45,819 nucleotides of DNA from Helicobacteraceae bacterium (lineage in GTDB: Bacteria > Campylobacterota > Campylobacteria > Campylobacterales > Sulfurimonadaceae), in NCBI GenBank assembly GCA_027023805.1, contig JALVUF010000015.1:1-45819 (forward strand), in the 5' to 3' direction. Under the pieces are notes generated by a model. It had not been told where the DNA came from, did not search any database, and worked only from the letters and a program-made list of their open reading frames with translations. The translations under genes were made by a program, and so were the position numbers. Shown here in pieces: positions 1-45,819 of the stretch (positions are counted from its first letter, which is position 1; the number at the start of each line of letters is the position of its first letter).

Positions 1-109
1 CCAAAAGTGACGGGATAGAGATCCAAAGATTTCTAGTCGCGATACTTTTACCTGTTTTTTCCCAATACTCGCTATTTTCAACGTCCCAATTTTCTATATT
101 TATTGACAT
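1..109 (-). CDS. narK: NarK-type nitrate/nitrite MFS transporter, N-terminal fragment
   Basis: Partial gene running off the left edge; only the first 36 codons are inside. The start is the ATG at 109-107. The visible residues are a hydrophilic N-terminus with the pattern WDVENSEYWEKTGK, then SIATRNLWISIPSLL. This matches the cytoplasmic lead-in to the first helix of NarK-family major facilitator transporters, which import nitrate and/or export nitrite. It is the last visible gene of the narGHJI operon, 53 bases after narI, which supports the assignment. The gap 110-162 holds nothing recognisable. Whether it is the proton-symport or antiport NarK type cannot be told from this fragment. Confidence 0.72.
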   Translation of the reverse strand, partial: MSINIENWDVENSEYWEKTGKSIATRNLWISIPSLL

Positions 110-162
110 TCTTTCATCCTTTATTTTTTTTGGTTATATCTGTCTTGCTTATTAGAGATCCT

Positions 163-861
163 TTATTTGTCAAGAATATCTCCACATCTTCTTCTGTAAA
201 TCATTCTTGTTCTTCTAATATAAGCAATAGGAAAACTCCATACATGCACAAGTCTTGTAAAAGGCCATAATCCAAAAATGACAAAAGCTAATAAGATATG
301 TAGTTTAAATGCAAATGGTACATTAGCCATTAATTTAGCATTAGGTGCGAACACAAACAATCCTCTAAACCATGGAGATATCGTTTCTCTGTAATAATAA
401 TCTCCAAAAATCAAATTGTGAAACAACGTATTATAAATACCCAGCAATATTTCAGCTAACAAAAGAATTAAGATAAGCTTATCGGTAAAACTACTAGTTG
501 CAATAATTCTTTTATTGGTAAATCTGCGTTTAGTTAAAATCCATAGACCTATTAATGTTACGATACCTGCAATTGCACCTGTTGATATTGCAATTTCATG
601 GTATAGCTCATTACTAATTCCAGCAGCCGTCACCATACTTCTTGGTATAAAAAGTCCTATAATATGACCGCCAATTACAAACAAAAATCCATAATGAAAC
701 AACATGCTTCCTAATCTTAAATCTTTCTTTTCCAACAGTTCACTTGATTTTGTCGTCCACCCCATTTGATCAGTATTGTACCTATATACATGACCAACTA
801 TCGTTAACACTATCATCATATATGGGAATATTACCCATGCAAATTGACCTGAATAATCCAT
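163..861 (-). CDS. narI: Respiratory nitrate reductase gamma subunit (cytochrome b) NarI
   Basis: Membrane di-heme b subunit that oxidises quinol at the periplasmic side and passes electrons to NarH. The protein has 232 aa, close to the usual ~225, with five hydrophobic helices. Histidines sit where the heme ligands are expected: H56 and H66 in the second helix (HYGFLFVIGGH) and H188 and H206 in the last (KLH...RLVH), nearly the E. coli positions. The start ATG has the Shine-Dalgarno AAAGGAAA, which lies in the 3' end of narJ; the two genes are separated by only 2 bases. Fourth gene of narGHJI. Confidence 0.95.
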   Translation of the reverse strand: MDYSGQFAWVIFPYMMIVLTIVGHVYRYNTDQMGWTTKSSELLEKKDLRLGSMLFHYGFLFVIGGHIIGLFIPRSMVTAAGISNELYHEIAISTGAIAGIVTLIGLWILTKRRFTNKRIIATSSFTDKLILILLLAEILLGIYNTLFHNLIFGDYYYRETISPWFRGLFVFAPNAKLMANVPFAFKLHILLAFVIFGLWPFTRLVHVWSFPIAYIRRTRMIYRRRCGDILDK

Positions 862-863
862 AA

Positions 864-1382
864 TTAATTTCCTTTCGAAATAAAATGATCTATCTCTAAC
901 AAAAGAGCTTTCATAAGATAAGCATAAGGACTTTTATCTTCAAGAAGTTTTTTATGCATATGCTCGATCATGCCTTTAAAGCGATGAAGCAAATCCAAAG
1001 CTGCTTCATCATTAGCTACCGAAATAAACTCTAAAAATAAAGGCAAATAATCAGGCAATTCTTCATTATCTAAATATAGACCCTCTTTCGCATACATATT
1101 TTTAAGCTCAACTAAAACCTGTCCCCGCTCCTTTTCATCTTTTAATTTAGAGTATGTTAAAAACAAATTAGTTTCATCATTAAAATCAAATGTTTCAACA
1201 TACTGCTCTTGTAATTGCGCTTGACTCGTATTTTTAAAATATTCTTCAAATGCCAACAAATTCTTTCTAATTTGCTTATCTTTGACATCTGTAATCTCAT
1301 CACTTATATCAATTTGACATATATCTCCATCTGGGTATTGAAGCAATAAAGATATAAGCTTAAATAACTCTTTAGCATTCAT
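864..1382 (-). CDS. narJ: Nitrate reductase molybdenum-cofactor assembly chaperone NarJ
   Basis: Cytoplasmic chaperone of the NarJ/TorD-like family. In known systems it binds the NarG N-terminus and holds NarGH off the membrane until molybdenum cofactor is inserted. It has 172 aa, mostly helical and acidic, with the family pattern near the start (LFKLISLLLQYPD) and a central ELPDYLPLFLEF block. The assignment rests on that pattern and on the position between narH and narI. The start has AAGGTTTAGTT just upstream. It is shorter than E. coli NarJ (236 aa), which is common outside enterics. Confidence 0.9.
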   Translation of the reverse strand: MNAKELFKLISLLLQYPDGDICQIDISDEITDVKDKQIRKNLLAFEEYFKNTSQAQLQEQYVETFDFNDETNLFLTYSKLKDEKERGQVLVELKNMYAKEGLYLDNEELPDYLPLFLEFISVANDEAALDLLHRFKGMIEHMHKKLLEDKSPYAYLMKALLLEIDHFISKGN

Positions 1383-1391
1383 AACTAAACC

Positions 1392-2873
1392 TTAATTTTT
1401 TGAAAGATTTGGAAAACAAGAATCACAAGCTTGCGTATATTCAAAGCCAGCATCACCTTGATGTTTATACAAATCTTCATATTGTTCTCTATGCGCCGTC
1501 GGAATAACAAACCGATCATCATATTTTGCAATAGCTAGCAATCTATACATCTCTTCTATAGTTTTACTATCAATATCAACTTCTTTAAGAAGTTTTTCAT
1601 CAAATTCTTTACCAAGCTCTTTTGTTCTCATATACTGACGCATAAGAACCATTTTTTTAAGGACTTTCCTGATGACCCTTTCATCTCCGGCTGTCATAAG
1701 ATTTGCAAGATATTTCATAGGTATGCGCATCTCATCAATCGCTGGAAAAACTTCCATAGGATCGGCTACCGTATCTTTGCCTTCAAACATTTTCATAACA
1801 GGACTAAGAGGCGGCACATACCAAATCATAGGTAAGGTTCTATATTCAGGATGAAGAGGAAGTGCTATGCCCTGCTCAATTGCTAATTTATAAACGGGCG
1901 ATTTTTGAGCACTCTCAATCCAATTATCGCTAATACCATCTTTTCTCGCTTGTTCAATAATTTTCGGATCATTTGGATCTAAAAACAAACTGAGTTGTCC
2001 CGGATACAGCTCTTTCTCATCAACAACTGATGCAACTTCTTCAACTCTATCAGCATCATATAAAAGTATGCCAATATATCGAATTTTACCGACACAAGAC
2101 TCAGAACATACAGTTGGCAGACCGGCTTCGATTCTAGGAAAACACAAGGTACATTTTTCTGCTTTATTAGTTGTCCAATTAAAATATACTTTTTTATACG
2201 GACATGAAGATATACAAAAACGCCAACCTCGACATGCATCTTGATCTACTAACACGATACCATCTTCATCCCTTTTATACATAGCTCCCGAAGGGCAAGA
2301 TGCAACACAAGATGGATTTAAACAATGCTCACATATACGCGGAAGATACATCATAAAAGCTTCTTCATATTCCAGTCGTATATCTTCTTCAATCTTTTTG
2401 ATGTTTTGATCTTGAGCACCCGTTACATGCGCACCAGCTAGGTCATCTTCCCAGTTTGGACCCCAGCTGATTTCCATCTCCTCTCCGGTAAGTTGTGACT
2501 TAGGTCGAAGCACCGGCTGATGCTTGCTTGCCTTTGTGTTGATCAATCTTTTATAATCATATGTCCATGGTTCATAATAATTATCAATTGTCGGAAGATT
2601 TGGATTATGAAATATATTCATATATTCAAAAAATCTAGTTCCTGATTTTAGTTTTAATTTATTATTTTTTAATACCCATCCACCTTTATATTTCTCCTGA
2701 TCTTCCCAATCCATAGGATATCCGATACCGGGTTTGGTTTCAACATTATTAAACCACATGTACTCAGCACCTTTACGGTTGGTCCAAGTATTTTTACAAG
2801 TAACACTACATGTGTTACAACCTATACATTTATCCAAATTCATAACCATCGCGACTTGTGCTTTAATCTTCAT
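1392..2873 (-). CDS. narH: Respiratory nitrate reductase beta subunit (Fe-S) NarH
   Basis: Electron-transfer subunit between NarI hemes and NarG. The 493-aa protein carries four cysteine groups: CIGCNTCSVTC near residue 17, CEHCLNPSCVASCP near 180, CRGWRFCISSCP near 213, and CTLCFP...CSESC near 240. The Trp in the third group (CxxW) is the family signature for a [3Fe-4S] cluster; the others are expected to bind [4Fe-4S]. There is no signal peptide, as expected for a cytoplasm-facing enzyme. The start ATG overlaps the narG stop by 11 bases, so translation is probably coupled. Confidence 0.96.
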   Translation of the reverse strand: MKIKAQVAMVMNLDKCIGCNTCSVTCKNTWTNRKGAEYMWFNNVETKPGIGYPMDWEDQEKYKGGWVLKNNKLKLKSGTRFFEYMNIFHNPNLPTIDNYYEPWTYDYKRLINTKASKHQPVLRPKSQLTGEEMEISWGPNWEDDLAGAHVTGAQDQNIKKIEEDIRLEYEEAFMMYLPRICEHCLNPSCVASCPSGAMYKRDEDGIVLVDQDACRGWRFCISSCPYKKVYFNWTTNKAEKCTLCFPRIEAGLPTVCSESCVGKIRYIGILLYDADRVEEVASVVDEKELYPGQLSLFLDPNDPKIIEQARKDGISDNWIESAQKSPVYKLAIEQGIALPLHPEYRTLPMIWYVPPLSPVMKMFEGKDTVADPMEVFPAIDEMRIPMKYLANLMTAGDERVIRKVLKKMVLMRQYMRTKELGKEFDEKLLKEVDIDSKTIEEMYRLLAIAKYDDRFVIPTAHREQYEDLYKHQGDAGFEYTQACDSCFPNLSKN

Positions 2874-5800
2874 GCCAAACTGCCTTTCTTAACTTTCTTA
2901 TAAATACTCTAGCATCCCTTTGATGACCTGTTGGTCCATAATAATTAAAACCATAACTAAACTGTGCATACCCGCCTATCAGGTGCGTTGGTTTTAAAAA
3001 TATACTTGTTGGAGAATTATGCGTACCCCCGCTTTCTTTTGTAATACCGGAAACCGGTGTATTGATAGTACGATCTTGTGCGTGATACATATAAGTTGAT
3101 CCTTTTTGCATCTTATGGCTAACAACGGCTCTAGCAGTCACGACACCTCTTCTGTTATAAACCTCAATCCAATCGTTATCTTTAACATTTATTGAATCTG
3201 CGTCTTCATTATTTATCCAGACGGTAGGACCGCCTCTAAAGAGCGTCAGCATTCGTTCAGAATCAAAATACATACTGTGGATATTCCATTTGCCATGAGG
3301 AGTTAAGTATTTTAAATTAATCGTTTTACCTGTCTCTACTGGAACATTGTCGATTTCAGTAAACGGCTGTGTTGCAATTGTAGGTTTATATACTGGAAAA
3401 CCTTCTCCATATTCAAGCATCATCTCGTGATCCATAAAAAATTGCTGACGACCGGTCAACGTACGAAAAGGCATTAACAAATCAATATTATTATTAAACG
3501 GTGTGTATCTACCACCATTTTTAACATGTCCTGTAAAAACAGGAGTCGATATACTTTCTCTCGGTTGTACAGTTATACTTTCATGAGTAAAATGCTCTTC
3601 TTCTTTAGTTTTTTCAATATCACCTATATCTAAACCGGTTTTTTCAGCTTCCACTGCCCATGCTTTTTGAGCTACTTTGCCATTACTTGCACTTGACAAG
3701 CTTAACATTGCGTTAACTACATTTTTAGCATTATCTAAATTTGGCATATTTTTAGCTATACCCTCATTTTGAATCCCTATAAGATGCTTAAGGGCATCAT
3801 ATTCCTCTTTTACTGAAAAATTAACTCCGTTTGCTCCGATAGGATTTTCTCTAGCTAATGGTCCAAGAGAAGAGTACTTTTTGTATATCTGCGTATAATC
3901 ACGCTCTACTACTGTCAAATTTGGCATTGTTTTGCCCGGTATAGCATCCACTTCGCCTTTACTCCAGTCTTTTATATGCCCAAAAGGTTGAGCCATCTCA
4001 CCTGGAGTATCATGCATCATTGGAGAAGCTACGATATCTGTTTGTACATCAGGCAAATACTTTTCTGCCATTGATGAAACAGTTTTAGAGATATTTTTAA
4101 AGATATCCCAGTCGGCTTTTGCTTCCCATGGCGGAGTAATAGCTGGATTAAAAGGGTGAATAAACGGGTGCATATCTGTACTGCTCATATCATCTTTTTC
4201 ATACCATGTGGCAGCTGGAAGCACAATATCTGAATAAAGCGCGGTACCACTCATACGAAATTCTAAATTTACCAATAAATCCAGTTTTCCCTCTGGCGCT
4301 TCACCTTCCCATTTTACCTCTATTGTAGAATTTAGCTCTTTAGAATCATTAGATAATACTCCGCCTTGCTGTGTTCCTAAAAGATGTTTAAGAAAATATT
4401 CATGACCCTTGCCTGAAGCTGCAATCAAATTAGCTCTCCATACAAACAGCGTTCTTGGGAAATTATCTGGAGCATCCGGATCTTCTATGGCAAAGTGTAC
4501 TTTTTTCTCTTTTAATTCTTTTGCTACATACTTCACAATCTCTTTATCTGTTGATGCGCCGGATTCTTTAGCTTCTTTAGTAAGAGTAAAAGTATTTTTA
4601 TTAAACTGTGGATATGAAGCTGACCATCCTAGTCTTGCAGACATTACATTATAATCAGCTGGATGCTCATATCTTGCTTTCTCAACTGTTGGAGAAATCA
4701 GATTACTCATTGGAGTTTCTTCATATCTAAATTGATCAGTCGCGAAATAAAAAAATGATGTACCGTTTTGAAGTCTAGGAGCCGGTGACCAATCTTTTGC
4801 AAATGCCACGGTTGACCAACCTTCAAATGGACGAAGTTTTTCTTGTCCGACATAATGTGCCCAACCGCCGCCGCTAACGCCTTCACATCCTGTTAATACG
4901 ACAAGATTTAAAATGGTGCGGTAATTTATATCAGAATGAAACCAATGATTGATACCAGCACCCATGATGATCATAGATCTACCTTTTGTATCTATAGCGT
5001 TTTGAGCAAATTCTCGAGCTATTTTAACCACTTGCTGCGGTGAAATACGTGTAAATTCTTCTTGCCAAGATGGCGTATATGGTGCTTTATCTTCATAATT
5101 TTCAGGATATCCTATATCTTTTTCACTTCTTTTAACACCATAATTAGCCAGCATAACATCAAAAACCATTGTAACATAGTATATTTTTTTACCGACTTTA
5201 ATTCTTTTAACAGGAACACTACGCTCAAGAACCATTCTTTGTTTATTATCAAAGTATGGAAGCTTAACTATGACCATTTCATCTTCTTGACCTAGCATTG
5301 TCATCTCAGGATCAAACTCTTTTCCGTTTTCGTCTATAGAGTTTAGATTCCATTTTGCTTTATGCTCCCATCTATGACCTATGCTGCCATTAGGAATGAC
5401 TAATTTACCACTAATTTTATCTAAAACAACTGTTTTCCATTCCGGATTTGTAACAGATGAATCCAAATCAGAAGCACGCAAAAATCTATCAATTATAAAC
5501 ATGTCTCCATCTTGTTTTAATGTCATTAAAAAAGGTAAATCAGTGTATTTCTTAGCATATTCATAAAAATATTCTGTTTGGTTATCTATATAAAACTCTT
5601 TTAAAATTACATGTGTCATGGCCTGTGCTAAAGCTCCGTCTGAACCAGGATCAACACCTAACCATTCATCGGCAAATTTAACTGATTCTGCATAATCTGG
5701 ACTAATTGATATTACTTTTGTACCTTTGTAACGCGCTTCGGTCATAAAGTGAGCATCCGGAGTTCTAGTCATTGGAACATTTGAACCCCACATGATAATA

Positions 5801-6555
5801 TATCCGGCATTAAACCAGTCACCGCTTTCAGGAACATCAGTTTGCTCTCCCCACATTTGAGGAGATGCCGGAGGCAAATCAGCATACCAATCATAAAAGC
5901 TAAGCATACTCCCGCCCATCAAAGAAATAAATCTTGCTCCTGATGCATAACTAACCATAGACATTGCAGGAATAGGAGTAAAACCTATCACCCTGTCTGG
6001 TCCATATTTTTTTGATGTATAAAGTGTTTGTGCTGCAATTAGCTCATTTAATTCACTCCAAGAAGCCCTTACAAATCCACCTTTACCTCTTGCTTTTTTA
6101 TATGCACGAGATTTTTTTGGATCCTCCACGATAGAAGCCCATGCTTCTATCGGACTATCAGATTTACTCAATGCCTTACGCCAAAATTCTAGTAAAATAC
6201 CTCTAATATATGGATGTTTAACTCGCAAAGGACTGTATGTGTACCAAGAAAAGCTAGCTCCTCTTGGACAACCTCGCGGTTCATATTCAGGCATATCCGG
6301 ACCCGTAGTGGGGTAATCAGTCGCTTGCATTTCCCATGTTATTATGCCCTCTTTTACAAATACGTTCCAACTACATGATCCAGTACAATTGACGCCATGC
6401 GTCGTTCGTACCACCTTGTCATGCTGCCAACGATTGCGATAAAAATTTTCCCATTCTCTTCCTTGGGAATTTAATGAACTTAAACCATTAGAATACACTT
6501 CCCGCTCTTTAAAAAAACGCATTTTTTTAAAGATATATGATGCTTTTTTATTCAT
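2863..6555 (-). CDS. narG: Respiratory nitrate reductase alpha subunit (molybdopterin) NarG
   Basis: Catalytic subunit reducing nitrate to nitrite at a bis-MGD molybdenum centre; 1230 aa, the normal NarG size. The FS0 cluster pattern is present as H53, C57, C61 and C96 (HGVNCTGSC ... RGCPRG), with histidine as the first ligand as in E. coli. The candidate molybdenum aspartate is D222 in YDWYADLPP. The N-terminus (RWQHDKVVRTTHG) matches membrane-bound, cytoplasm-facing NarG and has no export signal. It is the first gene of narGHJI(K). The start is preceded by AAAAAGGAAAA. The CRP/FNR-type dyad at 6675-6688 is well placed to control it. Confidence 0.97.
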   Translation of the reverse strand: MNKKASYIFKKMRFFKEREVYSNGLSSLNSQGREWENFYRNRWQHDKVVRTTHGVNCTGSCSWNVFVKEGIITWEMQATDYPTTGPDMPEYEPRGCPRGASFSWYTYSPLRVKHPYIRGILLEFWRKALSKSDSPIEAWASIVEDPKKSRAYKKARGKGGFVRASWSELNELIAAQTLYTSKKYGPDRVIGFTPIPAMSMVSYASGARFISLMGGSMLSFYDWYADLPPASPQMWGEQTDVPESGDWFNAGYIIMWGSNVPMTRTPDAHFMTEARYKGTKVISISPDYAESVKFADEWLGVDPGSDGALAQAMTHVILKEFYIDNQTEYFYEYAKKYTDLPFLMTLKQDGDMFIIDRFLRASDLDSSVTNPEWKTVVLDKISGKLVIPNGSIGHRWEHKAKWNLNSIDENGKEFDPEMTMLGQEDEMVIVKLPYFDNKQRMVLERSVPVKRIKVGKKIYYVTMVFDVMLANYGVKRSEKDIGYPENYEDKAPYTPSWQEEFTRISPQQVVKIAREFAQNAIDTKGRSMIIMGAGINHWFHSDINYRTILNLVVLTGCEGVSGGGWAHYVGQEKLRPFEGWSTVAFAKDWSPAPRLQNGTSFFYFATDQFRYEETPMSNLISPTVEKARYEHPADYNVMSARLGWSASYPQFNKNTFTLTKEAKESGASTDKEIVKYVAKELKEKKVHFAIEDPDAPDNFPRTLFVWRANLIAASGKGHEYFLKHLLGTQQGGVLSNDSKELNSTIEVKWEGEAPEGKLDLLVNLEFRMSGTALYSDIVLPAATWYEKDDMSSTDMHPFIHPFNPAITPPWEAKADWDIFKNISKTVSSMAEKYLPDVQTDIVASPMMHDTPGEMAQPFGHIKDWSKGEVDAIPGKTMPNLTVVERDYTQIYKKYSSLGPLARENPIGANGVNFSVKEEYDALKHLIGIQNEGIAKNMPNLDNAKNVVNAMLSLSSASNGKVAQKAWAVEAEKTGLDIGDIEKTKEEEHFTHESITVQPRESISTPVFTGHVKNGGRYTPFNNNIDLLMPFRTLTGRQQFFMDHEMMLEYGEGFPVYKPTIATQPFTEIDNVPVETGKTINLKYLTPHGKWNIHSMYFDSERMLTLFRGGPTVWINNEDADSINVKDNDWIEVYNRRGVVTARAVVSHKMQKGSTYMYHAQDRTINTPVSGITKESGGTHNSPTSIFLKPTHLIGGYAQFSYGFNYYGPTGHQRDARVFIRKLRKAVWHED

Positions 6556-6674
6556 ATTTTATTTTCCTTTTTCAAAATATTTCATCTACTTACGCCCACT
6601 CAAGTATTAATAATCACAATTAACTATAAATTACAATACTGGTAAAATAGTATTATTAACGAATAAATATATCC

Positions 6675-6688
6675 TTGACTTGCATCAA
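6675..6688 (-). promoter_or_regulatory. CRP/FNR-family operator upstream of narG
   Basis: The sequence TTGACTTGCATCAA matches the FNR-type consensus TTGAT-N4-ATCAA in 9 of 10 defined positions. Its centre is at 6681.5. If the regulator activates from -41.5, transcription of narG would start near 6640 and the -10 box would fall at 6652-6647, where the minus strand reads TACTAT, a 4/6 match to TATAAT. The geometry is inferred, not measured. Anaerobic or nitrogen-oxide control is likely for this family of sites. Confidence 0.55.
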
Positions 6689-6886
6689 AAACTTAACAAT
6701 AACATATATATATTATAAGTTTAGTTTATTAAAAAAATATTCATAATATTATTTTTTCTTTAAAATATCTAATAACAAATATAACTTTTATTTCTTTATA
6801 CTCTATAAAGATATTATCGATATACAGCGTAAATAACGTTGATAAAGCTTATAGCAATGCTTAACTAAATATATGAAACTATAAAC

Positions 6887-6980
6887 TTGTGTAAATGCGA
6901 GAATCTATCCTGCCGGATATGGCTTGATGCAGTAAATATTTTATATAATTTTAATAATTATTTTATAAATATTTACACAA
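6887..6980. repeat. Long-range inverted repeat with a GC-richer core
   Basis: TTGTGTAAAT (6887-6896) is the exact reverse complement of ATTTACACAA (6971-6980). Inside lie a second pair, GTAAATATTT (6932-6941) with AAATATTTAC (6967-6976), and a short hairpin, TATCC-TGCC-GGATA (6906-6919). The core 6897-6931 is clearly richer in G and C than its surroundings. This could be a structured RNA or a regulatory site; no known family was recognised. Confidence 0.35.
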
Positions 6981-6991
6981 ACTATATGAAG

Positions 6992-7018
6992 AATCAAATA
7001 TTTATCTAATATTTGATT
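6992..7018. repeat. Perfect 11-bp inverted repeat
   Basis: AATCAAATATT (6992-7002) and AATATTTGATT (7008-7018) are exact reverse complements with a 5-base spacer. Neither strand continues into a T run, so it is not an obvious terminator. It may be an operator between narG and glmU. Confidence 0.45.
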
Positions 7019-7124
7019 GAGTTTAGTACAAATATACACTAGATATATCAATGAAACAAACATATTTTTAGATTTTAGTTGAACAAAAAAGTAGATTTAA
7101 TGTCTACGAGAGAGAGAAAATTGG

Positions 7125-7130
7125 TATAAT
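7125..7130 (+). promoter_or_regulatory. Candidate -10 box for glmU
   Basis: TATAAT in the context TTGGTATAATTATG, 29 bases before the glmU start. No clear -35 box is seen; Campylobacterota sigma-70 promoters often lack one. Confidence 0.45.
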
Positions 7131-7159
7131 TATGATAAAACTTAACATAAAGCAAAAAC

Positions 7160-8455
7160 ATGGACAAAGTCTCAATTATAATTTTAGCCGCCGGAAAAGG
7201 TAGCAGAATGAAATCAAGCAAACCAAAGGTATTGCACGATATAAGCGGAAAACCTATGATTTATCATATCATCAAAGAAGCACGAAAAATAAGTGATGAT
7301 ATCAATATCGTATTAGCCCATCAAAGAGATATCGTCTCAGATGAAATCTTAAAATATTTTAAAGATATAACATTTTTTGAACAAGATGATATAAATTTTC
7401 CGGGTACCGGAGGGGCTTTACGAAATATACATGTAAAACACGACAGAGTTTTGATATTAAACGGCGATATGCCCCTTATTACCGCTGATGCATTAAAACC
7501 GTTTTTAACAATTGATGCGGATATAGTTTTATCGGTGCTCCATCTTGAAAATCCTCACGGTTATGGACGCGTAAAAATACACAATAATGAAGTCCAATAT
7601 ATCATTGAACAAAAAGATGCCTCTGATGAAGAGTTGATGATAAGACACGTAAATGCCGGTGTATATGCATTTACAAAGAACGTACTAACATCTTATATCA
7701 ATAAAATACAAAATAATAACGCTCAAAATGAATTTTATTTAACAGATATAATCGAATTGGCTAAAAAGGATGATTTGACTGTTGTACCCCTAGAGGTTGA
7801 ACCAAAATATTTTAAAGGCGTAAATTCAAAAAAAGATTTAGCAGCAGCTGACATCATCATGCAAAACCGTATAAAATCAATGTGGATGACAGACGGCGTT
7901 GTTATGCAATTACCTGATACTATATATATTGAAGATGGCGTGCAGTTTAAAGGCGAGTGTATTATTGAGAACAATTGCAGGATTACAGGGGATAGTATTA
8001 TAAAAAACTCCCACATAAAAGCGTCCTGTGTCATAGAAGACAGTTTTGTTTGTGATAGCGACATTGGACCTTTGGCACACTTAAGACCGCAGTCAAAACT
8101 AACAAATACCCATATCGGCAATTTCGTTGAAGTCAAAAAAAGCTCACTTGACGGTGTAAAAGCCGGACATCTAAGCTATATAGGCGATGCAAATGTGCAA
8201 CGTGGAACAAACATAGGTGCAGGTGTTATTACATGCAACTATGACGGACTGAAAAAATATCAAACAAAAATCGGTAAAAATGTATTTATAGGAAGCGACA
8301 GCCAGTTAATTGCACCTATAGAAATTGAAGATGACGTAATGATAGCCGCCGGCACCACCCTCTCATGTAAAAAAGTTCCAAAAGGTTCACTTGCAATTAG
8401 CAGAGTAAAGATAAAATTTATAGAGCACTTTTTTTATAAATTTTTTAAAAAATAG
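7160..8455 (+). CDS. glmU: Bifunctional GlmU: GlcNAc-1-P uridyltransferase / GlcN-1-P acetyltransferase
   Basis: Makes UDP-GlcNAc for peptidoglycan and lipopolysaccharide: it acetylates glucosamine-1-phosphate, then transfers UMP. The N-terminal nucleotidyltransferase domain (about 1-220) carries the LAAGKGSRM loop (residues 9-17) followed by KPK (21-23) and a VLNGDMPL metal-site segment. The C-terminal left-handed beta-helix (about 240-425) carries HLRPQSKL, the acetyltransferase-side NFVEVKKS, and [11 protein letters not shown]. At 431 aa it is slightly shorter than E. coli GlmU (456). It is a single-gene unit with its own candidate promoter, divergent from nar. Confidence 0.96.
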
Positions 8456-8581
8456 CTTTAGAGGGTGTTAGGCTCCACAACTAATAATATACTTTACTTA
8501 TTATTGGTATTTGACACCAAATGTTTAGTTTAGTAACAAATTTATTATTATTGCTAATGTAAATCTATTTATAAAGAGAAT

Positions 8582-8620
8582 ATACCAATATTAATATATA
8601 ATATATATTAATATTGGTAT
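8582..8620. repeat. Perfect 39-base palindrome (19-bp arms, 1-base centre)
   Basis: Arm ATACCAATATTAATATATA (8582-8600), a single A at 8601, then the exact reverse complement ending at 8620. It lies 12 bases before the start of the 76-aa gene, so the right arm abuts the AAGGAAA ribosome site. A separate ATTGGTAT occurs at 8503-8510. It is not followed by a T run, so it is more likely an operator or mRNA 5' hairpin than a terminator. Confidence 0.6.
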
Positions 8621-8632
8621 AAGGAAATTCAT

Positions 8633-8863
8633 ATGAGAGGCAAAGAGCATAGAAGCGGAAAGGATTTATTTGTGATAATATATTATCTTTTAGAATTAAC
8701 TTTATATATCATTATAGCAAGCGCGGTATATCAGGTATTGGGTCTATTTTTAGCTGTAATATCTTTTGTTATAGGATTTGTTTTAGCAACTAAAAAACTA
8801 CCTGTATTCCTTGAGAGAAATAAACAACTCCACCATATTCAGCATTATCAACAATATCCCTAA
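8633..8863 (+). CDS. Small membrane protein of unknown function, 76 aa
   Basis: No family recognised. The sequence has a basic N-terminus (RGKEHRSGKD), a hydrophobic stretch of about 42 residues (roughly 12-53) long enough for two membrane helices, and a polar tail rich in His and Gln. The start ATG has AAGGAAA 5 bases upstream. It is the first gene of a short operon with the siroheme-type enzyme (8 bases downstream) and a second unknown protein. The perfect palindrome at 8582-8620 sits directly before it. Translation is well supported; function is not. Confidence 0.7.
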   Translation: MRGKEHRSGKDLFVIIYYLLELTLYIIIASAVYQVLGLFLAVISFVIGFVLATKKLPVFLERNKQLHHIQHYQQYP

Positions 8864-8871
8864 GGAGTCAA

Positions 8872-9429
8872 ATGGCATATTTTCCAGCTTATATTCAACT
8901 TAAAAATAAAAATATACTTATAATCGGTGGTGGCAAAATTGCTTATGAAAAACTAAAACATTTGCTTGATTTTTCGCAAAATATTACAATAATAGCCAAG
9001 AATCACAATAAAAAATTACAAAGTTTAGCCAATAAACATCATTTAAAAGTATTTACAAAAGCGTATCAAAATGACGATATAAAAGAGTGTGATATTGTCA
9101 TAATAGCTGTCGATGACATATCCCTTCAAGAGACAATATACAACCAAACAAGAGATACAAGAGTGTTATGCAACGCTGTGGACTCTGTAAAGTTTTGCGA
9201 TTTTATATTTCCTTCATACATCAAACAGGGAGATTTGATCATCTCCGTATCAACATCAGGCGCTTCTCCATCTGTGGCAAAATATCTACGAAGACATATA
9301 CAAAATTTGATACCAGAAGATTTAAATATATTTTTAGATAAAATGAAAACCTTAAGAGTAAGTTTGCCAAAAGGTAAAAAAAGAATGAAACTGTTAGACA
9401 AAAAAGCTAAAAAATACTTCAAGGAATAA
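8872..9429 (+). CDS. Precorrin-2 dehydrogenase / sirohydrochlorin ferrochelatase (CysG N-domain / Met8 type)
   Basis: Converts precorrin-2 to sirohydrochlorin with NAD+ and inserts iron to give siroheme, the precursor of heme d1. The 185-aa protein is the stand-alone N-terminal half of CysG. It has a Rossmann fold with IIGGGKIAYEKL (about 17-28), the NAVD segment and the typical SVSTSGASPSVAKYLR block near 126-141. A strong AAGGAG precedes the start. It carries no methyltransferase domain; that activity is encoded by the convergent cobA gene ending at 9800. The proximity to nir genes argues for a role in heme d1 supply, though siroheme for sulfite or nitrite reductases is also possible. Confidence 0.88.
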   Translation: MAYFPAYIQLKNKNILIIGGGKIAYEKLKHLLDFSQNITIIAKNHNKKLQSLANKHHLKVFTKAYQNDDIKECDIVIIAVDDISLQETIYNQTRDTRVLCNAVDSVKFCDFIFPSYIKQGDLIISVSTSGASPSVAKYLRRHIQNLIPEDLNIFLDKMKTLRVSLPKGKKRMKLLDKKAKKYFKE

Positions 9430-9431
9430 TA

Positions 9432-9803
9432 ATGAGTCGAAAAATGTTTATAGGGTTAATCTTTATTTTCGTCTTTTTAAGTGCTGTTACATTTATTACA
9501 TCCATGCCACAACCTAAAAATGCGAGAATTGATGCAGCACTGAAACCGTATATGCCCTTTGTGCTTCAAAAAGAATTAAAAGGGCTAACAATTCTTAACA
9601 CAAAAACCGGAACGATATATAAACCAAAGCTAAATGATGTTTACAAAAGATTAGATCAGTTAGAACAACAATGGGGTAAAAAGCATTTAAGATTAACAAA
9701 TGATATATTAAGCGTTGTAAACGATCAAAACAAAACAATTAAAAATATACAAATTAAAACAAAAAAAGAGGCATCATTTGTTCATCGCTTTTTTAAGATT
9801 TAA
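9432..9803 (+). CDS. Membrane-anchored or exported protein of unknown function, 123 aa
   Basis: No family recognised. The N-terminus (residues 5-24) is a hydrophobic helix that could be an uncleaved anchor or a signal peptide. The rest is polar, with a predicted helix (KLNDVYKRLDQLEQQWGKKH) and a basic C-terminus. It starts 2 bases after the siroheme-type gene with AAGGAATAATA upstream, so it is co-transcribed. Its stop overlaps the convergent cobA gene by 4 bases. A link to tetrapyrrole metabolism is inferred only from position. Confidence 0.65.
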   Translation: MSRKMFIGLIFIFVFLSAVTFITSMPQPKNARIDAALKPYMPFVLQKELKGLTILNTKTGTIYKPKLNDVYKRLDQLEQQWGKKHLRLTNDILSVVNDQNKTIKNIQIKTKKEASFVHRFFKI

Positions 9804-10534
9804 TCCTCAAACCAATTAAGCTCATCTCTTAATTTAACTACTTCGCCTATGACTATAAGTGCCGGAGTAGGTAGTTTTTTAGCTTCTTTTGGTATATTTT
9901 GTAAAGTTGAGACAATTGTCTTTTGTTCTTTTGTTGTTCCTTTGCTTATAACTGCAATTGGACAATCTTTTGACTTTCCTATACTTATCAATTTTTTACA
10001 AATTGTTTGAATGTTATGAAGACCCATAAGAAAGATTATTGTTTCATTATTTTTAAATGACTTCCAATCTATTTGAGAATCTGTTTTGTTTGGTGTTTCA
10101 TGTCCTGTTACCACTCTAAAAGAGACGGCAACTCCTCTGCTAGTAACTGGGATACCTGCGTAAGCCGGTACGCTAATTGCAGAAGTAATGCCCGGTATAA
10201 TCTCAAAAGATACTCCCTTATTCTTTAAATACATGCCCTCTTCGCCACCACGACCAAAGACAAAAGGATCACCGCCTTTTAACCTAACTACAACATCATA
10301 TTTTAGCGCTTTTTGGTATATAGTCTCATTTATCTCATCTTGTGGCAATATATGTCTTCCATCTTCTTTACCTACATAAACAAACTCACAATCTTTTTTT
10401 GCCTCTTTTAAAATCTCAGGATTTGCAAGCCTGTCATATATAATAACATCAGCAATTTTAACAACTCGAAGTGCTTTTAAGGTAAGCAGTTCCATATCTC
10501 CGGGACCGGCCCCCGTCAAATACACTTGACCCAT
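9800..10534 (-). CDS. cobA: Uroporphyrinogen-III C-methyltransferase (SUMT)
   Basis: Transfers two methyl groups from SAM to uroporphyrinogen III to give precorrin-2, the first step towards siroheme and heme d1 (NirE role). The 244-aa protein shows all the family blocks: VYLTGAGPGD at the start, YDRL near 34, RLKGGDPFVFGRGGEE near 84-99, PGITSAISVPAYAGIPVT near 119-136, and the TGHE segment. It is the last gene of the nor-nir operon; its start overlaps the nirJ stop in a TAATG arrangement, so it is likely dedicated to heme d1. Function is secure; the choice between the symbols cobA and nirE is context only. Confidence 0.94.
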   Translation of the reverse strand: MGQVYLTGAGPGDMELLTLKALRVVKIADVIIYDRLANPEILKEAKKDCEFVYVGKEDGRHILPQDEINETIYQKALKYDVVVRLKGGDPFVFGRGGEEGMYLKNKGVSFEIIPGITSAISVPAYAGIPVTSRGVAVSFRVVTGHETPNKTDSQIDWKSFKNNETIIFLMGLHNIQTICKKLISIGKSKDCPIAVISKGTTKEQKTIVSTLQNIPKEAKKLPTPALIVIGEVVKLRDELNWFED

Positions 10535-11658
10535 TATATTTGTCCTCTTTGCTGCTCATTTAAATAGCATGACGGGTCTTCTGCCCATAAATCATTATAT
10601 AATGCGTATGCTCTGCTTCTGCTTCCACCGTTACAAATATGTTTCACTCCGCATGTGGAGCATTTCCCGCTAATTTCTCTTGGATGCTGTCTCAATCTGG
10701 TTAGTATTTCATTATTCTTATCTAGCCAAATACTATCAAAACTCTTTTCATTTATATCTCCAACTGTAAACGGAAAAAATGGATCAGGCTTAACTTTTCC
10801 TAAGAAATCAATATTTCCGAGTCTATTTCCTGCGCTATTTCCTCCCCATGCTATCAATCTTTGTAACATCTGCTCTTTTAGTTTTGGATACTTTAGACTA
10901 AATTTTTCAAGCAAAATAATAGCATCCATCTCCATATTGCCTGTTACTATATCTATATCTTTACCCTCTTCTTCATATTTAAGTGCCTTATCTATGATAA
11001 AATTAACAAATTCCAATCTTTTCTCTTTGCTGATATCAATTTTAAGATTCTCAAGTCCTCTACCTGAATACACTAAATGAGATAAATATATTTTATTAAC
11101 ATTCAATTCTTCTGCTAATTCAAAAATATCGTAAAAACTATCCTCAGTCTCTTTTGTCATAGTAAATCTAATGCCGGCATTACCGCCATTTTGTTGGATT
11201 AATTTAATAGCACCAACACTTTTATCAAATGCACCATCTAATCCCCTAAAATTATCATGAACCTTGCCAATTCCATCTATACTTATACCTATATAATCAA
11301 ATATCTGGATAATTTTGTTAACATTTTTTTCATTAATATACAAACCGTTTGTTGAGAGGTAAGTCATGATAGACTTTTCCCTCATTGCGTTTGCAATTTT
11401 AAAAATATCTTTTCTTATAAGAGGTTCTCCACCACTGAAAATAACAAATTTAACACCGGCTTTTTTCAAATCCTTTATAGAATCCAATATAAATTCAGTT
11501 GTTAAAAAATCCTGCGAATTGGGATCAGCATAAGAATAGCAATGGTGGCATGTGAGGTTACATCTGTTTGTAAAATTCCATATCACTATCGCACCACTTA
11601 ATATTCTACTTTTTTTATTATTAACAGTAGAATGAATAAGATTAGAAACTCTTAACAT
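10534..11658 (-). CDS. nirJ: Heme d1 biosynthesis radical SAM protein NirJ
   Basis: Radical SAM enzyme that converts the propionate side chains of didecarboxysiroheme towards the oxo groups of heme d1. The 374-aa protein has the CxxxCxxC motif at C33, C37 and C40 (NRCNLTCHHC), the SGGEPL segment near 85, and a C-terminal cysteine set C333, C336, C342 and C364, consistent with a second cluster as in SPASM-type proteins. Its start lies inside the end of nirF (17-base overlap) with AAAGATAA upstream. Position next to nirF and nirS separates it from the related heme b decarboxylase AhbD and from peptide-modifying radical SAM enzymes. Confidence 0.92.
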   Translation of the reverse strand: MLRVSNLIHSTVNNKKSRILSGAIVIWNFTNRCNLTCHHCYSYADPNSQDFLTTEFILDSIKDLKKAGVKFVIFSGGEPLIRKDIFKIANAMREKSIMTYLSTNGLYINEKNVNKIIQIFDYIGISIDGIGKVHDNFRGLDGAFDKSVGAIKLIQQNGGNAGIRFTMTKETEDSFYDIFELAEELNVNKIYLSHLVYSGRGLENLKIDISKEKRLEFVNFIIDKALKYEEEGKDIDIVTGNMEMDAIILLEKFSLKYPKLKEQMLQRLIAWGGNSAGNRLGNIDFLGKVKPDPFFPFTVGDINEKSFDSIWLDKNNEILTRLRQHPREISGKCSTCGVKHICNGGSRSRAYALYNDLWAEDPSCYLNEQQRGQI

Positions 11659-12745
11659 ATTTATCTTTCATCTTGTATATAAAAATACCTGATGGTTTAG
11701 GGACCGGCCATGCAAACTTTTTCCACCAGCCATGTGTCTTTATGCCAAGCACTTCATTTGCTCCGTTTACAGAAACATATAAATATTTACCGCTAGTTGA
11801 CCACCTGACATGTAAAACCATGCCTTTGAATTTAAAATTTTTAATTATTTTTAATGTTTTTGTATCAATTATCTGTACTCTTGGAAAATCTTTACCGCTA
11901 AAAGTAACAGCAAGATATTTCTTATTTGGGCTTAACGACGTAAAAACAGGGTTGCCGACCACGTCAATAGCTTTTATAAGTTTAAATTTATGGCTAAATG
12001 CAAATACTTTTCTTGCACCCACGGCCGGTATAAAAAAGTAACCTTTAGAAACACTCCAAAACCCAAAATGAGGAACCTTTAACACTCTATCTCTTTTGCC
12101 GAGATTAAGAGGTACAGTTTTATATTTCATAGTCCTTAAATTTAACACACCTATAAATGGAGAATTAAAAAAACCGGAAACATAAAGATTTTTATCTATT
12201 AGCGCATCAAAAGGAACTAAACCTACGTGCTTAAATTTCTTATATACTACAAAGTGCGGCTTTCTTGCCTTTGGTTGAGTATTTTTCATCACCCAAATCT
12301 CATCAGTATCCATGCACTCAAAAACAAGATAATTTTTATACAGTTTTATACCTACATTTCTACTGTTTGTTTTAATACTCTCTATAGGCTTTAAATTTCT
12401 GCTAACAATCTCAACGGTTTTATTCCCATAATTTGCAACCGCAACAAAATTTCTACCTATTATAAAACCGATTGCACTTGGACTGGTTCTATACTCTTTT
12501 TCTATTTTATCTGTAATTGGATTGAATTTAATTATATAACCATCTCTAGTTATTACATATCCATCCCTACCTTTAAACTTTACAACTGCATGGTTAAAAT
12601 TATGCATATGTTTTATGGTATCAACTAGTAGATGCTGTTCAATTACAGCAAGTGCTGAATTTTCTCTCTCGACTACAAAAATCTTATCTTGCGCATTTAA
12701 AAGAGTAACTATAAAAACCAAACATAATAGAAGTATTTTTTTCAT
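11642..12745 (-). CDS. nirF: Heme d1 biosynthesis protein NirF
   Basis: Periplasmic beta-propeller related to the d1 domain of NirS, needed for a late step of heme d1 formation. The 367-aa protein starts with a signal peptide (MKKILLLCLVFIVTLLNA) and then shows repeated blades (VERENSALAVIEQ, YVITRDGYIIKFNP, SLSPNKKYLAVTFSG, STSGKYLYVSVNG). The HNFNHAVVKF block carries histidines at the place where an essential one is known in this family. It overlaps nirC upstream by 4 bases and nirJ downstream by 17, so translation is probably coupled. The C-terminus has the Trp-rich GWWKKFAWPVPKPSGIF end. Confidence 0.92.
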   Translation of the reverse strand: MKKILLLCLVFIVTLLNAQDKIFVVERENSALAVIEQHLLVDTIKHMHNFNHAVVKFKGRDGYVITRDGYIIKFNPITDKIEKEYRTSPSAIGFIIGRNFVAVANYGNKTVEIVSRNLKPIESIKTNSRNVGIKLYKNYLVFECMDTDEIWVMKNTQPKARKPHFVVYKKFKHVGLVPFDALIDKNLYVSGFFNSPFIGVLNLRTMKYKTVPLNLGKRDRVLKVPHFGFWSVSKGYFFIPAVGARKVFAFSHKFKLIKAIDVVGNPVFTSLSPNKKYLAVTFSGKDFPRVQIIDTKTLKIIKNFKFKGMVLHVRWSTSGKYLYVSVNGANEVLGIKTHGWWKKFAWPVPKPSGIFIYKMKDKYVKSF

Positions 12746-13059
12746 TTTTTATCCTTATAACTTTGTATATATGTAACAATTGCATTAAGCTCACTTGCAT
12801 TTAAATCACTAAATGAGGGCATAGAGTTAATTTTATATCCTAATATTTTATATGATGACTCAGGATTAAGAATTTGGGCAAGCATTTGAGCTCTTGTGCG
12901 ATGATTGGCGATGAATCTAAAAGATGGTGCAAAAGCTTGAGCGGTCTGATGATGACAGCCCCAGCAATATGTTTGAAAAACTTTGATTGCCAAACTATCT
13001 TTTGCACTCAAACCAATACCTATGAGCAATAGTGCGATTATTAGGCTTTTACTTTTCAT
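12742..13059 (-). CDS. nirC: NirC-like periplasmic mono-heme cytochrome c
   Basis: Small class I cytochrome c. From the ATG at 13059, which has AAGGA at the right distance, the protein has 105 aa; a longer frame from a TTG at 13074 would run through that ribosome site and is less likely. It has a signal peptide (about 1-19), a single CWGCH heme motif at C32, C35 and H36, and NSMPSF near residue 80 supplying a probable axial Met. In other denitrifiers NirC donates electrons to NirS or acts in its maturation. Position between nirS and nirF supports the name; it could also be a general donor. Confidence 0.85.
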   Translation of the reverse strand: MKSKSLIIALLLIGIGLSAKDSLAIKVFQTYCWGCHHQTAQAFAPSFRFIANHRTRAQMLAQILNPESSYKILGYKINSMPSFSDLNASELNAIVTYIQSYKDKK

Positions 13060-13095
13060 ATTTTTATCCTTCAACGCTTTTATACTATTTATAGG

Positions 13096-13157
13096 TATTA
13101 TTATACTATATTTATTATTAAAAATTAATTTTATATAAAAAATATAGTATAATAATA
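13096..13157. repeat. 18-bp perfect inverted repeat between nirS and nirC
   Basis: TATTATTATACTATATTT (13096-13113) is the exact reverse complement of 13140-13157, with a 26-base loop. It lies in the only sizeable gap in the nirS-nirF stretch and could give an mRNA hairpin just upstream of nirC, limiting read-through or protecting the nirS transcript. One arm also contains TATACT on the minus strand, so a weak promoter for nirC is an alternative. Confidence 0.5.
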
Positions 13158-13164
13158 TTTATTA

Positions 13165-13191
13165 ATTTATTCGTCATAATGACGAATAAAT
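13165..13191 (-). terminator. 13-bp stem-loop just after nirS (partial terminator or mRNA stabiliser)
   Basis: ATTTATTCGTCAT (13165-13177) and its exact reverse complement (13179-13191) flank a single A; the structure begins 5 bases after the nirS stop. On the minus strand it is followed by TAATAAATATT, not a clean T run. It is therefore more likely an attenuator or a 3' stabilising hairpin than a full terminator. Confidence 0.4.
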
Positions 13192-13196
13192 ATTAT

Positions 13197-14906
13197 TTAA
13201 GCACCAGGTACTTTTAGTCTGTGTGAAATAGAATATGTAAAAGTAGGCGTTGTCAAGTTATAGATATACTTGATAAATCTTCCAGTTTTAGCATTATAGA
13301 TGCCAATTCGTCCATTTTTATTCCATTCACTAATAGTTGTCCATTTTCCAAAATTCATAGGTTCTGCATGCAACAATCTTGGCTGAACAGGATGAGCAAG
13401 TCTTGGTCCATGTGCCGCAGTATAAGGTACTATAAACTCTTTTGAAAGCTTAGAGCGAACCTCTTTATGCATAATATTTTTATACTGGGTCGCATTCCAA
13501 GTTTGTAAAATCTTGCCGGTATGTGCGTCAATCAAATGACCTTTATACTTACCTACTTTAATAATTCTGTCAATTTTTAAAGTTTGCTTGTTAATCAAAT
13601 AAACCCTATTATAGACTAATGCGCTCCCAATAACATCATCTGCCCAGATATATGGGGTACCGTCGCCAGTTCCTACAAACAAGCCGCCACCTGCTGTTTT
13701 CACGCTTGCTACAACTTCATTCTCCATATTCCATATAACAACATTGCCTTCATTAATGCTCATAGTAGCATTTAACTGACCATACCTTTTATTATACCAA
13801 GATGCACCTTGTCCTGGATGTGGCTTAGAGTCTGGTCCTGTATATATTTTAGCAGCAAGCTTCAATGTTTTTAAATCAATAACACCTATCAAATTACTCA
13901 TCTGTGATGCAATATATACAAATCTACCACGATCTTTTCCCATGTTTTCAAAACCATCATGCAATATCTTACCTATGTTTGGAATATCGGCTATGATTGG
14001 AAAACCTGGTTTATTATAATCAACTATATAAACATGTCCGCCATCTTTTAAAGCAAAGATAAAATACGGTGCATAAGGCGTTTGAATAACCATGGCAACT
14101 CTACTTGGACCAAGCTGTCCTGTAGTGTTAATAACGCTAGGAGTCGGATAAACTTTTAACGGCTCTAACGTATGAGCATTAAGTAAAACTGCACCACCGG
14201 GCGAATAATTACCGGTCATTACATATTTTCCATTGGGACTAACTGCTATACCTCTGCTTGATGTTCCAACTGTAACACTAGCAAGGGCAGGCTCTCCAGG
14301 AGCATTTAAATCAAACATTGTAAGTCTTCCGGATCGACTGATACAATATGCATATCTAGGCATACGCTTGTTGACTTGACAAATATGAATAGCATATCCG
14401 GCTTTATGCCTACTTAACATCTTACCTGATGTACCGTCATAAAAATCTACTAAAGACGCATCTCTTTCAACCCCAATTTGTATATCTCTTACATTTTTGA
14501 CATCAGCAGGTGTTAGATATTTGTAATATAACTTTTTAGCATCTGCTAATTTCTTCCAAGTTTTTTTAACTTTTACAAGTGAAAGTTTAGGCGTGTAGAT
14601 ACTTTTCCAATCAATCAGCCATTCCACCATACCGGAAGCTTCATTTCTTGAGAACATATGCCCCCAAGCCGGCATCGCAGTACCCGCTTTTCCGCGTAAA
14701 ATAGTATTTACAAGCATTTGCTTGTTTATTTTCTTTAAGATCTGAGGCTTCAAAGTAGCTCCAACACCACCTTGATGCGCACTCCCGTGACAACCCTGAC
14801 ATTCCTGCTTATATACTTTGGCATACTTCATGGTAGCATTTGCTTGTGTTAAACCGACAAGCATTACAAAACCGGCAATAAAGCCAACTGTGTTAACTAA
14901 TTTCAT
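13197..14906 (-). CDS. nirS: Cytochrome cd1 nitrite reductase NirS
   Basis: Periplasmic enzyme reducing nitrite to NO. The start is taken as the ATG at 14906, preceded by AGGGAGA, giving 569 aa; a longer frame to 14933 adds nine hydrophilic residues ahead of the signal peptide and lacks a good ribosome site. A signal peptide (1-24) is followed by a cytochrome c domain with CQGCH (C36, C39, H40) and then an eight-blade heme d1 propeller (about 130-569). The HPGQGASW and AAHGPRLAHP blocks and the TPTFTYS end match NirS. NirN is the main alternative, but it is usually shorter and occurs beside a nirS; only one copy is present here. Confidence 0.93.
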   Translation of the reverse strand: MKLVNTVGFIAGFVMLVGLTQANATMKYAKVYKQECQGCHGSAHQGGVGATLKPQILKKINKQMLVNTILRGKAGTAMPAWGHMFSRNEASGMVEWLIDWKSIYTPKLSLVKVKKTWKKLADAKKLYYKYLTPADVKNVRDIQIGVERDASLVDFYDGTSGKMLSRHKAGYAIHICQVNKRMPRYAYCISRSGRLTMFDLNAPGEPALASVTVGTSSRGIAVSPNGKYVMTGNYSPGGAVLLNAHTLEPLKVYPTPSVINTTGQLGPSRVAMVIQTPYAPYFIFALKDGGHVYIVDYNKPGFPIIADIPNIGKILHDGFENMGKDRGRFVYIASQMSNLIGVIDLKTLKLAAKIYTGPDSKPHPGQGASWYNKRYGQLNATMSINEGNVVIWNMENEVVASVKTAGGGLFVGTGDGTPYIWADDVIGSALVYNRVYLINKQTLKIDRIIKVGKYKGHLIDAHTGKILQTWNATQYKNIMHKEVRSKLSKEFIVPYTAAHGPRLAHPVQPRLLHAEPMNFGKWTTISEWNKNGRIGIYNAKTGRFIKYIYNLTTPTFTYSISHRLKVPGA

Positions 14907-15096
14907 ATTGTCTCCCTTATTCTCTGATGCCATACACTATCGTAACAAATCCTATCATTGCCATAAAGACTAGAGTCCTTGCAATCCCCTAAAGCTTCAA
15001 AGTAAGCAAAGCACTTCAGGAGGTAACAAGAGTAATCTTTTTATAAAAGTGTATAAGGTCAGTTGCTATTTAAATATTTCTAGCTAATAAGCACCT

Positions 15097-15276
15097 TTAT
15101 TCTCCGTCATTCTCCTGTTTGTTTTTCAATCTCTTTTTTTCTTGAAAATATATAAAGAACATTGGAAGAACAATCAATCCATGCAAGAAAAACGATAAGG
15201 TCAGAGGACCTTCGTTTAACCATCCAAAAAAGCTCCAATTTACATCTGTAAACGGCTGAAACAGTACGTGATACAT
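15097..15276 (-). CDS. Small single-helix membrane protein encoded after norB, 59 aa
   Basis: A 59-codon frame from ATG at 15276 to a TAA at 15099-15097, with a strong AAGGAGA 5 bases before the start and only 12 bases after the norB stop. The protein begins MYHVLFQPFTDVNWSFFGWL, has one likely helix (about residues 23-45, LTLSFFLHGLIVLPMFFIYF) and ends in a charged tail (QEKKRLKNKQENDGE). No family was recognised. Its size, single helix and place in the norCB operon suggest a small accessory subunit of the NO reductase, like small oxidase subunits of other heme-copper enzymes; that role is inference. Confidence 0.75.
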   Translation of the reverse strand: MYHVLFQPFTDVNWSFFGWLNEGPLTLSFFLHGLIVLPMFFIYFQEKKRLKNKQENDGE

Positions 15277-15288
15277 CTTATCTCCTTT

Positions 15289-16716
15289 TTAATATACATT
15301 TTGAGGATTTCTACCAATCGTCCACAAATCTTTAACTAAATATATAAATCCAATTGTCATGACTATACCCATAAAAAATCTCCAGTCCATAGCCTGCGCC
15401 ATCCAAACTTCATTTTGAGCAACAAAATAAGCGCTCCAAGTTCCACCAAGCTGTGCCCTTTCAATCATCACCTGCTCATATCCGGCAATAGTTAATGCCA
15501 CCGTCATACCAAGCATTCCAAAAGAGAGTAAAAATATTGCCATTTTAGAAGCAAACGTTGCTCTTAATTTTTTAATACCGTTTTTACCCTGGATAGCCAT
15601 ATAAAACATAGCTATAAGTATAGTAGCATATGCTCCAAAAAATGCCAGGTGACCATGTGCTGCCGTAAATTGCGTACCGTGCGTATAAATATTTACCTGT
15701 GGCAATGTATGAAAAAATCCCCAAACACCGGCACCTAAAAAGTTTCCAAAACCATTTATAACCAGCCAAACTAAGGCCGGGGTATTGTTAGAAGTAACAT
15801 CTTTTTCGCCTTCACCCATCCTCTCACCTTTATCCTTGCCCCAATCATAAAGAACATGAACAAACATGCCGATAAGCGGTACAGGCTCAAGTGAGCTAAA
15901 CAAAGCTCCAATTTCCCACCAATACTCAGGTGTTCCTATCCAAAAATAATGATGTCCTAAGCCCAATATACCAGAACCAAACAACATAGCAACTTCTATC
16001 CATAACCACATCTCAACTATTTGTCTTTTTGCACCTACTATTTTAATAAGAGCGTAAGCTGCAAAAGCACCAACTAAAACTTCCCAAGTCGCTTCAACCC
16101 AAAGGTGTATAACCCACCACCACCAATACTGATCCATAGCAATATTATCAGTATAAAACATTCCTGCAAGATACAAGCCGGCCAATGCTATTAAATCTGC
16201 TAAAATAACTGTTATAACTCCGGTTCTTCTTCCCTTAATCGCAGTTAAAAATGTATTTATAACGAAACCTACTACAACCACGACTATGCCGATATCTGCC
16301 CATCTAGGAGCTTCTAAATACTCTCTACCTTCGGTTATAAACCAAATCGTACTTGTTTTTGCCGGTCCTATCTGAATAAAAAGAAAAACTAAAACAACAA
16401 TAGCAACAGCAATAGTCAGCACCCAAAATAAAATTTTGGCTATACCAATACCAACTGTCTCTATACCTGTTTCTTCGGGAAGTAAATAATACACAGAGCC
16501 GATGATAGCATACACCATCCAAACGACTAATGCGTTAATATGTATCATTCTAGCAATTGAAAAATCTAAAACATCATATAAAAATGATGGGTAAATAAAC
16601 TGCACAGCAGCTACCAGACCCAGCAAAAGCTGAGCACCAAACAATATAACAGCAACAGTAAAGTACCAGCTCGCTAATTTTTGCGATTCATACTTAAAGC
16701 TATTTTGTCTCTGCAT
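15289..16716 (-). CDS. norB: Nitric oxide reductase large subunit NorB
   Basis: Catalytic subunit of cytochrome c-type NO reductase, reducing 2 NO to N2O at a heme b3/non-heme iron centre. The start is placed at the ATG at 16716, preceded by AAGGAGG, inside the end of norC (17-base overlap), giving 475 aa; a longer frame to 16758 lacks such a site. About 12 hydrophobic helices are visible. Signature blocks include MIHINALVVWM near 54, WWWVIHLWVEATWEV (conserved His and Glu), LGLGHHYFWIGTPEYWWEIG and HGTQFTAAHGHLAFFG with the C-terminal heme histidines. There is no N-terminal quinol-oxidase extension, so it is the cNOR and not the qNOR type. Confidence 0.96.
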   Translation of the reverse strand: MQRQNSFKYESQKLASWYFTVAVILFGAQLLLGLVAAVQFIYPSFLYDVLDFSIARMIHINALVVWMVYAIIGSVYYLLPEETGIETVGIGIAKILFWVLTIAVAIVVLVFLFIQIGPAKTSTIWFITEGREYLEAPRWADIGIVVVVVGFVINTFLTAIKGRRTGVITVILADLIALAGLYLAGMFYTDNIAMDQYWWWWVIHLWVEATWEVLVGAFAAYALIKIVGAKRQIVEMWLWIEVAMLFGSGILGLGHHYFWIGTPEYWWEIGALFSSLEPVPLIGMFVHVLYDWGKDKGERMGEGEKDVTSNNTPALVWLVINGFGNFLGAGVWGFFHTLPQVNIYTHGTQFTAAHGHLAFFGAYATILIAMFYMAIQGKNGIKKLRATFASKMAIFLLSFGMLGMTVALTIAGYEQVMIERAQLGGTWSAYFVAQNEVWMAQAMDWRFFMGIVMTIGFIYLVKDLWTIGRNPQNVY

Positions 16717-17398
16717 AATTTGCCTCCTTAATTTTTCCAAAACCTCTAGGGAATCCATTTGTGTCGATTGTAGCCATCTGCTTTAAGAATGCTACAAGAC
16801 CTTTAGCTTCTCTAGCCGTTATATGAAGATTTGGCATCCTCCTTGCATGCATAGGATATCTTCCCGGATGCTGCAAAAATGCAGCCATTGCCTCTGCTCT
16901 TGAGTGTGTTCCGGTAATTGCCTGCATTGGACCGTTTTTACCCCATGCAGGATCCAGCCATGCCTTTGTAAGATCAGGAGCATAATAACCACCGTTTCCA
17001 AGCAATGTATGACAATCCATACAGTTTTTTGATTGCTCTGCTAATTTACCTAAATTTACAAGAGCATCTGCTTCTTTTTGAGTATAGTTATCTCTTCCAA
17101 AAAACTTTTGCTTAATCGTAAATAAAGAATTACCATTCGCATCGCTACCACCTATAGTAGGTACTTCAAGACCTCTTTTTGCATTCATTTTGTAGCCAAT
17201 CTTGTAGTTAATAACAGTTGGGGACGGTACTCTCTTGTCGATATGAGCATTTATATCTTTTTGATTACCCATTCTTATTTGCCCCATCGTATCAAATGTT
17301 AGCCATATTAACAAGACTGCGGCAACACCTGTAACCCAAGCGGCAGATCTTTGCCAAAAACGATTATCTGTCCATACAGAAACTTTTCTTTTAGACAT
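16700..17398 (-). CDS. norC: Nitric oxide reductase cytochrome c subunit NorC (long form)
   Basis: Membrane-anchored cytochrome c that feeds electrons to NorB. The start is the ATG at 17398, preceded by AGGAGAG; the frame extends 7 codons further upstream without a ribosome site. The protein has 232 aa: one N-terminal helix (about 14-35), a long periplasmic linker, and the heme motif CMDCH at C126, C129 and H130, followed by the NorC-typical LLGNGGYYAPDL and a MPNL axial-Met candidate. Usual NorC is near 150 aa with the heme motif near residue 60, so about 65 residues are inserted between helix and heme domain. It overlaps norB by 17 bases. Confidence 0.93.
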   Translation of the reverse strand: MSKRKVSVWTDNRFWQRSAAWVTGVAAVLLIWLTFDTMGQIRMGNQKDINAHIDKRVPSPTVINYKIGYKMNAKRGLEVPTIGGSDANGNSLFTIKQKFFGRDNYTQKEADALVNLGKLAEQSKNCMDCHTLLGNGGYYAPDLTKAWLDPAWGKNGPMQAITGTHSRAEAMAAFLQHPGRYPMHARRMPNLHITAREAKGLVAFLKQMATIDTNGFPRGFGKIKEANYAETK

Positions 17399-17741
17399 TT
17401 TTACTCTCCTTTTTTTCATCTTTATATCTTTCTTCAGATTTACTTATAATCCGATAGTAAATATAAGGCATCATCAAGTAAGCTATCATTACAATCATCA
17501 TCGCTTTAAATGTAAACGGCTTAGAATGAATCTTCACTCCTAAATAAAACATACTGTAAACTTGCAAGCCCCAAAAGAGAAATGCTAAAAGTATATATCC
17601 CCTTTGTAGTTTTTTTAATTTTACAAGCGTTACAGTCATCGCATAAAATGCGCCAAAAATAATAACAAATGCTCCAGATAAAAAAACTCCCAGAAAATCA
17701 CTTGATGCTATTATAGGTCTAACAAGCGTTGGTGTTAACAT
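17391..17741 (-). CDS. Three-helix membrane protein heading the nor-nir operon, 116 aa
   Basis: No family recognised. Three hydrophobic helices are seen at about 13-38, 48-68 and 78-97, followed by a charged tail (SKSEERYKDEKKESKNV) that should lie in the cytoplasm. The start has a perfect AAGGAGG 5 bases upstream, the strongest ribosome site in this part. Its 3' end overlaps the norC start by 8 bases, so it is translated with norC. It may assist NO reductase assembly (NorE/NorF-like role) or NO-linked respiration; that rests on position only. Confidence 0.72.
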   Translation of the reverse strand: MLTPTLVRPIIASSDFLGVFLSGAFVIIFGAFYAMTVTLVKLKKLQRGYILLAFLFWGLQVYSMFYLGVKIHSKPFTFKAMMIVMIAYLMMPYIYYRIISKSEERYKDEKKESKNV

Positions 17742-17769
17742 TTAAACCTCCTTAGCAAATCCACCTACG

Positions 17770-17778
17770 AGTATAATA
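17770..17778 (-). promoter_or_regulatory. Candidate -10 region of the nor-nir operon
   Basis: The minus strand reads TATTATACT across 17778-17770, containing the overlapping hexamers TATTAT and TATACT, about 30 bases before the first gene of the operon. A direct repeat of TTGTT spaced 10 bases apart lies upstream (within 17840-17857). No FNR-type dyad was found in this gap. Confidence 0.35.
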
Positions 17779-17870
17779 TCATAAAATAACGATAAATAGC
17801 ATCATAAAACTATAATAATGTGTAAAATTATTAAAATGTAACAATCTGAAACAATTTAATTTTATTAAGT

Positions 17871-17876
17871 TATAAT
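17871..17876 (+). promoter_or_regulatory. Candidate -10 box for the small membrane protein / nsrR-like gene
   Basis: TATAAT in the context AAGTTATAATTTATT. A transcript would start near 17883, which favours the downstream ATG (17933) over the TTG at 17885 for the next gene. Confidence 0.35.
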
Positions 17877-17932
17877 TTATTTAATTGCCAGTAAGATTAG
17901 CAAAATCTAAAACACAAGGATTATCAAAACAG

Positions 17933-18127
17933 ATGAGAAGTATAATGTTTGTCTTAATTTTTTCTATAGTCTTATTATTTTTCTTTATATTCCCATCTAT
18001 AAAGATTGTAGAGTTTTTTGATAAAGACGATAAATTAAGCGATTTTAATTATAATTTACTTACTGTTTTACTAACCATCTGCCTATCTTTAATGGGCGGT
18101 ATTTTTCTTGAATATTGGAAACTCTAA
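17933..18127 (+). CDS. Small two-helix membrane protein of unknown function, 64 aa
   Basis: No family recognised. Two hydrophobic helices (about residues 3-25 and 42-58) are joined by an acidic-basic loop (EFFDKDDKLSDFN). The frame is open back to a TTG at 17885 (80 aa), but that codon has no ribosome site and would sit at the predicted transcription start, so the ATG at 17933 is preferred; AAGGA lies 12 bases before it, slightly far. It precedes the Rrf2-type regulator by 40 bases and may share its promoter. Confidence 0.55.
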   Translation: MRSIMFVLIFSIVLLFFFIFPSIKIVEFFDKDDKLSDFNYNLLTVLLTICLSLMGGIFLEYWKL

Positions 18128-18167
18128 AAATAGTTAAAATATTTCATTTCATATTAAAGGTTTAATA

Positions 18168-18581
18168 ATGCAACTACATAATACTACGCAATATGCAATA
18201 AGAATTTTAAGCTATATAGCAAGTAAGGACAACGAATCTCTGTCCAATGCTACAGTTTTAGCCACTACATTAAATCTGCCTTATAAATTCTTAACAAAAA
18301 TTATGCGCGAACTAGTTGTAGCAGGATTAGTAAAATCAACTAGAGGTCGCGATGGAGGATATGTTTTAAATAAAAAAGCATCTGATATCAAATTAGTCGA
18401 AATATTGGAAATATTTAATGATATGTTAAATGATGAATATTGTGTATTAGGTATTGGGGTTTGTGACAACAACAATAAATGTGCGTTACACGATCAATGG
18501 AGCCAACCTAAAACTTTATTGCAGGATATGTTTAAAAATACGTCTTTACAAGATCTCATAGGTAGAGGAAGTAAATTTTAA
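18168..18581 (+). CDS. Rrf2-family Fe-S transcriptional regulator, NsrR-like
   Basis: The 137-aa protein has the Rrf2 winged-helix N-terminus (MQLHNTTQYAIRILSYIA, then LPYKFLTKIMRELVVAGLVKSTRGRDGGY at about 37-65) and a cluster-binding loop with C92, C99 and C105 (C-x6-C-x5-C), plus H108. Three cysteines of this layout bind [2Fe-2S] or [4Fe-4S] in IscR and NsrR; NsrR proteins sense NO. Its place beside the nor-nir operon promoter and upstream of a peroxidase and heme d1 genes makes an NO-sensing repressor the best guess. IscR is the alternative, but no isc genes are nearby. Confidence 0.85.
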   Translation: MQLHNTTQYAIRILSYIASKDNESLSNATVLATTLNLPYKFLTKIMRELVVAGLVKSTRGRDGGYVLNKKASDIKLVEILEIFNDMLNDEYCVLGIGVCDNNNKCALHDQWSQPKTLLQDMFKNTSLQDLIGRGSKF

Positions 18582-18631
18582 AATAATTTTTATAAATCAA
18601 CATAATTCAACTAAATTTAATAAAAGTATTG

Positions 18632-18637
18632 TAAAAT
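18632..18637 (+). promoter_or_regulatory. Candidate -10 box for the cytochrome c peroxidase operon
   Basis: TAAAAT within GTATTGTAAAATACAC, 37 bases before the TTG start at 18674. Weak match; no -35 box seen. Confidence 0.25.
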
Positions 18638-18673
18638 ACACTATTGAGTGGAATATTATTTTAAGGTTGAAGT

Positions 18674-19798
18674 TTGAAAGATCAATTAGGTATCATTGTC
18701 ACTATTGCCATCCTTGTTGTTCTTTTTATAAACATCGGGTTTTTTATACCAAAGCCAAAGCCAAAGCCTATTATCATAAACAATAACCAGCTACGTCAAG
18801 AAGCTCTGATGCATGGATTAAAACCGGTTCCAAAAACCTGGGCAAAAGCCAAAAGGTTAGTAAAAGACATAAGCGATCCGTTAAGTACAAATAAAATCAA
18901 ATTAGGTCGTTTGCTTTTTTTTGATCCAATTTTATCCAAAGATAAAACTATTAGTTGTGCAACATGTCATATTCTTACAAAAGGAGGAGCCGATAATCGC
19001 CCTACTGCAATAGGTTATCATGGCAGGCATAATCCTTTGCACTTAAATACCCCGACAGCAATAAATGCTGCACTAGAGAAAATGCTATTATGGGATGGCA
19101 AGAGTCCAAATGTACAAGATCAGGCAAAAGGACCGCTTCGGGCACCTTTTGAAATGAATATGACACCAAAAGAGATAGTAAAGAGATTGAAAAAAGAACC
19201 TTTTTATGTAAAAGCATTCAAATTAGCATTTAAATCACACAAAATTACATTTATCAATGTTGCCAACGCTATCGGCGCTTATGAAAGAACACTTCTCTCA
19301 AGAGGATCGTTTGATAGATTTTTAGACGGCAACAATACCGCTATATCAAACAAAGCAAAAAGAGGACTTTTTTTATTCATGCGTCTTGGATGTAAGAGTT
19401 GTCATACAGGTATAAGCATAGGAGGACAAAGCATGCAAAGGTTTCCGCTTAAACGATATGATGGATTTATTGTTCCAAAATCAGTATTTATTAACGGCAT
19501 GCCGGTTTTTTCAAAATTTGAGTTTCACTCACCTCGTTTTAAAGACTCACCGTTCCCTTTCCCAGACACAGGTGGATTTCATGGACGTAATAATCAATTT
19601 CAATTTAAAGTACCGACACTTCGAAATGTTGCGAGAACAGCACCATATTTTCATAACGGTACAGTTAAAAAGCTAAAAGAAGCGGTAAAAATTATGGCAC
19701 GCCATCAACTTGGAATCGTTCTGACAAAAAAACAAATTGGACAAATTGTTGCTTTTTTAAAAACATTATCGGGTAACCCGGTAAACTATAAATACTAA
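18674..19798 (+). CDS. Membrane-anchored di-heme cytochrome c peroxidase (CCP/MauG family)
   Basis: Reduces hydrogen peroxide to water with electrons from cytochrome c in the periplasm, or acts as a related di-heme enzyme. The 374-aa protein has an N-terminal helix (about 4-26) that appears to be an anchor, then two heme motifs: CATCH at C95, C98, H99 and CKSCH at C240, C243, H244. Between them are the family blocks LHLNTPTAINAA, LLWDGK and AFGAYERTL-like INVANAIGAYERTL. The C-terminus has the usual FKVPTLRNVARTAPYFHNG. The start is a TTG with AAGGTTGAAG upstream. It begins a plus-strand operon with the TrpD2-like and NirDL-like genes. Confidence 0.9.
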   Translation: MKDQLGIIVTIAILVVLFINIGFFIPKPKPKPIIINNNQLRQEALMHGLKPVPKTWAKAKRLVKDISDPLSTNKIKLGRLLFFDPILSKDKTISCATCHILTKGGADNRPTAIGYHGRHNPLHLNTPTAINAALEKMLLWDGKSPNVQDQAKGPLRAPFEMNMTPKEIVKRLKKEPFYVKAFKLAFKSHKITFINVANAIGAYERTLLSRGSFDRFLDGNNTAISNKAKRGLFLFMRLGCKSCHTGISIGGQSMQRFPLKRYDGFIVPKSVFINGMPVFSKFEFHSPRFKDSPFPFPDTGGFHGRNNQFQFKVPTLRNVARTAPYFHNGTVKKLKEAVKIMARHQLGIVLTKKQIGQIVAFLKTLSGNPVNYKY

Positions 19799-19808
19799 AA
19801 GGAGAATT

Positions 19809-20702
19809 ATGGATTTTCATAATTACATAAGAGCAGTGGGAACCGGTCCAAAATCAAATAGAGAACTAAGCAAAGAAGAGATGGCTGACTGCATGAATCA
19901 GATATTAACACAAAAAGCTTCACCGGAACAAATAGCTGCTTTCTTGCTTGGCTGGAGAGTTAGAATTGAAAGTATAGAGGAGTTGCAAACCGCTTATGGT
20001 GTATTTGATAATTATATTAAAAGAGTAGATATCAAAAATTCGATAGAGCTTGGTTATCCTTATGACGGTAAAGCGGACAATCCATATCTTTTCCCGCTCT
20101 TTGGTAAATATTTGAAAAAATTTGATTTATCAATCGTTGTGAGTGGTGATTATTTACAACCTGCAAAGCACGGAATAACACTTAAAGACGTGGCAACAAA
20201 TATAAAGCTTGATGACAATATTCATTATTTTGACAGAAAAGAGTATTTCAAGGAATTAAGCAATTTAACAAGGGTTAGAAATGCGCTTGGACTTAGAACC
20301 GCCTTTAACACTTTAGAAAAATTATTAAATCCGGCAAATTCAAAATATGCTATTTCTGCGGCATTTCATGAGCCTTATGTTAAAAAGAACAATGAGCTTT
20401 TTGCATCAAATTATGAAAATTTTGTTGTTGTAAAAGGAAATGAGGGTACACCCGAAATTTTCTCAAAATGCAGATATTGGATAAAAAGAGATTCAAAGAT
20501 AATCGAAACTCCCATAGAGCCGGAATATTTTGGAATTACATATAAAAAATCATGGGACAAAATTACATTGCAAGAATCATTAAATTTTTTAAATAATCCA
20601 AGCAAAGAATTGGAAGAATTGGCAAAACTAAATGTTGCTTTATTGTTAGTAACCGCAAATAAAGCCAAAGATATCAAAGAAGGGTTTGAGATGCTTTCGT
20701 AG
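19809..20702 (+). CDS. TrpD2/YbiB-like protein (anthranilate phosphoribosyltransferase fold)
   Basis: The 297-aa protein has the helical N-terminal domain of the glycosyltransferase family 3 / TrpD fold (about 1-72, SKEEMADCMNQILTQKASPEQIAAFLLGWRV). Its core resembles TrpD2/YbiB and not true TrpD: the glycine-rich PRPP loop GTGGD is missing and replaced by YPYDGKADNPYLFPL, while a KHG (residues 119-121) and the GLRTAFNTLEKLLNPANSKYA block remain. YbiB of E. coli binds nucleic acid and has no proven transferase activity. It starts 10 bases after the peroxidase with GGAG upstream, and its partner is a heme d1 gene. Its role in this setting is unknown. Confidence 0.75.
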   Translation: MDFHNYIRAVGTGPKSNRELSKEEMADCMNQILTQKASPEQIAAFLLGWRVRIESIEELQTAYGVFDNYIKRVDIKNSIELGYPYDGKADNPYLFPLFGKYLKKFDLSIVVSGDYLQPAKHGITLKDVATNIKLDDNIHYFDRKEYFKELSNLTRVRNALGLRTAFNTLEKLLNPANSKYAISAAFHEPYVKKNNELFASNYENFVVVKGNEGTPEIFSKCRYWIKRDSKIIETPIEPEYFGITYKKSWDKITLQESLNFLNNPSKELEELAKLNVALLLVTANKAKDIKEGFEMLS

Positions 20703-20704
20703 CA

Positions 20705-21724
20705 TTGATTAAAAAGATGAAAGATAAAATATTATACGAATTACAAAAGAATTTTCCACTCACTAAAAGACCATTTTTAACTTTAGCGAATAAATTTTTA
20801 ATAACTGAAGATGAAATGCTTCAAATTATTCAAAAAGAAAAAGATGATCAAATCATAAGACAAACATCAGCTATATTTGATACAAAAAAACTTGGTTATA
20901 AATCTTCTTTAGTTGCTTTTCGCATTGATAAAAAAGATATGGGTGAAGCAGTAGTTGTGTTAAACTCTCATCCCGGAATCTCACACAATTATGAAAGAAA
21001 TCATGAGTTTAACGTCTGGTTTACATTAGCAACACCACCTAACAGTTTACTAGGTCTAGATGACACCATTAAGGTTTTAGCCAAAATGACACATGCTAAA
21101 GAATACATAGCTCTACCTACGCTAAAACTCTTCAAGATCATGGTTCAGCTAGATACTGCAAACAGTGCTAAGAAAAAACAAGCAGTAAAAACTAAAAAAT
21201 TTAAAGATGTAACTCTGACAGATCTGCATAAACAGATAATAAAATATGCACAAGAAGATATCAAAATAACACAGGAGCCATTTTTAGAGATGATTAATGA
21301 AATAGGCATAGATTACGACACTTTCTTTAGCTCTCTACAAGAGCTTCAAGATGCAGGTATCATGAGAAGGTTTGCAACAATATTAAATCATCGTAAAGCC
21401 GGTTTTAATTCAAATGCCATGGTTGTGTGGGACGTTGATGAAAATGATGCTGAGGAGATCGGTCAAAAAATTGCTGCATATAGCGTAGTAAGTCATTGCT
21501 ATTTAAGACCAAAATATCCAAATTGGCAATATAATCTTTTCTCAATGATACATGCAAAGAGTAAAAAAGATATTGACAATATCTTAAAGGATATGGGAGA
21601 TGAGATAGAATTTAAGTCTAATAAGCTTCTTTTTTCTACAAAAGAATTTAAAAAAGTTAGAATTAAGTATTTTACAGATGATACAAAAGATTGGGAAAAT
21701 AAAAATTTGATACATAGGGACTAA
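20705..21724 (+). CDS. Siroheme decarboxylase, fused NirD-NirL type (Lrp/AsnC-like)
   Basis: Removes two acetate carboxyls from siroheme to give 12,18-didecarboxysiroheme, the substrate of NirJ. The 339-aa protein contains two homologous halves: residues 1-155 (winged helix, then ISHNYERNHEFNVWFTL) and 175-339 (winged helix, then VSHCYLRPKYPNWQYNLFSMIHA). Each half matches one NirD/L/G/H (AhbA/B) subunit, joined by a Lys-rich linker near 155-175. Separate subunits are ~150-170 aa, so this is a natural fusion, a form known in some denitrifiers. The start may be TTG at 20705 or ATG at 20717; neither has a clear ribosome site, so coupling to the gene 2 bases upstream is likely. Confidence 0.9.
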   Translation: MIKKMKDKILYELQKNFPLTKRPFLTLANKFLITEDEMLQIIQKEKDDQIIRQTSAIFDTKKLGYKSSLVAFRIDKKDMGEAVVVLNSHPGISHNYERNHEFNVWFTLATPPNSLLGLDDTIKVLAKMTHAKEYIALPTLKLFKIMVQLDTANSAKKKQAVKTKKFKDVTLTDLHKQIIKYAQEDIKITQEPFLEMINEIGIDYDTFFSSLQELQDAGIMRRFATILNHRKAGFNSNAMVVWDVDENDAEEIGQKIAAYSVVSHCYLRPKYPNWQYNLFSMIHAKSKKDIDNILKDMGDEIEFKSNKLLFSTKEFKKVRIKYFTDDTKDWENKNLIHRD

Positions 21725-21725
21725 T

Positions 21726-22103
21726 ATGGGATTTTTTGATTTGGAGATTGGATATATCATAATTGCGTTATTTTTTTTAGCTATTACTGCGTATGTTACG
21801 ACAAGAAGCTTTATGCCAAAGGTTGCCTTTAAAAGAGGTATGATTATTATGATTATTATTTTAGGTTCTTTCATTCTTTTTCACTACTATTTTACTATGC
21901 ATAGAATCAATCGTATTGCAAAAGCATTTAATGCAGGTCAAACAATATTATGCGAAAGTAGAGGTGAGCTTAAGGGTGCTCAGGCAATTATAATTAAAAA
22001 AAGCGGAGGATGGAGCTTAAAAAAAGGTATCTTTTCAAATCCTAAGTTTGTACGAGATTTTCATAGTGCAAGATGTGCGCTAGACCTCAGGCAACAGCTC
22101 TAA
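21726..22103 (+). CDS. Two-helix membrane protein of unknown function, 125 aa
   Basis: No family recognised. Two helices (about 8-26 and 38-55) precede a soluble C-terminal part of about 65 residues with two cysteines (C76 and C117). The polar part starts with NAGQTILCESRGELKG and has a KKSGGWSLKKGIFSNPKFV segment. It begins at the NirDL stop (TAATATG) with AGGGAC upstream, so it is the last gene of the peroxidase-NirDL operon. Its 3' end overlaps the convergent trmA gene by 24 bases. Function unknown. Confidence 0.7.
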   Translation: MGFFDLEIGYIIIALFFLAITAYVTTRSFMPKVAFKRGMIIMIIILGSFILFHYYFTMHRINRIAKAFNAGQTILCESRGELKGAQAIIIKKSGGWSLKKGIFSNPKFVRDFHSARCALDLRQQL

Positions 22104-23195
22104 TCTCACACCCATTTCAATGTGGTTTGTATATGCAAACTGGTCAAACATCGCCATTGAGATAACTTTATAACGCTTACATAAAATCTGCAAATCTCGC
22201 TTCAAAGTGACGGGATTGCAAGAGATATATATAATATTTTTATATCTAGATATAAACTCTATTGTTTCATCATCCAGACCTGCACGCGGAGGGTCCACAA
22301 AAACAGTGTGTATAGAAAATCCGTTGATATCAATCTCTTGTAAACGGCGAAACACCCGCTTACCATCAAGCGCTTGAACAAGCTCTTGGGAGCTCATTCG
22401 TAAAAACGATATGTTTTCAACATTGTTTAAACGCATATTCTCTTTTGCCGCACTTATAGACGCTTTTGAGATTTCTGTTGCTAGTATCTTATCAAATACA
22501 TCTGCAAAAGGGATTGTAAAGTTGCCTGCACCGCAATAAAGCTCAAGCAGATCGCCGCTAATAGTTTTTGCCTGTGCTACAGCCCACTCTATCATTTTTT
22601 CGTTTACTCTTGGATTTGGCTGCGTGAAACTGTTTTCTATCTGCATGTAGCGATAAAGTCGCCTATTTACATGTAAATGCTCTATTATATAATCCAAACC
22701 TATAACAATCTTTTGTTTTTTGCTTCTGCCGATAATGTTTATTTGTAAATCTTTGGCCATAGATTTGGCTCTTTCTTGCCAAACATCGTCAAGTCGCCTA
22801 TGATAGAGCATAGATATAACCATGTCACCGCTACTAGAAGATAAAAAATCAACACCAAAAAGCTTCTCTTTTATATCACGGCGCACTATCTCTTTTAGCA
22901 AACGCTTCATCAAATCATATATCGGCATAACCACAAGCGGACAATTGTCTATACTTACGTAGCCTTTATTTTGCACTTGATGCATGGCATACGAAATGTC
23001 CTTACCGTCATGCCAAATCTTAAATTCTGCTCTTGCTCTATAATGAGCAGACAAAGATTGATACATCTCAATACCGCCTTGAAACTCTGCTTGAAACTGC
23101 TCTTGAATACTCTTTAGCTTAAGCATTGCCTGCTGTGCATAATCTATCTTATAATTTGTACATCCACCACAAATACCAAAATATTTACAATCCAA
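22080..23195 (-). CDS. trmA: tRNA (uracil-54-C5)-methyltransferase TrmA, with Fe-S-type cysteines
   Basis: SAM-dependent enzyme making ribothymidine in the tRNA T-loop. The 371-aa protein aligns by eye with E. coli TrmA throughout: HYRARAEFKIWHDG, LLYHRRLDD, ENSFTQPNPRVNEKMIEWA, LLELYCGAGNFTIP, FVDPPRAGLDDET, and the nucleophile block YISCNPVTL. Unlike E. coli TrmA it starts with C3-x5-C9-x2-C12 plus C85, the spacing of the [4Fe-4S] ligands in the rRNA enzyme RumA/RlmD. The start is a TTG with CGGGAGA upstream. A 23S rRNA target cannot be excluded. Follows fliP by 21 bases. Confidence 0.88.
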   Translation of the reverse strand: MDCKYFGICGGCTNYKIDYAQQAMLKLKSIQEQFQAEFQGGIEMYQSLSAHYRARAEFKIWHDGKDISYAMHQVQNKGYVSIDNCPLVVMPIYDLMKRLLKEIVRRDIKEKLFGVDFLSSSSGDMVISMLYHRRLDDVWQERAKSMAKDLQINIIGRSKKQKIVIGLDYIIEHLHVNRRLYRYMQIENSFTQPNPRVNEKMIEWAVAQAKTISGDLLELYCGAGNFTIPFADVFDKILATEISKASISAAKENMRLNNVENISFLRMSSQELVQALDGKRVFRRLQEIDINGFSIHTVFVDPPRAGLDDETIEFISRYKNIIYISCNPVTLKRDLQILCKRYKVISMAMFDQFAYTNHIEMGVRLELLPEV

Positions 23196-23216
23196 AAAAT
23201 TCTCCCGAAGATAATA

Positions 23217-23948
23217 TCATTTTACACTTGAGATAAGATTGCCTATAAGCAAATCCCATCCGTTGATAAGCACAAACACGAGTATCTTAAAAGGAAGTGA
23301 AATCATAACAGGAGGCAGCATCATCATACCCATTGACATCAATATGGAAGAAACTACCATGTCTATAATTAAAAATGGCAAAAATAGTAAAAATCCTATC
23401 TCAAAAGATGTTTTAAGTTCACTTATTAAAAAGGCAGGCACTGCAATGGTTAAAGGTACGTCTTTGACATTTTGCGGATTTGACATATGACGAATTCTAA
23501 AAAAAAGCGCCAAATCTTCTTCTCTTGTATTGCGTATCATAAATTTTTTAAACGGCAGTGTTGTTCTATCAAACGCCTGAACGTAACCTATTTTTTTTTG
23601 CAGATATGGCTGTATGCCGTTATTGTAAGCTTGTTGACCGATGGGTTGCATCACAAAAATAGTAAGAACTAACGCCAGCATAACTAAAATCTGAGTCGGA
23701 GGTATCTGCTGTGTTCCTAGTGCCTGGCGTAAAAAACCAAACACAATAATAAATCTTACAAAAGTTGTCATAACAAGTATAATGCTAGGTGCTAAAAACA
23801 GCAGCGTAAGCATTACCAGCACATTTAATGAATCAACTAACTGTTGTGGTGTATGTGGTGCTGAGAGAGAAAAATTAATTGTCGGTATAGTCGTGACACC
23901 GGCGGCAGTAATAACAAAAACGACAAGCAAGCTAAAAAATATCTTCAT
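23217..23948 (-). CDS. fliP: Flagellar export gate protein FliP
   Basis: Inner-membrane component of the flagellar type III export gate (FliPQR). The 243-aa protein has a cleavable N-terminal signal (1-17), the family block LVMLTLLFLAPSIILVMTTFVR, FGFLRQALGTQQIPPTQILV, and the C-terminal PFLIIDMVVSSILMSMGMMMLPP with the conserved FKILVFVLINGWDLL. Length is typical. It stands alone here with trmA downstream, as flagellar genes are often scattered in Campylobacterota. The candidate -10 on the minus strand is TATTAT at 24029-24024. Confidence 0.96.
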   Translation of the reverse strand: MKIFFSLLVVFVITAAGVTTIPTINFSLSAPHTPQQLVDSLNVLVMLTLLFLAPSIILVMTTFVRFIIVFGFLRQALGTQQIPPTQILVMLALVLTIFVMQPIGQQAYNNGIQPYLQKKIGYVQAFDRTTLPFKKFMIRNTREEDLALFFRIRHMSNPQNVKDVPLTIAVPAFLISELKTSFEIGFLLFLPFLIIDMVVSSILMSMGMMMLPPVMISLPFKILVFVLINGWDLLIGNLISSVK

Positions 23949-24023
23949 CTCTCAACCAACATTATAAATAAACTAAAAATTTTACATGCAATCAAACAAT
24001 AACCGCCTACTCTTTTTAAGCAA

Positions 24024-24029
24024 ATAATA
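24024..24029 (-). promoter_or_regulatory. Candidate -10 box for fliP
   Basis: The minus strand reads TATTAT within GTGGTATTATTTGC, about 80 bases before the fliP start. It is in the divergent gap shared with the glycosyltransferase operon. Confidence 0.25.
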
Positions 24030-24072
24030 CCACAACTTCTTTATCTGTTATATTAAACAATAATAATTTCAG

Positions 24073-24078
24073 TATAAT
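24073..24078 (+). promoter_or_regulatory. Candidate -10 box for the glycosyltransferase cassette
   Basis: TATAAT within TTTCAGTATAATTTTG, 27 bases before the first gene of the five-gene cassette. No -35 box seen. Confidence 0.4.
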
Positions 24079-24104
24079 TTTGAAAAATTAATTATGGATA
24101 TACG

Positions 24105-25499
24105 ATGTTTGACTCTTTATATAAAAATCCTGCCAAATCAGCCTTTTTCATCATACTGTTTTTAGGAATTTTTAGCACTTTTTATAATGCTTTTTTACCC
24201 CTTCATGGAGATGAAGCATATTATTGGGTTTGGAGTCATCATCTTCAAGCCAGTTATTATGATCATCCACCCATGATAGCTTATATGATGCACTTAACAA
24301 ACTATATTTCTCAAAGCCAATGGGGAGTCAGACTGACAAACATCTTTTGCATGAGTTTTACGGCATTTTATATCTTCAAGCTTACAAAATTGATGTCAGA
24401 TGAAAAAACAGCACTCAACTCAATATTGATTTTTGCTTCTATCATCTTAGTAAATGCCGGATATATCATCGCAACTCCAGATTCTCCTTTGATGCTGTTT
24501 TGGTCGATGTCGTTATATTATGCTTATAGGGCAATTTTTATAGGTCGTAAAAGTGATTTTATACTAACGGGGATCGCCTTAGGCCTTATGATGCTTAGCA
24601 AATATGCTTCTATTCTCTTTGTGGCCGGCTTACTGATATTTTTACTGCTAAAACGACGGGATATTTTTAAAAATCCATATTTTTATATAGCTATTATCAT
24701 AGCATCGATTTTAGTCTCTCCTGTGTTATGGTGGAATTATGAGCATAATTGGATTAGTTTTAAATTTCAATGGAATCACGGCAAAACAAATAATTTCGCC
24801 ATCCGTCCACTACTTCTATTAGATTTCATCTTAGGTCAATTTGCTATTTTCTCGCCGATTTTTGCAGCAATATTATTTTGGTTCTTAATCAAAAAAAAGC
24901 TCTATTTTAAAGATGACAAGCTCTTTTACATAGCAACTAGCATTATTACGATACTGCTATTTTTTACATACAAAGATTTATACAAAAATATGGAATTAGA
25001 CTGGGCAGCACCCGCCTATATCGGTGGTACAGTACTAGTAGCAATCATCATATCAAAATACAACTTAATAAAAACATTTAAAGCAGGACTAATAGTAGCG
25101 CTGATTTTTACAATACTAGGGCGCATAGCTTTGATGTTTTTTCTACCTTATGTACAAAATAGAATGTATGGCAATAAACAAGCCGTACATGTACTGCAAA
25201 GTTATGCCAAAAAAGGAGATCATTTTTATGGCGACGGTTTAACTACTACCGCGTATTTGAAGTTCTACCTTCCTCATCACCCCATTACTCAGCTCGCATG
25301 CCCTTCAAGATATTCTCAGTACAACATGTGGCAAAAAAAAGATTACCTTAAAAATGGGCTTGTTTTAACGATGGAGCCTCAAAATTATTATCTAGATAAA
25401 GAGTACAAACATGTAAAGCTACTAAAAATATTGACATTTGTGCGTGGCATACATGGTAAAAAACATTTTTATATTTACAGTGTAACCTCGCCAAAATAA
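24105..25499 (+). CDS. Family 39 glycosyltransferase (ArnT/PMT type), first copy
   Basis: Integral membrane GT-C enzyme expected to transfer a sugar from a polyprenyl-phosphate donor to an acceptor on the outer face of the inner membrane. The 464-aa protein has about ten helices. The first outer loop carries the catalytic-type acid pair D36-E37 (HGDEAYYWVWS) and then SYYDHPPMIAY (D53-H54-P55-P56), the hallmark of this family. The YATPDSPLMLFW-like segment (IATPDSPLMLF) and a DWAAPAY block also fit. The C-terminal ~90 residues are a small soluble domain. First gene of the cassette; acceptor (lipid A, glycan or protein) unknown. Confidence 0.88.
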   Translation: MFDSLYKNPAKSAFFIILFLGIFSTFYNAFLPLHGDEAYYWVWSHHLQASYYDHPPMIAYMMHLTNYISQSQWGVRLTNIFCMSFTAFYIFKLTKLMSDEKTALNSILIFASIILVNAGYIIATPDSPLMLFWSMSLYYAYRAIFIGRKSDFILTGIALGLMMLSKYASILFVAGLLIFLLLKRRDIFKNPYFYIAIIIASILVSPVLWWNYEHNWISFKFQWNHGKTNNFAIRPLLLLDFILGQFAIFSPIFAAILFWFLIKKKLYFKDDKLFYIATSIITILLFFTYKDLYKNMELDWAAPAYIGGTVLVAIIISKYNLIKTFKAGLIVALIFTILGRIALMFFLPYVQNRMYGNKQAVHVLQSYAKKGDHFYGDGLTTTAYLKFYLPHHPITQLACPSRYSQYNMWQKKDYLKNGLVLTMEPQNYYLDKEYKHVKLLKILTFVRGIHGKKHFYIYSVTSPK

Positions 25500-25557
25500 T
25501 AATATGATTTTAATAACTGTTAATGTACAATAATATATCAAAACATAATGGTGGCGG

Positions 25558-26481
25558 ATGAAAAATATTATTAAAATAATTGTTACCATTGTTATATTTA
25601 TATATCTGTTTAAATATATAAATATACATACGTTATTAGCCGTTTTAGCTAAGAGTCATGGCGGAGATATTGCCATAGCTCTTTTATTACAAATGGCAAG
25701 CACATATTTAGCAGCATACAGATGGAGCGATATTAGCTCATTATTAAAATTTGATGAAAATCGTTTTTTTTATGTAGCTAGCTATTTTAAAGGTGCTTTT
25801 TTTAACCAGGTATTGCCTAGCAGTATAGGAGGGGATACGGTACGCGTACTAGATCTCTCCTTTAAAGGATATCATAAAAAAGAGGCTCTGTTTGATGTTT
25901 TTATGGATAGAATTATTGGTCTAGCCGGCCTGCTTGCATTAAACCTTATCTCTACAATTATCTTTTTTGGTATATTTAAAAACAGTTTTTCATATCTTAT
26001 TATAACAATCTCAGGCGGTGGCTTGCTTGGATTTATCTTTTTATTTTTACTGCATAAGTTTCATTTTCTAAAAAACATCAAAGGTTTACACTATTTTTAT
26101 AAACTTGGCATAAAATTGGATCATCTTTATAAAAATAAAAAAAACTTGATAAAACATATAGGTATTTCTGTCGGTGTACAGTTACTAACCGTAATGGCAC
26201 TTTTTGCGATATCTAAGAGTATAGATATCAAACTGGATTTTGAAACATTTTTAATAGCGGTTCCTCCTGTATTTTTACTTATGATTATACCTTTATCTCT
26301 TGCTGGATGGGGCATTAGAGAGGGTGCGATGGTTGGTATTTTTATGTTGGTATATGATGATAAGGCAAAAATTTTAGCAATGTCTATTTTATATGGGCTT
26401 CTTCTTATTATCAGCGCATTGCCTGGTTCATACTTCTGGATAAAAAATAAAACGCAAATCAGCACAAAGGCGGACACATGA
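25558..26481 (+). CDS. LPG-synthase-like flippase-domain membrane protein (UPF0104/AglD type)
   Basis: The 307-aa protein has about eight helices and matches the membrane region of lysylphosphatidylglycerol synthases, a family also found as stand-alone proteins in glycan pathways. Recognisable blocks are AYRWSDISSLL, YFKGAFFNQVLPSSIGGDTVRV (about 77-98), DVFMDRIIGLAGLLAL and PLSLAGWGIREGAMVG near 245-260. No aminoacyl-transfer domain follows. Such proteins may translocate lipid-linked sugars; that is inference here. It follows the first GT39 gene by 58 bases, with GGTGGCGG before the start, and overlaps the GT9 gene by 4 bases (ATGA). Confidence 0.82.
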   Translation: MKNIIKIIVTIVIFIYLFKYINIHTLLAVLAKSHGGDIAIALLLQMASTYLAAYRWSDISSLLKFDENRFFYVASYFKGAFFNQVLPSSIGGDTVRVLDLSFKGYHKKEALFDVFMDRIIGLAGLLALNLISTIIFFGIFKNSFSYLIITISGGGLLGFIFLFLLHKFHFLKNIKGLHYFYKLGIKLDHLYKNKKNLIKHIGISVGVQLLTVMALFAISKSIDIKLDFETFLIAVPPVFLLMIIPLSLAGWGIREGAMVGIFMLVYDDKAKILAMSILYGLLLIISALPGSYFWIKNKTQISTKADT

Positions 26482-27698
26482 ATGTAGATACGATGAGAAA
26501 AATTGACTATTATGTTGGTGTACCTTTAACATTTTTAGGCACGATTGTCGATAAGATATATAAAAAAATTAAACCCTCTCAACAAACCAAAACTAAAAAT
26601 GTTCTTCTTGTAGAACTCTCAGAAATGGGTAGTGCTATTTTAGTTGATCCTGCGATGAGAAAACTAAAAGAAAAGATAAGCGGGGAATTGTATTTTGTAA
26701 TTTTTAGCAAAAATAAGATAAGTCTTCAACTACTAAATACCGTAAAAGAGGAAAATATTTTTACACTCAATGAAAGCGGATTAATATCTTTAATACTTAG
26801 CGCGTTCAAGTTTATGTTTTGGTGTAGAAAGAATAAGATAGATTCTTGCATAGACCTCGAACTGTTTTCAAGAGTAACTGCTCTTTTATCTTTTTTCAGC
26901 GGTGCGGTAAACCGTGTCGGATTTTACGGCTTTCACAACGAAGGGCTTTATAGAGGCGATTTTTTGACAAGAAAGGTCGCATATAATCCGCATCAGCATA
27001 TTGCAAAAAACTTTATTGCTCTCGTTGATGCGCTACTTAGTAATAAAGAGGAGATTCCTTTTACTAAACGCCATATCAGTGATGATGAGATAAAGATCGC
27101 AAAAACTGATATTACAAAAGCAGATCAAAGAGAAATTATAGAGATTATAAGTTCAAAATATATAAATTTCGATCCTTTAACGCATAAAATAATACTAATT
27201 AACTCTAACGCATCTGATTTATTACCACAAAGAAGGTGGGATCCGCAAAACTATTGTCAAGTAATTAAACAGATTTTATCTTATAACCAAGATGCGCTAG
27301 TGTTGCTTACCGGCTCACCCTCAGAATACTCGGGAGTACAGATGCTCTGTCAATGCGTAAATGATGAGAGATGTATCAATTTTGCCGGAGCTGTAAAATT
27401 TTTACAGCTTCCATCGCTTTATAGCATCAGCTCTTTTATGCTTACCAATGATTCCGGTCCGGCTCATTTTGCATCTATTACAGATATGCATACATTTGTT
27501 ATCTTTGGACCTGAGACACCCGCACTTTACGGCTCTTTAGGACCATCTACACCTATATTTGCCGCTCTGTCATGCAGCCCATGCGTTAGTGCTTCAAATC
27601 ATAGAAAAACACCATGCACCGACAATCAATGTCTGCAGGTTATCACTCCGCAAATCGTATTTGAAACTATAAGGTTTAAACTTGACCAATTATCTTAA
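26478..27698 (+). CDS. Family 9 glycosyltransferase (heptosyltransferase-like)
   Basis: The 406-aa GT-B protein resembles ADP-heptose:LPS heptosyltransferases. The N-terminal half has LLVELSEMGSAILVDPAMR where the family shows its R(L/F)xxxGDxxxxxP region. The C-terminal half has the nucleotide-binding signature MLTNDSGPAHFASITDMHTFVIFGPETP-like block (near 322-350), followed by a Cys-rich segment (CSPCVSASNHRKTPCTDNQC) similar to that seen in several GT9 enzymes. It works in the cytoplasm, adding a sugar to a core or lipid-linked glycan. The start overlaps the previous stop by 4 bases and the next gene starts 17 bases before its stop. Donor sugar is not determined. Confidence 0.85.
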   Translation: MNVDTMRKIDYYVGVPLTFLGTIVDKIYKKIKPSQQTKTKNVLLVELSEMGSAILVDPAMRKLKEKISGELYFVIFSKNKISLQLLNTVKEENIFTLNESGLISLILSAFKFMFWCRKNKIDSCIDLELFSRVTALLSFFSGAVNRVGFYGFHNEGLYRGDFLTRKVAYNPHQHIAKNFIALVDALLSNKEEIPFTKRHISDDEIKIAKTDITKADQREIIEIISSKYINFDPLTHKIILINSNASDLLPQRRWDPQNYCQVIKQILSYNQDALVLLTGSPSEYSGVQMLCQCVNDERCINFAGAVKFLQLPSLYSISSFMLTNDSGPAHFASITDMHTFVIFGPETPALYGSLGPSTPIFAALSCSPCVSASNHRKTPCTDNQCLQVITPQIVFETIRFKLDQLS

Positions 27699-29124
27699 TA
27701 AATACCGTATCGATCTTATTTTATTTATCGTAGCAGTCTCTTTCTTTAGACTGTATGTAGCTAGTCATGAAGGCTTAGGCGTTGATGAAGCACACTATGT
27801 ACTTTATGGCATCCACTTAGATTGGAGTTATTTTGACCATCCTCCATTAGTCGGATGGACTCAACGCCTTTCATCATCAATCTTTGGTGTAAATGATCTT
27901 GCAGCCAGAATACCCGCAGTTGCCATAGGTGCAATAGTTGATTTTTTCATTTATGATTTAATTTATAAGATCTCTAAAGATACATATATCGCTTTTATGG
28001 CACTACTGGCTATTAGCGCATCTTTTATCTTTAATGCGCTATTTTTAATGTTGTTACCTGAAACACTTCTACTGTTTTTTGTTATTCCAATTATATACAC
28101 CGTTATTAAAATAGAACAAGATAACCGTACACGCTATTGGATAATATTGGGTCTTTTACTTGGACTCTCAGGTTTAGCAGGATATACGGCAATCTTTTTT
28201 GTTGTTGCTATTTTATTATATATGATTATTAAAAGAAGATGGGATCTGCTTCTTAACAAAAATCTCATAACTGCCGCTATTATCGCTTTTATCATGATAA
28301 CACCGATACTATACTGGAACATAAAACACAACTGGATCAGCTTTACGTATCAAAGCCATCATGTTATGATAGCAAAACATATACATCTTGGTAGATTTTT
28401 CAAATCCATGCTTGTACAATTTGGCGCTTACAATCCACTGCTTTTTCCACTGTCTTTTTACGGACTTTATAAAGCTTTACGATCAAAAAATGACTATCTA
28501 TTTTTATCTGGGCTTTTTGGTCTTTTAATCATAGGTTTTTTTCTATATGCTTCACTATATAAAACAGCCCTTCCTCACTGGAGTGCACTATATTATCTGT
28601 TATTTATTCCAATTGGCACATATTATATTTTACAGCTCTCTAGCGGATATAAAAAATATTTAAAAATTGCAATATGGTTCGGGCTTATTTTATCTGCTGT
28701 AGTTTATATAGAACTTGCAACTAAAATCATTCCGTTTCCAAACTATAAATCGCCTCTTAGAGATTTATCAGGCTGGCCTATGATTATGAAAAATGCAAAC
28801 AAACTCATAACTGATAAAAACAAAAATGCTATAGCAGTTACGAACTGGACAATAGCTTCACGGACTATGTATTATGATAGAAAATATAAAACAAACGTAT
28901 ATCTGCTTGGCAAAGGAATCACTCAATTTACTTTTTGGATGAAAGGCTCACCAATGGGTAAAAATCTTATAGTTATCAACACGCACTTTTTTCATAAAGA
29001 TGTGTCAACATACATGAAATGCACTAAAGTTATCAAACATCCCGTCTTTTATATAAAAGTAGCAGGACATATCGTAAATAGTGTACAATTTGTTACATGT
29101 AAAGATTATCAAGGGCTAAAATGA
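27682..29124 (+). CDS. Family 39 glycosyltransferase (ArnT/PMT type), second copy
   Basis: Paralogue of the first gene in the cassette. The 480-aa protein has about ten helices, the acid pair D35-E36 (GVDEAHYVLYG) and SYFDHPPLVGW (D52-H53-P54-P55), with the shared internal block PILYWNIKHNWISF matching PVLWWNYEHNWISF in the first copy. The start is a TTG at 27682 inside the end of the GT9 gene, with AAGG upstream; no other in-frame start precedes the catalytic loop. Two such enzymes in one cassette suggest two sugar additions or two acceptors. Its stop overlaps the PAP2 gene by 4 bases. Confidence 0.87.
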   Translation: MTNYLNKYRIDLILFIVAVSFFRLYVASHEGLGVDEAHYVLYGIHLDWSYFDHPPLVGWTQRLSSSIFGVNDLAARIPAVAIGAIVDFFIYDLIYKISKDTYIAFMALLAISASFIFNALFLMLLPETLLLFFVIPIIYTVIKIEQDNRTRYWIILGLLLGLSGLAGYTAIFFVVAILLYMIIKRRWDLLLNKNLITAAIIAFIMITPILYWNIKHNWISFTYQSHHVMIAKHIHLGRFFKSMLVQFGAYNPLLFPLSFYGLYKALRSKNDYLFLSGLFGLLIIGFFLYASLYKTALPHWSALYYLLFIPIGTYYILQLSSGYKKYLKIAIWFGLILSAVVYIELATKIIPFPNYKSPLRDLSGWPMIMKNANKLITDKNKNAIAVTNWTIASRTMYYDRKYKTNVYLLGKGITQFTFWMKGSPMGKNLIVINTHFFHKDVSTYMKCTKVIKHPVFYIKVAGHIVNSVQFVTCKDYQGLK

Positions 29125-29804
29125 ACTGTTCTAAACTACAGTGTATAACATTCACCGCTCTTAGTGTATTGTTCATAATATTTTCATACTTTTATTTAGA
29201 TAGAAATATAGCTGTGTATTTTATACATCACAGGCATCCATACAAAGAAATCGGTGATATTATAAGCATAGCCGGTCAGTCTCAATGGTATATCGTACCG
29301 GGATTATTTGGATTTTTATTTTATAGGTATTATAAACCCAACCTAAAATATGCTTATCGTTTTTTATTTTTGTTTAATGTTAATGTCTTTTCGGGCGTGC
29401 TTAGCATTATACTAAAAACCCTATTTGGTCGCATCCGTCCATGGGGAATAGAAAATGGACATCACCAATATGGCTTTTTATTATTTGAGCATTTTAACCT
29501 TGGACTGTTTGGCAAGCTTGAGTACCAATTTGACGCTATCAAGCATGCCACGGCTACATACGCATCATTTCCCTCAGGTCATGCAACAACCATTTTCTCA
29601 ATGTTTGTTTTTATGAGTGTCATGCTTCCAAAATATAAATACTTATGGCTATTGTGTGCTGTTGCCGTAGGCATAGCCAGACTTTTTGCAGATGATCATT
29701 TCTTAAGTGATATTGTAGGAGGAGCCCTTCTTGGAATTACATCATCTATGTATGTATATTACAAGATGAAAGACAAACTAGAGTTAAATCAGGTCAACGG
29801 ATGA
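29121..29804 (+). CDS. PAP2-family membrane phosphatase
   Basis: The 227-aa protein has about six helices and all three motifs of the acid phosphatase/PAP2 family: K99-x6-R106-P107 (KTLFGRIRP), P151-S152-G153-H154, and R187-x5-H193-x3-D197. The catalytic site should lie in the periplasm. Known relatives dephosphorylate undecaprenyl diphosphate, phosphatidylglycerol phosphate or lipid A. At the end of a cassette using polyprenyl-phosphate sugars, a role in recycling the carrier or trimming lipid A phosphate fits. Translation is coupled to the upstream gene (ATGA). The 3' end overlaps the convergent recombinase gene by 16 bases. Confidence 0.88.
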   Translation: MNCSKLQCITFTALSVLFIIFSYFYLDRNIAVYFIHHRHPYKEIGDIISIAGQSQWYIVPGLFGFLFYRYYKPNLKYAYRFLFLFNVNVFSGVLSIILKTLFGRIRPWGIENGHHQYGFLLFEHFNLGLFGKLEYQFDAIKHATATYASFPSGHATTIFSMFVFMSVMLPKYKYLWLLCAVAVGIARLFADDHFLSDIVGGALLGITSSMYVYYKMKDKLELNQVNG

Positions 29805-30598
29805 TATTTGGTGACTGTTTCTTTTAGATTTTGTTTTTGTATATGCGTATAGATTTGTGTTGTCATAAGCGATGCATGACCCAAAAGCTCTTGAACAACA
29901 CGTAAATCTGCTCCTCCCGTTACAAGGGAAGTAGCATAAGAGTGCCTTAGCACATGAGGTGACACTGAAAGGTATTTTTTTGTTATCTTAAAAGCTGAGA
30001 TTCGGCTAAGTCTATCTCCTTTATAGTTTATCCAAATACACTCTGTATCGTAAGGTCGGTTTTGCATATACTCTTTAACTGCCAATAATGCTCTACCAGC
30101 AACAGGCACCATCCTTTGCTTATCGCCCTTTCCTTGGCGCACAAGAATCCACTGCCCTTTAATATCATCTTTTTCTAACATTAAACACTCTGCAATTCTC
30201 ATACCAGTAGCATACAAAAACAGTATTAAAGCATAATCTCTTTGTCCAATCCAAATTGTCCTATCAATTAGATTTAATGGTTTTTCTATCTCATCAAACG
30301 ATAAAAATTTCGGTAATAATTTCGGTATTTTTGATAGTTGTAGGTGAATTTTATCATTTAAAAACTGTGACTTATGGCAAAAATCAAAAAAAGAATTCAA
30401 AGCAGAGAGCTTTCTATTTAAAGTATATCGATTTTTGTAATGTGATAATATACTCCAAACATCCTCTATCTTTAATGTAAGAAGAGGTTTTTGCTTTTCG
30501 ATATACAGCAGATCACTAAGATATGCATCTATGGTTTTTTGGCTTAAAGCCTTTGTAACGGTAATATACTCTATAAATGCTTCTAACTCATTGGACAT
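29789..30598 (-). CDS. Tyrosine recombinase, XerC/XerD-like
   Basis: The 269-aa protein has a SAM-like N-terminal DNA-binding domain (about 1-90) and a catalytic domain with R134 (TGMRIAE), K157 or K160, H215 and R218 (PHVLRHSYAT), H241 (LLGHASL) and Y250 (TQIYTHI). All catalytic residues are present, so it should be active. At 269 aa it is a little shorter than E. coli XerC/D (298). It is embedded between housekeeping genes with no phage or transposon genes nearby, so a chromosome dimer resolution role is more likely than mobility. Its start overlaps the end of the BamB-like gene by 11 bases. Confidence 0.86.
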   Translation of the reverse strand: MSNELEAFIEYITVTKALSQKTIDAYLSDLLYIEKQKPLLTLKIEDVWSILSHYKNRYTLNRKLSALNSFFDFCHKSQFLNDKIHLQLSKIPKLLPKFLSFDEIEKPLNLIDRTIWIGQRDYALILFLYATGMRIAECLMLEKDDIKGQWILVRQGKGDKQRMVPVAGRALLAVKEYMQNRPYDTECIWINYKGDRLSRISAFKITKKYLSVSPHVLRHSYATSLVTGGADLRVVQELLGHASLMTTQIYTHIQKQNLKETVTKYHPLT

Positions 30599-31610
30599 TT
30601 AAATGTTTATCTATGGCAAAATATTGACCATTTACATAAAAAGCGTTGCGACCCACATACACTAAACCATCTTTATCAATATCTGCGTCATAAATCTTAT
30701 ATGACTTGAAATCTTTGTTTAATGATATAAGATATCCTTGTCGTAAAAGCAGATAGACTCTTTTTTTTGTGACAATCATCCCCAAAAAATGGGCAAATTG
30801 AAATGAAATTTTTGATTTTATCTGCAGTGATTTTGTAAGAGCATATATATCTCCTGATTTTGTTGCAACATAGATAGTGCCTTTAAAATATTTGATATCT
30901 CTGACATCAAAAGATGCCCTTTTTGTGCCTTGCTCAACTGATAGGACATTATAACCGCTAGCGCTTATAAGATTGTTACCGGCAACTTCAAAATCAATAA
31001 CATTATTAAAGTATTGCTTAGAGCTGACAATGATAGACTTAACAATTCTTTTAGTTGCACTATTAACAATAGTAAGACTTCCATCAAGAGTTGGAAAAAT
31101 AACTAAATTGTTTAAAAAATATGGATTTACAACTCTTTGATCAACAGCTACCGGAGTATTTCCCGGAGATTGAAATACAATCTGTTTATCTTTAAGCAAA
31201 TAAAGAGCAATATTATCCGAAGCAAATAAAACGGCAACTAAACCGTTATGTACTGTGGCAGCTGCTATTGTTTTTTTAAGGCGAAAAACAATTTTTTCAG
31301 ATAAATCACTACGTTTTATCAGTGTCAACTCACCATTTACCGTAGATAATATAATCCATTGTTTTTGTACATGCAGAAGTCTTTGGTTGTGATAATCTAC
31401 ATCTGTATTGATAATCTTATTTTGATACAGTATCTGACCATTTTGCAAAATGGCACCGCTAGAGGATGAAGATACTATAGAACTGTTTAAATCATGCTGA
31501 TAAGGCCAATCTCCGACTACGCTTTGAGTCGGCTTAAACACTTCTTTATCACTGCATCCACCTAGAAAAAGCATCGATGCCGCTAACACTATATATATAA
31601 TACGCTTCAT
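30588..31610 (-). CDS. Outer-membrane lipoprotein with beta-propeller, BamB-like
   Basis: The 340-aa protein has a lipoprotein signal with lipobox LGGC (C19), then a repeat-rich beta protein with PQQ-type blades (NGQILYQNK, VNGELTLIKRSD, LDGSLTIVNSATKR, KSGDIYALTK, GTIYVATKSG). This is the layout of BamB, the scaffold lipoprotein of the BAM outer-membrane assembly machine. The neighbour upstream resembles YfgM, the usual BamB partner gene in proteobacteria, separated by only 1 base, which raises confidence. Sequence similarity to E. coli BamB is low by eye. Confidence 0.68.
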   Translation of the reverse strand: MKRIIYIVLAASMLFLGGCSDKEVFKPTQSVVGDWPYQHDLNSSIVSSSSSGAILQNGQILYQNKIINTDVDYHNQRLLHVQKQWIILSTVNGELTLIKRSDLSEKIVFRLKKTIAAATVHNGLVAVLFASDNIALYLLKDKQIVFQSPGNTPVAVDQRVVNPYFLNNLVIFPTLDGSLTIVNSATKRIVKSIIVSSKQYFNNVIDFEVAGNNLISASGYNVLSVEQGTKRASFDVRDIKYFKGTIYVATKSGDIYALTKSLQIKSKISFQFAHFLGMIVTKKRVYLLLRQGYLISLNKDFKSYKIYDADIDKDGLVYVGRNAFYVNGQYFAIDKHLNVQ

Positions 31611-31611
31611 A

Positions 31612-32184
31612 CTATTTTAGTCCGTAGTGGTATAAAATATTTGCAACCTGGCTAATAGGAGAGTTTGCCGGTATCTCTTTTAGTGTATCGTCTGCTTGGG
31701 CAGTTTTGTGCTGTTTTAGCTGTATATATGCAACTTGCAGCACAGCTAGTTGTTTATATATGGCTTCTGGTTTACCGATATACTCATTTAGCGCGCCTTT
31801 GCCGGCTTTAATGCTTGCTAGCTGATATGAAGCCAAATCTGAAACAAATAGTGTTTTTGAATCAGTCAACCGTTTTAAAATCTTGGGATTATTATTTTTT
31901 ATGCCAAGTTGTAGCATATATATGTTATATAAGTTATTATTGTCATTTTTGAGCGTAATTAGAGCACTTTTATCGCCTGGATTGTGTTGCAATGCCATAA
32001 AAGCAGAATTTGAAAGCTTAATATCTTTTGATTGCTGGTGAGCATAAAACATTTCCGCCACTCCTGCAACAATCAATGCTATAACAATAATATATATTAG
32101 AGACTTATATTTTGTTACAAAACTCTCTATCCTGATGGCATTTGCAAAAAATTTCTCTTCACTGTTTAATTGATCTTTTACCAT
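31612..32184 (-). CDS. YfgM-like membrane-anchored TPR protein
   Basis: The protein starts with a cytoplasmic segment, one helix (about 27-45 from the ATG at 32184, SLIYIIVIALIVAGVAEMFY), and a helical periplasmic domain of TPR type. This is the plan of YfgM, a periplasmic chaperone-network protein. The frame is open further up to a TTG at 32247 (211 aa); the ATG at 32184 (190 aa) is preferred because the extra residues are not conserved-looking, but neither start has a strong ribosome site. It forms a pair with the BamB-like gene. It diverges from gatC. Confidence 0.62.
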   Translation of the reverse strand: MVKDQLNSEEKFFANAIRIESFVTKYKSLIYIIVIALIVAGVAEMFYAHQQSKDIKLSNSAFMALQHNPGDKSALITLKNDNNNLYNIYMLQLGIKNNNPKILKRLTDSKTLFVSDLASYQLASIKAGKGALNEYIGKPEAIYKQLAVLQVAYIQLKQHKTAQADDTLKEIPANSPISQVANILYHYGLK

Positions 32185-32284
32185 CGATACGTTATCTTTA
32201 AAACCCAAAGCATGTCTCCCATTATGTAAGTTCACAATAATATCCAATAGATTGTTAAAGTTTTGTAAAATCGTATTTTTTTGT

Positions 32285-32290
32285 TACAAT
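32285..32290 (+). promoter_or_regulatory. Candidate -10 box for gatC-pilT
   Basis: TACAAT within TTTGTTACAATTAG, 25 bases before the gatC start, itself preceded by AAAGGAG. Confidence 0.35.
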
Positions 32291-32314
32291 TAGTTTGATT
32301 AAAAAAGGAGTCCT

Positions 32315-32605
32315 ATGCAAGTAAATGAACAACTATTGACACATTTGGAAAATTTGTCATATCTTAAAGTATCTGAAGATAAACGCCAAGAAATTATAAA
32401 CCAACTCTCTCAAATCGTTTCGTTTGTCGATAATCTAAGCCAATTGGATACCAACTCAATTGATGAAACTTTTACTATGACTAATCAGGCTACTTATCTC
32501 CGCGAAGATGAACCGATGTGCGATTCAGATATTAATACAAATATTATAAAACATGCACCGCGTACTGAAAATAATTTCTTTATAGTTCCAAAAATTATAG
32601 AATAA
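32315..32605 (+). CDS. gatC: Asp-tRNA(Asn)/Glu-tRNA(Gln) amidotransferase subunit C
   Basis: Small stabilising subunit of GatCAB, which amidates misacylated Glu-tRNA(Gln) and Asp-tRNA(Asn); Campylobacterota depend on this route. The 96-aa protein shows the GatC pattern: helical N-terminus with LLTHLENLSYLKVSEDKRQ, then QIVSFVDNLSQLDTNSID, then LREDEP and the C-terminal APRTENNFFIVPKIIE. AAAGGAG precedes the start. It is 12 bases upstream of pilT and likely co-transcribed. Confidence 0.95.
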   Translation: MQVNEQLLTHLENLSYLKVSEDKRQEIINQLSQIVSFVDNLSQLDTNSIDETFTMTNQATYLREDEPMCDSDINTNIIKHAPRTENNFFIVPKIIE

Positions 32606-32617
32606 AAAGGCGTACAA

Positions 32618-33697
32618 ATGGGGCAGGAAATACCAAAACTAGATATAAAGAAACTTCTTAAAAGCGTAGTAGCATACAAAGCATCCGATTTGCATCTAGT
32701 TGCAAATTCTGAGCCACAGATACGCATCGACGGAAGACTTGTCGCTCTTAATCTGCCAAAATTAAACGGTGATTTGATTATGGAGATGGGATATACCCTG
32801 CTAGCTGAAAAGCAAAAGAAGGATTTTGAAGAAAAAGATGAGCTTGATTTTGCTATAATGATTCCTAATATTGGGCGTTTTAGGTGTAATTATTATAAAA
32901 CAATGGGTGATATGGCTTGTGCATTTAGAATTATACCTATTGAGATTCCGTCGTTAGATGATTTAAACGCAAAGCAGATGTTCAAAGAGCTAGTTAAGCG
33001 TGAAAAAGGTCTTATTTTGGTTACAGGACCGACAGGGAGCGGTAAATCTACAACTCTTGCTGCTATGTTAAATGAAATTAACCTTACTGAAAAAAAACAT
33101 ATTATTACCATAGAAGATCCCGTAGAGTTTGTACATAAAAACAATAAATCTCTTTTTTCGCAGCGAAATATCGGAACAGATACAAGTTCGTTTTCCACAG
33201 CGCTAAAATATTCGCTCAGACAAGATCCGGATGTTATATTAATCGGCGAGATGAGAGATAAAGAGACAATTGGTGCTGCATTAACGGCCGCAGAGACGGG
33301 GCATCTGGTTTTTGGCACTTTGCATACAAACTCATCACCACAAACAATCAACCGTATTATTGATGTCTTTAGCGGGGATGAGCAACCTCAAATACGTGCA
33401 CAGCTTTCCACATCACTCGTTGCCGTCATCTCTCAAGCACTGCTTCCTCGTATTGGCGGAGGGCGCGTTGCAGCCCAAGAGGTTATGGTAACCAATCCAG
33501 CTGTTGCAAACCTGATTCGCGAAGATAAAATTCATCAACTATATTCACAAATGCAGTTAAATCAGCAAGAAACAAATATGACGACTCAGACTCAGGAATT
33601 AGCCGAGCTACTTAGAAAACAAGTCATAACAAAAGAAGATGCTATCGCGTATTCTAATCGTCCTGAAGAGCTAATTAAAGTAATATCTTCTATGTAA
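32618..33697 (+). CDS. pilT: Type IV pilus retraction-type ATPase PilT
   Basis: Hexameric ATPase of the PilT/GspE family. The 359-aa protein has an N-terminal PAS-like part with KASDLHLVANSEPQIRIDGR, Walker A GPTGSGKST at 137-145, the Asp box IITIEDPVE, Walker B-type DVILIGEMRD, and the His box HLVFGTLHTNS. The PilT-specific RIGGGRVAAQEVM block near 278-290 is present (AIRNLIRE-like NLIREDKIHQL). It drives pilus retraction where type IV pili exist; no other pilus genes lie here, so a different secretion or motility role is possible. A C-terminal end lacking extra domains argues against PilB. Confidence 0.92.
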   Translation: MGQEIPKLDIKKLLKSVVAYKASDLHLVANSEPQIRIDGRLVALNLPKLNGDLIMEMGYTLLAEKQKKDFEEKDELDFAIMIPNIGRFRCNYYKTMGDMACAFRIIPIEIPSLDDLNAKQMFKELVKREKGLILVTGPTGSGKSTTLAAMLNEINLTEKKHIITIEDPVEFVHKNNKSLFSQRNIGTDTSSFSTALKYSLRQDPDVILIGEMRDKETIGAALTAAETGHLVFGTLHTNSSPQTINRIIDVFSGDEQPQIRAQLSTSLVAVISQALLPRIGGGRVAAQEVMVTNPAVANLIREDKIHQLYSQMQLNQQETNMTTQTQELAELLRKQVITKEDAIAYSNRPEELIKVISSM

Positions 33698-33721
33698 TTC
33701 ATCGCCACCTAAAAAAGGTAT

Positions 33722-35074
33722 TCACAAACAACGTGCTTCTTTTAGCGTATCGGCTATCAAAAAAGCAAGCTCTAGCGACTGATCGGCATTTAGGCGTGGA
33801 TCACAATGAGTATGATATCTGCTAGAGAGATCATCTTCTCTAATCTCAAAAGAGCCTCCGATACACTCTGTTACATCTTTTCCTGTCATCTCAAGATGCA
33901 CTCCTCCTGCAAATGTTCCTTCAGCTTTATGTACCTGAAAAAATTGTTTCATTTCGCGCAAAACAGCTTCTACCGGTCTTGTTTTGTATCCATTGCCTGA
34001 TTTGATGGTGTTTCCGTGCATCGGATCACAACTCCACACAATCTCCTTGCCTTCATGCTTAACGGCTTTAAGAAGTGACGGCATACCCTCACCTACTTTA
34101 TCAGCACCCATACGCACTATCACATTTAATCTCCCTGCTTCATTATCTGGATTTAGTACATCAATCAAACGAATAAGCTCATCAGGAGTCATAGACGGTC
34201 CGGCTTTAATGCCTATAGGATTTTTAATGCCGCGCATAAACTCAACATGAGCACCATCTAGCTGACGCGTTCGATCTCCAATCCAAAGCATATGTGATGA
34301 AGTATCATACCATTCATCCGTTAAAGAATCCTGACGCGTAAATGTTTCTTCGTATGGCAGAAGAAGTGCTTCATGTGATGTATAAAAATCTGTTTCGGCC
34401 AATGTTCTGTATGATTTAGATGTAATGCCACATGCCGCCATAAAATCAAGCGACTGTTCAATATTATGAGCAAGAGTTTCATATTTTTTCGTAACCTTGC
34501 TTTTGTGTGCAAAGTCAAGATTCCATTTATGAACCTCTCTAAGATCAGCCATACCGCCTGAAGCAAAAGCCCTAAGAAGGTTTAGCGTAGCGGCTGATTG
34601 ATTATACGCTTTAATCATGCGCTCAGGATCCGGGGTTCTGTCTTTTTTTGTAAAATCAACACCATTTATGATATCTCCTCTATACGAATCAAGGGTTTTG
34701 CCATTAATAGTCTCCGTGTCACTGGAGCGAGGCTTTGCAAATTGACCGCCTAATCTGCCCACTTTTACAACAGGTAAGCTGCCTGCATAAGTCATAATAA
34801 CTGACATTTGAAGCAATACTTTAAAAGTATCCCTGATATTATCTGCATGAAATTCTGAAAAACTCTCGGCACAATCTCCGCCTTGAAGTAAAAATGCCCG
34901 TCCTTTTGCAACTTCGCAAAGTGATTTTTTTAATTTTCGAGCTTCTCCTGCAAAAACCAATGGGGGATACCCTTTTAAAATATCTAATACCTTATCTAAT
35001 TCTTTTTTATCCGGATATGTCGGTTGCTGCAAGATTGGCTTTTCTCTCCAACTGCTTTTATTCCAATTGCTCAT
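33722..35074 (-). CDS. Class II DAHP synthase (3-deoxy-7-phosphoheptulonate synthase)
   Basis: First enzyme of the shikimate pathway, joining phosphoenolpyruvate and erythrose 4-phosphate. The 450-aa protein is the plant-like class II form, with [23 protein letters not shown] (metal-site Cys), [46 protein letters not shown], and [10 protein letters not shown], followed by [18 protein letters not shown]. Length is normal. It feeds the same pathway as aroE and trpE further right. The minus-strand sequence TATTAT near 35098-35093 could be its -10. The 24-base gap to the convergent pilT holds no clear terminator. Confidence 0.95.
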
Positions 35075-35170
35075 CTTATAATACCTTTTTATATAATACG
35101 TGATTTTACTAAAATATTCTTAAAAGAACTCTGATTGCCATTCATAAAGAGAATTTTATGCTTAAAAATG

Positions 35171-35176
35171 TATAAT
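35171..35176 (+). promoter_or_regulatory. Candidate -10 box for the diguanylate cyclase operon
   Basis: TATAAT within AAATGTATAATACAC, 33 bases before the cyclase start. Probably also serves cvpA-fur-lysS downstream, since those genes overlap or abut. Confidence 0.45.
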
Positions 35177-35208
35177 ACACAATTGTAAAATTATTGTGAG
35201 GATTCCAC

Positions 35209-36138
35209 ATGGATAAAGATAATGCAAAAAAGATACTCGATGAAGTATATAAAGATATCTTAGATCAGCTAGACCACAATCAAGAAGCAATCTCTAAAGA
35301 TATCATTATAGATATTTTACAACAGGCCTCTTCTTATATATCGAAAATAGATTTTGATAAAACAGATGCCATAAATCTTTTACACAATTCACTGGACAAC
35401 CATTTTGAAAAGATTGCCGAGTACAGTCTTGAGCATTATTCACAAACCAATCAAACCTTTAAAGACCTTACTGAAGAACAAGGCAAAATCATACAAGATA
35501 CAGATGTAAATGCTATAAATACCCAAGAGTTGATGAAAAAATTTTCAAAGATTCAACTGTATATGTTAAATGAGGCCAACAAAGCAAATAATACCATCAA
35601 TAAACTAAAAGAGCAGATGGAAGTCCTAAAAAATAATTCTGATATCGATTTTCTTACAAAAACATTAAACAGAAGAGCCCTCTCAAGAGATTTGGAAAAA
35701 TTATGCAACTTAAAACATGAACGCAGTAAAGACACCTATGCTCTTATGATAGATATCGATGATTTTAAAAAACTAAATGATACTTACGGGCATCTTGTCG
35801 GTGATAAAGTTCTAATATTCCTCTCTGGTACCTTAAAAAAGATACTGCGTGATTCAGATAAGATATATAGATACGGTGGCGAAGAATTTACCATACTACT
35901 AAACAGAACAACCAAATCAGAATGTATGCATGTAGCAAACAGAATACTAACCATGATACAAAACAGCAAATTAATTTACAAAGATTTAAGTTTATCTATT
36001 ACAGTGAGTATCGGTGTTACCAATTTAGCAGATTATGACGTTCCCGAGACATTTATTGACAGAGCAGATACTGGCTTGTATAAGGCAAAAACAAACGGTA
36101 AAAATCAAATCGTTTTGGAAGAAGCAGATGAGCATTAA
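35209..36138 (+). CDS. Diguanylate cyclase (GGDEF) with helical N-terminal region
   Basis: Makes cyclic di-GMP from two GTP. The C-terminal ~165 residues are a GGDEF domain with DFLTKTLNRRAL at its start, DIDDFKKLNDTYGH, and the active site GGEEF. An RDSD sequence lies five residues before GGEEF, which is the product-binding inhibitory site (RxxD), so feedback control is likely. The N-terminal ~145 residues are helical and probably coiled-coil, with no membrane segment and no recognised sensor domain. It starts the operon that runs into cvpA (11-base overlap). Signal sensed unknown. Confidence 0.92.
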   Translation: MDKDNAKKILDEVYKDILDQLDHNQEAISKDIIIDILQQASSYISKIDFDKTDAINLLHNSLDNHFEKIAEYSLEHYSQTNQTFKDLTEEQGKIIQDTDVNAINTQELMKKFSKIQLYMLNEANKANNTINKLKEQMEVLKNNSDIDFLTKTLNRRALSRDLEKLCNLKHERSKDTYALMIDIDDFKKLNDTYGHLVGDKVLIFLSGTLKKILRDSDKIYRYGGEEFTILLNRTTKSECMHVANRILTMIQNSKLIYKDLSLSITVSIGVTNLADYDVPETFIDRADTGLYKAKTNGKNQIVLEEADEH

Positions 36139-36715
36139 TTATTTTGATGTTATAATAGGTATTGTTATTTTATTGCTTGGTCTTAAGGGTCTGTTAAACG
36201 GATTTTTCAAAGAGGTTTTTGGCCTTATCGGCATCATAGGCGGTATTTTCGTCGCCTCAAGACTAGGTGGCTACATAGGAAAAATAATCAGTCATTCTAT
36301 CCCATCTTTTACCAACACGACAGCCATAACCTTTACCGGTTTTGTTTTAACTTTTGCAGCTTTTTGGCTTATGATGATAGCTATAGGATATGGGTTTAAA
36401 AAGCTTAGCAGTTATAGCGGACTCGGTCCACTTGACCGAATATTTGGATTTGTTGTCGGTGCCGGTAAATTCTTTTTGATTTTTGCGGTTATTCTTTATG
36501 CGGCATACAATATAAAAATATTTAGAGCCAACATAAAACCCGTTATGAAAAATAGCATCTTGTTTCCTATTTTAATAAAAACCGGAGGATACATCATGAA
36601 GACAAGTCCGTCAAGCGTAAAAGATAAAGCTGTAAAAGATTTAAATATATCAAAGCCTTTTAAAACTATGCAACGAACAATAAAACAAACGATCGATAAG
36701 AATATAACGCAATGA
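36128..36715 (+). CDS. cvpA: CvpA-family membrane protein
   Basis: The start is taken as the ATG at 36128 in the end of the cyclase gene, giving 195 aa; the frame is open further upstream but those residues are the cyclase C-terminus read in another frame. Four hydrophobic helices and the family opening [31 protein letters not shown]-type block with GxxGxxxGxxxA spacing are visible, and the [20 protein letters not shown] block near 97-116. CvpA was named for colicin V export; more recent work links the family to envelope stress tolerance. Order cvpA-fur-lysS-glyA matches other Campylobacterota. Overlaps fur by 4 bases. Confidence 0.88.
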
Positions 36716-37197
36716 AAACAAATTTTTCCATTACCTGCAAAGGCACAGATTACCCATCGTTACTTGAAAATTTTAAGGTGCTGCTTAAAAGAAACGGTTT
36801 AAAATATACTCTTCAAAGAGAACATATCTTAAAAATACTATATAAATCAAACAAACATCTCTCGCCTGAGTTGCTTCACAATGAAATCAAACTGGATGCG
36901 CCTGAGTTAAATATCGGAATTGCTACAATATACAGAACACTTACCCTGCTAGAAGAAGCAGGACTTGTCACATCAATTTCATTGGATAAACAGGGTAAAA
37001 AATATGAACTAGCAGATAAAGAGCATCATGACCATATGATATGTACAAATTGTGGTAAAATTATAGAGTTTATCGATAACGAAATAGAAGAGCGACAAAA
37101 ACAAATCAGCAAACAACATAAATTTAAAATGACAGGTCATTCAATGCAGATTTATGGGCTGTGCCATGAATGTCAACAAAACAACAAGGAAAAATAA
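36712..37197 (+). CDS. fur: Ferric uptake regulator family protein Fur
   Basis: Metal-dependent repressor. The 161-aa protein has an N-terminal winged helix (about 20-95, [18 protein letters not shown], then [19 protein letters not shown]) and a C-terminal dimerisation domain with H105, H106, D107 and H108 (HHDH) and two zinc-type CxxC pairs, C111-C114 and C151-C154. These are the hallmarks of Fur; PerR is the main alternative but this position beside lysS is where Campylobacter fur is found. Start overlaps cvpA stop (ATGA). Confidence 0.92.
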
Positions 37198-38700
37198 TTG
37201 CCGTTTAAAAACAAATTTATTCAACAGCGAATCGAAAAAGCCAAGCAACTAAAAGAAGCAGGCTTTAATCCATACCAAAACCAATCTAATAAAAATATAA
37301 CTATATTGCAATTTAAAGATGTGAATTCTGATATACAAACACTAGATAATAAGCGTGATGAGAACAGACACTACATCGTAGCAGGACGTATTAAATTATT
37401 CCGCATTATGGGCAAAGCCAGTTTCTTAAAAATAGAAGATGAAAATGATGTGCTTCAGATATATCTGGCGCGCGATAACTTACCTGAAGGCATGTATAAC
37501 AATATCATTAAAAAACTTATAGAAGTCGGTGATATCATCGAAGTCGGCGGATACCCTTTTGTAACGAATAAAGGAGAGCTTTCTTTACATGTAAGCGAGT
37601 TTAAACTCTTAACAAAAGCGATAGCACCATTACCGGAAAAGTTTCACGGCATTACCGATAAAGAGATAAGATACCGTAAAAGATATCTTGACCTTATCAT
37701 GAACAGTGATGTACGAAAAACATTTAAGATGCGTTCTAAAATCATATCTTTAACACGAAGATTTTTTGAAGAAAAGGGTTTTTTAGAGGTTGAAACACCA
37801 ATGATGCATCCCATAGCCGGCGGCGCAAATGCAAAGCCGTTTGTAACGCATCATAACGCACTGGGTATTGATAGATATTTAAGAATTGCGCCTGAGTTAT
37901 ATCTCAAAAGATTAATTGTTGGTGGATTTGAAGCTGTTTTTGAGATAAACCGTAACTTTAGAAATGAAGGCATGGATGCCACACATAACCCTGAATTTAC
38001 ATCTATAGAGTTTTATCAAGCATATAAAACATACAAAGATTTGATTGTGCTTACAAAAGAGTATCTTTTATATCTCATTGAAAAAATGGATCTGCCATGT
38101 CTGCTTCCTTACGGTGAGTTAGAGATAAATTTTAATAACTTTATAGAAATACCCTTAATTGAGTCTCTAAGCAAGATAGGTAAAGTTAATGAAACGATTG
38201 TAAACGACAAACAAAAGATATTGGATTTTTTAAAGCAAAATAATCTAGAAGCAAACCAAAATATGACACTAGGACAGCTTCAAGGCAAACTTTTTGATGA
38301 ATTTGTTGAAGAAAAGCTAATCGATCCGACTTTTATTACCGAGTATCCTGTAGATATATCTCCATTAGCCAGAAGAGATGATGACAATCAAGATATTACG
38401 CAACGGTTTGAGTTGTTTATCGCCGGACGAGAGATAGCCAATGCGTTTAGTGAGCTTAATGACCCGGTAGATCAGCTAGAGCGGTTTATGAAACAAATCG
38501 ATGCCAAAGAAGCAGGAGATGATGAAGCCCATGAGATGGATCAGGATTTTGTAGAAGCGCTTAGTTACGGTATGGCACCAACTGCCGGAGAGGGCATAGG
38601 CATAGACAGGCTTATTATGCTCTTATGTAATGAACATTCCATAAGAGATGTGTTATTATTTCCGGCTATGAGGCCGACAACAACTGAAAATACAAATTAA
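37198..38700 (+). CDS. lysS: Lysyl-tRNA synthetase, class II
   Basis: Charges tRNA(Lys). The 500-aa protein has an N-terminal OB-fold anticodon domain (about 50-150) and a class II catalytic core with motif 1 near 180-200 ([15 protein letters not shown]), motif 2 [15 protein letters not shown] near 255-270, and motif 3 [12 protein letters not shown] near 471-482. The start is a TTG directly after the fur stop codon; AAGGA in the last codons of fur is its ribosome site, so expression is coupled to fur. Confidence 0.96.
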
Positions 38701-38714
38701 CAAGAAGGATAATT

Positions 38715-39962
38715 ATGAGTTTTTTACAAGAATTTGATGAAGATATTTACAAATTGTGTGAGCAGGAACTAGAGAGACAAACAGATAATCTTGAAATGAT
38801 CGCAAGTGAAAATTTTACACTTCCGGCGGTTATGGAAGCTATGGGAAGTGTTTTTACTAACAAATACGCAGAAGGATATCCAGGAAAAAGATATTATGGC
38901 GGATGTGAGTATGCAGATCAGGTAGAACAATTGGCAATCGATAGAGCCGCCAAACTCTTTGGATGCAAATATGTTAATGTGCAGCCTCATTCAGGAAGTC
39001 AGGCAAACGGAGCTGTCTATGCTGCACTGTTAAATGCCGGAGATAAGCTTTTAGGCATGGATTTAAGCCATGGGGGTCACCTAACTCACGGCAGTAAGCC
39101 TAGTTTTTCGGGTAAAAACTATTCAAGTTTTACTTACGGCGTGGAACTTGACGGACGGATAAATTACGATAGAGTTTTAGAGATTGCTAAAATCGTAAAA
39201 CCAAAAATCATAGTATGCGGCGCTTCCGCTTATGCCAGAGAGATTGATTTTAAAAAGTTTCGTGAGATAGCTGACGCCGTAGGCGCTTATATGTTTGCCG
39301 ATGTCGCACACATAGCCGGTCTTATCGTTGCAGGCGAACATCCAGATCCGTTTCCTCATGCCCATATAGTAACAACTACCACTCATAAAACACTAGCGGG
39401 ACCTCGCGGAGGCATGATTATGACAAATGATGAGGAGATTGCAAAAAAAATCAATTCTGCAATTTTTCCCGCCTTGCAAGGTGGGCCGCTTGTTCATGTA
39501 ATAGCTGCAAAGGCGGTAGGTTTTAAATACAATCTCTCAGATGCATGGAAAGAGTATGCGATACAAACAAAGAAAAATGCAAGTATTCTCGCCCAAACAC
39601 TGATAAAAAGAGGTTACGATGTAGTAAGCGGCGGTACAGATAACCATTTGGTATTGGTATCATTTGTAGGGCGTGAAATATCGGGCAAAGATGCTGATAC
39701 GGCACTTGGCAATGCAGGTATTACAATAAACAAAAACACAGTTCCCGGAGAAACTAGAAGTCCGTTTGTAACTTCTGGTATCAGAATTGGGAGTCCGGCA
39801 TTAACTTCAAGAGGCATGAAAGAAAAAGAATTTGAGCTCATAGCAAATAAAATGGCAGATGTTTTAGATGATATCAGCAACACCCAATTACAAAAAACCA
39901 TAAAAGCCCAGATGAAGGCATTGGCAAGAGAATTTATTATTTATAATCAACCGACATATTAG
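38715..39962 (+). CDS. glyA: Serine hydroxymethyltransferase
   Basis: PLP enzyme interconverting serine and glycine with tetrahydrofolate. The 415-aa protein shows [22 protein letters not shown]-type opening, [18 protein letters not shown] near 51-68, [17 protein letters not shown], and the PLP lysine in [25 protein letters not shown] precedes the start. It is 14 bases after lysS, the same neighbour order as in Campylobacter and Helicobacter. Confidence 0.97.
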
Positions 39963-39971
39963 GCAGCTACT

Positions 39972-40514
39972 ATGACTGCTATGGATATGAAGCTTATAAA
40001 AATGATTACAAATCACTACTGGCTTAAATGTGAAAGCGTTGTCAGTAAGATTGATTTTAGAGGTAGAATTTTTTATAATAAATTTAAATATATCGACAGT
40101 ATGCTGACTCAATCGGTAATAAATAAACATCTAAGTGGTGAGATTACGGTTGCGCATTCACTTATAAGTGATAATGATATTGTAGAAAATATTGTTATAG
40201 ACTATAATGGCATGGACACACAACGATTTTACCATAGAGCTCAACTTGTTTTACGCGAGGAGGGTTATCTGAATTTTACCGCATTTGCTTCAAAAACCAA
40301 AGGGCATCTACATCTTTATATACATAAAGGTCACACAACTTTACAAGAAGCAGTACAACTTGGTAAAATAATTTCTATGAAACTAGCGGCAAAGCAGCCT
40401 AAACAATGGAAAGTATTTCCAACCAATGATATGCCAAGAGAGTATAATATCTTGACATTGCCTTATGATGTTTACGCTAAAGAACGCGCCTCATCATGGT
40501 CAAAACATATGTAA
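39972..40514 (+). CDS. Conserved Campylobacterota protein (DUF1882-like)
   Basis: The 180-aa protein begins MTAMDMKLIKMITNHYWLKCE and contains FRGRIFYNKFKYIDSML, YFNFTAF-like GYLNFTAFASKTKGHLHLYIHKGHT and a C-terminal NDMPREYNILTLPYDVYAKERASSWSKHM. I recognise it as the protein encoded right after glyA in related genomes, which carries a DUF1882 annotation. It has no signal peptide or membrane helix. Function is unknown. Three in-frame ATGs (39972, 39981, 39987) could serve as start. Its 3' end precedes the SPOR gene by 10 bases. Confidence 0.78.
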   Translation: MTAMDMKLIKMITNHYWLKCESVVSKIDFRGRIFYNKFKYIDSMLTQSVINKHLSGEITVAHSLISDNDIVENIVIDYNGMDTQRFYHRAQLVLREEGYLNFTAFASKTKGHLHLYIHKGHTTLQEAVQLGKIISMKLAAKQPKQWKVFPTNDMPREYNILTLPYDVYAKERASSWSKHM

Positions 40515-40524
40515 AGGATCTATT

Positions 40525-41235
40525 ATGGATGATAAAAACGAGTTAAATGATATTGTTTTAAACAAAACAGGTGGCTCTAAGCCGGCAAAAAAAATTATTT
40601 TAGTTATAGCAGTGCTAATCATCATCTTGATTATAGTGATATCATTATTTGAGACATTTTCATCAAATACAAAGCATCATGTTCAGGCTCAGCAGACAAA
40701 ATTACCGACTCCGCCACAAGAGATCAATAGTAGTCAAAATCAGCTTTTTCAACCGGCCAAAGTTATAACACAAAACAGTACCAATGCCTCTTCCATTCAA
40801 ACAACAACAGCTGCACTTAATAAAATAGCACAAAAGCTAAAACAACAAAGTATGCAAACGGCAAATACTGCCATCCACGCACCTAAAAAGGCACAAGAAC
40901 CTATTAGCAGATCTACTCAACCTATACATCATACTGTAAATAAAATACATAAACAAGCAAAAATTGCAAAGCATTATTCTATAAAAAAACTATTTGCCTT
41001 TGGACATGATTATATACAAGTCGGTGCTTTTGTCAGATTTCATCCTAGTAAAAAATTCTTAGCTTCTATAAAAAAACATGGCTATTCATACACATACAAA
41101 AAACAAAATATTAAAGGTAAAATCTATACAAAGGTATTGATCGGTCCTTTCTCAACTAAAGCACGGGCAAAAAAAGCTTTAGTACATATAAAGCAAGAGA
41201 TAAACTCTCAAGCATATATCATAAAAGTAAAATAA
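40525..41235 (+). CDS. SPOR-domain membrane protein
   Basis: The start is the ATG at 40525, preceded by AAAGGATC, giving 236 aa; a longer frame to 40465 overlaps the previous gene without a ribosome site. The protein has a short cytoplasmic part, one helix (about 24-45, KKIILVIAVLIIILIIVISLF), a long Gln/Thr/Lys-rich periplasmic linker, and a C-terminal SPOR domain (about 168-236, DYIQVGAFVRF ... YTKVLIGPFSTKARAKKALVHIK). SPOR domains bind denuded glycan strands at the division septum, so a cell division or peptidoglycan role is likely. Confidence 0.86.
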   Translation: MDDKNELNDIVLNKTGGSKPAKKIILVIAVLIIILIIVISLFETFSSNTKHHVQAQQTKLPTPPQEINSSQNQLFQPAKVITQNSTNASSIQTTTAALNKIAQKLKQQSMQTANTAIHAPKKAQEPISRSTQPIHHTVNKIHKQAKIAKHYSIKKLFAFGHDYIQVGAFVRFHPSKKFLASIKKHGYSYTYKKQNIKGKIYTKVLIGPFSTKARAKKALVHIKQEINSQAYIIKVK

Positions 41236-41247
41236 AGGAAAAGCGGT

Positions 41248-42654
41248 TTGATACACTCAAAACAGTTTACGTTAGATCAATTTGCACCGATTGCCGTATA
41301 TCACAAAATCAAAAATCTTTTTGACGGTGAGATAAGCTATCTTTTTGAAAGCGCAAACAACGCAAACTACAGCTTTATTATAATAGGAGCCAGACAAAGG
41401 CTTCAATACAAAAACAATGCGACAATATATACAAACGAAGATGGAGAGAGGTCTATCTTAGATAAATCTGCATTTGAATTTTTAAAACAGTATTACAAAG
41501 CAATTGATAAAACTCTCTACAAGCAAAAATGCAAAGAATTGGACGTAGGGTATGTAGATGGCTTCATAGGCTATATCGGTTACGATATGGTCAAAATATT
41601 TGAGCCAAAATTACAATTATTTATGAATACTTTGACCGATGAATTGAACACACCTGATTTGGACCTTATCCTGCCAAAACTAGTTGTTGTGTATTCGCAT
41701 AAAAATCATCAGATCTCTTTAATATCTGTCATGGATGATATTAGCAAACAATTTTCATTTTTAGAAAATGAGCTTAAAGGAAACTATGATTATATCCCGC
41801 TAAATCAGAGCTTCAAACAAGATGTCGGCAAATTTGCATTTTCTAAAGATAAATTTTTTCAGATGGTAGATATGTCCAAAGAGATGATAAAAAGCGGTGA
41901 TGTATTTCAAATCCTAATGACCAACAGATTTACACAAGATAGTCAAGTTGACCCTTTTAGCTTTTATAGAATATTAAGAAGCAAAAATCCCTCTCCTTAT
42001 ATGTATCTTATGCAATATGAGGATTTTAATATTGTAGGAAGCTCACCTGAAGTTATGGTAAGAGTGTATGATGATCAAATTTTATTGCGACCTATAGCAG
42101 GTACTAGAAAACGGGGCAAAACCGAACTTGAAGATAAGCAGCTTGAAAATGAATTATTAGCTGATCCAAAAGAACTTGCAGAACATCTAATGCTTATCGA
42201 TCTTGGAAGAAACGATGTGGGGCGAGTGGCAAAGATTGGCAGTGTAAAAGTAGAAAATATGATGCATATAGAACGATTTTCTCATGTTATGCATATCGTC
42301 TCAGACGTTGTCGGTGTATTGCGCAAAGACAAAGATATGTTTGACCTTTTTATGGCAACTTTTACGGCAGGCACGATGACAGGAGCGCCAAAAATCAGAG
42401 CTATGGAATTAATAGCACAATTTGAGGGACTTAAGCGCGGATTTTACAGCGGAAGCGTTGGTTATTTTGGTTTTGACGGCAACATGGACAGTGCTATAAC
42501 TATACGTACCGCTTTAATAACCAAAGACAAAGTTGTGCTTCAAGCAGGTGCAGGTATAGTAGCAGACAGCATAAAAGAATCTGAGTATCTTGAAGTAACC
42601 AATAAATTGGGAGCGCTCACAAGTGCTTTATATGAGCTAGAAAATTTAGAATGA
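41248..42654 (+). CDS. trpE: Anthranilate synthase component I
   Basis: Aminase/chorismate-binding subunit of anthranilate synthase, the first step of tryptophan synthesis. The 468-aa protein shows the family blocks: DGFIGYIGYDMVKIFE, IKSGDVFQILMTNRF, SPEVMVRV, RPIAGTRKRGKT, DLGRNDVGRVAKIGSVKVE, and TFTAGTMTGAPKIRAMELI, with QAGAGIVADS near the end. The start is a TTG at 41248 with AAAGGAAAAG upstream. No trpG lies beside it; the partner must be elsewhere. PabB is an alternative, but the TrpE-type RPIAGTRKRG and full N-terminal domain favour TrpE. Overlaps aroE by 4 bases. Confidence 0.9.
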   Translation: MIHSKQFTLDQFAPIAVYHKIKNLFDGEISYLFESANNANYSFIIIGARQRLQYKNNATIYTNEDGERSILDKSAFEFLKQYYKAIDKTLYKQKCKELDVGYVDGFIGYIGYDMVKIFEPKLQLFMNTLTDELNTPDLDLILPKLVVVYSHKNHQISLISVMDDISKQFSFLENELKGNYDYIPLNQSFKQDVGKFAFSKDKFFQMVDMSKEMIKSGDVFQILMTNRFTQDSQVDPFSFYRILRSKNPSPYMYLMQYEDFNIVGSSPEVMVRVYDDQILLRPIAGTRKRGKTELEDKQLENELLADPKELAEHLMLIDLGRNDVGRVAKIGSVKVENMMHIERFSHVMHIVSDVVGVLRKDKDMFDLFMATFTAGTMTGAPKIRAMELIAQFEGLKRGFYSGSVGYFGFDGNMDSAITIRTALITKDKVVLQAGAGIVADSIKESEYLEVTNKLGALTSALYELENLE

Positions 42655-43445
42655 AATATTTTGCTATTTTTGGAGACCCGGTAGAACACTCGATTTCACC
42701 TTTGATGCATAACTATCTTTTTTTACATTCAAATATCAAAGCATGTTATAGTCGTGTTCATTTAAAAAATGGCGCAAATCTAAAAGAGATGCTTGTCAAG
42801 CTAAAATTAAAAGGTGCAAACGTAACGGTTCCTCATAAAGAAGATGCATATTTGGCATGTGATGAAATCAGAGGTTTCGCTAAAATTGCTGGAGTTGTAA
42901 ATACCATAATTTATGAAGATGGTAAGTTAATTGGGTATAACACTGATGCTGATGGATTTGTTAGTGCCTTGCAAGAGTTTGAAGGTATTGAAAAGGCATT
43001 AATTATCGGTGCCGGGGGAACGGCAAAAGCACTGGCACACCGTCTGATTGATGAAGGTATAAATATAACGATTTTAAACAGATCAAAAGACAGGTTGCAA
43101 TATTTTAAAAAACATGGGATCGCTTGTTACAACTGGGATGAATTTAATGTTTGCAAAACAGACCTGGTTGTAAACACAACAAGCGCAGGATTGTCTGATG
43201 AAAATCTACCTGCACCAAAAGAACTGCTTGAGAAAATATTGGCTCAAACTTCTTACGTAAGTGATATAATATATGGAAAAACAACACCATTTTTAAAACT
43301 TGTAGCGCAAAAAAAAATACCCTACAAAGATGGCTTAGATATGCTAGTACACCAAGGAGCATTAGCCTCTTATCTATTTTGTGACAAAACAATACCTGTC
43401 GATAAAATTACAAATTTACTCAAAAAGGCCGTTTTGCTAAAGTAA
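42651..43445 (+). CDS. aroE: Shikimate dehydrogenase
   Basis: NADPH-dependent reduction of 3-dehydroshikimate to shikimate. The 264-aa protein has the substrate-binding S14 and S16 (VEHSISPLMHN), the catalytic K63 in NVTVPHKEDAY, a TDADGF block, and the NADP loop IGAGGTAKALAH with the NRSKDR segment that reads NADP phosphate. A C-terminal GLDMLVHQGALASYLF is typical. The start overlaps trpE (ATGA). The 3' end overlaps the convergent flgS gene by 26 bases. Confidence 0.96.
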   Translation: MKYFAIFGDPVEHSISPLMHNYLFLHSNIKACYSRVHLKNGANLKEMLVKLKLKGANVTVPHKEDAYLACDEIRGFAKIAGVVNTIIYEDGKLIGYNTDADGFVSALQEFEGIEKALIIGAGGTAKALAHRLIDEGINITILNRSKDRLQYFKKHGIACYNWDEFNVCKTDLVVNTTSAGLSDENLPAPKELLEKILAQTSYVSDIIYGKTTPFLKLVAQKKIPYKDGLDMLVHQGALASYLFCDKTIPVDKITNLLKKAVLLK

Positions 43446-44415
43446 CTTCAAATATTTTTTTATCTGTTTTAAGCAATTTTGCATCACCTTGGTGTGCATT
43501 TGCTATCTGTTTTGACAAAACCAGCCCTAACCCGTTTCCTTTTACTTTTGTACTTGAAAACGCTTCAAAAAGCTTCTTATCATTTTCAATCTCTACACCT
43601 GAATCATAAATATAAAAATAATGAAATTTATCATCATTTTTATACTCAATTTCAACTATTCCGACCTCATCATCACCAAGCTCAATTGCATCAATAGCAT
43701 TAATAATAAAATTTGAAAACATCATAATCAAAAGTTCCATATCACCATAAAGTTCAAAATCATCTTCAGCTATATAAAAATTAATATCTTTATCAAAACT
43801 ATAATACTCTATTGTTGTCTCAATCTCTTGTCTTATATCTCTCCAATGCAGTATCTTAAAATCAGCCTGAATACCTTTGCTAAACATTAGTGTACTTTTG
43901 ATAATGCCTTCTATCCTGTATATAGACTTTTCAATCTCCTGTACAATCTGCTCGTTTTCTTTAACTACACGTTTTTTCAAGATAGATGTAAGCAGTGAGA
44001 TAGAGCCTATCGGATTTCTTATCTCATGCGATAAATGAGCAGCCATCTGCCCCATGGTGGCTAAGTTTTCTTTTCTTTTTTGCTCCGTAATATCTGTTAC
44101 ACTGACTAAATATCTATTTTGATGATGAGTTGTTTTAACAAGATATGCATATTCACCAAACATTAACTCATAATCATTTTGATCAAGTTTTAAAATTGGA
44201 AGCAGCTTCTCAAGCTCTTTAGCCTGTGAATTTTGCAAAAAAATTGTTTTATCATCTTCTAAGATCCAAATAGCGTTGGGTAAAAACTCAACAACCTCTT
44301 CTATTGTACGCTGAAGAGATGCGTAAGATTCTTTTAATTCTTTAAAATCTTGCTCTACTTTATATGTTTGATTGATCAGTAGCTCTAGCTCTTGCGATGT
44401 TATCTCTTTATTCAT
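43420..44415 (-). CDS. flgS: FlgS-like sensor histidine kinase (NtrB type)
   Basis: The 331-aa protein has no membrane segment. It opens with a coiled coil (about 8-45), a PAS-like region (46-110, FLPNAIWILEDD), and a kinase core with the phosphoryl H130 (HLSHEIRNPIGSISLL), the N box FIINAIDAI near 238 and the G box GNGLGLVLSK near 295. This soluble architecture matches FlgS of Campylobacter and Helicobacter, which senses the state of the flagellar export apparatus and phosphorylates FlgR to activate sigma-54 flagellar genes. No response regulator gene is adjacent. The start overlaps the upstream aminopeptidase stop (ATGA). Confidence 0.88.
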   Translation of the reverse strand: MNKEITSQELELLINQTYKVEQDFKELKESYASLQRTIEEVVEFLPNAIWILEDDKTIFLQNSQAKELEKLLPILKLDQNDYELMFGEYAYLVKTTHHQNRYLVSVTDITEQKRKENLATMGQMAAHLSHEIRNPIGSISLLTSILKKRVVKENEQIVQEIEKSIYRIEGIIKSTLMFSKGIQADFKILHWRDIRQEIETTIEYYSFDKDINFYIAEDDFELYGDMELLIMMFSNFIINAIDAIELGDDEVGIVEIEYKNDDKFHYFYIYDSGVEIENDKKLFEAFSSTKVKGNGLGLVLSKQIANAHQGDAKLLKTDKKIFEVTLAKRPF

Positions 44416-45662
44416 ATCTGCAGACTCATTAACAGTTTATAAAGCGTATATGTATCATCTTTGCCACAACTTTCGCGAATCGAGTGCATGGCATATGTCG
44501 GCACCCCTATATCAATCGCATCTATTCCTAATCTAGCTGCTGACATCGGACCTATGGTAGAACCGCACCCCATATCGTTTCTTGTTAAAAATAACTGTGT
44601 TTTTATATCATTCTCACGTGCGGCTTTTATTATTTTAGATGCTGTTTTTGCATTGGTGGCATATCTTTGATTTGAATTTATCTTAATGACTACGCCTTGT
44701 CCAATGTTAGGAGCATATGCTAAGTCATGCTTTTGTGTAAAATTTGGATGGATTGCATGAGCATTATCACAAGAGACAAACAAAGAATTTCGCAAAGCTA
44801 TAACGCGTTCTTGTGCATTTGTAAAAAGCCTTTGCATTACATCACTCATAAAAGAACCGTCAGCACCATACGCGCTCACGCTCCCTACCTCTTCATGATT
44901 ACTACACACTAACATCATGGGCTTGGTACTATGACATATTGCTTGAGTGCCAGCATAGCAACTAAGTAGATTATCTAGCCTAGCGCCTGCTATAAACTCC
45001 TCTTTAAAACCAAAATAGGATGCTTTATTTATATCATAAAGCGATAAATCATACGATAAAATATCGACATCTTCACCAATATCTTTGCTTATGATATTTT
45101 TTAACTCATCTTGTATATCAAAATTAGCGCTCAGTGATACCACAGGCAGTATATCAGTCTGCTTGTTGATACTTCTGTTGTCATTAGCAGTAGAATCAAG
45201 ATGAATAGCCAAAGACGGGATAACTGCTACAGCCTTTTTAAAGTCAACTAGCATAGATTTAATGCTTTTATCTTTACATGTAAAGTAAACAATACCGGCA
45301 ATACTTAAGTCTCTGTCAAACCATGGATTTAGCAATATGCCTCCATACGGCTCTACGCCCAATTGTGCCACGCCCTCTTTGTAAATCTTAGAATTAGGTT
45401 TAATTTTTAATACCGGCGAATCAGTATGAGCACCAACGATAATAGATGCATCATTTGAGTGTATAAAGGCGACAATAGAACCCTCGCCGCGCGTAACAAA
45501 ATATTTACCGCCAATCTCAAGTGACCATTCATCAGTCTCGCAAATTTGCCTAAACCCGTGCTTTAGTAAAATATTTGATATATTTTGTACCGCATGATAA
45601 GGCGTTTTAGAATCGTTTAAAAACCTAATCAAATTACTGTTAAATTGCTCTTTATTCATCAT
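44412..45662 (-). CDS. M18-family metalloaminopeptidase
   Basis: Cytoplasmic dinuclear zinc aminopeptidase, dodecameric in known members, removing N-terminal acidic or other residues from peptides. The 416-aa protein has the metal ligands in VGAHTDSPVLKI (His), DNRSINKQ region (Asp), NHEEVGSVSAYGADG (Glu-Glu base and ligand) and DNAHAIHPNF (Asp, His). The C-terminal HSIRESCGKDDTY carries the last His ligand. Two ATGs in a row begin the gene; the upstream gene's stop overlaps the first in a TAATG. Bacterial names include apeB; substrate not determined. Confidence 0.92.
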   Translation of the reverse strand: MMNKEQFNSNLIRFLNDSKTPYHAVQNISNILLKHGFRQICETDEWSLEIGGKYFVTRGEGSIVAFIHSNDASIIVGAHTDSPVLKIKPNSKIYKEGVAQLGVEPYGGILLNPWFDRDLSIAGIVYFTCKDKSIKSMLVDFKKAVAVIPSLAIHLDSTANDNRSINKQTDILPVVSLSANFDIQDELKNIISKDIGEDVDILSYDLSLYDINKASYFGFKEEFIAGARLDNLLSCYAGTQAICHSTKPMMLVCSNHEEVGSVSAYGADGSFMSDVMQRLFTNAQERVIALRNSLFVSCDNAHAIHPNFTQKHDLAYAPNIGQGVVIKINSNQRYATNAKTASKIIKAARENDIKTQLFLTRNDMGCGSTIGPMSAARLGIDAIDIGVPTYAMHSIRESCGKDDTYTLYKLLMSLQI

Positions 45663-45819
45663 TACACTACATCCACATACTGATTTTCTTCAAGTTTTTT
45701 CACTATATCGTTATTGACTCTTAGTGCAGAATTAAGTACAACATTTTGCAACTTTGACACGATACAGATATTTAGTTCGCGTTGACCGGGATGCCTTCTT
45801 ATAAGATTATAGATCTTCT
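45662..45819 (-). CDS. 3' end of a gene, possibly DNA polymerase III alpha subunit (dnaE)
   Basis: Open frame entering from the right edge and ending in a TAA at 45664-45662 that overlaps the aminopeptidase start. The visible 52 residues include LIRRHPGQRELNICI, VSKLQNVVLNSALRV and a C-terminal KKLEENQYVDVV. The HPGxxEL ... V..L.S.L.V pattern resembles the OB-fold/tail of DnaE, but the fragment is short and this is a by-eye match. It appears co-transcribed with the aminopeptidase and flgS. Confidence 0.5.
   Translation of the reverse strand, partial: KIYNLIRRHPGQRELNICIVSKLQNVVLNSALRVNNDIVKKLEENQYVDVV

Follow-up and report, generated by a model that had tools for sequence, protein, structure and literature searches.

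The cytochrome c NO reductase (cNOR), which converts toxic NO into N2O, is a main biological source of this gas in denitrification; descriptions usually give it two subunits, NorB and NorC. In the stretch of DNA analysed here (the window, 45,819 nucleotides from a Helicobacteraceae bacterium) a frame of 59 codons is located between norB and nirS. What is its product, and to which of its neighbours does it belong? The initial annotation took it for an unrecognised membrane protein, possibly a tiny extra subunit of cNOR.

The frame, here called small59, is present as claimed, on the minus strand, a point which the annotation had left unstated. It runs from the ATG at 15276 to 15097, comprises 59 codons and a TAA stop, and shares its strand with norB and nirS; read on the plus strand, this interval contains internal stops. 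The peptide is MYHVLFQPFTDVNWSFFGWLNEGPLTLSFFLHGLIVLPMFFIYFQEKKRLKNKQENDGE. The strong ribosome-binding site and the close spacing to norB were also correctly seen: AAGGAG occupies 15287-15282 and the ATG follows the norB stop after 12 bases. The genome has a single copy of small59. The features of the locus are collected in Table 1.

Table 1. Features of the small59 locus in the window.
Feature	Coordinates	Strand	Basis and remarks
small59, 59-aa single-helix membrane protein	15097..15276	minus	ORF, homologues, codon comparison, AlphaFold2
AAGGAG ribosome-binding site of small59	15282..15287	minus	sequence inspection
norB, catalytic subunit of NorH-type cNOR	15289..16758	minus	COX1 Pfam match; 55% identical to Thermus NorB
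norC, cytochrome c subunit	16700..17419	minus	Cytochrom_C match; first ATG; start at 17398 also possible
norH homologue (116 aa, three helices predicted)	17391..17741	minus	upstream of norC; profile match to Thermus NorH
nirS, cytochrome cd1 nitrite reductase	13197..14933	minus	Cytochrom_D1 match; first ATG; downstream of small59

AlphaFold2 (30 rows) predicts a short helix at residues 16-20 and a long one at 24-57, with a mean pLDDT of 83. The best hydrophobic 19-mer spans residues 25-43 and the tail abounds in K/R and D/E, which agrees with the one helix and charged tail noted earlier. D11, G23, P24, L27, L31, H32, P38, M39, Y43, E46, and K47 are invariant in 30 of 30 members, H32 being positioned at mid-helix. 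Among 45 rows, the part preceding the helix has on average 0.07 K/R and 2.0 acidic residues per protein, the part following it 4.0 and 3.0, respectively. Because K/R are concentrated after the helix, the positive-inside rule predicts an N-terminus outside and a C-terminus in the cytoplasm.

Searches with small59 in Pfam, NCBIfam, PHROGs, and, by sequence profile, the PDB returned nothing meaningful. The 30 members gave only weak, scattered Pfam matches (best E 0.0065) which do not qualify them as CcoQ/FixQ, and the peptide had zero matches in plasmid records. The open-access literature searched mentions neither small59 nor any small, or fourth, subunit of cNOR from this group. Thus, small59 is new in the sense that it is unnamed in the searched family libraries and literature, and the label "unrecognised" was justified. 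It escapes the libraries because it is so short.

A short frame which matches no family model might be a chance frame or a leader without protein function. The comparative data reduce the probability of this to practically nil. The single peptide was searched against 298 genomes of the phylum, for which the name Campylobacterota given in the initial annotation would fit. It strongly matches 43 of them (at E ≤ 1.5e-13 and, the window's own excluded, 51-73% identity), and a wide gap separates these from the next match at E 6.7e-4; in total 152 of the 298 match at E ≤ 1, those beyond the strong 43 being weak. Profile A2, built from 30 members partly drawn from the same 298 genomes, likewise finds 43 of 298 (weakest E 5.1e-24). 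Genomes are shared between the peptide, profile, and NorB searches and the 60-genome search of relatives reported below. Most homologues possess the AAGGAG motif, with a gap from norB of 6-82 bases. Starts given as ATT or GTT are a script fall-back, the true ATG being the next codon; for the homologue in L020 the start given is TTG, but an ATG start exists 39 bases further on.

Selection at the protein level is evident. Codons were compared according to Nei-Gojobori for 45 small59 sequences, i.e., 990 pairs. The window and its nearest relative, L032, differ by pS 0.19 and pN 0.021, a ratio of 0.09. The ratio is 0.035 for L004/L006, and L049/L050 show zero amino-acid changes at pS 0.47. Over all pairs the median pS is 0.77 and the median pN 0.19, and not a single one of the 990 has pN equal to or above pS. 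In a few very close pairs (L010/L013/L014) the ratio is 0.23-0.47, resting on one or two changes. Lack of protein-level conservation in other norCB loci had been set beforehand as the finding that would refute the proposal; small59 survived this test. It is a real gene under purifying selection.

With which protein is small59 associated? The NorB query matches 57 of the 298 genomes at E ≤ 1e-40. Defined by E below 1e-200 and an identity of at least 64%, a window-type NorB is present in 44 genomes; 13 have a divergent NorB alone (30-42% identity). All 43 small59 genomes are within the 44, and the sole exception, G218, has a contig that ends inside norB. None of the 13 genomes with only a divergent NorB has small59. 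In 43 of 43 places small59 follows norB directly and on the same strand, as judged by eye from the listed places. The search of 60 genomes of relatives gave 25 window-type NorB places, small59 being present at 24; at the 25th, L055, norB is cut by the contig end. The divergent NorB loci L056-L060 and L063 are without small59.

A place between these two genes, norB and nirS, which small59 has in most loci including the window, would also suit a protein that serves NirS or links it at the membrane to NorB. We consider this very unlikely, as small59 stays beside norB irrespective of nirS. In most loci of the relatives the downstream nirS product is 52-69% identical to the window NirS. However, small59 is also kept in L010, L011, L013, L014, L022, L027, L030, and L052-L054, where NirS is only 28-30% identical, and in L017, L034, and L047, where no nirS was seen in the sequence examined. 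Because small59 persists where nirS differs or is not seen, and is absent at divergent NorB, it belongs, by its genomic neighbourhood, to norB and not to nirS. The loci with a distant-type nirS look as if nirS had been swapped and norB-small59 retained.

Outside the clade, 83 NorB loci were searched with the small59 profile; no member was detected, the best E being 0.51. In 50 NorB-bearing whole genomes from outside no credible homologue was found: matches at E ≤ 1 occur in 12 of the 50, and the best of them (E 0.006) contains three internal stops. These genomes represent 50 of the 80 outside NorB loci; the other 30 were searched within the locus only. The slot behind norB in 56 loci (L088-L143), some of which end too soon behind norB to judge, contains no family of small membrane ORFs resembling small59; it is occupied by NorH in L103 (Thermus), by a cytochrome c ORF in several loci, and by scattered hydrophobic ORFs without common sequence in a few. 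A quick maximum-likelihood tree was calculated for 129 NorB rows. In it a branch with support 99 separates the window's clade (45 rows, including L159 with its downstream end cut) from the rest. Thermaceae/Aquificota/Chloroflexota make up a second group and Pseudomonadota a third; the classical type is placed at a great distance. A single gain of small59 at the base of its NorB clade is the simplest account.

The host enzyme is a cNOR by its NorB His and Glu motif and its cytochrome c NorC. The HLWVEATWE columns, which we take to contain the conserved His and the active-site Glu, are invariant in the NorB alignment A1. The active-site Glu is given as a cNOR marker in PMC8756737. The gene content of 10534-18581 resembles the Thermus nic cluster. 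It comprises an Rrf2-like ORF (18168-18581, the label assigned by eye), norH, norC, norB, small59, nirS, a cytochrome c, a d1-type propeller, and a NirJ-like radical SAM protein. Between norH and the regulator-like gene an 80-aa hydrophobic ORF without convincing Pfam match lies on the plus strand (17885-18127).

In Thermus the slot behind norB belongs to NorH. Bricio et al. reportedly described NorH in 2014 as a third cNOR subunit in Thermus and Aquificales. A figure legend names it as part of the Thermus cNOR (PMC5748679), and PMC5015936 likewise names it as a subunit, with mention of strain SG0.5JP17-16. The gene order in Thermus thermophilus SG0.5JP17-16 is norC-norB-[98-aa ORF]-nirS-radical SAM-cytochrome c, and an Rrf2 regulator adjoins norC. 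Is small59 then simply NorH, a small gene in the same slot of the order norC-norB-small gene-nirS? The shared place in the norCB cluster is indeed given. Yet NorH is characterized by about 100 aa and three helices, whereas small59 has 59 aa and one long helix. Furthermore, hhalign of the small59 family against Thermus NorH yields a probability of 0.06% with one column aligned, and the 98-aa NorH has its own homologue here, the 17391-17741 ORF. An identity of small59 with NorH is thus ruled out by sequence, and we assign it next to no probability.

The family of this ORF matches Thermus NorH in hhalign at 72% (E 3.3e-5). With a threshold of E below 1e-3 its profile finds 69 of the 83 NorB loci, and Thermus NorH itself matches seven further loci (L061, L062, L064, L065, L066, L070, L103); neither match was obtained in 7 of the 83 (L063, L094, L095, L119, L131, L134, L139). 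NorH-type cNORs extend well beyond Thermales and Aquificota. The norH gene follows norB in loci of Thermaceae, Aquificota, Chloroflexota, and Methylacidiphilum and precedes norC in those of Pseudomonadota and of the window's clade; in L121, L129, L130, and L135 Thermus NorH directly matches the ORF upstream of norC. Between Thermaceae/Aquificota and window-type loci norH has changed sides of norCB. The norH ORF is without convincing Pfam or NCBIfam model, its predicted structure (pLDDT 75) had zero matches at E ≤ 0.001 in a fold search, and the NorH profile zero matches among PDB sequences at E ≤ 1. Because a NorH homologue is separately encoded upstream of norC, small59 is, as far as sequence comparison goes, additional to NorH, a further (fourth) component.

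That small59 occurs strictly with a single class of cNOR argues for a subunit or a dedicated factor; very probably, small59 is a dedicated part or helper of cNOR. We favour, with moderate confidence, a membrane-embedded accessory subunit of the clade's NorH-type cNOR, for which we infer physical binding, a docking site, and a stabilising role. The enzyme would then be composed of NorC, NorB, NorH, and small59. The extra-subunit proposal of the initial annotation is thus partly supported: it is the best reading of the one-to-one association with window-type NorB, and membership in the NorBC complex is what we infer. The NorH at 17391-17741 had been overlooked, so that small59 would be a fourth component and not NorH itself. 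On the other hand, a dedicated assembly factor predicts an identical genomic pattern, and closely related cNORs of other phyla, for which the searches gave no small59 homologue, function without it.

Such an assembly factor would bind NorB transiently and, for example, help to insert heme or non-heme iron into a cNOR which lacks the NorQ/NorD chaperone. In Paracoccus cNOR requires NorQD for its active-site iron (PMC13036017), which lends some appeal to the idea. NorQ is present in 6 of the 298 genomes (G000, G129, G176, G252, G285, G292), exactly those with a classical NorB of about 40% identity, so that 42 of the 44 window-type genomes are without NorQ at a cut-off of E ≤ 1e-30. The invariant H32 at mid-helix also fits. 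However, NorQ was found, within the stretch around norB, in only 1 of the 83 NorB loci, the classical control L063; the NorH-type cNOR loci of other phyla thus lack NorQ in this stretch and also lack small59. Therefore, the absence of NorQ does not require small59. Generally, where a single-helix protein is fixed one-to-one with an enzyme, it is more often a subunit. An assembly factor is a possibility to which we give a minor share of our confidence. Less probable still, and in our opinion improbable, is that in such a four-subunit enzyme small59, by its invariant mid-membrane His, participates directly in the delivery of protons, NO, or iron to the active site of NorB and together with NorH replaces the missing NorQD as iron-loading machinery. 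The window's own genome encodes one NorQ, 55% identical to Sagittula NorQ. It is located beside a VWA-type ORF (G000:C56:638-1393, L192), on a different contig from a second, 39% identical NorB (G000:C50:1279-2619).

Where might an accessory subunit dock? NorB columns were counted as clade-specific if conserved to 90% or more within the clade and shared to no more than 15% with either of two other clades. There are 24 such columns, and 13 of them are within residues 250-311. When columns were drawn at random from the conserved ones, 0.06% of 5000 draws reached this number in some stretch of 62 columns, a width picked after the data were seen; for the control clades Thermaceae/Aquificota and Pseudomonadota the test gave 74% and 74%. 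Clade-specific residues also mark phylogeny. NorB 250-311 is a candidate docking site for small59, a lead and not a proof. Tiny single-helix subunits stabilise other heme-copper and bd oxidases. By analogy, the small59 helix (about 24-44, N-terminus outside, basic tail inside) would pack against NorB, probably in contact with the helices around residues 250-311, and would stabilise this catalytic subunit.

An additional protein that is fixed throughout a clade of denitrifiers would change the cNOR subunit list for structures, expression, and proteomics. For NorH-type cNORs without adjacent NorQ, the source of the active-site iron becomes a testable question.

Three sets of known proteins invite comparison. 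NorE and NorF, described in PMC13036017 as membrane proteins of unassigned function in norCBQDEF clusters, are like small59 small membrane proteins encoded with norCB. Yet their clusters contain NorQD, and the 30 small59 members match no Pfam family convincingly. NorH shares with small59 the small size, the membrane location, the seemingly joint transcription with norCB and, in Thermus, the slot behind norB; it differs by its 98-116 aa, three predicted helices, unrelated sequence and, here, its own ORF upstream of norC.

Similar in kind are the single-helix accessory subunits CcoQ of cbb3, IIa of ba3, and CydX of bd. small59 departs from them in having no Pfam or PDB sequence match, an invariant motif with a mid-membrane His, and an NO reductase as host. 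It resembles them in its tiny length, its one transmembrane helix, and a gene which is tied to, and adjoins, that of the catalytic subunit.
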